Below, in pieces: positions 1-64,000 of a DNA stretch of 64,000 bases (its first letter is position 1; each line of letters begins with the position of its first letter). This DNA comes from Anaspis maculata (Eukaryota; Arthropoda; Insecta; Coleoptera; Scraptiidae). The stretch is taken from contig OX421962.1 in the NCBI GenBank assembly GCA_949128115.1, positions 61,607,787 through 61,671,786 on the forward strand. Direction: 5' to 3'. The translations under genes were made by a program, and so were the position numbers. The notes beneath the pieces were generated by a model. The model made no database searches. It was given only the letters and a program-made list of their open reading frames with translations, and was not told where the DNA came from.

Positions 1-58
1 CTCTAAAATTACAGCATTTCTTATTTCATAGCATGTTTTGAGAAATTGAAATTCTTAC

Positions 59-453
59 CTGAACTTTCTTGGCATATGGCTTGAGCTGTCCAAGCTGGCT
101 AGCGCTTCTGGTAGAGGAGGTACTTCCAATTTAACATCTTCCAGTAATGATTCTTTAGACTCGGAGTCAATAGCATCAGCGATATCATTTGCATATTTAT
201 GTAGAGATATTGCATACAACATTAAAGGGTCAGATGTAGGTAGCCTGCAATGTTGGAAAAATATAAAACTGCAAGCGTAACAATGCAAAGATCACCTTAT
301 ATTTTCAAGCAATTCAATCGGTTCATCTTCTTCATCGTATTTGTTGAGAAAAGTTTTGTCCATTGCCCTCTCAATGTCTGCGGTAACATCGGGAATGTAT
401 TGTGTATCAGTTGGTTTTTCATCTGTGAATTCGCCCCAGTGTTTTCTATCCAT
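59..453 (-). CDS. N-terminal exons of an unrecognised gene (continues left of the window)
   Basis: Two exons can be read on the minus strand. Exon 1 runs 453-296, from an ATG (MDRKHWGEF...) to an AAG|GTGATC donor. Exon 2 runs 244-59, from a TTGCAG acceptor to a TTCAG|GTAAG donor. The phases fit: AG + G gives Arg. Together they encode about 114 residues, acidic and hydrophilic, with a helical-looking stretch near residue 60 (LYAISLHKYANDIADAID). I see no signal peptide or membrane segment. The gene lies head to head with the PEX11 gene, with about 510 bp between the two start codons, so a shared promoter region is plausible. I do not recognise the family. A weak resemblance to a short stretch of IFT46-type proteins (LPT-acidic-SL-Y-D-I--A-LD) is too small to name it. 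Confidence 0.6.
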
Positions 454-963
454 TTTTAAAACAGCAGCAAAAGCAAAGCTGCAGAAGTCGAGTTGTAGAC
501 GAGAATCGAAATTTTGTTTGAGTTAACCTATAAATGTCAATGTGAATTTCACAAACGCATGCGCATGACAGATGTCAAGGTGACAGTCAGAAACTGACGT
601 TTATGCTGACGTTTCACAAAATCCCTAGACTCGAGAAAGATAAACGTGGATGTTGTCGGAGGATCTTGTGGACTATCAGCGTTTTTATGTATAATTTTAA
701 TAATAATTATTGTTGTTGTTAATAATCATGATACAGTGAGATCAAAATGGAATATGCTTCCTTTCAAGCTGCTCTAGGCAATAGTTCGTTCGCCTCGTTC
801 ACCTGCATCTGTTGCTTTGTTCCGCATTCCACCAGTCTTTGATATCTCCTGCTACAAGTTAGCCTTCAAGTTTATTTTCCCTTTTAAACTTAATGTCATG
901 CGGTAAAAGTCCATATCAGTATGTGGAAAGGTGAGATTGATAGCGCAGTAGAATAGATCCAAA
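454..963. promoter_or_regulatory. Intergenic space between divergent genes, likely bidirectional promoter
   Basis: This is the gap between the start codons of the unrecognised minus-strand gene and the PEX11 gene. It should hold both 5' UTRs and promoters. I see no clear TATA box. The spacing and divergence are the only support. Confidence 0.35.
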
Positions 964-1794
964 ATGGGTTGCGTTTTTAAAATAATTTTGGATGAAATTT
1001 GTGACTTGCTGGATAGTTACAGAGGTAGAGATAAGGTAAGCACCCTGACTGAAGCCATTATCACAGTCAAATAATTACCGTAACGTAACTTTTCATTCCA
1101 GATATTAAGAACACTGTGCTACAGCACAAAACTAGTAGGTGGAAGTCTACAAAACAACCCTGAACTTGCCAAGAAAATATTGGGATTCAGCAAATTAATG
1201 TCTCAAACTCGAGCTACTTTGAGGCTTTTGGATGATTTGCCTATGCTAAAATTCAATTTAGAATATGGATTTGGTGGTTCTGAAACTGATACCCTAATGG
1301 CAGCTTTAGGTGTCACCACTAACATCATCGATCAAGTGTATTATCCCATAGAAAAAGTTTCTTGGCTTGCAGAACATAAGCTGATGACTTCAGTGAATGC
1401 TGACAAATGGGATACAGCTAGCTCAGTTTTCTGGGTGGCATCTATTTATTTAACTTTAATGAAGTGAGATTTTCTTTGGAATCTCTTAGTTTTCATTACT
1501 ATAAATTGTTTTTTTTTTAGGAGCTTGAGATACATCTCGGTTATACAAAAACATAAATCCTGTGTGACTGGCTTGAATGATGAAAGAGTGTCTTTGGAAA
1601 AACTGATATCCAGGCAAAAGTTTGAGCTATTAACCTGCATCAGGTTGAGCTTGGACTTGATACATGCAGTTAATACTCTGCCCAAAGGGTACTTGTGGTC
1701 TGCAAAGCTGAATAATTGGCAGGTCGGGCTTATAGCAACAATGTCTTCGGTCATGGGTATTTATCAGATATACGCTAAAAGAAACCTTAAGTAA
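964..1794 (+). CDS. Pex11c: Peroxisomal membrane protein PEX11, gamma type
   Basis: Three exons: 964-1035, 1102-1463 and 1521-1794. The phases agree (72 + 362 + 274 nt = 235 codons plus TAA). The protein starts MGCVFKIILDEICDLLDSYR and matches PEX11-gamma along its length. Visible matches are the LLDSYRGRDKILRTLCY start, RLLDDLPM, DQVYYPIEKVSWLA and the C-terminal LPKGYLWSAKLNNWQVGL-MSSVMGIYQ block. In this family it is a peroxisomal membrane protein that helps membrane elongation and division. Length is normal for the gamma form (about 240 aa). The start is the first ATG of exon 1, after AAA. An AATAAA at 1820-1825 follows the stop by 26 nt, so the 3' UTR is short. Both introns are about 60 nt. 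Confidence 0.93.
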
Positions 1795-1819
1795 AGTTTT
1801 TAATGTATAACATAAGGAC

Positions 1820-1825
1820 AATAAA
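1820..1825 (+). terminator. Polyadenylation signal AATAAA of the PEX11 gene
   Basis: Canonical hexamer 26 nt after the TAA stop. Confidence 0.6.
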
Positions 1826-2399
1826 CGGAAACAAACTTTCTTTTTCAATTTGTCAAGGCTTTGAACCCACACACTTCAGGGAAAGGTGAGCAAGAAACAC
1901 GCAAGGATCTCCATGAAGGTTCCGAGCTAGGCAACCAAGAATACATCTGCCTTTAAAAGCCAATAATAGGATAATAATTTGAACCCAAAAACGATGCACT
2001 TCGCTGAAGAATGTAAATAAAACATTCCCCGACTCGGAATACTGCCTTTGCCATTGGGATTTCCAAGTATTTTTAACTTTATCCCAAACTCGAATTTCCC
2101 CTTCTCTTCTGCTGCTGTTCCAGTTATTATACAGTTGGTGCAACTTCTACTTTAACCTCCCTCGCCCCTTAGTTTGTTTTCATCACAATGGCCTGTCAAA
2201 TCTTTAAAACTAGCGTGAGAATGTGAGATTTTGCATCTTATTGTTGCCTCTCGCTCATCGTTCTGTTTGAAAAGTAGCAGATACCCATCTCAGCGTATTG
2301 CCACACACAGGAATGACGAATTTAACCCATGTGTTTTCCGAATTTCGATTTTTGTCATTTTTTTAAACGGAAATCCACTCCTGGGCTTGCCGTTTTGAA

Positions 2400-5300
2400 A
2401 TGGCAGCTTCTGCAAGTGATATTGAAGAGTTCCTGTCGGGGCCACTGGTCACCTGGGTGAGTTGTGCTCTGGCGTTGTACGGCAAGGATTTTTGTAAACG
2501 GTATTTTTGTAGCTCGCAACGTGCGTGAAAAGACCGGAGGCTCTGCAGGTGTACGATACGTTTTTCGATGGAGGGCCTTTTGCTGAAGTTTTATTGCAAA
2601 TTGATCCGGAACCTTCTCAGCCAGTGCCTACACCATGCAATCTCCAAGGCCTTAATATAACATCGGCCAGGATCAAAATTTTCCATTGCATACTGAAGAA
2701 CATCAAAGCTGTGTATGAGGTGAGGATGGGGTTCAGGCACATAGCTGAAAACAGGAGCATTTGGAGTTTTTGAAGGAAATTGTAGCCACTTTCCATTGCA
2801 TCAGCAAATTATCACACTTTTTCAGCTAGGACTGCAAATACTGCAATAAGCAATGCTGTACTTATCCCACGGATACTTACCCACTGACACTTGATGGATC
2901 CCTAGCTTACGGAACCAATCACATTTGTTCTTGCCTAGATACTGATACTTACAAGCCTAGGTGGGTAAATACAGAATTGTGAACCAGATTCACATCCCAA
3001 ATACGGTCCAAATCCATACTACGTCTAAATTAGGGTGTTATTTCAAGGTAGTTTTTATCTCTACTGACACTAAGTAGCTGACACTGCTGACAGTTATACT
3101 CTTCTTGACGTTTTACAGTTGAAAATGTCAAAATATATCTAGCCTACCTAAAGTGGGAGAAGTTGATTTGCATGGCACTCTTGACTGAAGATGATAGAAT
3201 AATACAGAATGTTTGAAGTCATGGGGTAGAAACATGGACCTGTAGCAAAGCTGGACTGATATTAGCGTATATCGCATGGTCCAAATAATGGGCTGAAAAA
3301 TCCGCCATGGTAGCTACCAAACACTGGTCAGTCAATCATCAGGCATTAGTCAGACATTAACATTTAAAACACTTGATTGTAGTTTGAGTACCTACCTACT
3401 CACAGATAATTGATCATTAAATTCAATAATAGGATATTCGTGTTTACAGAACCTGACACAAATGGAAATATCTTGCTGTTATCTTGTTGAGAAAGTTTTT
3501 GACTAACTGTCGCTCTCACTCAAACAGCAGCCGCGATCAGAAACCTGCTAATCACTAGCTCTCAAACTTTTTTCTCACGTTTTTAGGGCGCAAACAAACC
3601 TGACCACATGTTTCGAACAAAGAAACACGTTATTGCTAACGCTTTTCAGAACTTCCCTTATTTTCTGTTCAGCATGGTACCCTGAACAGCAGTCCAGTTC
3701 AAGTGCAGATCCATGCGGTAGAAAGTTGAACTGGTTATAAAGGGCAATAAATAAATAAATTAGTCTGAGCAATGTATAAAAACAAGCTTCCTAGGCGGTA
3801 TTGTGATACTAGTTGATTGGAAATCATTCAGTTCGGTGGAGGATAGTCCTTAGAACACTTTTTTTTTGGTGGACATCAATATTCCCCCATCACTGATTTT
3901 TGATGGCTCTTTCAAAATGAAGATGAAAGAAAAATTCAGCATTCGCTGGAGCTCCGATCCTACTTAGCAGATTTTCAAGCACGATGCCTTGTTTTGAAGG
4001 TACTTGCAAACCAAAGAATATTTGCAAACGCTGCAAAAGAATTCAACAGTTTTGTCAAGATTTGACAGTCTATACAGGTGTCCCGTTTTTCAACGCTCAC
4101 CATTGGTACCTCGGAAACGATAAGAGATCCAAAGTCGGTTGGATCACAAGAAAGTTGCGCAATTTTATGACTATCTCAAACCTGTCAAGATATCCAAGAT
4201 ATCTTTGGTCATTTCTGTAATATCCCCAAAAAAAAAACTGAAAAATGCCGAATCCGAAAATTTCAAATCGCTTCTTTATTATGACAGCTATCAATTTGAA
4301 AATTAGTATCCTGACATTTTTTAAGGTCCTTGATCGACTGACGTTGATATTTTTTTCCTGCGCTTGTTTTTGAGATATTACAGTTAACTTGATTTTTTGT
4401 TATGGACACCATATTATTTATCCACCCCATAAAACTCACCTTTTCTTTCTCTTTACAAAGGTATAAAACACTTGTAGCATTTTTGTCAAAATAACCTGTA
4501 AAAATTGGAAAAACTGTTTCTGAGGCGAAAAAATCGAGTTACCGAGATAGAAAATTTTTAGTGGCGTTTTTGAAGGAAAAAGAATTTTTGAAATTTATGA
4601 ATCACCCTGTAAATCAAATCAAAGTTCAGGCACACCCAGTGGTTGATAATTTTCACTGATGAGTCTTGAAACGTACAAAAATAGAGAGGGGCGAAGTCCT
4701 ACCCTTTGATCCCCCAGTAACAAAAGATCAATAAAATTATTTATTTATTTATTATTTATTTATATCTTCAAAAATAAACGTCACAATTTTTTTTTAACAT
4801 TTTTTCCGTGTTCTTGAGTAGATTCCATTTATTGCTCTGGACTTGGAATTCGATACTTTTAAGACACCCTGTATAGTAGTGTATAGTCTTACCAAATAAA
4901 ATTCGTTGTATGCTTAAAGGTGCGTTCAGTCAGCTTATTTAGCCGTAAGTTTTAATTTTAGTCGCAAGCGCAGTGACGCCCATTGGCTCTTATGAACCAG
5001 CTTCCTCAGAACAGCCAATAAGCGATGCAGCGCTTACGGCTAAAATTAAAACTTGCGACTAAATAAGCTGACTGAACGCACCTTAAGAGTCTATAATGTT
5101 TCGGTAATATCATTTCGTTATAATCCCAATACAGGAAAATACAACGAGTCCGAAGGACTAGAGTGAACGATGAACGTACTATAACGCTATAACGTCGATG
5201 AACAGGAGAGATCGCTAAAACCCGAGCTAAAACCTCGGACAAAATATTGACGCCTGAAAATTTGATGTTTTGTTTGAGTAGTTTGAGTACCTTACTACAT

Positions 5301-8300
5301 ATCCAAGATCACCAAAAATCGCATTCCAGGGTTTTCAATTATTGGAGGGGGGGGGGGTAAAAAAATGCTATTAAAAATGGAGGGGATGAGTCCCATCAAT
5401 CCATTGAATGCAAATACATCGTGATTCGACGCACTCTATCTGTTGATAACATTTTGCCACAAAAATGTCGATCATTGTTGAAGAAAAATAGGAGGGGGGG
5501 CGGAGTTCAGCAAGGTGGATCTCTTCTTTTTTCTGGAGATATAGAACTGATCACGACAAGTTTGGTATCTTTTCCGACTAAATTCAATCTTCTGAATTCC
5601 GGTGTATAATTTTGGATGAAAACAAGCTCGAACAAGTTAACTTGAGAAAGCTTTTTCTTTGACAATTTCAACAATTTTTTATATTACTGTTTTTTTATTT
5701 ACATTATTTCTCGGGGTATTTATCTTTTAAAAATAAGTCCATCCAGAGACCATTGAATTGAAGTGCATTCTTTACGAAAATCATCCACTTGATGTATAAT
5801 TTTGTTTCTCGGGGTTACAAAATCAATTTAACACATGAGCCGGCCCGGCGCGGCGTTCACTAATAACCAGAACACTACAGTATGCACCTTCGAATGAAAG
5901 TAGCTAAACTATTAAAAAAATCTAATCTTTGAACTTTCCAGGATCTATACAGAATTGAATAACATGAACAAAATCGCCATAAATCGCACTGCAGGGTTTT
6001 GAGTTATTTGAGGAGGGGGGTAACATTTCGACAGGTTCTCAAATAACTCAAAACCTGCAGTGCAATTTACGGCGATTTCGTTCATGTTACAGGGAATTTA
6101 GCTCTACACAGGTCCTCGAGCTTTCAAAGATGAGATATGATATTATTTTTTCAATAGTTTGAGCTATTTTTATTTGAAGGTGGTGGCTGCAGTGTTCTAG
6201 TCATTAGTAAAAGCCGTGCTGGGCCGGCTCAAGCATTAAGCTAGGTCCACACGGGCGATATATCGTTGAAATTTGGCGATAAATCGCTCTTTTTGACATA
6301 ACGACAATGACAACAATTGCATTTCATCGGTATATCGCCGGATTTCTGCTAATATGCCGCCCGTGCGGACTGAGTTTAACATCGATTTTTTAATCTCGAA
6401 AAACAAGTTATACATCGAGTGGATCGTGGATCGTTTTTCGTAAAGAATGCACTTCATTCTAATGGCCATTGAAATATTTCCAAAGATAAATGCCTCAAAC
6501 ATTAAAAAAATTATAAAAATTATTTTCAAAGAAAAAAGCAAGTTTTTTCAAGTTGACTTGTTCTCATCCAAATTTACATACCGGATTCGAATATAGAAGG
6601 TTGAATTTAGTCGGAAAAGATACCAAACTTGTCGTGCTCGGTTATGGGATACGGTGCATCGAATCATGACGTATTTGCATCCAATGGAAAATTGATCTTG
6701 CATGGATTGGAATTGCATCCAATTGACGTGTTTCATCCCTTCCATTTTAAGTTTCAATTTTTTGTACTTTTGCCAGTACTCACTTCAGAGTTTTGGAAAT
6801 TACTTTCATTTGGGAGTTCTTAACAAATTTTACTGAAAACTTCGTTCAGAAAATTAAGCCTAAATAGTGTTTTTATTCAATTTCAGGAGGAACTAGGCCA
6901 AGTAATAATTTCTTTGCCAGACTGTGTAACTTTAGGCAGAGCTCCAGGCTCAGAAGCAGCTCTAGAACAAATGAAATTGCTGTTGATCCTTCTGTTAGGT
7001 TGCGCTGTTCAAGGACCCACCAAAGAGCATTTCATCACTAAAATAAAAGCGCTTCCAGTTGATACTCAGCATGACATCGTCGAATGTATAAAACAGGTAT
7101 TGAACTTTTTTTTTGCAATAGGTCAGATGTATAATTTTCCACCATGTTTGAAATTCTGGAGTTGTTTAAACTTGAAAAATCTTCTTTAGGTTACTGATGA
7201 CCAAAACGTTGTTCTCACGTTGGACTGGGTTGATCAGTCACCTCAGAAGCTCTACACGCACGTTCAAGCATTGACTCGTGAACGAGACAAAATGTTACAG
7301 CAATGGATGACTGACCTAAGTCAAGAGGTAGCCATCAACGGTTCCTCAGGAACAGCCGTTGAAGGCGTGGAATCAAACCACTTAGCTGTAGAACTTGCTG
7401 ATTGGAAAGCTCGATTACGAAAACAAAGACAAGAATTGTGTGATTTTTTTACATCTTTCTCATTCGAACTTTGCTAACATTTTTTGTTTTTTAGGGAAGA
7501 AAAAACTGAGATCCTGACTGAATGCCGTGAAGAACTGGAGCACGCCAATGCTTTGATTGGGAAATTGAAAGTAGAAAATGGTGACTTACTAATCGAAGCT
7601 AGACGAGCTAAAAGCTACAGAGATGAAGTAGACGCCATGCGAGAAAGGGCAGAAAGAGCGGACAGGCTTGAGGCTGAGACTCAGAGGTACAGAGAAAGGC
7701 TAGCTGATGCGGAATTCTACAAAGTCCGCGTGGATGAGTTGAGAGAAGATAACCGCGTTCTGCTAGAAACCAGAGAAATGTTGGAGTCTCAACTGGTCAA
7801 AGCAAGACAAAGGGCAGATCACGTTTTAGAATTAGAAGCTGAACTCATATCCAGCAAACAAACTTTGAATGATATTCTCTTGGAACGAGACGCAGCCAGA
7901 GAAAAAATCCAGGAGCTAATCGAAGAAAACATGCAGCTTCAACAAATAACCAAGTCTGCACTTCAAGAAACCAGCATAGTCAGTACTTCGTCAGATTCGA
8001 TTATGGAGGAAGCAAGTTCGGCAGATAATAGTTTGTCCGAACAGTTGACCAACAACGCCCAGGCCAGAGCTTTGCGCCTGGAATTAGAAAATAAGAAGCT
8101 CTTGTCTACGATAGATTCACTGAAAGAAACTAGCCTGCATGAAAATGCCAACAAGCTGCTGGAGTTGGAAAAAGAAAAGAAGAAAATTCTTTTGAAATGC
8201 GAACAGCTCCAGGAAAATTGCGAAAGGTTGGCGCAACAAAACGGAGAGCTTGAAATGCTATTCAAGAACGCCATCCAAGAGAATAGGAAGCTGCAAGGCT

Positions 8301-11164
8301 CCATTGATACGATCAAAGTTATATCGGATCGACAGACACAGGACTTACAGAACGAGAAGTCAAAGATTGCCGAGTTGGAGCGAAATATAGACTCGTTGAG
8401 CAAAGAGAAGCAGAGAGTTCAGACCTTATGCGACACCATCAAGAAGAGGGCCGATGATGCCGAGAAATCGCTGACGCAGATCTCTGAGCAGCTGCAAAGC
8501 GTCCAGCTTCAGGCCGATGAAGGTAAAAAATTGGAGAAGTTGGGAAGTGAATTGAAGGACAAGGTCGCAAGTTTGGAAAAGGAGAATGTTTCCATGCAAA
8601 AGGAGATCACTAAGTGGAAGGAATTGCTTGAGGTTAGTTTTATTAGCCCAATGCCAAATGCTGTTTTCGTGACTCACTTAATTTATTTTTCAGAGTAAGG
8701 ATGTTCTCTTGGACAAACAAACCGAACAATTCATGAAGCAGGATAAAGAAATCAAGAGACTGCTGGAACAAAACGAAATTTCTCTGTCTCAACTGGAAAA
8801 GTTGCAAGAATTTGAACAGAGGGCTCAAGAGCTTACATCTCAAACTTCCGTTCATGCAGAAACCATAGCGACCCTGCAAAGAGACCTTATCACAGAGAAA
8901 GTGAACAACGAACGGTTCAAGAATAGCGTTGAAAAATTAGGATTGAACTTGGACTTGCTCGATAACGACATCAACGTGATAGTTGAAAAAATGTTGAACA
9001 TCCCAGACATCGCTAAAGTGGTGCAGTCCATGTTCAACAAGGAACCTGAAAGTGAACAGCTGAGCGTTTGCAAGAAGTGTTCAGAGAACATAAATTGCGA
9101 TGAAAGTAGAGCGGAAAAACTCAAAGACGAGTGGAAACAGCAAGGCGAAAAGCTGTTGACGGAAATAACAAGCTTGCAACATCTCAACGACGGTTTGCAG
9201 AACGAAAATGCGAAGATGCAAGTGGACATATCGACGCTGAGGTCTCAAATTCACTCTTTGCAGACGCAGCAGACGGCGCTGCAGTTGGCCAACAGCCAGT
9301 TGGTTGCAGAAAAAGACGAACTGGTCAAACAGAGACAGGTCCAGAGCACCCAACACGACACGTTGCTTTTGGATCAAGTCACCCTGAGAACACTGCATGA
9401 ACAATTGAGCGGCGAATATGAACAGTTGAAAACGGAAGAAGAATCGCTGAAGAAACTCAACAGAGACTTGCGGTCGGAAATACGCGGTTTGAAAGAAGCA
9501 AACACCAATCAGCAAGAGAAGATGACAGCCTTGGAAGCTGAAAAAGCTTCGCTTAAGAACGATGCCAAGAATTTGACTATTCTCCGAGCCGAGCATTCCA
9601 AACTAAAGGTCGGTTTTCTATTACTTAGGTCTTAGTTTTCGTTTTTATTGATCTTTGAGATGAGTCCTATAAATGAGATTTTTGAGCAGGACGACTTCCG
9701 GAATTTATTCACTGCCAGTGAGCGCCTTAAAATCGAATACAGAGCCGTCCAAGAGGAACTGAAGAGCTTGAGGACTGAATCCAGAACTTTGCGTTTGGGA
9801 CAAACCGAAATGCAAGGTGAACTGAATTCGAGGACTGATTTGGTTGCTGGTTTACAACTTGAAAATGCTAAGTTGCAACAGAAATGTGATGTGAGTGCCA
9901 GTTACGAAATTGAAATTGATTCTCGGTTATTGTTAATTTATTCTGCACAATTATAGATTTGCTTCCATTTATTTTATATGGTGTAATGGATGCTAAGAAT
10001 TTTTATTTCTTTGTGCAGATGCTGTTTGAAATGAACCATTCGTTAGATTCGGATAGACGTGCCTTGATGGACCATGTCTCGCAGCTTTTGTCCCAGTATC
10101 ATTCTTTGCTGACACACTCCCTGGAGGATAAGCAGCACTATCATCTTGAGGAAAAACTGTACAGTGACAAAGTCAACAATTTGTGCAGACAGAAAGAAAA
10201 GTTGGAGGAGAAGATTATGGAACACTACAGAAAGCTTGACAACGCGTCTTCCAAAAAGTACGTACCTACTTACCTTGTATGAATTAATATTTTGTACTGT
10301 ATTGTTAACAGACTTTGAAACACTCAGGTACTATATTTTATATTTTCTATTCAGGAAAAGTTTCGGCGCCACTTTGGTAAGAAGGGTTCGGAAAGCTGGT
10401 TCTGACATTATCAACAAAGTGCCTAGTAGGGTAAGTTTATTTGTAAGTGCCTTTGAAACTCAAGTACTCATGTAAAAATTGTGTCATATCTAATGAATAA
10501 ACTCAACGCAGAACCGTCGCTCATGGCACGAAGACACGTCACGTCTAACCCAGTCGCAGTTCACCATAGGAGCAGGTTCAGGCGAATCAGCAGGCAACGA
10601 TTCCGACAACAGTGCTGAAGAATCGGGACACAAAAGTGAACCGTTCAAGAGGTCAGTGGGTGGGAGCCTCCACGGTCACCGGCCCAGAGATGAAGTGGCT
10701 CTTCGAAGGTCACATAGAGACATGGCAGCTCATAGAAACAGTATTGCAGGTAGAAATTGTACGTTGTCCATGTGGTATTTTTCTTCCCTCAAAAATATGT
10801 ATATGTACAGGTGTCCGACGAAGATATTCTTGAAATTTAATAATTTGTGCTTTTAGCAACTGATCAAAGTTACCCTCGAGAGCCGGGCAGCGCCTTGAGC
10901 TTGGGCTCTGTAGGGTCCAGACGAACGGTCTACCTGTCCGAAGACGAACCGAATGCTTCTACGCCTCCAGTGACCAGTCAAAGCGTACCGCCGCAGCCTC
11001 CTCTGCTTGTTTACAATAGGATATCTACGGTGATAGGTGATACCCAACAATCTGTCCAACACGTCCAGAAAGTGCCTGAAGAGAACTCTAAAGAAAATGA
11101 CGACAAGAAAAAGATGGAGTATTCGAAAGAAACGGCTGTTTGGTACGAATACGGATGCGTCTGA
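2400..11164 (+). CDS. Girdin: Girdin/Daple-family (CCDC88, Hook-related) coiled-coil scaffold
   Basis: Eleven exons: 2400-2456, 2513-2719, 6887-7096, 7190-7437, 7495-8632, 8694-9608, 9690-9890, 10019-10257, 10355-10430, 10512-10749 and 10857-11164. All phases close: 3837 nt, about 1278 aa. Residues 1 to about 190 form the Hook-type head (FLSGPLVTW, LNITSARIKIFHCILKNIK, LLLILLLGCAVQGP). Residues about 200-1070 are continuous coiled coil, rich in E, K, L and Q. The C-terminal about 200 residues are low-complexity with Ser-rich stretches and end ...YEYGCV. Vertebrate Daple ends in Gly-Cys-Val, which binds the Dishevelled PDZ domain. Family members link actin, microtubules, trimeric G proteins and cell polarity. 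Intron 2 is 4.2 kb and full of foldback and palindromic elements. The protein is shorter than vertebrate Girdin or Daple (about 1900-2000 aa), mostly at the C terminus. Confidence 0.93.
4914..5086. mobile_element. Palindromic MITE flanked by TTAA
   Basis: Inverted arms start AGGTGCGTTCAGTCAGC and extend over about 70 nt each side of a short centre (left 4918, right to 5082). TTAA stands on both sides (4914-4917 and 5083-5086), as for piggyBac-type insertions. A second copy of the same family lies at 14314-14457. It has no coding capacity. Confidence 0.8.
5345..6775. mobile_element. Long foldback element in Girdin intron 2
   Basis: The left half (about 5345-6000) is the diverged reverse complement of the right half (about 6040-6775). 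For example, the left CAAATACATCGTGATTCGA near 5410 pairs with its counterpart near 6660. The GAGCCGGCCC near 5838 pairs with GGGCCGGCTC near 6222. The central arms pair around AACTCAAAACCTGCAGTGC. The arms are roughly 600 nt. The right arm is interrupted by a separate MITE at 6236-6379. Confidence 0.75.
6236..6379. mobile_element. TTAA-flanked MITE nested in the foldback element
   Basis: Inverted ends carry TCC-CACGGGCG motifs, flanked by TTAA at 6236-6239 and 6376-6379. It interrupts the right arm of the surrounding foldback, so it inserted later. Its ends differ from those of the 4914-5086 family. Confidence 0.7.
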
Positions 11165-13740
11165 AAATGCATTCAAAATCAATTATTTATTTTTTAACCG
11201 CATGCAGGGAAGAAAATTTGCTTGCATGAAGCGCGTTGCCAGAGGTTGATAATGCTGAAGCACTTTTTTATGTATATTAACTTTTTTTAATCTCTTACGT
11301 AGTGACACTGTCATCGAAGTAGTGATCTCATTCAATCAAGGTAGTAGGATAACATAATTTTACCATGTTGTATTTATTGCTTGCTGTGCTTGTTTCATGA
11401 ATCTAGAGTGGTGAAACAGGTGTGTCTAATTGAGCCTAGATAATAGTGCTCATCTAGGTGAATTGATAGGTCACTTATCTAAAATTTGGTTAGTCCAAAA
11501 CTAAGATAATCATTAGAAATCTAATCATAGAAATTACGTGTTTTTTTCCTAGTCACTGCTAATTAATTCAACTCAGAAAATTTTAAATCGTCAGTTAGGC
11601 AACCAATTTCTTGTTAGATCTTGTGTAACGAGATTTTCAATCATTAATCAATTTGCTATAATTGAACCAAGAAAATCTGCGTTTGCTCTCGTCAAATTAA
11701 TTTAAGCTTGATGGTACTATTTTAAGGTTTTATACAGTATTTGCATTATAAGGGAAGACACACTTGTACAGCCACAGTTTACTTACAATCATGGTTGTAT
11801 TTATTATTTAAAAGGCTGTAATTTACGAGGTGATTATTAAGTTATCTACCTGACCATGAAGCGAAGTACCAAAATAATAAATGAAATTTTTGCCAGTTCA
11901 ATTGTAGGAGGTACAGTCACAATCTATTTCTTTTTATAATAAAACTTCCAATCTTGTTGGGCATTTTTGAAAGATTTGTCAAATTAGAAGGAAGACAAAT
12001 TGTTTTTTTTTTATAAAAATGCTTTGAAAGTTTATACCTAATAATACAACAATGTTAATATAATACAACAAGTACCTACATTAGAAGTGTTGTAAATGAA
12101 CTCATTGATTTATACATTTATATAAATACTACTGCTAAGAATTTCACTACCGGGTGGGAATCACCATCTGCCCAAGACATTACAATTTGACATGATGATT
12201 CCATCTGTAAAACTCGAGGAGGCCTCACCTTTGTTTCAGCTACTAACTGCTTTATAATATATTATTTTGCTGGAGATCGTTCCGTATCAAAATTTAGCGT
12301 TGTGCGGTTCTTCCCCTTTAATGTCCGAGGCATTATTGATCCACTAGCTTTGAATATTTCGCTTTTGTACTTGAGCAATCAAAGTGCTGTATAATGAGTT
12401 TTTGTTGAACTTGCATGTGTCCACCTTCATAGCTGGGTAGATAACTTAATATGTCTCCTCATATTTGAGCATTTCTTTCTTTTTAGGTTCTTTTTTCCTA
12501 ATTAAGCTGCTAGGAATGTCAATCAGAGCTTTGTCCATGTTCTGGAAACTTGACAATACATTCAGTTGATATATTTTAAACAATCAATTGCTCATAAGAG
12601 AGACTTGATGAAATTTCAGCAGTGTAATATTATAATACCGCCGGTTTCTGAAAAGATATTAAAACTAATCTATGATTACGGGATATTTTTTTTCTGCGAA
12701 TTCTAGCTGATTGATTAATATAGACCTTTAAAATCAGTAAAAATATGGATTGTGCATCTCAATCCTCAATTATATTTCCAGAATCCGCTGGATATCCATA
12801 GGTCTATCAGTTCTAATTAACCAAAAAAGAAATCTTGTAATCATTGATTAGCGAAATCATCTTCTCTGAAGTCCAGCATTAATCTAGGATAAAAGATAAA
12901 ACCTAAGCTAATGACAATGGAAAAACCTACCACCGAAGTTGTTTTTACTCACCTACTGAATTACAGCTACTTTCAACTTATTTATATAGTAATTACTTGA
13001 AACAATACGGCAGTACTTATTTTGTTCCTTTAGTACTTAATAACACGAAATGCACCCATAGCTTGCCACAATTATTATTAACGGTAATATTATTTCATCG
13101 TTTATCCATCTCTTTTCAATTAGGATTTTATATGAAAGCGCCTGAGACTTAAGTTGTAAAACTACCTCATATACTGATTCTTCCAAGGCTATAAACATGA
13201 CTGAACTTTACTTACACGTACAACAGGACAATTATTGACAATCGGTCAAAACATTGAATAATTACCAATGCACTGTAGCTTTAAGCACCAGCACTTGATA
13301 GCTTTTAAGAAGAATATATTATGGTGTTGCCTTGCTTCTCTCATGCCTTATAAAGTGAGATTTTTAATGTTTAACGAATTAACTTTGCAATAATATTGGT
13401 TATACATTTTTCAAAACATAGTGATCACCACAAACTAACTGATTTTATGTATATAATAGTACTTACATAGGTTTATAATATGTACAGGGAGGTGCTTTTT
13501 AACAATAATGTAAAATGATCATTAATTTTTGGGTGTATACAACCCTGCAGATTGTTTTATTTTTAAAAGTTTCCGTTTTGGATGTCAACATGTGATATAA
13601 ATTAACAATAATCATAACTCATCATGCTCATGCATTTAAATCAAAAACATTTTACCAAAAGTGGTTTTTATTTTTATTTAGGAAGTTTTTGTACATATTT
13701 TTTACTACCAATAAAAAGATACTTGTGCTTTAAAACTGGT
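11165..13740 (+). other. 3' UTR and downstream AT-rich sequence of Girdin
   Basis: There is no ORF of note on either strand. The stretch is AT-rich, with several AATAAA-like hexamers, for example near 11867 and near 13710. It is best read as a long 3' UTR with alternative ends. The Girdin and taspase-1 genes converge here, so their 3' UTRs may overlap. Confidence 0.4.
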
Positions 13741-13808
13741 TCATTTCACACAAGTCTTGATGCTCAATAACAATTAAAATATCACAACGAATTTCAAAAT
13801 ATGATGTC

Positions 13809-16800
13809 TTAGTCGTGGCTTTTGTAAAAATACGCCCCGCTGACGTTGACGGCGGTGCCAGCTTGGACTTCCTTTGGTATGGCCGAAACTACGCTCTGAA
13901 ATTAGCGACACCAACATGTAACTAATATGGTACCTACAAGTGTGAATAATACAGGTTGGCAATTTTAAGTGCTATAAACTGAGTAAGAACGTACGTAGGA
14001 CGTACGCAGAATAATTTCGCAAAGGATATAACGATGAAAAACCGCCACCACAGAAGTTACCCGAATTCCGAACTTTCTGCGACAACGTTCTTGCGACGCT
14101 CAATCTCAATCATCAGTCGTCTGTCGACATAGCAACAAGATTTTTGAGTGAATAAGGCATAAGGTTACATTGCAATAATAATTATGTCCACTTTTACTAC
14201 TTATATGAATATTGTTCAATAGTCCAATACCACCACTGGCTTCTGGCTTGGCTACTACGGCGCCTTCGTCAAAGATTTATGGACTCTGAACAGCTGATGA
14301 ATGGGGGGGGGGGTAGCTTATTTAGCCGTATGGTTTTAATTGTAGCCGTAAGCGCAGCATCGCTCATTGGCTTTTGTGACAAAACGCATGGCATAAACGC
14401 CAATGAGCGATTAGCTAAAAAAGCTACGGCTAAATAAGCTGACTAAACCCGCCTTAAGAGCCGTCGCGTTTAGCGTAAAACCTCGTGTAGAACAAAACGC
14501 TTGCAATATAAATAAAAAAAAGTGACAGTTACCTTTAGCTCATCTCTAATTAGACTTCTGCTAGTAACGAAACACAGCACAATAGCATCTGCACAAAATT
14601 CCTCACTCAACTAGGTACCTACGGGTTGATGGAGAAGGTCCCAATTCCAAGATATTAATTTGATTACGTCGCACTATTTTCTCGAGTGCACGCCACACAA
14701 TATGTATTGAGCGATGCGTGGCGTCCCTTTCCTCTCTTCTAACTGTTCTCTTCCCCCAGACGTACAGACAGCATCATAGTAATTGGAGAAGTAAGTACAA
14801 GAAACTGCATGGATGGTCCACATTTTTCATTCTGAATTCTTATTTTAGACACTGTTTTAAGTGGTTTTGAGTTCGTTCGACAAAATTTGATTTTGATGGA
14901 CTAGAGGCAGCGGAACCATGAATTATTAAGTTTATGCTGATCCATCTTGTCGAGTAAAACTTAGCCCTCTCCCCCCCCCCGAGTGTTCAAGTTGAGTTTT
15001 TAAAATTGATTTTTTGACATAACTTTTCACCCATTCAACCGATTTTGTTCCTTTATTCTGTTGGCACACGTCAGTGGTTGGCACTGTCTATGGTTGGCAC
15101 CAATGAAGTTTGTATCAAAAAATAGTAACGTGTTTAAAAAAATTCAGAGGCGTAGATAATTGAGGATGTCCTCATCCCCCCCCCATTTTCACCCCTCAAG
15201 TATTTTTGGGAATGAATCCAATTGTTGAATCCTACGTTCAATCAAGAAAAAAGTTACCCTAGCAAAATTTTGATTAGAGGCTTCATTTTCGAGATATTTT
15301 GGTTTTAAATTCTGGAAAACATCTCAAAATCGCCACTTTCCAGAGCCCAAATTGTTTTTTTCTGAAAACTCCTCGTTTCTCACCAAAAAAATGGCGGTTC
15401 ATTAACTTTAACACGTAGAAAACTTATTTCAGTCGAGAAATTATGAGTTCTCTCGGATTTTAATTTTTAGGCCTTTGAAAGTGGCGATTTCGAGGTGTTT
15501 TCCAAAGTTTCAAACCCAAATATCTCAAAACTGAAGTCCTTATCAAAATTTTGCAGGAGTAACGTTTTTTTAAATTGAACGCAGAATCCAAAAATATGTT
15601 TAAATTGGAAAAATAACTACGGGGTAAAAAATAGGGGTGAAAAATAAGAACCCCCCCTTATCTATACCCCGGAATATATTTTTAAAATACGTTTCTATTG
15701 TTCAAAAGAAACCTACTTCAGTAAACTTTGAATCAAATTTGAACAAAATTGGTTAAACGATTCAAGAGTTATGTCAAAAAAATCGATTTTACAAATTCAA
15801 CTTGAACACCCTCTAATTTTTCAACTGAGCATTTTAGGACACGGAAGTTAGATTTTTTCCTGGTTCATTTTTGATGAGGAATCTCCCCTAGAAGTTTGTT
15901 ACCGTAATTACGAAACACCCTGTATATCTCCACTATACCGGACATTCTGCCGAACCCCTGGTTTTCCAACAAAGCGTATAATATGACAACACAGGTAGTT
16001 ACTGGGTGCTTTCAACCTAGCCCCAAGTTTGGTCCACCTGCCATTTACGCATGTGCGAGTGCCAAACGGTGATTTCCATCTACGTGTTCCAACCCGATTC
16101 TGTGCCGTTCATTCATATACCCGTTCATTGGACCACCTAAAATTTTGTGCCAAACTACAAACTATGGAGATTGGAGACATGTTCCGTCTGGTGGTATTTA
16201 TTTAATTGTCTTATTTTACGAGGCGGCATTCAGCTATAAGCTGCTCTACCATGCAACCTCGGGGACAGCACAAAATATCCATGGATGAAGTAGGATTCGA
16301 ACCCACACAGGGCAGCGCGAGTGGTTTGGCTTGCCATTACCTGTACCACTCGGCCACCACCGCTCCATGCATTTGTACCGTCTAGGTGGAAAGCACCCTT
16401 ATGACACGTTTTACGCCTTTAGGGCAATTTATGTACTTCTTGTAGGGAACAAATAAAATATTAATTGACTGATTGATTGGGTGGGGACCTTTACCGACCA
16501 CCAAAATCGCATGGGGGTCGGCACCATCGTTCACATTTGACGTGCTGTGCTACACACATGCGTGCATTGGCATTTAGCAAGGATTTCAACTAGATCAAGG
16601 AATTTGTTTCAAGGAGGAAAATTCAACACACCGCTGGTGGGGATCCGGGCCCAGGACCTTTGGCATGGCAGTCGTGCGCACTGCGCACTAACCACCATAC
16701 CACGAGTTCCTCAGTATCAATAGGTAGGTTAGAGTGACATCTTATACCTTGAAAGAAAATGTTTTCTGTGCACACACATGTGTACTTCTCTAATAAATAA

Positions 16801-18140
16801 AATAAAAATGTCCTGGAATCACGTTGTTGTCTTTGTACATACCTTGGCTTTTTCATCAGTAGTTCGCATATATCCAACACTCATCGTTTCTGAACTGTGT
16901 CCCCAAAGTACAGCAACGTCCCCCATTTCATTGACATGCAGAACTAGCGCTCCTCCCAGCAACTTCACATTAGAAGCAATATTACGAAGATACCTTGATT
17001 CTGAAAATGTTTACATCAATCAAATATATTACATATTCAAAACACATGAAAAACGAACCCAAGAACTTGTTTTTGAAAGATTTACTAAGCGCTTCGGTGG
17101 GACAAGAACTGTATTTTATATCTTCTCCAAGCTCTTTGGCTAGCTGAGTTCTGACTAAATATTCTCCACATCCTGTAGTGCAAACTGCAACTTTTGGTTC
17201 AGTTTCTGTAAAGCTATCGGCCCAGACTCCGCCGGCATAGATGGCGGCCTGCCCAATTCTCCCTGGTTTTTTCAAAAAAATTCCGCCAGAACTACAACCT
17301 GAAGCTATGTTTCCGCTGACGTCCAAACAAACAGCACCTACAGTGTCCAGCAAAGTTTCTTCATCTGCGATTCCATTTTTGTTTCCTGCTTCCACAACTC
17401 GAGATGACTCCCCAACTTTTTCATGCAGTCCATTCTTTTCGTCACTTTTACTTAAAATTCGAACTTTACCGTTACTGTATACAGCTTCATAGTCGCACTC
17501 TTCGTGGGCTTTCAGCCTCTTTTTGTACTTTTTATAATGTTCCATAGCTTTCGGACTGATCAGATCTTTGTTATCAACAATTTCCAATCCTGCACTTCGG
17601 GCATGCTTAACAGCTCCATTTCCAACCAGCAGAGACGGAGGTGTCAATCCTAAAGGTAAAGGGTCAGCTTGTGTTATGCACAGATCGTAGGCCAGTAAAA
17701 TTGGATTTTTCACGTATTTCACAGCGCCGCATCCACCATAATCTAAGGTTTTGCCATTCATGATGGCAGCATCTCCTTCGACCATCCCTTCATTATTTAA
17801 ATTGGAGCCGTAACCTGCGTTTGTTAAGGCATCGTTTTCCAAGGCTAAAAATACGACTTTTCACATAAAAAAAACGACTGAGATTTTGTTCAAATTACAG
17901 GCAATTACTTCCTTCACAGCTTCCAAAGCATTTCCACCATTCCGTAGTACTTCTACCCCCCTTTCACAAGCAGTCTTGCACAGCTTATTGTAACCGCTGG
18001 CATTTTTGAGATTGTGCGTTCCGGCACCTGGAATTTCACTTCTATTCAGTATTCTTTCTCATAAAAACAAAGCATTTTTAATAATCAATTTACTTCAGAA
18101 AAATGTACTAACCACAATGAACGGCTACAACACCAGTCAT
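13809..18140 (-). CDS. Tasp1: Taspase-1 (threonine aspartase, Ntn-hydrolase family)
   Basis: Five exons on the minus strand: 18140-18113, 18027-17899, 17844-17059, 17000-16843 and 13895-13809. All phases close: 1188 nt, about 395 aa. The order matches taspase-1: N-terminal VAVHCGAGTHN, then TNAGYGSNLN, GDAAIMNGKTL, then the cleavage and catalytic site LLDTVGAV with Thr at about residue 220. CSSGGIFLKKPGRIGQAAIY and CTTGCGEYLVRT follow, then VLWGHSSETMSVGYM. Taspase-1 cleaves itself before the catalytic Thr, then cuts nuclear substrates (MLL/trithorax and TFIIA in known species). The last exon encodes only 28 residues and lies about 2.9 kb downstream, beyond an intron with two SINE-like units, a MITE and a foldback. 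It is convergent with Girdin. Confidence 0.93.
14314..14457. mobile_element. Second copy of the TTAA-type MITE
   Basis: It has the same inverted GCTTATTTAGCCGTA arms as 4914-5086 and ends GCCTTAA at 14457. The left terminus is lost into a run of G. It lies in taspase-1 intron 4. Confidence 0.7.
14981..15814. mobile_element. Foldback element in taspase-1 intron 4
   Basis: The ends pair: GTGTTCAAGTTGAG at left, CAACTTGAACACC at right. Complementary tracts continue through both halves (the AAAATCGCCACTTTC block near 15328 pairs with GAAAGTGGCGATTT near 15477). Arms are about 380 nt and imperfect. It has no coding capacity. Confidence 0.7.
16199..16368 (-). repeat. tRNA-derived SINE (Ser/Leu-like head)
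   Basis: On the minus strand there is a pol III A box TGGCCGAGTGG at 16356-16346 and a B box GGTTCGAATCC at 16303-16293. The GGTGGCCGAGTGG start is typical of Ser/Leu-type tRNAs. An unrelated body and an A-rich tail follow near 16200. The same unit, 5'-truncated, is found at 52215-52352 on the plus strand, which shows that it is dispersed. It is not a functional tRNA. Confidence 0.75.
16629..16724 (-). repeat. Second tRNA-like SINE head
   Basis: On the minus strand there is an A-box-like TGGTTAGTGCG at 16694-16684 and a degenerate B box (GGCCCGGATCC) at 16651-16641. The spacing is right for a tRNA head. I see only one copy, so this is less certain than the neighbouring SINE. Confidence 0.45.
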
Positions 18141-18961
18141 TTTATTCAACTTAATACTATGTCCAAAACTATGTCATTACTTTTAAAAATCACCTGTTAC
18201 TTCCTGAATCACGCAACATCTTTGCATTTAAAAAAAAAGTTGATTTTTGAAAGATTGACTGAGACTGACAACAGCTGACGCTGACAACTGTTTGACGCAA
18301 GACGCAATTTTGACATATTGGACCTTGACCCTAGTCTAGTGTTTTCAGTTCTATTTTGTTGGTATTCATGTGTCATCTTAGAGCGGGTAATTTAAATGTC
18401 GACCCGATTTTTTTTCGTTTTAAAAATTTTACGACTCTACTGAATGTAAGATTTATAATTTATATTTTAAATTTATTTCTTGATCCAAGATGCTCGAAGA
18501 ATCTCACTTGATCGTAATTTACAGAATTTACTCGTTCACAGCCTGAAGTTTGTCGTATGTTTTCCAGGTCGTCCTCTTCCGTTCGGCTGTCACTTCTTAA
18601 AATGGTAATCTACAACGCTATTGGTCGATCCGAGGCATGGTATGGTGAAATAACAGAGAAGGAGGAACGAAACGGATAAATGTGGTTAATTAGCAAAATG
18701 GGTGTGTTTATTGAGTAAAGTGAATCAAAAATCAATCATTATTGCCTGCTTTTCAACCTTTATTTTCGGTAAGTAAGTGTTCAATCAGACGTAATTATCG
18801 ACTACAATAGTAAGACCATCAAATTACAACCCTACAAAACATAAACAAGCTAGAAAACTAGTTTTCTAGACCTCGTTTTGATTTTTGAATAACTATAAAT
18901 AAGCTCAGTGGTTTGTTTTTCAGTTTTGCTCAGTGTCTTTTCGATTTGAAGAGCTTCCAAA

Positions 18962-21900
18962 ATGTCTCCGACTCCTATGCCTGGGTAAGCATGATGATGA
19001 TTGCTTGAATGATTATGTTGTGATGAATGTTACCCTGACCCTAAAAACTTAACAAATTTAAATTAAGCACTTACTTACATAATAAAAGCTCTAAAATAGT
19101 AACTATATTAGCATAGGAGTTTCATAAGAGGTGGTGGTAGTATTGTCACATGACTCGTCCAGCTCGTCACAAACTTGTGGTAACTACCCCAATCCCCAAA
19201 GGAATCGGTGTGACAATATGTCTTATTAAACTAGTGTTATAATAGTAGGTATATTATAAATTCTACTTTGTCCTAATAATTACGCGGAAATTGGGAAGTC
19301 TAGATAATCGCTAAAAAAGCGCAACTGACGTTTCTCTACCTTGTTGTAATAGAAATAAATTTTATCTTTTTTTTGTTATACCTACTAGTTATGAAAAACA
19401 GTATCACAGGGTGCTACTTTGTGTAACTGAAAGGCATGGAGGTTAGAGAGAAGGAGACTGAACGACATTGGTTTCTGTCATAAAAAATGGCACTATTTTA
19501 TGTCGCAAAAATGCAGTTCAAAAATTATACACTGTGTCGCTGGAATCTGGGGACGGCTCACAGGAAACTGTAATTTTGCTCAAAGGATACAGCTCTGTAA
19601 TTATTCATGGTTTAGATCTGAGGCCCGTCTCATAAAACTACAAACGGCATGACACATTACATACAAATGACAAATTACAAATGTATAACCTTGACGACAA
19701 ATTGTTGCAACAATGGGTTACCAAGACTACACACTTGTAAATTGTCGTTTGAACTTTTATGAAACGGCCCCCCTGATGATGCTTTTATGCCATGCTTTCT
19801 GCATGGACTTTTATGTGAACGAGATGTAACGGAAACGATCATATATTTGTATTTTTTCTAAGAAACATCGATACATAATTATATCAAAAGGAAAAGGTAA
19901 TGAGGGAACCATTTGAAAATATCTACAATCAATATGGCAAGCATGTGAATCCAATTTTGCCACGAATTTTGCACAAAAACCAATACTCTGATGGAAGGGA
20001 AATTTGCATCGAATTTCTTCGTCCGTAATAAGCATTGGTCGATGTTCGGGTGCGTTTATGTCTTCGATCGTGGGTATCTGTCGATGAGCAGGTGAGGTGA
20101 AACATGGCTGTCAATGGGGCTTCGCTTGCCTGCAGGCTGTCTGAGCACGATCTTCTCAGCTCCAGTCTCATTCGTTTTCCTTATCTTTGATGGAACCTCC
20201 ACCTCCCTTTGGTCCAACGATTCATGCTGTTTTGAAAAAGTGGTGAGAACTACATTCTCCTTCCATTTTGGAATGCTCCTTCTAATCACCTGGAAGACTG
20301 TTCCATCCGAAAGCTCTGTTGTGAAACAGATACCGTTCAATGTCATCATCTCTAAAATGTAGTTCGCAACAGGGATCACCTTTGTAAACCTTTTCTCTCG
20401 ATGTCAGGGGTCTACCTTGCCTCCTGATGGCATTCCTCCATTCACAAGCCATTTCGTCCTTCAACAAGGCAAAACGTTAAACAGATACTATTATAATAAG
20501 AATAAATATATCATAGAGGAACCAAGAGAGCCGGATCGGAACCCCACGTATAGTAGGTACAAAGTTTATACAGTTGAACTTACTGCGTGAGGTCGGAACA
20601 TGCTCCGGCATTTTTGGCCACTTTTCCTCAACCGGGCCTTCTCATTTCCATTGGAGCTTGTGCACCCTGGCGCACAGCAAGACACGGTGAAGGAATGAAG
20701 AAGGAATTTACTTACTCCTAGTTTTGTTACTGTCATCACAAGCAAATTGAATCAGTCACTTTGACAAATAATGACTAATTCCAAAATTTGCCACACGAGC
20801 GCAAGCAACAGTGGACGGCTCCCGGAATTTTCACGACATAAAAGTAGCACACATTTGAATGCCTCGATCAGTCTCCTTACTTCTAACCTCCATGCTGAAA
20901 GGAAATAGAGCACTTAGTGCCACTGGCCGCATTCGTAAGTCACAACAGTTGTGGAGCACTTCCACGCGATTCGTCGAAATTTGTATTTTGACCAATGGCG
21001 TAGAAGTGCTCCACAACTGTTGTGACTTACGAATGCGGCCACTGTTTTGGCTGCCATTAACGACATTTTGACATAAGACTAGTTCTTTGAGTTCACTAGT
21101 TCAACAATGGACACAGGTAGGTATGTACTGAATGTGGTGTCAAAAAGAAGCTTTTTGTTAAACCGCTTTTTAACCAATAGAAACGGTGCGGCGACAAAAT
21201 ATCCCAGGCCAAAAATATCCCCGCCAATAATGTCCCAGCCAATAAATATCGCCGCGACAAAATATCCCAGGCCAAAAATATCCCCGCGACAATATATCCC
21301 CTCCAATAGGCGATTGACCTTATTGGGGAAAATGGCCGTTTCGTCGAGGAAGTTTTAGGGCATTAATTTTTAGAACTGGTGTAAGTTGCCGTCCGGCAAC
21401 GGCGGTGGTTACGTCAATTGGTGGCATGTCAAAACTGTCACTTTGCTGTCTTGTGCAGTACGCTACAAGCAAACTTTCGTTCCTGTGAACCCTTGGGACC
21501 CCATAGGCTCGTTATTGGGCCCCATATTGATGACCAGCGTCGTCGCAGACCTTTCTCTAAATCATCCATAGCTTCCGTCCAAGGAAGAGCAACAGACTCT
21601 GTCACACCCGCACGGAGGGAAACACACAAGCCCGTCGACCAGCCTGCCAGCCAAGAAAAAATCACCTCGGGCTGGCCGTGCAGAGTCAACCACCACCTCG
21701 CTTTTTTCTAAAGATTTCCTGCTTCGACTTCAGCAGGAGATCCGCATTTTTCATTCTAACAAGCTCGCCGTAGCTACCTCTGTGTTCGCGACGTAAACGT
21801 TGTCTTTTTTTATCGCAATAATGTAGTGCATTGCTGGGGGCGTAGCCTTTCAGCTGCGCACCTCTGGAGCTAGATCTACTACAAAGCTGCTAAATACGCC

Positions 21901-24900
21901 AACCATAACATGAAAGAAGAGACACAAATGCAAACCCCTTTTTCAGATTATTTCTACTTGTCAAATTTCCATGTCAATATGTGGGTATTACAGGTATCCA
22001 CTAGTGCCCACCTAGGCTACTAGACGTCGGAGTATGTTTTCCTCGTAAAAACGTCCTCGACGATCAAGTACCGAGCTCTACACCAGGTGGCGTTTTTCTA
22101 ATGTAAATCGCCTATAATGTCCCGGGCAAAAATATAGATGATAACTATTATATTATCTACAAACTGAATAGCAATTTGATAGTATAAGCACGTGATTACC
22201 ATAACCATACCCTTATAGAATCTGGCCGATTAACGTCTTATGAGACCTATACAATAATATACTATGGTCCATTTCATTTAAGAGTAAAGTAGATGACGTG
22301 GAAAGCTGTGGTGTTCTTGCTCACCCCTGCGACGCCCGTGACGTCCGCGCTTCTACAGTGGACTGTCAAGAGGGCCAAGTTAGTCAAGCCGTAGCAAGGC
22401 CAGGGCATACATACAGGTCGCGGAAACAAAACGTCACCTTGACACCCGCTATGGCAACGTTGCAAGTACGCCTGACATGGCAACAGCGCAATGCGCATAA
22501 TATACAAGATTGCGCGGAAGTGGCGCTCCGGCACGGATGTCTTGCGAACTAAGAAAACGGTGACATGTTATCATCGCGCATGTTCAGGGCCGCTATTCTT
22601 GAATCGTGTGAGAAAAGTCCCTGGGAGTAAAATACATTCCGCAGTACACTGATGTAGCGAATGTTGCTTATATAAAACTCCCAGGGACTCTTTTCACACG
22701 ACTCAAGAATAGCGGCCCAGAATTCGACAATGACATTGATTTCTGTGTTTGACGTTGACATTTTGTTCAGTTTTATCAGCAACTTGTGAAGCCTTCGGAT
22801 TTAAAATGGATATTCGGCGGTCGAAAAAATGTGTGCCACTCAGAGGACTGACTGTCGCCACACCATGCTGTCGGAGTCGCCAATACAATACAATACAGCA
22901 CTGATTGAATGAAATATCCCCAGACAATTTCGCGGTAAATTTGAATGTTATGGTTGAAGTGTTCCATGTTTTTTTATTTCGTAATTTGGGCATTTGGGAA
23001 TGATCCCTCACATATGTGCTTTCATGAATAGGTCGCGAGGGTTACACCGATTTTTGTATGTAACCACTTCTACTTGAAAACGATGCATAATCCATTGAGC
23101 TTAGTTTGAGAATCACCTATTTTACAGCGTAACATATGGAAGACTTAGAACGAATCACCTCGTTTTTTGGCGCATGCGCTAAGCGGTCACGCAATATTGT
23201 GTATTGGCGTCAATGTCACTCTGAATTTCACAACTGACACTCTCTGATTAACACAAGAAGACTTTTACATTCTTAGGGCTCAATACCAAGTTGCAGGCGC
23301 AAAGTTTGGGACGGCGTAACTCGCCAAATACAGCGGCCTGATTGGTTGGTATCCGACGTTGCTATGGTAACCGCACTTACGGCGGTCTCAGCCCCAACTT
23401 GGTATCGAGCCGTAAGACTTTTACAGATAAGTAAAGTCACTTTGACAACAAAATTAACCTAAAGCGAAACAAAATTGAATTGTCGTTCTTTTCGACGTTC
23501 AATTGACATAAGACTCTCGCGCCCGCTCCTGCGCATGATAGGGTGCCAAGGTACCGCTGTTGAGATTCGTTTAGATGTAGATGTAGATTAGTGGTGGTCG
23601 TTTGGTCTCGGAGGATCCTTTCTGCACTGCGACCTATAAGATCTTTTGTGCGTGACCAAGATCTTTTGTGCGTGACCATTGAGATTCGTTTGTTTTTGAC
23701 TCAAATCTTGAGTTTCGCACATTAATTCTTTTGATAAAGCGACAATTGTTCAATAAATTATTCATATATTCATTACAACTAAAGAAAATTCTATCAACAA
23801 GTACTAGTGAAAATTATACCACATACTATTTACATTATACCATATACCCATCTTTAGGACGCCATTTTTGCTCCCGCCCTGCGACCTATTGGCGTTGCAG
23901 GGCTTTGCAAGGACACCACAGCTGTTCACGCCATCTACATTACTCTTACATGAAATGGATCAAAGTTTCTATTGGTTAAAAATCGGTTTAACAAAATGCT
24001 TCTTATCAACACCGTGTTCAGTATCGAAAAGTGTCCATTGTTGAGTCAAAGTAGATGAATAATATTTAAAATAATATTATTGAATAAGAATTCACTCAAA
24101 TTAGAGTGTGATTCTATGAGTAGGATTTCTCACCATGAGCAGGAGCGCCTAGTGACATTCCAAATGTCATGATGTGAAAATAATAAGGTAAATGATGGTT
24201 TAGAATGAAAATAATAGTTTTTCTGACAGACCACTCTAATTGGATATAATTTCACTCTCAGTAATACAAGAAGTCTGTTTTTTTGAGGCAAATTTGACCA
24301 GATGGCAGTGGCGTACTTACCTAGCGTATTTGGCACCCGGGGCGGACTACCAGTGACACCCCCTTCCCCAAACTTACCTAGAGAATGAGCTGGTGAAAAC
24401 TGAGGTCACTCGATGCATGAATAGAAAATTCGCAAGCTATTATTATGTATTATTGATTATTACATACAACGCCCTTGATTAATAGACCTACAAGGATAAT
24501 ATTCACTTATCTAAATCCCACTGTCAATAGCAACGCAATAAAACGGATGTAAACAACAAAATCTGACAGCTGTCACTTCGGACTTCTTTTTTGTAATAAT
24601 CATCAAAATATAGCTCGTGCTCGAGATTTTCCCAAATAATTTTGGCCAAGCGTTTCCCTCGTGCTGGTTGTCCCTTGATAAATGCCCTCCTCCTACGGAG
24701 TCGGGCATTTATCGCTACAACCAGCACTCGCGATCGCCTGGCCAAAATTATCGTGATAATCTAAGCACTTGTGATATTACTGTTGATTATAGCAGAATTG
24801 CCATTCGTGAAACTAATAAATCCAGAAGGGATGTCCTAGCAACCAAGCTGTCTTTATTGTGACATCGAACCACGGATCATCGAACCACTAATCCTTACTG

Positions 24901-27900
24901 GGTTCATTTGTTTATTGGTGTGGGGTTGGATTAAATCTTCAGTTAATTCTACGTCCTTTGAGTTGAATCAACTAAATATTATTTTGATGAGTTTGTCTTT
25001 TCTCATTTTACTGAGAGAATCAATCAACGCTCAAAGTGATATTTGGAACCATGGACTAATAGTTATTATTCACTTATTATCATTATTGTTAATAATGTAT
25101 TGTAAAACGAACCCCCTGCAATTTTTAGTAAGCTTGAATTTTCTGGAAAGTCCTCCAAAATTCCAATGACAGTCAACGATAACTGCCGGACTATGAATAC
25201 GGCCCAAAGTGTTTTTTTCTCTCTTTTTATTCAATTTTGAAGCTGTCTTGTCATAAAGCTAACGTTGGTATACAAAACTGTAGATGTAGGTGTCTTCAAA
25301 GTTACTAAAATGCCGAGGGACATTGACTCTCATAACTGTTTAGAGCAATGTTAGAGGCGTGTTGAAAGATGAAAGCGTTTATGAATTGGCAAGCGTTGAA
25401 GATGCATCTTTAAAAACGCTCTCAGGCGAAAATGGACATAAGAAAATAGGCCATCGTGTATTTTACTCATTGAAGGGAGTGACCCAAATTTCGTACGATC
25501 GATATAGACTTCGCAGCAGTCATAGTAGACTTAGTGAAATGGGAGTATTGCGGATTTAGCATAAATAATTACCTTATTACTTTTTTAACACTTCTCAATA
25601 ACTAAACAATTAACACTAACACTAAACATAATACTTAAATATGTATACGTGCTGTTTCTAAAAAAAATGTTGGCTGTGTCTTGCAAGACACAGCTGCTCA
25701 GGTACACGGCACTCCCCCTCATCGACAGTAAAGTTCTGATATCCATGTTTGCTTTATCAAAGATAAGTAGTGATAAATGCATAAAAATTTTATCACAAGA
25801 TAAAACTGGAGCGTTAGTCTCATTTTTTTTTCCGGCACGTCTAACTGAAGTGCCGAAGTAGTTTCGACCTAAAAAAGCAATTACCAAATGAACCCATCAT
25901 AATGCAGTTCACCAAAGATAATTCGCCCAAGATCCCATCTTTGGGGTCGATCTTCCAAAGTTCTCTTTTGCAAAGAAGGGCGGAATCGAAAGAGGACTTG
26001 ATAAGCTACCACAGCTTCGGCAGCTATGACAACATATCAGACCAGTTTTCGTCTCAGACAGTTAACTCTTTCACGTACAAACCTCAACATCAAACAACTT
26101 GGTAAAACAATTGAAAAAAAGTTTGGAACAAGTAAAGTAGTTTTTTTCGAACTAGCATTTTTCTTTTTTACAGTATCACCAACAACATGTCGCTGGACAA
26201 CATGGTGTGCGCGAGATGCAACGATGGGTTCGAACCGCACGAGAAGATCGTCAACTCGACAGGACAACTTTGGCATCAACAGTGCTTCGTGTGAGTTTTC
26301 TTTGTAGGGGCTTTTAGACATGCTTTTTTTGTGTTAGCAAGAAATCAAAAAAGCGGGAGATTTATCGTGTTAATTTTTTCGGTAGTCAATTTTTAATGAT
26401 AAACCTTACCAATTTCACCTGTCAGGTTCCGGCAATGGAGGCTGCACATTTCGGTTGCAGTAAATGTGTAAAGTTGCTGTGTAAAGTTGACACGTCAGAA
26501 AAAAAATAGCTCAAACACTTCAAGTCCTATATCAGTAACTTTTTTTAAAGATTCAGCAATGCTTTGGCTTCATTTGCTTTGAAGGTTGTATGTAGAAACT
26601 TGCACAAATGAAGAAGTTTCTCGCATACCCTAAAAACTATAGAGGTAGTTCAGGGGTGTTTGATCCCGAAATAATTCAGACTTTGATCTGTCCAGGTGCG
26701 CCCAGTGCTTTCAAGAGTTCGAAGATGGAGTCTTCTACGAATACGACGATCGCAAATACTGCGAGAGGGACTTCCAGGTGCTCTTCGCGCCCTGTTGCGG
26801 AAGATGTGGAAACTTCATCATCGGCAGAGTGATCAAGGCCATGAACACCAGCTGGCATCCGGAATGCTTCCGGTGCGAGATGTGCGAGACGGAACTGGCC
26901 GACACTGGTTTCATAAAAAACGCCGGCCGTGCGTTGTGTCACGAGTGCAACGCCAAAGTCAAAGCCATCGGCTCCGGCAAATACGTTTGCCACAAGTGCC
27001 AGTAAGTGAAAGTTATTTATGCTAGGCATCACTGACTAAAAAGAAGCTTCTTTGGAGAAGTCTTCCGAATGAATAAAGCTCAGTTTATTCTCGAGTTTTA
27101 TTCAAATATTTCAAATGCGACTGCCCTGATTGTATTTTTCATTCTCTGCAAGAATGATCTCACTACTGGCAGATCTACCTTGATCATAGCCGAGCAAATG
27201 ATCATTTCAATGGAACAACGTTATCAAGAAATTTTGTCATTGATTTCAGTGCGTTGATTGATGATCAGCCTTTGAAGTTTCGTGGTGAAGTGTACCACCC
27301 GTACCACTTCAACTGCACCAATTGCGGCGTCGAATTGGACAGCAGTGCCAGAGAGGTGCGCAGCAGACCAGGTTTCGCCGCCAATGACATGAACGAGCTT
27401 TATTGTCTTCGTTGTCATGACAAAATGGGCATTCCGATTTGCGGTGCGTGCCGCAGGCCAATCGAAGAGCGCGTTGTAACCGCGCTCGGGAAACATTGGC
27501 ATGTTGAGGTGAGTTGTCCATTAGGCTTCGGCAATGGCGGCGGGAGATTTCCGATTCAGAGTTGACAGGTTAAAAAAGTCTGAAGTGTGGGAGTCAAGTG
27601 GAAAGTTCTGTGCAACGTCATCTTGAGCTGTGTGCTTGTGTTCTGTTTAGTTCATACAGAATCCTCAGCTGCTAGTCTAACCCGAATGAGGCGGCGCGAT
27701 GCGATCGCTTATAATGGATTTTCAAACTTCCAGTGGGCCAAAGACCTTCGTATGTACAAAAACCTCACAGGACGAGCACAGAACAAATTTTAACCATTGC
27801 AGTTGGAAAATAAAAATTAAGAAAAACCGTTCAAATCAGTGTTCAGTTGACAATTCAGACAGCTGTTTGAATGCGCGCCTACCGGAAATGTTTGGTAGCC

Positions 27901-29117
27901 ATTGCCGAACCCTCTTTGCCATTTCTCTTTCTCCCGCCTTCCCCAACCCCCACTATGCCTCCCACTCTAAGATGAGTGTAGCATAACGCTTGGCGTAGAG
28001 TAGGTACCTTTTTCACCAAACCTGGCGGACCTTGCCACAATTTTAACTGCGCTCCTCATACCAGTGAAAAACTGCAATCTAATACATAACTCAAAATTGA
28101 CTCTGGATTCGTAACGATTCAATGAAAATTTGGTCTCAAATTCGTTGCTTCGGTGCACCATTTAGTTTAGTACTAGTGATGGTCCATTTCAACTACTAGA
28201 GAAATAATTGAACGATGTAAGACTAAATTAATGTTTGTTTCAGCATTTTGTTTGTGCCAAGTGTGAAAAGCCATTCTTTGGACATCGTCACTATGAGAAG
28301 AAAGGTCTCGCTTACTGCGAAACGCATTATCATCAACTGTTCGGCAACCTCTGCTTTGTTTGCAATCAAGTCATTGCTGGAGATGGTAAGTTTCTGATAA
28401 CTATATGGTAGGGATTCAGAAACGGGAAATCTTATCAAAAGTGAGTTCCTTATTATTGCCACACCAATTTTCATTATTAATGTTGGTCTACCAAGGGTCT
28501 ACCTTATCCAGGGAGCTCTTGATCTCCTCATTCTCCCTGAATAAAAAAATAATGAGCGATATTATTCAGTATAATGCCTTGGTCTCCTTCTAGCTATGGT
28601 TTTTCGTTTTTTGCTATATTTTTCGAAAACGTATTTTCTATCACTCGTTACGTACATAGTTATATCCCAAGATCTTGCTTTCAACTTCTACTAGCACTAT
28701 AATCTGCACCTAATTACCAATTTTAGATCCAGTTTCTGCTTTCCTTTTCCAATTTCAGAGAAAGGATCACTTTTTTTAGAGAAAATAAGTAAATAATTGT
28801 TACTTCAACATTCTAATTGGTATAATCATTGCAAAAACTATTCATTTCAAGGAGCTCAAAGAAGGTGAGCAATTTAAGCCACGTGCCTGACAGAATAAAT
28901 ATTTTCAGTTTTCACTGCGCTGAATAAGGCATGGTGCGTCCACCATTTCGCCTGTTCCGTTTGCGATCAAAAGATGAACCAAAAAACGAAATTCTACGAG
29001 TGCGATCTGAAGCCCGTGTGCAAGAAATGCTACGAAAAGTTCCCGACCGAGCTACGTCGTAGACTGCGCAGACAACACGAAGCGACTCCGCAACGCAAAG
29101 TCCAGACTCCCACATAA
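18962..29117 (+). CDS. stck: PINCH / steamer duck, five-LIM-domain integrin adaptor
   Basis: Main form exons: 18962-18984, 26174-26290, 26696-27001, 27250-27508, 28244-28385 and 28909-29117 (1056 nt, about 351 aa). Five LIM domains with their Cys/His zinc ligands are complete: [57 protein letters not shown] and [18 protein letters not shown]1 of this family binds integrin-linked kinase. The complex anchors integrins to actin. LIM3 carries an extra loop ([13 protein letters not shown]) that the fly orthologue also has and vertebrate PINCH lacks. The C terminus is basic. The first exon adds only MSPTPMPG before ITNNMSL. It appears to follow a 5' UTR intron (donor near 18771, acceptor near 18922). 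Intron 1 is 7.2 kb and repeat-rich. Confidence 0.94.
19622..19772. mobile_element. Palindromic MITE
   Basis: Inverted ends of the GGCCGTTTCATAAAA type: left GGCCCGTCTCATAAAA, right TTTTATGAAACGGCCCC. The unit is about 150 bp, inside PINCH intron 1. Confidence 0.55.
20056..20690 (-). pseudogene. Decayed THAP zinc-finger ORF, possibly a P-element-like transposase remnant
   Basis: Three minus-strand pieces together look like a THAP domain. The first (about 20690-20584) reads [11 protein letters not shown] and ends at a GTAAG donor. The second (20467-20282) has [18 protein letters not shown], then the C-x2-H of CCELHF and DDDIERY. The third (20379-20056) lies in another frame and continues [23 protein letters not shown]. 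The change of frame around 20335 breaks the ORF. THAP heads with this [20 protein letters not shown] continuation occur in P-element-type transposases and THAP genes of arthropods. No catalytic part is visible. It lies antisense in PINCH intron 1. Confidence 0.55.
20921..21043. mobile_element. Short MITE with near-perfect 46-nt arms
   Basis: The left arm CACTGGCCGCATTCGTAAG... (20921-20967) pairs with the right arm at 20998-21043 with very few mismatches, around a loop of about 30 nt. The arm identity suggests a recent insertion. Confidence 0.7.
22415..22545 (+). mobile_element. Truncated copy of the GGTCGCGG-type DNA element
   Basis: It shares GGTCGCGG-AAC, CACCTTG-CACCCGC and CTATGGCAACGTTGCA with the fuller copy at 48016-48352. 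Only the left part is present. Confidence 0.5.
22585..22720. mobile_element. Palindromic MITE
   Basis: Inverted arms of the GGGCCGCTATTCTTGA type. The AGTCCCTGGGAGT block at left pairs with ACTCCCAGGGACT at right. About 136 bp in PINCH intron 1. Confidence 0.65.
23273..23415. mobile_element. TWA-flanked MITE, copy 1 of 3
   Basis: The ends are GGGCTCAATACCAAGTTG and CAACTTGGTATCGAGCCG, with TTA before and TAA after. The same about 140-bp unit recurs at 29830-29962 and 41392-41534. A 3-bp TWA target is typical of PIF/Harbinger-derived MITEs, so that superfamily is my inference. Confidence 0.75.
23500..23890 (+). mobile_element. Second copy of the GGTCGCGG-type element
   Basis: It matches 48110-48345 through GGGTGCCAA, GAGATTCG, GATAAAGCGACAATTGTTC and CGCCATTTTTG-TCCCGC. 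The left end is diverged. About 100 bp of extra sequence (near 23575-23690) interrupts it. Confidence 0.55.
24636..24752. mobile_element. Palindromic MITE
   Basis: Inverted arms of the ATAATTTTGGCCA-GCG type around GGGCATTTATCG/GATAAATGCCC. About 117 bp, in PINCH intron 1. Confidence 0.6.
25902..26101 (+). CDS. stck: Alternative first coding exon of PINCH (longer N terminus)
   Basis: An ATG at 25902 opens 66 codons ([18 protein letters not shown]...) and ends at TTG|GTAAAA. Two bases are left over, exactly the phase needed to join the exon at 26174 (TG + T gives Cys, then ITNNMSL). The other first exon at 18962 also leaves two bases, so either can be used. The predicted long form has about 410 aa, with a Ser-rich, hydrophilic N terminus before LIM1. 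The promoter would lie just upstream, in PINCH intron 1. Whether it is transcribed cannot be told from sequence. Confidence 0.6.
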
Positions 29118-29829
29118 TCGGGAGAAATTTCATAAATGTGCCTTCTTCCAGTAACACGGTAACAAAGTAACGATAGTAAGTAATATTTTAACAAAGGGAA
29201 ATGTTGCAGTATTTCAAGTTCTTGCCTACTTGTAAAAATTTCACGAAATATCTTTGACAAGGCGTTTTTCCAGAGTTGGGAATTTTCATTTTCAGATAAG
29301 AGTAACATCAAAAAAGCAAAGGATTTTTAATCTTGAGTTCATTGGTGGCTTTACCAGTAATAACGAGATAAAAACCAAACTTGTTTTATTACATCTATCA
29401 GTCCATCGGAGATATTTTGAATATTGTAACTTACCACAATTTTACACAACTGCCATTATTAGAGATAGGTGGCATAGGTGCTTAACAAACAAAAAAAGAT
29501 ATATTTTTTAAGCTTTATCTACTTCTATTATCAAGTGCCTGCAAATAGTTAATATATTTCATTAAACTACAATGCTAAATTAGGGTTATTTTTTATATAT
29601 TACTTGGGTTACTTGACAATTAAAATAAACCTAGTTTGTGTTGATATGATTTAATTTGTTCAGTCATGGCTTGTTGTTTTCAATAACAGCAATAATTATC
29701 AATTATAGCTGATGGAGCAAAAATCTTGAAGGTTTTCATGGCGTTTTCTCCTATGCCTAAGTAGAGGAAAACGATGAAACATAGTAGAAAAGGCAGTATA
29801 ATCGTTATTGGAATTGATTGAAAAGGAAC

Positions 29830-29962
29830 TAAGGGCTCGATACCAAGTTGCAGGCGCAAAAGTTAGGACGGCGTAACTTGCCAAATAGAGCGGTCTGATT
29901 GGCCGTTGCTATAGTAACCGCACTTACGGCGGTCTCAGCCCCAACTTGGTATCGAGCCGTAA
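29830..29962. mobile_element. TAA-flanked MITE, copy 2 of 3
   Basis: Same family as 23273-23415. TAA precedes GGGCTCG at 29830-29832 and follows GAGCCG at 29960-29962, a clean 3-bp target duplication. Confidence 0.8.
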
Positions 29963-30259
29963 ATCTGCTAGAGAGAAAAGTGAAATAGCAGTAAATACCT
30001 AATAGCAATTAATGCTTTGAAATGTCAGTACTTTTAGAGCCTCTTTTGGTAATAAACTACAACACTGATTTGATTTATTTGCCATGAAGGTTGCAAAGGG
30101 TTTCTAACATCAATTGCATTGAGAGAATCAACAAGTCTTTACATCTAATCAGTCAGTTTTTACTCTTAGAAATTTAATTTAAGATTTATACAAGAATTGT
30201 GTAGTACAATCATTACGTTTTCACAACTTCAATAATTTAGTCATAGTAACTATTATCCT

Positions 30260-30410
30260 GGCCTTACATTGAGCATCAAATGCTGCAGCTTTCTTTGCAG
30301 CCGAGTTCTGATTGGAAGTGACGCCTGTTATTGCTGTCAGTGAGCAACATTTGACCAATGAGAGCTCGGCAGCAAAAAAAGCCGCAGCATTTGATGCTCA
30401 ATGTAAGGCC
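30260..30410. mobile_element. Palindromic MITE
   Basis: The ends GGCCTTACATTGAGCATCAA and its reverse complement are exact. The arms continue through GCTGCAGC / GCCGCAGC. About 150 bp. Confidence 0.75.
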
Positions 30411-31079
30411 ATCATTATTGTATGTAATATAGGTATTTAAAAAAAGTTGTATTTATAGAAGCTTCAAGATTTTTAACTGTACTTAATTTTGTGCTTAAGA
30501 TTCTTCTTACAAGGTCTTCGTGCTTGTTTCATAACTTTGTTTATTATGTTGCTAAACTATTTATCCATAATAAAGCTTTTAACCACCAAGATCACTTTTT
30601 TCACACATAGGAATTTTAGATGAGACTCAACAAGGCACATTAACAGCCCAGATATTTTAAATGCTGTTTCATATTAGAAAATAAAAAATAAAAAAAGACT
30701 AGTAAAAAATTACCTATGATCAATATTTAGAGAAAAAAAGTATCAATTCCGCAAAAAAAAACTTTAAAAATTTCCCAGCGGAGGATTGAACCTCAAATTG
30801 CGGCTTGTGAAGCACAGCTTTTCCGGATACATCACTGCGGCAAAATTTTGGCCGTCCATACGCTATGTTTTATAGGTGATCACAAAAACTTATCATGAAA
30901 AAAGCCTTGGAAAACGGGGAAGCTCACACGGGATCGGAGGGGACTTTTGATATGTTATAGCCGAGACCGCTCAGGGTCGGTTTTGCGCAGTTTCCTGGTC
31001 ATCAATTTATTCGCTCTACCTACAAATCTAAAACCGAGTTTTTATATCATTCAAAACTAGTTTTATAGTAAGTACTGGA

Positions 31080-31085
31080 TTTATT
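31080..31085 (-). terminator. Polyadenylation signal of the ACE-like gene
   Basis: AATAAA on the minus strand, 73 nt after the stop codon. Further AATAAA hexamers lie just upstream of it. Confidence 0.5.
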
Positions 31086-31157
31086 TACACTAGCTTAAAA
31101 TAAATAGAATAAATACTTAAGATAGATACAGATGAGATCAGTCAACCACAGTCATTA

Positions 31158-34100
31158 TTATGCTTCATATCGTCTATTATTTAGTCGTCTCCTTTTTTGA
31201 ACTGTGTATCCAAAAGCTGTCATAGATAGTATCAGAGCCAGAAATGCTAGCCCAGCAAATGCGGTCGTGTTACTGCTCGTACCCCCGCTGATTTCGGCAG
31301 TCTTCACTTCTGACTTTTGCTTTTGTTCATCATCAACTTTAACTCCTTCCACTGGATTATTAAGTAAACTTTTCTTTTTCTGTTTGATTGCCTTTGGTTT
31401 CCTAGTAGGTTTCCGTGTGGTTGTAACTATTTTTTGTTGGTCCAACGGAGCACTTTCAAGATACTCCTCCAAAGGTTGAAAGTATTCTAGGAGAGGATCT
31501 GCGGACAGTTCGTAGAAGCCGTAAAAGAAATTCACTAAATACGGCCAGTCGTTTGTTGGTCTGTCACGTATCATGTTCCTGTAGAAAAACTCATAAATGT
31601 TGTAGGATTTTGAAATGCCACCTGGAATACATCCCTAATGACCTTACGTGCTATGCAATCACGCCCTGCGAGGAGTGTAGCGTGTATACATGGTGTTTGA
31701 AATCTTGCGGACGAAAATTAAACTGATTATAAATGGTACTCTGACTTTAAAGTTTAAACTAAACTTTTTTGCTTTTCAAAATCTATCGTAAACGGTAAGT
31801 TACCTCACGGATATCGATATCGCTACATCCGTACATCCATGTCGGATTTCAACAAAATTTAACCAGTGGCGGCGGAGCCATGGAGTTCGACATTTTGACA
31901 ATTTTTCCCCAAGTAAAAACGATCTCTGTAACTCCACCGCTATGCACACAGGTGTTTCCAAATGGTTCCGAAAGACTGCAAGGAGTAATTTCCTGACTTA
32001 TTTTAATACAACTTATAATAAAGTACGTTCACTATTAATTTCAAAAATGAAGCTTTTGACAACTTTTTTCACTCGGCAGATGGCTCTACACCTCTCAGAT
32101 AACTTACAGATAGCAGGTGGTCGTCACTCCAAATTATTGTACAAAATTAAACAAAAAAACTCACCTGAAGTTCTCATCCTTGCCAATTTCTAAGGCGATG
32201 TTTGCATCAGGATCCAACATTGAGTTCTTGTAGTAACTAATGAGGTGAAATTGCAAAATTTGTCCTAAGAATTTGGTCAAAAATGGTTGGTTTGACGAGA
32301 ATTCTGGTAAGCCCAAATAGTCGTTTTCATCACCAGATATGCCTTCCACGCCCTGGTATTCTTTCCTAGAAATTATACGAATTACTGAGGTTGTCATAAT
32401 TCTGATAGAAACATTGCAGTGAAGAGAAAATTTGCTGTATGAATTAATTGGTACCAACCAAGGTACCAACTCATTACCACAAATTATAAATAAATGACTG
32501 TTTAAACTCTGTCGTATGAATGTAAATGATTAAAATGCACACTTGTCATGGGGCCTAGAAGGATTTTTCGTACGAAGTACTAGAGCCACTACTGTAGTCA
32601 ATCTTTAGGTACTGTGTGAGCTTTACCTGAGCTTCCACCAGTTCTTGTCCATTTCCTCATTATAAATCCCATCTTGGCTCTCGTTCAGTCTCCATTTATC
32701 CGCCGCCAAGTAGAACGGCAGCTTCGGCAAAACCCTCAGAGCCACCAACAAGAGTTTTGCCATTTCAGCTGAGGTTCCAGTCGAATTTGAACCATCCAAT
32801 GGCAAATTTCTGATGGCCATAGTCGAGGCCATTGACTTTATACTCTCGTCGATAGCTGAATAACGCAAATTTAAGCGTGATAAAGCTAAGTAATTGTCAT
32901 TTTTCAACGTTACATCTAGGGCAGTTTCACACGCATCCAAATATTGAACATACGATGTTTTTTCACATGTGAAAAGCCTAAAATAAATGTCTTTTTCAAG
33001 TGTTCATGGTCACTTGATATTACGAACTCACTCTGTATGTTCTTGGGAACAGAAACTCAAAACAGCTTCGTCGCATGATGGATTATCAAACACACTTTTC
33101 TTCCAAAATCCATCGCCCAATTCCCTCGTAGTCATTTGTTTTGAGATACTTTCTGCCATTTTATACATTTCTTTGGAAGTCTGCAACGTAAAATTTTCAG
33201 TCAACTTATTTTTGTCCAATTTGGTAGGCTCACTTTTGACTTGAGAAAAGTTTCGGCATCATAATGGATTTGAGGATGAGGTAGTATTATATCCGCTACA
33301 TAGCTCCAATCATTTCCGAAATTAGAACCTGAAATTCAATATAATGAGAGACCAACAGAACGAGGTACACGTTGAAGGTAAAATCTTACCCAGCAAGTAA
33401 ACAGGAATGGAAGAAGTTTCGCTAGTGATGTTGTAGAAATGAAAAATTCTAGTCTGAACAAATTTGTGTAATTTTAAAAACAACGGCTGAATTTTATCCC
33501 ACAAAGCATCGGCAGTGGCATAAGCGTCTTGTTGGTCTACTAACATTTCCCAGTACGATTTCAAATTTTCTTTCTCTAAAATCGCATTCCAGAAAATATT
33601 TAGGTTTAGAAATTCATATGGGTGTACAACTGTACTACTACACTGTACCTATCTATAGTCGATTTTTAAAATTATTCCAAAGAACTTACCATTCTGTAAA
33701 AGCGCAATGTTGGTCAAATCTAAAATGGAAGAATATTCCTCTTTGGTCGAATTGAACTTTCCTTGCCAAGTACTCCAGACTGTTTGTAGTATTGTTTTGT
33801 TTCTTGTTCTATGCAGGATGTCTACATAGTCTGTAAAAAAATACCTTTGTAGCTTTGTGGTTCAAGACAACAGTTTTAAACATTTTAGTGGGTAATAAGC
33901 TGGTAACAATAAATCAGATGAAAACACACTGGAAAGACACTAAACGCGTTGAGTACAAAAATGCGCTATCGTAACCTTTTGGCCATAGTTCTTCCGCATT
34001 TAAACAATTTTTAACTCAACGCTAAAAGCTATCAAAATATTTCAATTCACTAAAAACTTCGCAATATAGTCCGGTGGTTAAGCGTTCTAACTATGCATTT

Positions 34101-37100
34101 TGAGCTTAAGCAATGCGCTTTTGGGGTTTGATTGGGGGTCCCTCAACCTTAATTTCAAGAGTTGGAGACATCAGTGCACTCGATGCGGAGGGGGTCTGGG
34201 GGGCCCTTGAAAGTTGAAGGTGCGAGGCTTTCCACCAAATTACCATACCACCACGTAATTCCTACTGGGAGGCCATCAAACGACTCTAACCTGTACAGTG
34301 ACAACATTTGCCATCATGTCCAAACAGTTCTTCACACTGAAAAAAATTAATTCTTATGACAGATCGAAAAAAACAGTTTTTCTCAATTCTTCATCCCCAC
34401 AACAAATAAACTGCTAAGTTTGGTGTCATTTTGGAGTAAACGGCATCCTCTGATTTCATTCACCGAGTCAAAATGTTTGTGAGACCACCGTGCAAAGAAT
34501 GGCACGCCAAGAAGTGAGCATTTTCAAGCACCTCATTTAACAGTAGTTTCTTGGCTGTTACCAATCGATATGACTGATATATTTGTTATGGATCAATAAC
34601 TTGAACTCTTTTGTAACGTTAATGCATGTGCATGAAACTTGACACGAGCGTGGAGGCCTGAAACAAATTTTTTCTCCAGCGGTCGAATTTATTTCACGCC
34701 TACTGAGCGTCAGTTCGTTGGGCTCAGGTAGGCAGCGTTTGGATAGCTTTGGAAGCAAAATTTTCATATCTATCTGAAAAGTTGAGCGGCTTAATTCTGG
34801 AAATTGATTTATGAATCATCAATGATTATTTTGCCTGTCAATAGCCACATGGGGGTTAACTGCAGAGGTGATGGCTAACGGCGGAGGGCATTCAACGTCC
34901 AAGATCTTATTCTCTGCCACTCTGACAGTTATTTTCACGGTTGTTGTTTATGAAATTATATCTTTTCCAAACATAAGAACACTTACACGTACAAAATGAT
35001 AACAACCTTGAAGGTTGGTAGAGGAAAAAAGAAAATAACACTTTTAAAGTTTAATGCCCTCCGTCGTCAGCCATAATCCCTGCAGTAATCCCCATGGGGG
35101 TACCTAGTGACTGTCAAAATAATCTTTAATGAATCTCAAATCAATTTCCAGAATTATGCTACTCAGCTGCATGGACAGATATGAAAATTTTGTCTCCAAA
35201 CCTATCCAAACGCTGCCTGCCTGAGCCCAACAAACTGAGGCTTAGTAGGCGTGAAATAAATTTGACCGCTGGAGAAAATTTTTTTTTACAAGCCTCCACG
35301 CTCGTGTCGAGTTTCATGCACATGCATTACCGTTACAAAAGAGTTCAAGTTATTGATCCATAACAAAATTATCAATCATATTGATTGGTAACAGCCAAGA
35401 AACTACTGTTAAATGAAGTGCTTAAAAATGCTCACTTCTTGGCGTGCCATTCTTTGCACGGTGGTCTCACTAACATTTTGATTTGGTGAATGGAATCAGA
35501 GGATGCCGTTTACTCTAAAATTACACCAAACTTGGCAGTTTATTCGTTGTGGGGATGAAGAATTGAGAAAAACTGTTTTCTCCGATCTCTCTTAAGAATT
35601 AATTTTTTTCAGTGTGAAGAACTGTTTGGACATGGTAACCAATGTTGTCAATGTGTAGGTTAGAGTCGTTTGATGACATACGAGTAGGAATTACGTGGTG
35701 GTATGGTGATTTGGTGGGAAGCCTCGCACCTTCAACTTTCAAGGGCTCCCCAGACCCCCTCCGCATCGAGTGCACCGATGTCTCCAACTCTTGAAATTAA
35801 GGTTGAGGGACCCCCAATCAAACCCCAAAAGCGCATTGCTCAAGCTCAAAATGCATAGTTCGAGCTTTTTTTGGCGCTTAACCACCGGACTAATATCACT
35901 GAATGGGTAAAATCTATAAAATTAGAATTAAAGTTTGGTGCAACCGAGGGTATATTAATAAAACTGATCCTGCAAAAAAGCAGGACAATAAAGGACAGCG
36001 ACACTTCAAAAGTGATTTGAAACTAAAAGGCATGATGATCGTGTAAAGCAGGTCACTTTTGGTTTGCGCCTCTGGGTTAAAGGTCATAGGATTAACAAAA
36101 AAAAAATTTGTTGGAAAAGCATCAGAAAAATAGACACGCTTGTTTCACTATATGAACAATTAGATCAGAATCTGGGGAAAAACGCATTTAAAATAATATT
36201 TTTTTCAGTACACACAACACCCCTTGGTGCAACTGAAGGATAGGTACTTATTTAATTTTCCAATGTCTTACCATTATAACTGATGTAGTATTTTGGATCC
36301 AGTACCAGGTGTGTTTTATTTTCTATTCTAGTATCCTCGCTAGTATCATTCACAAAAAATACATCGGTATTTCTGACTAAATTTTGGTTTTTAATTTGAA
36401 AAGCCACTAGCTGTGAACAGAAAATCGACATTTTAGACTTCGAGTTATTGCTGCCTGGGGAATTTATTGGGACTAAAATGTAAAAGACACTAAGTTACAC
36501 AACGGTTACAGCCAATTTTGTAGGCGCAAAATTCCTAAAAACGCACACTGCATCGTCTGATGCGTACGGTACCACCTAGATCGACCAGTAAGTAGGTACC
36601 TACACTGCAAGAAGTGCAAGATGGCATTATATTATATTTTTGCTGAAAATTAAAATCTCTGATTTATTTAAATTTAAACAGTGAATCGCGTGAAAATTGC
36701 AGCACTTTTTTTTCACCAAAAATAGGGAACGGTCTACACCCTGAAATTGGCAACAGCATTGTTTATTGTCAGGTGGAGTGCTACAATCTGTGTAATAATT
36801 GAGCGTTCAACCACCAGCCACTAGGTATAAAAATGAAGTATTGCATACTGTTTTCCAGTTTTCCGTCCCCAGTAAGGCATCACCAGGTTTAGAAATCACC
36901 GTCCAATTTCTCATTACTTCAAAAGGAATTTCTTCGAATTGCTTTATTGCATTGGACTGATTTTCCAGCAAATCGCCATGCTGTTGCCAGAACACCATCT
37001 GTAATAATAATAATTTTTTTTAAATTATTATTGTATAAAAATATAAATACTATACTATTAAAGTAGGTACATAAGTACTAAATATGCAATAATACTCCCC

Positions 37101-39688
37101 TTACTGTACAATATTTTATGTAGGGGAGAGTAGAGTAAAACCGTTGTTGGTAGGTAGATACGGATTTTGAGACTTATAGGAACTTTGAAATTCCCTAAAA
37201 TTAGATAAGAACTTTAATTGTCATTGAGCTTACACAAAAAATGCTCATAAACAGAATGTTAAAGGGAGGAAGAAATAGAAGATCAATAAATTATTATTAT
37301 TCTAACAGCATTTCACGCGCCAGCTTTCCAAAATTATGGACAATAACAAACAAAACATAATAGATCGAGGGCCTGTACAGTTTTCAGGTGTCCCAGAATT
37401 CAGTACCTACTGAGAAGTGATACCCAATCTACAGGCTGTCTCAGGTTTAAATGATCAGACTTTGGAAAAAGTATATCTCTTATTAGTCCTCCTGATTCAG
37501 AAAAATATATTTCAATAAGTATATGCCTCTCGCTCGCTTCGTAAAAAAGATATACAGGGTATCAAAAACCTACAGAAGAACTCGAGGAAAACCTTATCGA
37601 AACGAAGTTGATAAGTGTTACATTACTAAGATCTCTGACCTCTGACTGCCACAGAACCAGATGGTTGGACTGAATGCCTGCGCACTGATGAGCCCCCAAC
37701 AGGGGCGAAACACGTGTCTGTGCGGTTTCGGTCTGATAGTCTGGTGTTGTGGTGGTCGGAGAGCTTTGTTTTATTTAAATGCGAAGGTGTCCGCTTTTGT
37801 CCATACATAGGCGAAGGTGTCCAGTAGACGACTTTCACTACGTAATCTCGAACATTTTCACTTGCGCGTACATTCCGTCGCGATGTCACGATGACAACTC
37901 CCACATTATACATAGCACATCATGACATTAGCATCTAGTTAGGGCACCATTCGTACCAACACAATCAGTTTTTCCGTAACTTACTCTAATGAAAAAAGCC
38001 GTGAAATTGATTATAGAGGTGAGACATGCATGCGAAATTTTGTTACAATCAAAGCCCTCTTCGCGAAGTTACGACACAATTTTTAAAAAATATGAACTTT
38101 GATACTCCCTGTTTGATACTGTGTCTTGGAAAGCGAGTGAGAGATATACCTACATATTTTAATATTGGTAATTTCACTGCTCTTTTTTTTGGATAAGGAG
38201 TAAAAGAAAGATATTCTCCCAACGTTTGATCGGTTCAACCCCCCAGATTAGCCTGTCAAACTTCAGCAGCAGATTATACGATCAAGACAAAAGTTCTCAT
38301 AAATATGGCTCGAAAAATGGGGGACCTTAACCTTCCTATGCTCAATAAGATGGGGTGAAAATACTTTGTTTATTTTCACTGGGGGAGGGTCCAACCAAGA
38401 GGGCTTGGGGGGGGGGGGCGGTAAAATGGACCCCAATGTTTTCAATGTATTTTTTCTTTTACATATTTTGACATGACTGTGATTCTGGAGTTTTCTTGAT
38501 GTTGAACTGTGATAGAGGATGTACCGTTTCCGAGTAAAATCGATTTTAACATTTGAATGCATGCCATGAACTGCATTTGGATGGCTTATTTTCAAATTGT
38601 ATTTTTTCAGATTTCTTTTTTGAACTAGAAAGATTGCACTAGGTTTTATATTGACAATAAAGGTTTCTGTTTGTCTCAAATCGACGAATAAAAATTTTTC
38701 TACGACATGGAAGGCAAAAATTTGTAATTTGTATACGTTTTTTGGACACATTGATATTATCATTCTAATAAGTACCTATATTATGTCCATGTCGATTTTA
38801 CTCGGAAACGGTGCATATCTTATAAATAAGTAGGTACCTATTCAACAAGTAGAGTACCTCCGAGAGTACCTCTTTTCATAAGAAAACTCCAAAATTTCAT
38901 GAAGTCATATCAAAACCTAAAAAAATTACACGCACAAAAAAGTTAGGGTCTTTCACCCCAACACACCTTCCCTCCCTCCCCTCGCTTTCGTTCAGTAAGC
39001 AGTTGGAGCCACCCCCCATGAACATTTTCGAGCTATTCTTACCCTATCTTGTTCAGAATAAAAAGATTGGTAGATATACCTACTGAATGCATAATATATT
39101 TTCACCTTGACTAGCTTCGGAGATATTAAATGAAGAATAAATCTTCAGGGGGCACATTTAGGGGTATATGTAAGTTCTCTAACAAGCATTTTTCGACCCA
39201 TATATGTTCATAGAAACTTTTTCGAGTTTTTTCATTTTTTGTCGTAGGATTATTAAAGTTCGGCAAGCTACTTCACGGACACCTGTACCTAATTTATGCA
39301 TGCAAAAAAAAAAGCGGCGATATATAGCAAGAAAAAGTGTGGAACGGAAGTGAGACAGGCGATGAAGTGAGAAGTACTCCATGCGCAGTTCCACCCCTAT
39401 TTTTGAAGTTCAAATGTTTTATAATATCTGATAATATTTATTATGATCAAATTTGGGAGAGCTTGCTTAGTGCAAGTGAGAGGTAACAGGTAACAATTAA
39501 AAACTTACAGATTCGTTGAAATCATTTTGCAGCAGCGCCCACTTTTTACTGTTGGCCAAGTTTTCGCAATCCTCTTCCAATTCATAATCCATCAGTTCCA
39601 ATTCAGCTAGTATTTGTTCTTCATTCTGTTGACCTAAAGCGATCAAGACGAACATGCTGAGCAACAACACGAGTATTTTGGTCCACAT
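31158..39688 (-). CDS. Ance-3: Membrane-anchored, catalytically dead ACE-like protein (peptidase family M2)
   Basis: Ten exons: 39688-39509, 36998-36849, 36410-36272, 33830-33690, 33575-33390, 33328-33234, 33180-33032, 32977-32627, 32365-32165 and 31578-31158. All phases close: 2013 nt, about 670 aa. There is a signal peptide (MWTKILVLLLSMFVLIALG), then ACE-type blocks: KLHKFVQTRIFHFYN...IPVYLLG, FWKKSVFDNP, LPFYLAADKWRL, NWWKLRKEYQG and LLEYFQPLEEYL. Where active ACE has the HEMGH zinc site, this protein reads DACETA (residues about 361-366). The third zinc ligand motif HEAIGD reads SAIDES. A C-terminal membrane helix (AFAGLAFLALILSMTAFGYT) ends in a short basic tail. Drosophila has inactive ACE paralogues, of which Ance-3 is thought to be membrane-bound, hence the symbol. 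Orthology is not proven. Introns 1 and 3 hold large foldbacks. Confidence 0.85.
34068..35891. mobile_element. 1.8-kb foldback element with AATAT target duplication, in ACE-like intron 3
   Basis: The ends are AGTCCGGTGGTTAAGCG and its inverse. AATAT flanks both sides (34063-34067 and 35892-35896). The two halves are inverted copies over about 800 nt each. The block GGGGTCCCTCAACCTTAATT-type near 34135 pairs with its inverse near 35805, and CTATCCAAACGCTGCCT-type blocks pair near 34725 and 35205. The centre (about 34860-35100) holds a smaller inverted pair around GGAGGGCATT/AATGCCCTCC, probably a nested element. No transposase is encoded. Confidence 0.85.
37640..37761 (+). ncRNA. Long RNA hairpin extending stem I of the hammerhead
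   Basis: Beyond the 7-bp inner stem I there is a small internal loop (37675-37677 against 37726). Positions 37640-37674 then pair with 37727-37761 with only two mismatches (37663/37738 and 37655/37746). Across all 42 paired positions I count 29 Watson-Crick pairs and 11 G-U pairs when read as plus-strand RNA. The internal loop next to the core and the stem II loop are placed as in hammerheads with loop-loop contacts. This hairpin is probably the terminal unit of a transcribed element. Confidence 0.75.
37678..37725 (+). ncRNA. Type I hammerhead ribozyme
   Basis: All parts of the hammerhead are present in order. Stem I 5' strand is 37678-37684. The core CTGATGA is 37685-37691. Stem II is GCCCC (37692-37696) with GGGGC (37702-37706), closed by a 5-nt loop. 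GAAA is 37707-37710. A minimal stem III is formed by the self-complementary ACAC|GTGT (37710-37717). The cleavage-site C is 37718, giving the classic GTC triplet, and the stem I 3' strand is 37719-37725. Stem I is open at the outer end, so this is topology I. The very short stem III is like that of hammerheads in animal Penelope-like elements and retrozymes, where activity often needs a dimer. It lies in intron 1 of the ACE-like gene, on the opposite strand. Confidence 0.88.
38300..39045. mobile_element. Foldback element in ACE-like intron 1
   Basis: GGCTCGAAAAATGGGGG near 38308 pairs with CCCCCCATGAACATTTTCGAGC near 39010. GTACCGTTTCCGAGTAAAATCG near 38520 pairs with CGATTTTACTCGGAAACGG near 38791. 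The arms are imperfect. Confidence 0.55.
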
Positions 39689-41390
39689 TTTGTACACAAG
39701 AACTGAAAGGTGAGGATCATGAAAAAGTGGAAAAACCCAATTTGAATAAAGGTTAATTCAAAAGTATAGAAGGTATACTCACATAGGTACCTACCTAATC
39801 TCAACAAGTTTTATTGTTGCATATTTCAACCAAGATAATCTCCTCGACACACGCACTCCGACGATCTTTTACCTTATGATAATTGTAAAGCACCGCACCG
39901 TCCTTTCGTACTGTTAATCATAGTCCAAAAGTCAAGAACTGTGAATGGAAATATGATATAGATATACCTGCTACTTAAAATTGACTTGGTACTGGTACTG
40001 GGTTGTTGTTTACTAGTAGTAGACTAGTAGAGGTATTACATGTTTAAATTACAAACGCGCATTATTATTATTACCTACCGAGTTGTAGATGCAAACGATA
40101 AAGGGAAATCAACAAAACCAAAACTTATACGATTCCGTACAAGAATAAGCTCGGGTCATAACAGAGTTTCCCGGTCATTCAAGAATTGAACTGTTTTTAA
40201 ATGCTTTGTAGTGTTATCGAACACATTAGTCATTAGTCTCTTTCAAGTATTTACAGTGAAGGTTTAACCAATCGAGGACCTGTGGTACTATCTACTCTAC
40301 AGTTATCTCGATTGTTCACGTTTTTTGATGAGTTCCCCTGTAAAAATGTGCTTCGGAATTCGGAAATAAGTACAGGGCGATTCATATAAAAATGCCTGCC
40401 TTATTTTTGGCAAACTAGGTTGATCTGTACCCTACCTATAGATATAGGTACTAAAGTATTGATATCTCCAACTTGGCTTTATCTCTTTAGAAAATCCTTT
40501 ATTACAGGCGTTTCGAAGTCCGTATCCGTAATTCGTTTGTCATCGAACTCCTCCTCCTAAACTTTGAGTCCTTCGATTTGGCCTTATTTACTAAATTTAA
40601 CAAAGGTTCAACTTATTTTTGTACACTTTTTCGATGTCCTATTTGAGGATGAGAAACAAAATGTGATGATCGTGAGGCGGCTTTCAGACCAGTGGTGTTG
40701 CGAACTTAGGAAGGATAGGTAGCCAGTTAGCCACTGTCATCCAGTTAGCTATCCACCTTCCCTATAAGAGCTTCACGCATACCTGTGAGCGCAGAACTAA
40801 TGGTCCTGTAGTAGAGCCGTCGCCTGTACTGTGGTATGTACTAGCGGAAATCTGTGCTCACAGGTATGCGCGCAAGTAATTTCTCTCACGGGAAAGGTAG
40901 ATTAGCCTAGACATTAGAAGAGAAGTCCAATAAATAATAACGGTCAGTATTGCCAACAAATTTAAATGCGCCTTTAGTTAAGGGACATTCAAGGTTTATG
41001 TTTACCTCTCAGTTTTCATGTTTCATGTTCAAAACTACCTACTGTTTAACCATTTTTTCCGAACCACGAGTGACTATAGTGAGCATTTATTCTAGTACAG
41101 CACGGCGCCCAGTGTTGCTTGACTCAGCTATTAGAGGCTTGAGTGTCAAGGTGCTATTTCCGTCATATTTTCATGCTAGAAATATAGCACGAGAGAGTAA
41201 GAGTAGGTAACTAAGGGGTTTCTGAACTGGTCGTTTCTAGTCACAATTTCTAGCATGAAAATATGACGGAAATAGCGATGGTCTACTACACTATACTATT
41301 ATCCATCTCAAGCTTAAAAAACACCACAATCTCCTATGATGATATTATGTTCTCTTCAAGTTGGACAATCTGCCAGTTTTGATTTAATTG
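39689..41390. other. Upstream region of the ACE-like gene; no gene seen
   Basis: It presumably contains the promoter and 5' UTR of the ACE-like gene. It also holds small inverted repeats (CGCATACCTGTGAGC near 40777 with GCTCACAGGTATGCG near 40856; GCTATTTCCGTCATATTTTC near 41151 with its inverse near 41255). I see no convincing exon. Confidence 0.4.
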
Positions 41391-41391
41391 C

Positions 41392-41534
41392 TAACGGCTC
41401 GATACCAAATTGGGACTGAGACCGCCGTAAGTGCGGTTACCATAGCAACGGCGGATACAAACCAATCAGACCGCTGTTTTTGGCGAGTTACGCCGTCCCA
41501 AACTTTGCGCCTGCAACTTGGTATCGAGCCCTAA
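41392..41534. mobile_element. TAA-flanked MITE, copy 3 of 3 (inverted)
   Basis: Same family as 23273-23415 and 29830-29962, in the opposite orientation. TAA stands at 41392-41394 and 41532-41534. Confidence 0.8.
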
Positions 41535-41733
41535 GATCAGATTTTGACACTGACACATTATTTTAATTCTTTTTTTTCTATCTTGAAAACGGTATTAAAA
41601 CACATTTCTGTCAATAGTCAGATATGTGTTGGACGGTGCGAGAATAACAAAAATATATAAGCACAAGAATAAGTGATACAATAAAATACAATCTTCATTC
41701 AGCGCAAGAAGACCTCACAAAGTATATCGCTAA

Positions 41734-41879
41734 CCTCGGGTTCCACCAAAATTTTAAGAGCAGATTAAATCTATCACGCTGATAGTTGCTATGCACCAGC
41801 CAATAGGATGGCCGGTTGCTTAGTTACTATCAGAGTGATAAAGTTATAGCGCTGATAAAAGCTTGGTGGAACCCGAGGC
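41734..41879. mobile_element. Palindromic MITE
   Basis: The ends CCTCGGGTTCCACCAA and TTGGTGGAACCCGAGG are exact inverses. The arms continue with TTATC-type complementary tracts. 146 bp. Confidence 0.75.
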
Positions 41880-41909
41880 CAGTCAGATAGAAAATATACA
41901 GTTTAAGAA

Positions 41910-42017
41910 ATGCCCGAGGAAGATCCATTTATAGCGCCGGAGTGTGATTTCGTCGCAAGTGATCTCGTTTATGAGCTTATGACCCTCTGTATCAACCGAG
42001 AGGCGCGGTCAGATCAG
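41910..42017 (+). CDS. Possible short first coding exon, unrecognised
   Basis: An ATG after AAGAA opens MPEEDPFIAPECDFVASDLV and runs to CAG-CTT|GTGAGTG, a good donor, after about 36 codons. The composition (acidic, no low complexity) looks more like protein than the AT-rich surroundings. Without the splice the frame closes after 50 codons. I find no clear partner exon downstream, and the next 2.5 kb are a mobile element. It may be chance. Confidence 0.25.
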
Positions 42018-42608
42018 CTTGTGAGTGTATCGGTCTATGAGCATGTCTGCCTAAAATATTGATTTTTATGCAAGGTCAGTATTTGCGCCAGACGGGCATT
42101 GAGGCAAAACCTACCACATATAAGCAATATGCCGCAAGTGCTGGTCTTTTATTGGCTATTACTAATTGCGGGTATATTTTGTACTAGGCTTTGTTGTCGC
42201 TTGAGACTGGGATCCTCGCGCCTCAAAACTTCTAACGTCGATGTTTATAATTTTCTTGCGATTGTTTATCTCGCCATCAAACAAAAGACGTTTCCAAAAA
42301 ACAACAAATGAAATATTTTACAGACTGATGAATCTAGCTTGGGGCGTGAGATCTGGATGCGCTGTGAACCCACCACCCATAAGCGTCCTCCCGAATATTC
42401 TTTATTCTTTCCTGTGTATTCCTTCGTCACGCATAGCGACGCTTTTTGTCCATCATTTGCGCAACATGAATTTGCCAGCCTGTACCAATAAAGCTTACGG
42501 TTAAACAGCCAATTGAACCAGTGAGCCTATATAAAGTGCTCGCCAATTGAAATGGTCCACCCAAAAAAATTAGTCACATTCAAAGTGACATAACTCTTGA
42601 ATAAGCTA

Positions 42609-44653
42609 CCCCAGTAGCAAGCAATATTCACCTAATATGTTCCAAATATTGCCGGAATATTACAATGTTGGCTAAATATTACGTATATTGGATCAATATT
42701 TGTCTTATATTTGCAAACAAATATTCATTTCTGGATGTACATCAAATATCTTTACAATATATGAAAACTAATAAGCAATTCACAATGTGCATTAAATATT
42801 CGTCTCATATGTGGAAACAAATGTGCATTTTTAAATGTGCATTGAATATTCGTCTGATATTTGGAAACAAATGTGCATTTCTAAATGTGAATTGAACATT
42901 CAGCTGATATATGGAAATAGGCCATCAGTTCATAATATGCAATGGACATTAATATGTCATTTGCGAAAAGAAATGTACAACTTCCAATGCTCATTAAATG
43001 TTTGTCTCAAGTCGTACGAAAAAAAAAATGGAGTTTTGAACCTACAACTAACAGACATTCATCATGTGCAAAAATATTTGTGTCGAGATTTTGTGTTTAA
43101 TGTACCTAATCCTATTTTTCATGTTGACTACCGAACAAAGCTGATGATAATTATTGTCTCCAGGCCAAGGTCATTTAATGTACCATCGCGTGCAAAAAAA
43201 TCTAGTACAGAGAGTGAAGTGGAGTGTACCGATTTCGGCCGGCTGTCACAGTGACATCAAGCCAAAATCAGTACACTCCGCTTCACTCTCTGTACTAGAT
43301 TTTTTTGCACGCGATGGTATACCTACCTACATGACTGCCATCCATAGTTGCCAGCTAACTTTGGTAGACGAGCTGAGGAAAATAAATGCAAATCTATGTA
43401 TATTGTACCAATTTGAATCCCATCTAGAAAATATGTTTATTAGGGCGAAAATAGAATTTAATTTAATTTATGGTAGTTAAGATAGAGATTTGAAATCCGC
43501 GCGGGAAATGTAGCCAACGTCAAATCGCAAATTACCAAATCATGCTGTTGTAAGTATAATCCAGATCAACGGGTGATGAGACATGGAGTCGGCGTAAATC
43601 AAAATTACCGAGCTATATCCTAACATTTCCAGTCAAGTAGAGCTGAGAATGGGCTGAAGTGCTGATTTTACGTGCAAAAACGTTTGCGTTTAGTCGCGTA
43701 TTCGCTGCTAGGTTGGCAGAGCTGGCTGTCAAGAGAGCGTCAGTGAGAATTATGTCAATTTTTGGCAGTGTTTCGCGGCTTTTTGCTTCCAGTGGGAAAC
43801 GGTCTTGTGGTCTGGTCTTTTACTCTTCTGAAGCAGAAACTTTCAGAGTGCAGAGACGCTATTTCTTAATTAGTTCGATTAATTTTTGTCACAGGTAACT
43901 TGGTAAGTCGAATACATTCATTATTACACATTGCATTTAATGGTTATGTGTTGTGTTCTGCTATTCATGCCCCCTCACCCTCAGGGAGGGATTAGGGGGC
44001 GACTTTTATGAAGTGATACTCATTATTAGATGTTTCATTTTTATGTACTGGTCGCCTGCAGCTGCCCTATTAAATTGGACGGATACGGAAATCGACAAAG
44101 AAGTAGGGTTGTTCCTGGCGACAAGTAAGTCGCGGTTGGTGCCATCAGAAAGATAAAATGGGTGCTAAGTCAACAGTTTATTTTTCGCATCATTCTCCTG
44201 GCGGTAAGTTTTCTGCATTCGTATTTACAAACCTCATTATGAATAAAATACTGTATATTATGTTTCAGAACGCAGAAGAATGAAGGCTGTAATGCAATTT
44301 CTGTTTTGAAATTATATTTTTTGTTGCATTTTTTACTTCATTTATTTTGTTACTATTTTTTACAGTTCTAATAAAAAATATGAATATATTTCATGCAATA
44401 TAATTGAAATATCCTTGTCAAATATTTATGAATATTCATTTTGAATATTCAGCTTTGAACCTGTTTCAAACAATTATCAATATTCGATTTAAATATCCAC
44501 CAGATGTAATGCAACTAATATGGTATAGATATTTAAATTGAATATTTATAAATATTTACTTCCAATATTCCCCCTATATAAATAAATCTGTCGTTTTAAT
44601 ATTATATGAATATTTTTGTCGAATATGTCTCTAATATTTCTTTGCTACTGGGG
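42609..44653. mobile_element. 2.05-kb TA-flanked element with AATATT-rich repeat arrays
   Basis: The inverted ends CCCCAGTAGCAA and TTGCTACTGGGG are flanked by TA on both sides. Inside each end are many AATATT/ATATTT motifs. On the left (about 42670-42990) they form an imperfect tandem array with a unit of about 50 nt (AATATTCGTCTGATATTTGG, then AAACAAATGTGCATTTCTAA). The right end (about 44390-44640) has a looser AATATT cluster. I recognise no transposase. Short ORFs inside follow the repeats and are not credible genes. A separate MITE sits at 43181-43319. Confidence 0.7.
43181..43319. mobile_element. MITE nested in the 2-kb element, nearly perfect 49-nt arms
   Basis: The arms start TACCATCGCGTGCAAAAAAA and differ at a single position over 49 nt (43181-43229 against 43271-43319). 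TA occurs at both outer ends, so a mariner-type TA target is possible. Confidence 0.75.
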
Positions 44654-44920
44654 TATGCATGCCCGATTTCTTGGCCCGAATACCTATCAACGTTCCTAGA
44701 CTTGGACTGAGAGGCTCAGAAACGTTTTATATAAAAACCTCAAGGACGACCTTTAATTGCAATTCACCTATTAACCGAATCTGTCTGAGCTACAACAAAA
44801 TCCAGAAAATGTTCGACATCTTCCATGATATGGGGTTCCCGGACTGAAGGTTGTTTTCCAAGATAATTAGTGGTATTGACCTATTACAGGACTGATAGTC
44901 TGTTGGTCAATCAAAGTAAT

Positions 44921-44943
44921 AATAATAATAATAATAATAATAA
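44921..44943. repeat. (AAT)n microsatellite
   Basis: About eight tandem AAT units. Confidence 0.85.
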
Positions 44944-45635
44944 ATCGATCGAGGACGTCTGGAACCTTTTGCAATTGTGTTTAGCAACCAATGAATCTTT
45001 TTGGGGTTTTCAGTTTACGACTGGATCCTGTATGTATGGCATTTAAAATATCAAGACAAAACTCGCGGTCCAGAGTCGAAGGCAGTTCAGGAAAAATGCT
45101 TCAAATGTGGCGGGAAAATGGAAAAAAAATGGGTTTTCATTTTTGGAGATATGGGGTGTCGAAGGATGGGGCTTTGTCCTTCTTTTTTCCATTATCTGAT
45201 GAGATTTCAGTAAACTTTTCAGGACACAGACTAAACAGGAAAAAATGAAGGCCAGCTTCTAAGTTCACTCAGGAAAGTCCATGTATTTTTATTCTATTAT
45301 TATCTAGTTCATAGAAAAAAAAATTAATTACATGCTGAAAGAGGTAAAAATTCTACGTTTTACTCTCGGTTTTACTACACTATATCGTACCTATTTACAT
45401 AGTTTTTTTAGCATCCACTATTTACCAGACATTCACAAAAAAAAGTAGAAAAAAAAGATCGCAGTTTTTTTACTTACATAATCTAAGTCTTTTTTTTGTC
45501 ATTCGTCGTCGTCTATCTCACTATCTGACACTACTTCCTTTCCATTTACTCTTTCGCAAATTCTTCATGGGAAACTGGCGACATTATCTAGCAAATGTGC
45601 AACGAAAATTTGATATTTTCCGAGATATTTTCAAT

Positions 45636-45761
45636 CTATCGTGTGATCAAATGAATTCTTATTTTAGGTAGGCTGTGGCCTGGTCAAATTCAGGGGTGCG
45701 AAGCTGCGTTCGGCTAGGCCACAGCCTACCTAAAATAAGAATTCATTTGATCACACGATAG
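45636..45761. repeat. Perfect inverted repeat, 46-nt arms
   Basis: CTATCGTGTGATCAAATGAA and the following 26 nt recur exactly as the reverse complement ending at 45761, with a loop of about 34 nt. It is either a very recent MITE or a hairpin RNA precursor. Confidence 0.85.
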
Positions 45762-46331
45762 TTTTGCCAGATATCATCAGTTTAACATAAAGAATTTTCG
45801 AAAACGGACATGCGAAAAATACTAAAAATCAGATACGCCTGTACGTGAGATCGACACGACAACGATTATGCTACTTTGCAGACATGTACAAGTGATTCAC
45901 AAATCATATTTTTTCCTGGTCCATTTTTGATGGGGATAGATAGGTACGTTATTGTCTCCAGTACGTTGTGCAGGGAAGTGTAGTCTTCATAACTCAAGGA
46001 ATTTACGACAAAGATTTCTTACTGTACTTTTGACTGACTATTATCGCCCCTACAACGTAACGTACGGGAGAGTACCATTTTTTCACCCAGTCCCCTCTGT
46101 ACCTATTGTATTGCATGTTCCTATTAGGTGTAAATAATAAACTTCATCGCAATTTTTCAGTACGTACAATTTAAACGAAAATGAATAAGTAGTAAGTAAT
46201 TAGTGAATCGTCGACGAGAAAGTAAACTAACTTTTACTAGGTGGCACATGAAGATCAGCTGACAATGTTTCAAAATGTCCTATACTTCGGTAACATTTAT
46301 TCAAAATACTGATTTTGCAATCACCATCAAC

Positions 46332-49300
46332 TTATTTATTATTCGCCGTATCCAGAATGCTCTTGAAATCCGTGCTGATCCCGGGACTTTCAAAACTGGT
46401 CGAGGAACTGTTAAGCACGATATTCTCAGTTCTGGTCCTGTTGCTGCTGGTAGACCTTTCGGGCGCTCTAAAGAGTTCCTCGCCACTGTCGTCGTCCTCG
46501 TCATCCGAAGGAACTGAAACAAGTAAAGCATCGTCGTCTTCACAGAGGATAAGTTGGACACACTCTTATTCAATTTTTGTACTCACTCAAGTAGCTGGGA
46601 TGCCTGAATCGGTTTTTATATATCCTATACGCCACATATCCTACGACCGATAGAAGAGTAAGGGTGAAAATGATGACTACTATTCTGAACGTGTTCACCT
46701 ACAAGCAAAAAAGGCATCTATATAATTAATTGCTACAGATAATAAAAAGAAAAAAATTGGATTTTTTCAAGTTAGGTAAATTATAACTATACCACAGACT
46801 ATACTATCACTGAGATTTGAAAGAGCAAAGATGGCGGCGGATGAGAGCGACGCTGCTGGTGTCGCTTGCCAAAAATGTAGCGCTGTAATATACAGAATGG
46901 CCCAACGAAAACAGAACAGAGGGGTTTTCGGGCATTTCACCTCATTTTTCTGGAAAAAGCTCTGACAGGTCGATTTTTATATTGAGGGGGACATCCGAAA
47001 CATACATTGTCGAATTTTCATCTTAAGCCCCCTCACCTCCACCCACCCCAATTTCGAAGTTTCAAATGACACCTTGCGATACATCAAATTGAATAGAATG
47101 AAATTCTCTCGGAAATTCTTTTTCTGAAAAAAATATTTTAATAATTTTAAACCCCGCCCCCCTCTTCCTAAAATTGTCTGAGTTTCCAATGTAATATTCT
47201 TGACCTCTTAATTCTCTTTAGTACAGTCAACGTCATCCTGCGCAGCATCGAGGAAGAAAATTTTCTGTGTAAAAAGTGCCACCCAAATTCACCCGTTCAC
47301 TCCCCCACCCCAACTTCAAAATCTAAAATGACACTACCTACTTTGTGATACATTAAATTGAAGGGATCTAAATTCTTTTCCTGAATAAAATATTTTCAAA
47401 AAGCCTTCAAATACTCAGAATGTTCAATTTATTAAGGGAGGGGTTTAAAATTAAAAAAAAATTGTTTTCAGAAAGAGAAATCAATTCCTTTTCATTCGAT
47501 TCGATCACAAAGTAGGTGGTGTCTGTTAAATTTTGAAGTTGAAGGGGGGGGGGGAGAGGAAAGGGGTGAATTTGGGTAGCACTTTTCTCCACCGAAAATT
47601 TTCTCCTCAGATGCTATTTAGGATGACGCTGATTTAATTGAAGAGAATTGAGGGGTCGAGAATATAAAATGGGATAGAAATTTAGGAAGATGGGGTGGGG
47701 TTAAAAATTTTGAAAATTTTCAGAAAGAGAATTTTGATTTGAAGTATCACAAAGTAGATTGTGAGACTTTTCCCCATTTGACGGGCTTAAATTTGTAAAG
47801 TCAAGTTTGAGGACTCATAACTCTCAAATCAATCAATCAATCTTGATCTTTTTTTCAGCAGTTTAAAATACCGTATTCTTGGCATGAAGTATGCTGAACT
47901 ACTTTAATTTTTTATCGCTATTGTTTGTTATACATATAGGGTCGATATAAACATTTTGATTTGATTCTTTTGTACTATTTTGGATTAGACACATCAAATA
48001 TATGGGGCTCATATAGGTCGCGGGAACATAACCATCACCTTGGCACCCGCTATGGCAACGTTGCAGGCACGCCGGCACAACGAAGCGCCTCTTGCCAGCT
48101 TCTTGCCCACGCTTGCGCCTGATGGGGTGCCAAAGTACCACTGTAGAGATTCGCTTGTTTTTGACATTATTCAGTTCAATCTTGAGTTTAGCACATTAAT
48201 TTTTATGATAAAGCGACAATTGTTCAATAAATTATCTATATATTTATTACAACTTTTACAACTGAAGAAAATTGTATCAACAAGTAGGTACTAGTGAAAA
48301 TAACATCATACCATATACCCATCTTTAGCGCGCCATTTTTGTTCCCGCGATCTATACAGTTGGATAAACCTTTGGACCTCCTGTATATCCTTTTGTCTTA
48401 CAATATGTAAATATCAGAACTGATTGATATTTGATTGAAACCTTCACTCTGTCCTGTTAGAAATGCCAAACTCGAAAACCGAATTTTTGCTTTTTCATTT
48501 TATTTCATTTATTTATTTATTTATACTTTACAAACGACCTAATTTGAAAAAATTAAACAAATATTTTCTCGATTTTTTTTACATCTTAACTGTCACGTTT
48601 AGCTTTGATGTGAACTGCCAACATCTTCAAAAAATTTGAAGACAACATCTTCAGCCATAAGCGAAAAATCGCTAATTCCTTCGATTTTTTTTTCAAGTTA
48701 ATTTTATTAATATTAACAAATATGAGAAAAAATCGGTAAAAAACATCTTTTGTCGACAATTTTATAAGCTTGATTTTTTTATGGAATTAATTGATTATCT
48801 CTGATGGTTAGCAAACTGGATCGAAGGACCATTTTTCCAAGATGGCGGCTCGAGCGCAACAAGTAGAGTTGGGGACTTTTAGTATGTTCATCAGTCAGTG
48901 GCGTATTTATGGGGGTGGCATGGGGGGCATGTGCCCCCCCCCCCTAATCGATCTGTGATGATGATAATAATAATAAGAAGAAGGTATACCGGCAAAAGAA
49001 GAGGCGCGCTCCAATAATGTTGAAAATTTAAAAATGTATACCTAATTTCGTTGTATAATACGTAATAACGTTCTACCCTTTTACACAATAATTACTATTC
49101 GTCCAAATCTTTGCTGTTTATTGATGGATGGAGGCATTTTGTCATTTTCAACAGTAGCTGCAATCTATTCCTTGGACTTCAATTACACTAGATACAAAAT
49201 CCCCGTGTTGAAAAACGCAGCAAAAAGAAGTTAGATAGGTATTGATAAAAAAAACTCTGAGTGTCCAATATGTGACCCCGTTTGGCCGTAACTTTTCATC

Positions 49301-49964
49301 CCGTGAACCGATTTCCACCATTTCTTTTTTAAATAGCAAGATAACCTGTATTTCAAAGACGAATAAATATTATTATTATTAACGCCTAAAATATACAGTC
49401 CACTTTTTTTTACCAGTGTGGTGCAAATTGCAAACACCTTCGCATTCACGAAAAAAAATATCCACTCACACTTGAATCATATTCGTAGACTTCTTCCCAG
49501 TCTTTCATAACTATCATCCTGACTGAACGAATATTGATGTCATCTTTTCTAACACCCCTGGAGACACAGTTGTACAATCCTCTGTCATCATCAGAAACGG
49601 CCTGAAAAGTACAATAAAATTGAAGTTCGACGCTCCTTGCGCAACTTTGCATCAAACAACATACCTTAATGGTGAGATTTCCGGAAAGCACTTCGAATCT
49701 AAACTTCGCATTGTCGTAACTATTCCCAGGGCCCACGATAGTGTTCTTCTCGTCCAAGTGCCAATATAGAAAATTGTGACTTTCATCATTACTCCGACAA
49801 AGTAACGTGACAGTCTCTCCGTAAGGGACTTCCTGAGTTAGCACCGTCTTGATTTTACCACCACCTGATGCATTCACTTCCACCGGAAGAGCACTAGAAT
49901 GCAGCAGAACCGAAGTGAGACAAGACACAAATACCACGAGCATTGATCTATAGTCGCGACTCAT
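46332..49964 (-). CDS. Single-Ig-domain, single-pass membrane protein, unrecognised family
   Basis: Four exons: 49964-49665, 49601-49470, 46698-46587 and 46513-46332. All phases close (726 nt, 241 aa). A signal peptide (MLVVFVSCLTSVLLHSSALP) is followed by one Ig-like domain. The first Cys is in VTLLCRSND, the core Trp in LYWHLDE, and the D-x-G-x-Y-x-C motif is DRGLYNCVSRG. A membrane helix (IVVIIFTLTLLSVVGYVAY) begins exon 3. The cytoplasmic tail is acidic then Ser/Thr-rich (SDDEDDDSGEE) and ends TANNK. The split of the Ig domain by a phase-0 intron is common in this superfamily. It is probably a cell-surface adhesion or receptor protein. I cannot name the gene. Intron 2 (2.8 kb) holds a foldback element and the 48016-48352 element. 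Confidence 0.82.
46980..47800. mobile_element. Degenerate foldback in intron 2 of the Ig gene
   Basis: The left half has CCCACCCC-AATTTCGAAGTTTCAAATGACAC-type tracts, repeated once more near 47310. The right half has inverse tracts such as ACAAAGTAGGTGGTGTC and TTTGAAGTTGAAGGGGGG. Paired blocks recur several times, so the structure is an imperfect inverted and direct repeat. Confidence 0.5.
48016..48352 (+). mobile_element. DNA element with GGTCGCGGGAAC ends
   Basis: The terminal inverted ends are GGTCGCGGGAACATAA and TTTGTTCCCGCGATC. Related pieces occur at 22415-22545 and 23500-23890. It has no coding capacity. Confidence 0.65.
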
Positions 49965-50559
49965 TTGTGGATGAGAAAAAAAAGCGTCGAAGTGTGGAAA
50001 TCTTACAATGGCAATTGGAACTGTTTGGTTTCATTCAAAGAGAAAAATACTAGAATAAAGTTCCTTGTGACCTGTCGCACACACTGACGAGCGTCGCGAC
50101 GTCATGCGACCGAAATGCGTGTAAATTTAGATCAGTCACACAGTCAACATCTACGTAGATAGAACATTTTCCCAAGTGAAGCCAAAAGACGAGCCCTAAA
50201 TTTAAAATTAGAATTGCAATGTGTCCCATCCTAGAGATGATGGATTAATTACAGCGGCAATAAATTATACAATGCACGCAGAGCGTCGTGAGATAAGCGT
50301 TGCAAAATTAATTGCGACATTGTGAAAACTTCAAATCGCTCATTAAATAAACAATCAACTGCCCAACATGCTCAAAAAGGGGAAACTGGGCTATGAACTT
50401 GAAAAATCGGTTGTATCACCCTCAAATAACTTTCCCGCCAAGTAACAATATAAGGAACAGATAGAAATTTTTGTTCGAGACGACCCATCGGGTAAGAAGT
50501 TGAAATAGAATTCGAGTGAAATACTGAAACAAAAAATTTGAAGCGTCTTCATAAAAATC

Positions 50560-51105
50560 ATCATACAAAAATTGATACTCCTCGTTGGTTGGTGGGTCTC
50601 ACTCGCTTCCTAAGAAACATACAGGGTGCAGGGTGCCAAAGTTCACTTTTTTCGATTTTTCAAAATTTTTAACTTGAGAACCATTAACCCAAATTAGCTC
50701 AAATTCAGCATAGGCTAGTTTATCGGAATCATCTACCTACCTGCTAAATTTCGAAATAATCCAATCAGTAGTTTAGGAGTTATAAGGGTCATTAATTTGG
50801 AAGCATCTGAAGAACCTTTAAAACTCCCATGTTCTCTCCAGAACTCCTACGCGACTGACTGGATTCTTCAGAAATTTGGCACATAGGTAGATGACTCCGA
50901 CAAACCAGCCTGTGCGCTGTGCTAAGTTTAAGCCAATTTGATTGACTGGTTCGCAAGTTACAAGTTTTTAAAAGCGAAAGAGATAAACTTTGATACCCTG
51001 TATCTTTCTTAGGAAGCGAGTGAGAGGCATTTTCCGAATGAAGGAGGATGAGGAGAATCTTCTACCAAAGTTTGATCGGTTAAAACTGAAACACCCTGTA
51101 TAATC
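50560..51105. mobile_element. Foldback element related to the one at 37440-38270
   Basis: CACTCGCTTCCTAAGAAA-ATACAGGGTG near 50600 pairs with ACCCTGTATCTTTCTTAGGAAGCGAGTG near 50993. A further pair straddles the centre at about 50790 (ATCATCTACCTACCT against AGGTAGATGACT). The right end is CACCCTGTATA. The left end is unclear. Confidence 0.6.
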
Positions 51106-51244
51106 TGGCGCCTTAAATAATACTTAATCTACTCCCGTACCGTACTGGACACTTTCCGACATAAGACGGTTATCGTCACACGACTCCTTCCTTTGGGACT
51201 CTCCTCCACTGCGTTCGTCGTGCCCCAAGAGTCTAAAACAGTCG

Positions 51245-52647
51245 TATACAGGGTGATTCACCACCAAATGGACATAGCTCAAGGGCAGGTCCAGTTTTTC
51301 CAGGCGAACCTGGATCTGGCTTTGAAATTTTTCTAACGCTGTTCGTTTCGAAGCTACAGGGTGATTCATGTATTTCGTAGAATTTTTTGACAGGCCATAA
51401 CTTTTGAACAACCCAACAGATTGGTTTGAAATTTTGTGGGTTTATTCTTCTATTGATATCTGACACATCGCTTTATCAAAGAGTTCAAAATTTTCAGGGC
51501 CGGCCTTGGAAAAACAATTTGAAAGCTTTTTTCAATAAAGACACTCCGTATGCATATTATTCAAAATTCATTTTCATATTCAGAAACAACATGAAACATT
51601 CTATCAATATCGCGAAAAAAATTGCTTGGCACCATATTAAGCTGTCAAAAGAAAATTGATAATCCTGATGATTTTTGAGGTTAGGATTTTTTGTAAATTA
51701 TTATTTCAAAATATTCACAAATGATCAATTATGGCCCCAAATTTCAGCTATTTCGTCACAAAAAGAAAAATTACATTTTTCTCGTTTTCTCAGTTGTAAC
51801 AAAAAGTTTCAGCCGAATTTAAAAAAAAATATTATAACGTCCCTCTGATTCACTTCTTTCCCAAATTGAGCTAAGAATAAGAAACAAATCAAAAATTTTT
51901 TGAAAATTTTGATGAAATTTTTTGTTACTTCTGAGAAAACGAGAAAAATGTCATTTTCATGTGTCTGACAAAACGGCTGAAATTCAGGGCCATAATAGAT
52001 CATTTGCAAGTATTTGAAAATATTAATTTAGAAAAAATCCTAACCTCAAAAATCTTGCGATTGTCAAAATTTTCTTGACAGCTCAATGGTGCCAAGCAAT
52101 TTTTTTTGCGATATTATTAGCATGTTTAATGTAGTTTCCGATTTTGAAAATGAAATTCGAAAAACATGCATACAGAATGTCAAACCAGCCATACATACAT
52201 ACATACATACATAGCCAAACCATTCGCGCTGCCCTGTGTGGGTTCGAATCCTACTTCATCCATGGATATTTTGTGCTGTCCCCGAGGTTGCATGGTAGAG
52301 CAGCTTATAGCTGAATGCCGCCTCGTAAAATAAGACAATTAAATAAAATGTCTTTTTCAGAAAAAAGCTTTGGAGTTTTTTTTACAAGGCCGGCCCTGGA
52401 AACTTCAAACTGTTTGATAGGGCGATGTGTCAGATATCAATGGAAAAATCAACCCATAAAATTTCAATCCAATCCATTTGGTCGTTCTGAAGATACGGCT
52501 TGTCAAAAAATTCGACAACATACATGAATCACCCTGTAACTTCGAATCTAACAGTGTTAGAAAAATTTCAAAGCCAGATCCTGGTTCGCCTGGTAAAACT
52601 GGACCTACCCTTAGGCTATGTCCATTTGGTGGTGAATCACCCTGTAT
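51245..52647. mobile_element. 1.4-kb foldback element with TATACAGGGTG ends
   Basis: TATACAGGGTGATTCACCAC at left and GTGGTGAATCACCCTGTATA at right are exact inverses. The arms pair over about 600 nt, for example GGCCGGCC near 51500 and 52390. The right arm is interrupted by a (TACA)n run and a truncated SINE. Confidence 0.8.
52189..52352 (+). repeat. (ACAT)n tract followed by a 5'-truncated SINE copy
   Basis: About six ACAT units are followed by the same tRNA-derived sequence as 16199-16368, with the B box GGTTCGAATCC at 52241-52251. The A box is missing. Confidence 0.75.
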
Positions 52648-52745
52648 ATGACAAACCTCGTCTTATTAAACTCGTATAATAATATACTATTATCCACCTT
52701 GGTGTATAACATAATTTCGCTATGATGAACTAAAAACGTTGTTCA

Positions 52746-54350
52746 CCTTGGACTTTGAAAAGTAGGTAGATAGGAATAAGTCGACTGGATTTCAGAAATG
52801 TTAGCTGCTTGGATCGTTCTTGAATGCCAGTTTTGATTAGAGATTTAGTCCAGGAATTTTAGCTGTTAAAATCGCAAATAGCGAACAAAAATGAAAGCGA
52901 GCCGGATTTTTGTATATAAGCTCAGTTAGGCCTGTAGTTCAACATAGTAAAAGTCCTCAAGAATCCGGTGTGAGCTTCGGCCGTTGTGGCCTCGAGAAGA
53001 ACTTGAGGATCAGTTTTTTGCGTATATCTCGTGAACAACGGCACTTAGGAAGAAAGTGCTTGGAAAGAAATTGTTGAAAATTTTATTGTCTATAAGAAAG
53101 GTCCTTACACATTCCATCGTCAGTCCACTCCTTCTTCGTCAAAACACAAGAAAATTAAAATAATCCAGATGCTCGATGCTGAAGACTGTATGGACCTTGA
53201 GTTTTATGATGGCGGAGTGCCACCTCGTAGATGTGTTGGTCGGTCCACTATTTCTTGATTGAAACTGGAAGTCATCAATACGAACTATGCCGGCGGCATA
53301 TACAGGGTGAAATAAAAATAAAAAGTTGAACATTTGTACCTCAAGAACCAAAATAGGTAAAGACATGTAAATCGCCATAAATAATTCTGATTTCATGGTC
53401 ATAAAGTCATCGTAAACTTGAATTAGATATCTTGAGCCGTTCTTGAAATATCTTCAAAACACTGAAGTTGTTACCGAAAAAAGTATTTTTTTCGCCTACT
53501 CATCAGAAAAAAAGTTGACTGTGTTTTTTCTAAAAGTAGTTGGCCTAGAAAGTGTTTTTTACTATTATTTAATTTTTAATGTTATTTATCATTGTTTCGA
53601 TTCAAAACACAAAGTCTCGATTCAATATCTGAAGAATTACTGATATACGGAAAACTAGTTTTTTCTCGTAACGACTTCAGTCTTCTGAAGATATGTCAGA
53701 AACGGCTCAACATATTTGATCCAAATTTACGACGACTTCATGACCATGTAATAAGGAATATTTTTGGCGATTTATATGTCTTCACCTATTTTGGTTCTTG
53801 AGGTACAAATGTTCAACTTTTTATTTTTATTTCACCCTGTACCTATATGCCGCCGGCATAGTTCGTATTGATGGCTTCAAGTTTCAATCAAGAAATAGTG
53901 GACCAACCAACACATCTACGAGGTGGCACTCCGCCATCATGAAACTCAAGGTCCATACAGTCTTCAGCATCGAGCATCTGGATTATTTTAATTTTCTTGT
54001 GTTTTGACGAAGAAGGAGTGGACTGACGATGAAATGTGTGAGTACCTTTCTTATAGACAATAAAATTCCCAACAATTTTTCCTGGGACACTTTCTTCCTA
54101 AGTGCCATTGTTCACGAGATATACGCGAAAAACTGATCCTCAAGTTCTTCTCGAGACCACAACGGCCGAAGCTCACATCGGATTCTTGAGGACTTTCACT
54201 ATGTTAAACTACATGCTTAACTGAGCTTATATACAAAAATCCGGCTCGCTTTCATTTTTGTTCGCTATTTTTTCCAAAATTCCTGGACTAATTGGTCTTT
54301 TCTAACATTTCTTTCTGGAATCCAGCCGACTTCCTAGCGGAGCCGTATGA
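52746..54350. mobile_element. 1.6-kb foldback element
   Basis: The left arm (about 52746-53425) is the inverse of the right arm (about 53715-54350). For example, both arms translate in opposite directions to the same AAGIVRIDxFxFQSRNSGP stretch, which is a property of the repeat rather than a gene. Its right half recurs at 57254-58010. Confidence 0.8.
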
Positions 54351-54510
54351 ATTATTTCGCTCCCAACTGTACCTACAAAGGGGGTGATTGCTTCGCCATT
54401 TCAACACCAGACAAGTTGTATTTTCTGGGCAAACTACTAACAGTCATTTACTGATGCCCGATTGCGCAAACTGGTATCAAATATTTCAGTTCAGTACCAA
54501 ACATTAATAG
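53586..54510 (+). repeat. Direct repeat copy 1 flanking the retrotransposon
   Basis: 925 bp, almost identical to 57254-58174. The only length difference I see is 4 extra bases near 53841. Confidence 0.9.
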
Positions 54511-57253
54511 TTTGTTAAACATTACATTAATAATTACTTACCTTGGCTTCTGTTTACTGTCCTCCTGGACAACCAATCAAGAGTGAACAGTTTGACGATT
54601 TTTTCAAGACACTTGGGAGCAAATTTCTGGCTGGTGGAGACTACAATTCTAAGCATCCGTACTGGGCATCGCGACTGACTACCCCAAGAGGCAGACAGCT
54701 GTATCAAGCGATGCAAATGAATAGCATGTACCCACTTACAACTGGACAACCAACATACTGGCCGACGGATTCTTGTAAAGTACCCGACCTGCTCGACTTC
54801 TGCATGATAGGAGGGATCAGCAGCAATTACTTCGAGATCGAGCCCTCCTGGGACCTATCTTCTGACCACTCTCCGATCATCGTTACGTACAGAACAGCCG
54901 TAACAAAGCAAATCAAGCAATTGTCTCTGACTAACAGAAACACGAACTGGGCAATGTTCAGAGAGTATGTACAGGGAGAGTTGAGGATGGATATCCCACT
55001 CAAAAGTGGAGCAGACATTGAAGTGGCCGTTCAGCAGTTCTCGAGTGTACTGCGTGCCGCGGCGGCTCGAGCTACTCCACGGGCGGAGCACGACCGGGCG
55101 GGAAGAGAAAGGCTTCCGAAAGACATACAGGACAGAATCGACGAGAAAAGAAAACTGCGTAAGAGATGGCAGGAGACTCGGGCCCCAGCTGATAAGACGG
55201 AATTGAATGTGGCAACAAGAAAAGTGAAACTGTTATTGATGAACCACCGAAATGACGGAATCTACAACTATCTTAGCAACCTTTCATCCTCCGAGGCTGG
55301 AGATTACTCACTCTGGAAGGCTACGAGAAAACTTAAACGTCCGCAAATACGCATTCCTCCTATCAGAAAAACCCAGGGTGGATGGGCCAAAAGTGATGAA
55401 GAGAAGGCCGATGCTTTCGCGGATCACCTCAGTGACGTATTCAAGCCATTTCCAGCCATGATACCACCAGAAGAGGAAAGAAAAATTAACCACTTCCTTG
55501 AAGCCCCGTTACAGCTCGACCTTCCTATTGACAACTTCATCAAGAGGAACATTCTCAAAATAATAAAAAAAACTCAAACCCAGGAAGGCGCCAGGAAGAG
55601 ATGGAATAACGGGAAAAATGATGAGAGAATTGCCGGAGGAAGGTATTCGTCTCTTCACAATGATTGCCAACTCCATAATAAGAACAAGCCACTACCCATC
55701 AACTTGGAAGGAGGCTAAAATTATCGTTATACCAAAGCCGGGCAAAGATGTCACCCAGGTAACATCCTACCGTCCAATTAGCCTCTTATCGGTTCCTTCA
55801 AAAGTGTTCGAGACGTTGCTTCTGGAGAGGATTCGGCCTATCCTGGATGTGCGTGGATTGATCCCTGGACACCAGTTTGGTTTCCGTCGACAGCATTCGA
55901 CGTGCGAGCAAGTCCATCGCGTGGCAGCTAAAATCCGCAATGATCTCGAAACCAAGCGATACTGCTCCGCCGCCTTCTTGGACGTTTCCCAAGCCTTTGA
56001 CAAGGTATGGCATCGTGGGCTACTCTACAAAATCAAGAGGGATCTCCTTCCCGGGTCTACGAGATCCTTCGAAGCTACCTGTCAGACAGAAGGTTCACCG
56101 TTGGGTTCGGGGTAGCTGAGACATCCCTTAGAAGCATTGAGTCGGGAGTACCCCAAGGGAGCGTCCTTGGTCCGGTCCTGTACCTGCTGTTCACAAGAGA
56201 CTTACCAACATGCAGGAATACGGTTCTGGCAACTTTTGCCGACGACACGGCCGTAATGTCTTCACATAGAGATCCTACCATTGCTTCGACCAATCTTCAA
56301 ACCCACTTAAACAAAATAGAGAAGTGGCTAAATACCTGGCGGATCAAGGCAAACACGCTAAAGTCTGAGCACGTGACATTTACTCTCAACAGAGCCACAT
56401 GTCCCTCCGTTACGTTGAATGGCGAAGTCTTACCACAGAAGGAGGAAATCCGATACCTGGGCATGCACCTAGACAGACGGCTGACGTGGGCCGGTCATGT
56501 CTGGAAAAAGCGCCTACAACTTGGGCACACCAGGAGGAAGCTCCACTGGCTGCTGCGACGAGGATCCGGTCTGTCCCTTGAGAACAAAGTCCTTTTGTAC
56601 AAGACTGTGATAAAGCCTGTGTGGACATACGGTATACAGCTGTGGGGATCGGCTAGCGCCTCAAATATCATGAAAATTCAACGTTTCCAAAATAAGATGC
56701 TCAGGGACATAGCGGAAGCTCCATGGTACGTTCCAAACTGGGTGTTGCATCAGGACCTGAACGTCGCAACAGTACAGGAAGAAATATCCCGATACAGCAC
56801 TAGATACAGGGCCAAGCTCGAGTCTCATCCAAATACTCTAGCTGGAGAGATGCTCGTCGAGCCGAGGGTGAAGAGGCTGAAGAGAAGCAGTCCGCTCGAA
56901 TTACCAGACCGATTCTTATAGCCAGTGATGAGCGAACGAGATCGCCCCATCCGCGATGCCTGCCACTACTTCAGAATGGCTTCTGTAGTCTGCTTTTTAT
57001 TTGTATTATAAGTACTCATTTTATGTTCCGCGTGATTTATGTTTGTTAAGTCTGTTAAGGTGTTTGTGTCTTGACATTGATTTTATTTATATTAATTGAA
57101 ATTTTTTAACATGTCATGTACATAGTCAATGCATTGGGGGAGCAGACAGTGGTCTCTCCCCTTCCAGAGTGTTAAGTGTCGTATGAATTATTGAATGTCA
57201 CCCGTGACAGATTGTAATTAAATTTGGATGTTGAAAAAAAAAAAAAAAAAAAA
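54511..57253 (+). mobile_element. Jockey-like non-LTR retrotransposon, 5'-truncated
   Basis: It begins exactly where direct repeat copy 1 ends. It carries the C-terminal part of an endonuclease and a reverse transcriptase ORF, then a 3' UTR of about 330 bp and a poly(A) tail at about 57237-57253. ORF1 and the start of the endonuclease are missing, as is usual for 5'-truncated insertions. Confidence 0.9.
54543..56921 (+). pseudogene. Broken endonuclease / reverse transcriptase ORF of the retrotransposon
   Basis: The segment in the first frame (54543 to about 55590) begins inside the endonuclease (ASVYCPPGQPI; LAGGDYNSKH; SDHSPIIVTY). The RT follows in two other segments: 55618 to about 56060 (SYRPISLLS, FGFRRQHSTCEQ, FLDVSQAFDKVWH) and about 56060-56921 (SGVPQGSVLGP, the catalytic TFADDTAV, YLGMHLDRRLTW). 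The reading frame changes near 55590 and again near 56050, so no intact protein can be made. The motifs fit the jockey clade of arthropod LINEs. A stop codon lies just upstream of the first motif, consistent with the truncation point being close by. Confidence 0.88.
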
Positions 57254-58174
57254 TTATCATTGTTTCGATTCAAAACACAAAGTCTCGATTCAATATCTGA
57301 AGAATTACTGATATACGGAAAACTAGTTTTTTCTCGTAACGACTTCAGTCTTCTGAAGATATGTCAGAAACGGCTCAACATATTTGATCCAAATTTACGA
57401 CGACTTCATGACCATGTAATAAGGAATATTTTTGGCGATTTATATGTCTTCACCTATTTTGGTTCTTGAGGTACAAATGTTCAACTTTTTATTTTTATTT
57501 CACCCTGTATATGCCGCCGGCATAGTTCGTATTGATGGCTTCAAGTTTCAATCAAGAAATAGTGGACCAACCAACACATCTACGAGGTGGCACTCCGCCA
57601 TCATGAAACTCAAGGTCCATACAGTCTTCAGCATCGAGCATCTGGATTATTTTAATTTTCTTGTGTTTTGACGAAGAAGGAGTGGACTGACGATGAAATG
57701 TGTGAGTACCTTTCTTATAGACAATAAAATTCCCAACAATTTTTCCTGGGACACTTTCTTCCTAAGTGCCATTGTTCACGAGATATACGCGAAAAACTGA
57801 TCCTCAAGTTCTTCTCGAGACCACAACGGCCGAAGCTCACATCGGATTCTTGAGGACTTTCACTATGTTAAACTACATGCTTAACTGAGCTTATATACAA
57901 AAATCCGGCTCGCTTTCATTTTTGTTCGCTATTTTTTCCAAAATTCCTGGACTAATTGGTCTTTTCTAACATTTCTTTCTGGAATCCAGCCGACTTCCTA
58001 GCGGAGCCGTATGAATTATTTCGCTCCCAACTGTACCTACAAAGGGGGTGATTGCTTCGCCATTTCAACACCAGACAAGTTGTATTTTCTGGGCAAACTA
58101 CTAACAGTCATTTACTGATGCCCGATTGCGCAAACTGGTATCAAATATTTCAGTTCAGTACCAAACATTAATAG
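57254..58174 (+). repeat. Direct repeat copy 2, immediately after the poly(A) tail
   Basis: 921 bp, starting TTATCATTGTTTCG right after the A-tract and ending ACATTAATAG, the same end as copy 1. See 53586-54510. Confidence 0.9.
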
Positions 58175-58326
58175 GATTATCCAGGGAATATACTCGGAAT
58201 GCCAATGCCTAATAACTCCCAGCGATTATTTGTGTACCGAGATAACTTGTCGCTTTTTTATTAAAAAAAAGAAGACAGTTCAGATAAAATGTAGGATTAT
58301 GCAAGCCAAAATAAAAGCTATTAACA

Positions 58327-58525
58327 TGTCAAACTGTTTATAGGTACATGAACTTGTTTCATTTAGTGGAGAAGACAAAACAAGTAGCAAAGTCCTCCGA
58401 GGGTGAGTATCATGAGCGCATTTTCGGAGTGCAGATGAGTAGACTGTTTTGTTGGAACAGATTGTCCCCAAAGTACCACAAGAAATCATCAATATTTATT
58501 AAAACACGAGTAGTCAAGAATAAAT
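58327..58525 (+). CDS. Small ORF of about 59 codons, unrecognised
   Basis: ATG at about 58348 opens MNLFHLVEKTKQVAKSSEGE and closes at TAA near 58525. An acceptor-like TTTATAG lies just before it, and an internal GAGG|GTGAGT looks like a donor. I see no domain and cannot tell whether it is coding. Confidence 0.2.
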
Positions 58526-58703
58526 AAAAACAACACATCAACCAAAACTAGTGAACATTTTCGAGCAGAAAGGGCAGGTGCGCATGCTTGAAAACTTCAA
58601 ATTTTGAGAACTTCCGTACACCTGTCAGTTGAATGGCAACGCTGCATGCTCTGTCTAGCCGCCTGACCAACTACTGGCTCCTGGCTGTCACGTTTACACA
58701 TAC

Positions 58704-58977
58704 CGTAAATGCATATCTTCGTAGCTTCTTTGAACTTTCTTCTCGGTACAGCCATTTTCAACAAGTTGTTCTCTTTCGTCAAAACATGAGCAGATGAAAT
58801 GTAGGTCAGGTAGAAACGAGAAGTGTGATCATAATTGTCACAAGTGACAGTTGGCGCCGATGTCTTGTTGTTTTGAGCGCTGTTGCCATTCTCGTTGTTC
58901 CTGAACTTCCACAAATGATCATTGAACTTAATTTCAATGAAACATTTCCTTTGAATATAGAAAATGGTATCTAACAT
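58704..58977 (-). CDS. Candidate first coding exon, unrecognised gene
   Basis: ATG at 58977 opens 91 codons (MLDTIFYIQRKCFIEIKFND) and ends at ATTTACG|GTATGTG, a good donor in phase 1. The composition is balanced and not repeat-like, with a basic patch (MAVPRRKFKEATKICIY). It lies outside recognisable mobile elements. I find no clear second exon to the left. A single-exon reading would continue to 58597. No family is recognised. Confidence 0.35.
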
Positions 58978-59906
58978 TCAACCAAATTATTTGTGGAATT
59001 TTAGGTGCACTGCAATATTTTTTAGTGTTAATTTTCAATATCGGTGTACGAAACTATGAAATTCGCGCCAGACATGCGCACTCAAAAAAAACGAAACGAA
59101 GGGACCTATTATTATAAGTACCTCTACATCAGTCACAAGCACGAAGCCAGGACCAGCTGCTGAGCCGCAGCGCCGCGACTGTAAAAATCACATCCCCATA
59201 TAAGTGCATAAGTATACATTCTTTTAAAAAAGAGAGGTATCTTCCTTGAGAATTAATCAAGTTAATTCTTTCACTAAAGATTTCTTCATTTCTTTCTGCA
59301 GATTTCATTCGCTGGATGAATGCATCTATCTGTAATGGGACGCAAATTGTCTCGATGTCGAAGTCAATATACATAATTTTCACTTTGTGGAATCGCGGGG
59401 CTGAACCCGCTTCTTACAAAAATTGTATCTTCTATAGCAATAAAGGAATCAAAATTATTATTTCACTAAAAATGTCTCTATTACTTTCTGCATATTTCGT
59501 TTGCTGGATGTATGCATGTATTTAGAACGATTCGTAAGATTCCTCGATGTAGAAGTTAACACTGTATCGTTAAGTACAGACTTTTCAAACATTTAATTTT
59601 TGTTTGCAATCGCACGGCCGAAAACAAATATTTTTGGTGTCTATTCCCATCCGCAGACAATTAGCGTAAATTTGCAAGAAACCTGATACCGCTACGACTC
59701 TTCGTTCAGGAGGAGTTCAACTACAAGACGGACGGACGGACTTCAAAGCGCAGCTAATAGCGGATTTCCTACGAAAATGCGCTAAAAACAGAAGCTTTAC
59801 CTATATCACACAACTCCACTACAATAGAAATGGCGGAAAACTCATTTGAAAAGTTTATACACATGTGTTTTAGTACCAGAATAATCGTTTAGGACCATAT
59901 TTCCAA

Positions 59907-60068
59907 TAGGTCTATTCCAACAACAGTCAAAAACATATCTAGAACACTCTTCAAAGCATCCGTCCAAATGAATTATTTTGAACGTCAATCTTTACGATAT
60001 TAATTCATTTGGACGCATGCTTTGAACGGTTCTAGAACTGGTTTTGACTGTTGTTGGAACAAACCTAT
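59907..60068. mobile_element. Palindromic MITE
   Basis: The ends TAGGTCTATTCCAACAACAG and its inverse near 60040-60068 pair. AAAGCATCCGTCCAAATGAA pairs with TTCATTTGGACGCATGCTTT. About 160 bp. Confidence 0.7.
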
Positions 60069-60110
60069 TATATTCGTTTTTTAAGTAATGCCATTTACAT
60101 TTTCTTCCAA

Positions 60111-60344
60111 ATGGACCTTTTCAGAAAAGAGAGACAGATGCGTGCGCGTTCGTACCGCGCAGTTGGTGGTGTCTAGCTATAACGGCGCCTAATATCTCCA
60201 AGAGAAACTCCGTTCGATTTGAACGAACTTTTTCAAATATTCTGCGCGCTGGTCCGACAGAGAGGTGCGCGCCACCACACTGCGGCCATGTGGGGGCTGC
60301 ACGTAAATCGTGCGAGAGAGACCGCCTTTATTGAAAAGGTCCAT
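60111..60344. mobile_element. Palindromic MITE
   Basis: The ends ATGGACCTTTTCA and TTGAAAAGGTCCAT are inverses. The inner arms are GC-rich and imperfect (GGCGC, CGCGC tracts). Confidence 0.55.
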
Positions 60345-60639
60345 TGATCTTTACCCAACTGTAATTTGAAGTCACGTTTCGTGTAGTCCTGCAATAGATT
60401 TCTTATAGGCTTGTTTGTGTATATAAAGTGGAGGGTACTCCCAAGAAACAATGTTCAATTCAACATTCAACGTGAACAACTATGACATAAGGTTGTCAAT
60501 AGTAGGCCTATACCTTTACAAGCTCGCAGTCGCAGTGATTACTGATAAGAACCACCTTCAATATATTTTCAAGCGGTAATGTAAGTTGAAATACAATACC
60601 CATTAATGATTCAAAAATTTATTTGGAACGATTTAAAAA

Positions 60640-62358
60640 TCACAAAAATACTTTATTGTATTATGATTATGACTAGTGATAAAAACACAATAAAGCATAG
60701 TAACTATTAGTTTAAAAAGAACACAATGTTAAAATATTAAAACATTAAAGTATGGTGTGAAATAAAAATCCTTGGTATATGAGCTAGCATACAATATGGC
60801 GTTACGATTGGGAACTAGCAAAAATGCCAACTGTGTGAAAATTTCACTTGTCAAAATTTTAAAAACAGTTAATAGGTAGGTAGTTAAAAATGAACAAACT
60901 TGAAATGGGTAGCTAAAAACGGACATTATTACACCATACCAATGTGAACCGGGCCCAGCCCAATGCAAAACAAAAAATAGATTCTTAAAAAAATCAAAAA
61001 CACATGTGAGAATGAAATTGTTATTTACATTACTAAAATAAACTAGAGTGAGAGTGCACTTTAACTTTCAGCAATCAGGATGAATAGGGCAATATAACAA
61101 TTTCATCCTTGAATAAAAAAGTACTTACTTATATAAAAAGTCAAAAATTAAAATAGAAAAATTGGCAAAGTTGCCGACAGCAGAGAATCTTAAAAATAGA
61201 TAAAATCTTGAGCGTGCTGATCTTTATCTACTTTTTTGATTCATAGGTAACTGTTACATAGTCAATAGTGGAGAAATATTTCATTTTTGGTCAAGTACAT
61301 ATTATTTTTCAAGTTCAACAATTATATTAGCACAATGTCGGCGCTAGTGAGCGCTTCAACATGAAATATTTCATCACAAAAATTACTTAAAATCTAAATC
61401 ACAAACCACGATAAAATGTTTAAAATAAAATAAAAAGAGAATAAACAAAAATAACGAAAACTTCTCGCATTTTGAAACACCTCCACCTTTGAGCGCTGGA
61501 ATAAAAATTGCGAGGTAGAGGAATGCAAAATATTTTAATAGTAATACTTTAAAAAATCTAACAGTATATGGTTAATACTATTTTACTATCAATGTTGCTT
61601 ATCAAAGCACACTTTATGTATATTATTGGTAGCCAATAATCATATCCGAAACATAGCCTTGTTATTACCAGAAAACAGTCCAATCTTCACAGTTTAATAC
61701 TGTAAATTTTACTATCCCTAGGGACATCAAAAAGTACCCAAGTGCCCACCTAAATTTATAGTTTAAATTAAACACAATTAGGTTTTTAAAATTTCAAAGC
61801 GATCAAACATCAAACACTTAAAACTACGAAATAGCTTACAAATTTGCATCTACCAGTTGAAATAGCTAAAAATTTTGATTCTAACATCACGCTGATTGTA
61901 GTGGACTCATATTGACGTTTTCTTTTCCATATAACCTATCTTAATCAGACTATATAATTCAATAATATGTCGCACTTTTATCTTATAGGAAACAAGAAAA
62001 ACGTTAGAAACTTGTGTATACAGTAACAGGTTGAAAATTACACTACATAATACTGGAATGTATCTGTCACAATATTAGACTTTAACAATAATTATAATTA
62101 CTATTAGAGTTATTGAAAACTCTTAAAAAGGCCACCATGATAAAGGCTCATATAAACTTGAAGCTACTAGAAAACTACTTAATCTAAAAAAATTCATAAC
62201 AGTAATAAAACGAACTATATACTTAAATCTAAAGGATGTGGGTTAAATAGTGTGAAAATATTCACCTATGTTCAATTTGTCGAACATAAGAACAGTGAGT
62301 ATTGCATGTCTAAATGAAGCATGTTCAATATTTTAAGATTATTAAAAATCGTACTTGC
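60640..62358 (-). other. orb: Probable long 3' UTR of orb
   Basis: 1.7 kb of AT-rich sequence without ORFs follows the orb stop codon. The only hexamer noted is a minus-strand AATAAA at 60657-60652, which may be the distal poly(A) site. Long regulatory 3' UTRs are known for orb in Drosophila. The extent here is inferred. Confidence 0.4.
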
Positions 62359-63402
62359 TTAGTTAGGAGATGAGGCCGTATTCAAACCCAGAACAGTGCT
62401 GTTCTTTGAATTCCTCATCAACGGTTTGTGATGACGGATGTCATTGTTGTGATGCCACTGCCAGCATGTGCGACAAAAATAGCGGAAACAGATTATGTCA
62501 CGGCAAAAGTAAGGTCCCTGCTGGACACCGCAAATTGAACACAACGAATCCTCCAAATAGGGGTCGACTTGGACCTGGTTTGTAAAAGAATTAGAAATAT
62601 ATCCAATCGAATAGCCCTAACTACTCACCTTTTTAGTGAACTTCGAAGTTTTTATTTCAATAAACGCCGCAGCAACTGCTTTCATGTAGGATCGTGGATT
62701 ATTGAAAGTCACCCTGCCTGATCCAATTGGATATTTGTACTTGTCAGTATCGATACCTGTGAAAGTTTCAGATCAAATTCGTTCTCTCCACAAGAGTATT
62801 TATTTCTCTTAAACGCACCAGTATATACAACTCCATCAAATAAATCGTTCATTATCTTGGCCAGTCCTTCAGCATTCAACATGCCATGTAGAGCTCCGAC
62901 AAACACGGTCTTGCTGGGATCCAATTTTTGCGTTGTCGACTTTGTGCAATTGGAATCGTTGATGAACCAAGGGATCACTTGGACCTAAATTTCAGTAACA
63001 GAGTATAAAACGCTTATTGCAAAAACTACTATGTATAGTAATAATCATTATTGTGGAATCGTGGGATTAATTTTACCTCCTTGGCTTTCATCCGCTTGGA
63101 GCTGATTTTATAGTACCAATTTCCGGAATTCGCATTATCATTGGTGCAAGCTTGAAGAAGAGATCTTACATTTTTTTCGGACTCGAAGATAATGTAAACA
63201 TATCCTTTGGGCTGAGATGCCTGCTTGTCCTTTCCCGGCCATTCCACGCGAATCGGTCCAAACTGTTTGAATGTTTGAACAAGTGCTTGTTCAGAAATGT
63301 CCCATGGAACGCCGCCCAAAAACACCTTGCTGGAATAACCAGATGGCTTGGTGGTTCTTGGGGGCAATACGCCGCTCCAAGTGCAAGTTGCATCATAAAC
63401 CG
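62359..63402 (-). CDS. orb: Orb / CPEB1, C-terminal half (5' end lies beyond the window)
   Basis: Four exons: 63402-63077, 62984-62819, 62756-62629 and 62574-62359. The phases close to TAA (about 278 codons). RRM1 begins [20 protein letters not shown] and includes the RNP1-like [12 protein letters not shown]2 begins [20 protein letters not shown] and continues [17 protein letters not shown] zinc-binding ZZ module follows ([36 protein letters not shown]). The GGVPWDI and SGRVTFNN wording is that of CPEB1/Orb, not Orb2/CPEB2-4. CPEB proteins bind UUUUAU-type elements in 3' UTRs and control polyadenylation and translation, especially in oocytes and neurons. The first exon shown starts in phase with two bases supplied by an upstream exon outside the window. 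One intron is only 62 nt. Confidence 0.94.
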
Positions 63403-63699
63403 CTGAAAAACGAATAATTGTTCTTGAGAATAAAGGTCCAAAAACGCAGCTGAAATGTTATCCTCGCTTAGCTTTCATTGTACTGCCCCAGGGCCCAACT
63501 TTGAAACCCACCCCGTTTCCTCTCAGATCTTTGTCCCTACCTGTCTAGAGGCATGTGAGTATCAAAAGTTAATATTGTTGTCCAACTGTTTTTCCAATCC
63601 CTAACAGCGATTTCGATTTACTTATGCACTGTTGTTCAGAACAGATTTCTCCCTTCAAAAATGAAGATAAAGAACTAATTTTCTTTATACGGTGTACTG

Positions 63700-64000
63700 G
63701 GAGTGTATAGCGATGCACCCACAAGTAAAGTAGGGAAACGTGAGCCCATCTGGAGTGGAAATTGCTGTGGTCGATAAGAGACATTGTCTATACCATGGTT
63801 GGCGGCTCTTGGCTGACGCTGCTAGGTGGAGCGATGGTCACTGAAGAAAATTATGGGCAAGCGGGGAGGTACTAAAGAGCCGCGAACCATAGTAGAGACG
63901 ATATCCCTTGTCAACAACAGCAATTTCCACTCTAGAGGGGCTCACGTTTTCCTACTTTCGCTACGTAGTCTCAAAAATTTTCACTTGTGGGTGCAATGCG
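63700..64000. repeat. Inverted repeat in an orb intron at the window edge
   Basis: GCACCCACAAGTAAAGTAGG and GAGTGGAAATTGCTGT near 63710-63770 pair with ACAGCAATTTCCACTC and CTTGTGGGTGCAATG near 63917-63998. The central pair is ACCATGGTTGGCGGCTC/GAGCCGCGAACCAT. About 290 bp, probably a MITE. It may run past the window. Confidence 0.65.

Follow-up and report, generated by a model that had tools for sequence, protein, structure and literature searches.

Metazoan retrozymes, as treated in parts of a 2020 review, lack a conserved motif revealing the autonomous element that moves them (PMC7761336), and passages of a report on metazoan non-LTR retrozymes name Penelope-like elements (PLEs) as strong candidates for the mover and mention conserved amniote hammerheads in mRNA biogenesis (PMC7229834). 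For rotifer Penelope, sections of the published account describe inverted pLTRs with 8- to 10-bp duplications (one example of 9 bp) and a tail on one of the inverted pLTRs, and attribute the head-to-head copies to self-priming on antisense RNA (PMC3846280). The enzyme of an Anolis PLE cleaves and extends both target strands; its reverse transcription begins internally at two sites, the interval between them being the "tail"; the two strands showed no difference in start site; and insertion in vitro was independent of ribozyme cleavage (PMC11167929).

The window, that is, the whole stretch of 64,000 nucleotides that was analyzed, holds one copy of a retrozyme family that gives unusually direct evidence for its mode of insertion. 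The insertion scars of this family bear a Penelope-like signature, beside PLEs of the same genome. The mode of insertion is the new part, and our results support a rule by which head-to-head insertions of a retrozyme end at two different sites, A and B; we found no description of this insertion pattern in retrozymes in the openly licensed literature.

The hammerhead and its extended hairpin

The plus strand of the window carries, at 37678 to 37725, a type I hammerhead ribozyme, confirmed as genuine by its sequence, by a descriptor scan and by its copies in the genome. It consists of a 7-bp stem I (37678-37684/37719-37725, two of the pairs being G-U), the CUGAUGA core (37685-37691), a 5-bp stem II with a 5-nt loop (37692-37696/37702-37706), GAA (37707-37709), stem III (37710-37717) and C17 at 37718, with the predicted cut at 37718/37719. 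The CUGANGA...GAAA core, H17, three stems and an open stem I are all present, and self-cleavage between GUC and U is the activity that would be predicted of such a hammerhead. The best Rfam model is HH9 (RF02275), with an E value of 5.2e-4 over 64 kb and of 3e-6 in 401 bases, and the descriptor scan returned one match over both strands of the window and none in the reversed window. These results, together with 1127 genomic copies of the core against none for its reversed pattern, bear out the claim of the preliminary description that a complete type I hammerhead is present beyond chance. The covariance-model check that it had proposed came out divided: HH9 matches at E 5e-4, but its score of 31.7 bits lies below the HH9 gathering score of 52 bits. 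No Rfam family reached its own gathering score in the 64-kb window, and that threshold, taken literally, had been set as the limit below which the motif was to be given up. We overrule this literal reading because of the descriptor scan (one match against none) and the genomic cores (1127 against none). Since the HH9 score is below the gathering score, the ribozyme is classed by its core, stems and copies and not as a member of Rfam HH9. A chance likeness to a hammerhead, for which the low HH9 score could be cited, has practically no probability left, as it is already refuted by the 1127-core family, along with the descriptor scan and the paired stems across 48 copies.

Stem III was described in the preliminary account as a 4-bp stem. 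It is the perfect palindrome ACACGUGU without a loop, and because ACAC/GUGU has no loop, 4 bp cannot close within one molecule; the stem of a single molecule could be no longer than 2 bp, closed by an ACGU loop, whereas two molecules could share an 8-bp stem. For two 48-nt copies, RNAcofold gave a double hammerhead at -44.7 kcal/mol, whereas the best fold of the 48-nt monomer (-18.2) is not a hammerhead and the hammerhead fold lies at -14.8.

The hammerhead is the tip of a hairpin of ~43 bp. This extended stem I (37639 to 37762, plus strand) comprises a 36-bp outer helix (37639-37674/37727-37762), an internal loop (37675-37677/37726) and then the 7-bp stem I. In 48 aligned copies of the region 37639-37762, standard pairs occupy 94.0% of 2375 pair cells, compared with 32 to 48% in controls with slid partners. 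The majority pairs include 10 G-U among 50 and no A-C, and the presence of G-U without A-C suggests that the strand of the hammerhead is the RNA strand. Covariation in the 48 copies was 0.149, against 0.134 +/- 0.003 after column shuffling, an excess that relatedness alone could yield. Changes on both sides of a pair occur in 32 cells against 6.7 in shuffled data, with 17 of the 32 at a single pair of the outer helix (37657/37744); inside the hammerhead there is no compensatory change in the 7-bp stem I and one in stem II. Folding of one unit as a circle, a weak thermodynamic test, was just 1.5 sd more stable than 60 shuffles.

The repeat family and its copy in the window

A 34-nt core of the hammerhead, allowing up to 3 mismatches, has 1127 matches in the genome (589 forward, 538 reverse), and an initial genome search, which scored 40 of 1727 candidates, had listed 45 matches that were 84 to 92% identical apart from the window copy itself. 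The repeat unit is 415 nt counted from the cut site, as defined by two direct copies in one locus (L019), and varies between 415 and 425 nt across copies; the 120-nt unit assumed in the preliminary description has to be replaced by this length. In young insertions the tandem spacing is 418 to 425 nt. Among the first 100 listed of 486 young-type cores, 22 same-strand neighbors were found, 20 at 418 to 425 nt, one at 838 nt and one at 1260 nt. The search for further and tandem copies that had been suggested was thus rewarded, with 1127 cores and young tandem arrays, and the likening of a type I hammerhead with a minimal stem III to those of Penelope-like or small circular-RNA retroelements proved apt, such an element being present in more than 1000 copies. 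The longest tandem arms were read in insertion L092, where one arm has 844 bp (2.0 units) and the other 2272 bp (5.4 units), respectively 100% and 99.87% identical to their own 419-nt unit. In this array, the one checked for reading frames, the longest ORF has 102 amino acids and lies on the antisense strand; it recurs in most units of the array (659-3783 of the locus).

The window copy as a whole extends from 37612 to 37813 on the plus strand and is a remnant of about half a unit, from u316 through the cut site to u100 (u denotes positions in the unit). The counterpart of start site A, CTTTGTTTYATT, lies at 37764 to 37775, and the copy continues past this first 3' end; no target duplication is recognizable around 37612 to 37813. 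Judged by its sequence, the remnant is an old and ordinary monomeric copy, truncated, of a metazoan non-LTR retrozyme.

On the minus strand, weak Peptidase_M2 matches mark exons of an ACE-like host gene at 31431-31562, 32620-33204 and 33382-33570 (18.3, 36 and 28 bits), the first of which is under the cut-off. These matches of 18 to 36 bits agree with the earlier statement that the ribozyme is antisense to an ACE-like gene. Its placement inside an intron is unconfirmed, as the matched exons end 4.1 kb from the ribozyme, on the opposite strand, and two further exons picked by eye (39497-39757 and ~36860-37000) have no Pfam or PDB match. Splice-like sites read by eye and the signal-peptide-like character of exon 39497-39757 suggest, however, that the ribozyme may lie within an intron. 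Intronic hammerheads of amniotes, HH9 and HH10, have been proposed to serve a host function. We regard it as very improbable that the window ribozyme is similarly retained for a function in the ACE-like gene: HH9 is its best Rfam match and its site may be intronic, but it is antisense to the gene, is one of more than 1000 copies and sits in a truncated repeat.

The window also contains a LINE-like element within 52876-58050, with ORFs at 54534-55718, 55567-56115 and 56001-56921 and an A-run near 57237. It is flanked by seemingly identical repeats of ~0.8 kb (53584-54400 and 57252-58050), of which 300 and 256 nt were computed as 100% identical, and an inverted copy of this repeat lies at 52876-53482; the region perhaps represents tandem LINE copies. 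Further repeats are a long inverted repeat at 34086-35863 (arms of 582 nt, 93% complementary, with 614 nt between them) and a short tandem repeat of 16/32-bp units at 21188-21303.

Insertion ends of the retrozyme and of Penelope-like elements

In 93 segments from 56 loci, the 5' ends of the retrozyme are scattered and the 3' ends are clustered, 31 at u55-70 and 26 at u117-137 (57 of 93, with the other 36 elsewhere). The two start sites, A and B, lie ~60 and ~131 nt past the cleavage site. The sequences at the 3' ends are TTTGTTTCATT and TTTGTTGTSTT, and no poly(A) tail is present at the ends read. Among neighboring segments at most 70 nt apart in the 56 loci there are 23 head-to-head, 2 direct and 0 tail-to-tail arrangements, and the same sample of young cores (the first 100 listed of 486) gave 19 head-to-head and 0 tail-to-tail arrangements.

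At 17 of 34 junctions, from 68 loci, both outer 3' ends lie at known sites, and all 17 have one A and one B; they correspond to 16 distinct insertions, as the mirror copy in L098 was counted twice. This locus contains, at 722-4001, two mirror-image head-to-head retrozyme insertions within one large palindrome. At the remaining 17 junctions at least one outer end is elsewhere or unclear, with clear examples of the former in L006, L011, L012, L026, L081, L087, L088 and L091; the A/B rule is thus shown where the two ends lie at known sites, and not for all old insertions. When a young unit served as reference, 22 of 24 mostly young insertions were classifiable, and all were A/B. The 24 comprise 15 of the 19 young head-to-head clusters (three more were already included and one was omitted), five of which were read from two separate end pieces, and nine earlier loci including those three; L098, with its mirror copy, and L100 and L103, which are not head-to-head, were excluded. 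Nine of the 24 are also in the 34-junction set, and L097 was A/B in that set and unclassified among the 24, under other alignment settings. Pooled, the two sets give 30 distinct insertions, every one of them A/B, with no A/A or B/B case. Since no difference in start site was seen between the strands in Anolis, the Anolis data alone do not predict a rule of one of each.

Target duplications with a score of at least 8 flank 23 of the 24 mostly young insertions, compared with 2.5% of 552 pairs of mismatched flanks. They are 8 to 15 bp long, mostly 12 to 13, and have a GC content of 26%. In older copies, duplications with a score of at least 7 were found at 7 of the 17 head-to-head loci and at 3 of the 32 single ones (control, 3.6% of 2000). 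This older-copy test covered 49 of the 56 loci, picked by eye (17 of the 23 head-to-head cases and 32 loci taken as single), and omitted L006, L011, L031, L086, L087, L088 and L091; L081 was scored as single in it, though head-to-head by the orientation analysis.

Of 23 arm pairs, 22 share sequence. In 14 of the 23 the overlap is partial for both arms, so that neither lies wholly within the other. These overlaps favor two primed events, and snap-back self-priming is ruled out for the 14 pairs. A MITE or DNA transposon was rejected as well, as the arms are unequal in extent and stop, on the outside, at two distinct sites within the unit. Mean identity is 97.5% for arms within one insertion and 94.5% for arms of different insertions (n = 16); in 8 of the 16 insertions the within-insertion identity exceeds every between-insertion value, and in the other 8 it does not. 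The terminal repeats of old copies are barely more alike within an element (85.3%) than between elements (84.0%).

The same genome contains PLEs with RVT_1 and GIY-YIG domains in long reading frames. Wherever both outer ends of a PLE insertion were readable, one arm was tailed and the other was not (7 of 7 loci or locus pairs; L064, with one arm interrupted, was left out), and the flanks share 10 to 14 bp, with scores of 8 to 14 in these seven cases against a control maximum of 7 in 42 pairs. In three PLE families a conserved region precedes the 3' end by a short distance, and just upstream of this region a T-rich stretch ending in AG, resembling a 3' splice site, was noted by eye (3' regions of L042, L049, L051 and relatives). 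In one family the region includes a hammerhead-like motif, CTGATGA...GAAAC with the palindrome ACAATTGT, ~60 nt before the untailed end and ~97 nt before the tailed end. This motif has 196 matches within 3 mismatches (control, 0), and among the first 100 of the 196, neighbors within 3.5 kb are by eye 24 times minus-plus and never plus-minus. Its stem I is weak, its stem II is preceded by an additional U, and no Rfam match at E<=1 was obtained in 12 PLE loci scanned; we call it hammerhead-like and do not count it as a proven ribozyme. A descriptor search beside PLE ORFs gave one weak match in 29 loci (L063) and, under other settings, none in 109,893 bases.

The retrozyme unit carries no ORF with reverse transcriptase (RT) and GIY-YIG domains and is therefore not filed as a PLE. 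It displays, however, the PLE insertion signature of head-to-head arms, a tail on one arm and a duplication of ~8 to 14 bp. Its start sites show no likeness to the 3' ends in any of three PLE families compared, a word like its tail has a single occurrence in 29 PLE loci, in L046 at 1.3 kb beyond the ORF, and the best match between unit and PLE has an E value of 0.21.

A proposed mode of insertion and its comparison with known systems

We consider it probable that this family is a non-LTR retrozyme whose self-cleaved circle is copied by Penelope-type machinery priming from both cut target strands at A and B. Retrozyme copies would be transcribed, and tandem copies would cleave themselves at GUC/U into units of 415 to 425 nt that could then be ligated into circles. 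A Penelope-type endonuclease/reverse transcriptase would cut AT-rich DNA with a stagger, and the 3' ends of both target strands would prime on the circular RNA, one at site A and one at B. Synthesis of each arm would run around the circle, in some cases for several rounds, and the 5' ends of the two cDNAs would be joined. The two arms of the expected product would lie head-to-head, one with a "tailed" and the other with an "untailed" 3' end, between target duplications of 12 to 13 bp. The insertions support such two-sided copying of a circular RNA at a cut target, and the multi-unit arms point to a circular template: where arms exceed one unit, the units are near identical and the RNA is expected to cut itself, a circle copied more than once is the simplest template that we can infer. 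A further step, which we put forward tentatively and with somewhat less than even confidence, is that a coupled pair of Penelope-type enzymes acts on a single RNA circle with two fixed start sites ~70 nt apart, one per cut strand. If true, this would account for the A/B ends in every classifiable insertion and for arms that, in the youngest insertions, are near identical and span several rounds; the tail that PLEs optionally carry would be the mark of the second start site. The rule of one A and one B is a sharp test of such a two-enzyme, two-primer model for retrozymes and PLEs alike.

The template of the same retrozyme might instead be a linear transcript, multimeric or read-through, that had not been cleaved, with the ribozyme incidental. 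We hold this to be unlikely. In Anolis, insertion in vitro does not require the hammerhead (PMC11167929), and the cleavage site is not enriched for 5' ends of the retrozyme, of which 2 in 93 lie within ~10 nt of it, in searches that would miss very short inserts; both facts fit a linear template. Most segments, however, do not exceed one unit, and yet a single insertion has arms of 2.0 and 5.4 near-identical units, whose linear template an active ribozyme should cut, and more than 1000 copies retain the core with no more than 3 mismatches.

An undiscovered autonomous Penelope-like element of which the unit would be a solo pseudo-LTR appears improbable, even though the insertions of the unit have the anatomy of PLEs. 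Tandem spacings of 418 to 425 nt or multiples thereof leave no space for an RT ORF, the longest ORF of the L092 array is the short antisense one, and two PLE proteins found no match at E<=1e-3 in 136,954 bases around 56 copies and in the window. The twin priming of L1 likewise produces head-to-head inversions, and a LINE-type enzyme could therefore be considered; on one linear RNA, however, twin priming is not expected to give arms that overlap without containment, as 14 of the 23 pairs do in a set where 22 overlap. With the two fixed internal 3' ends and the lack of poly(A) at the ends read, this makes a LINE-type enzyme quite improbable, and Penelope-type copying of a circle from sites A and B remains our preferred reading.

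Compared with known systems, the ribozyme scores best with Rfam HH9, below the gathering score, and is here part of a mobile repeat. With metazoan non-LTR retrozymes, as portrayed in the relevant passages of PMC7229834, the family shares a small unit, a type I hammerhead, a multicopy state without LTRs, tandem arrays from dimers up, target duplications of more than 4 bp (here in 23 of 24) and PLEs in the same genome. Its unit of 415 to 425 nt compares with ~170 to 400 nt in the abstract of that report and 150 to more than 1000 nt in its discussion, so that size is no real difference; unlike the retrozymes portrayed there, ours has a very long extended stem I and a palindromic stem III. The head-to-head A/B insertions are a further difference, the words "inverted" and "head-to-head" being absent from the main text of PMC7229834, and circular RNA in cells would be predicted for a family of this class. 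From PLEs it differs in having no RT/endonuclease ORF, in its tail of ~70 nt (~31 to 38 nt in PLEs) and, with respect to the three families examined in this genome, in the sequences of its start sites. With the GIY-YIG PLEs, as described in parts of the accounts of rotifers (PMC3846280) and of the Anolis element PAc (PMC11167929), it shares partial tandems, 5' truncation, head-to-head inverted copies, target duplications of 8 to 14 bp and a tail at one of two 3' ends, and the hammerhead lies shortly upstream of the 3' end in the retrozyme as it does in Anolis and, in hammerhead-like form, in one PLE family of the same genome.
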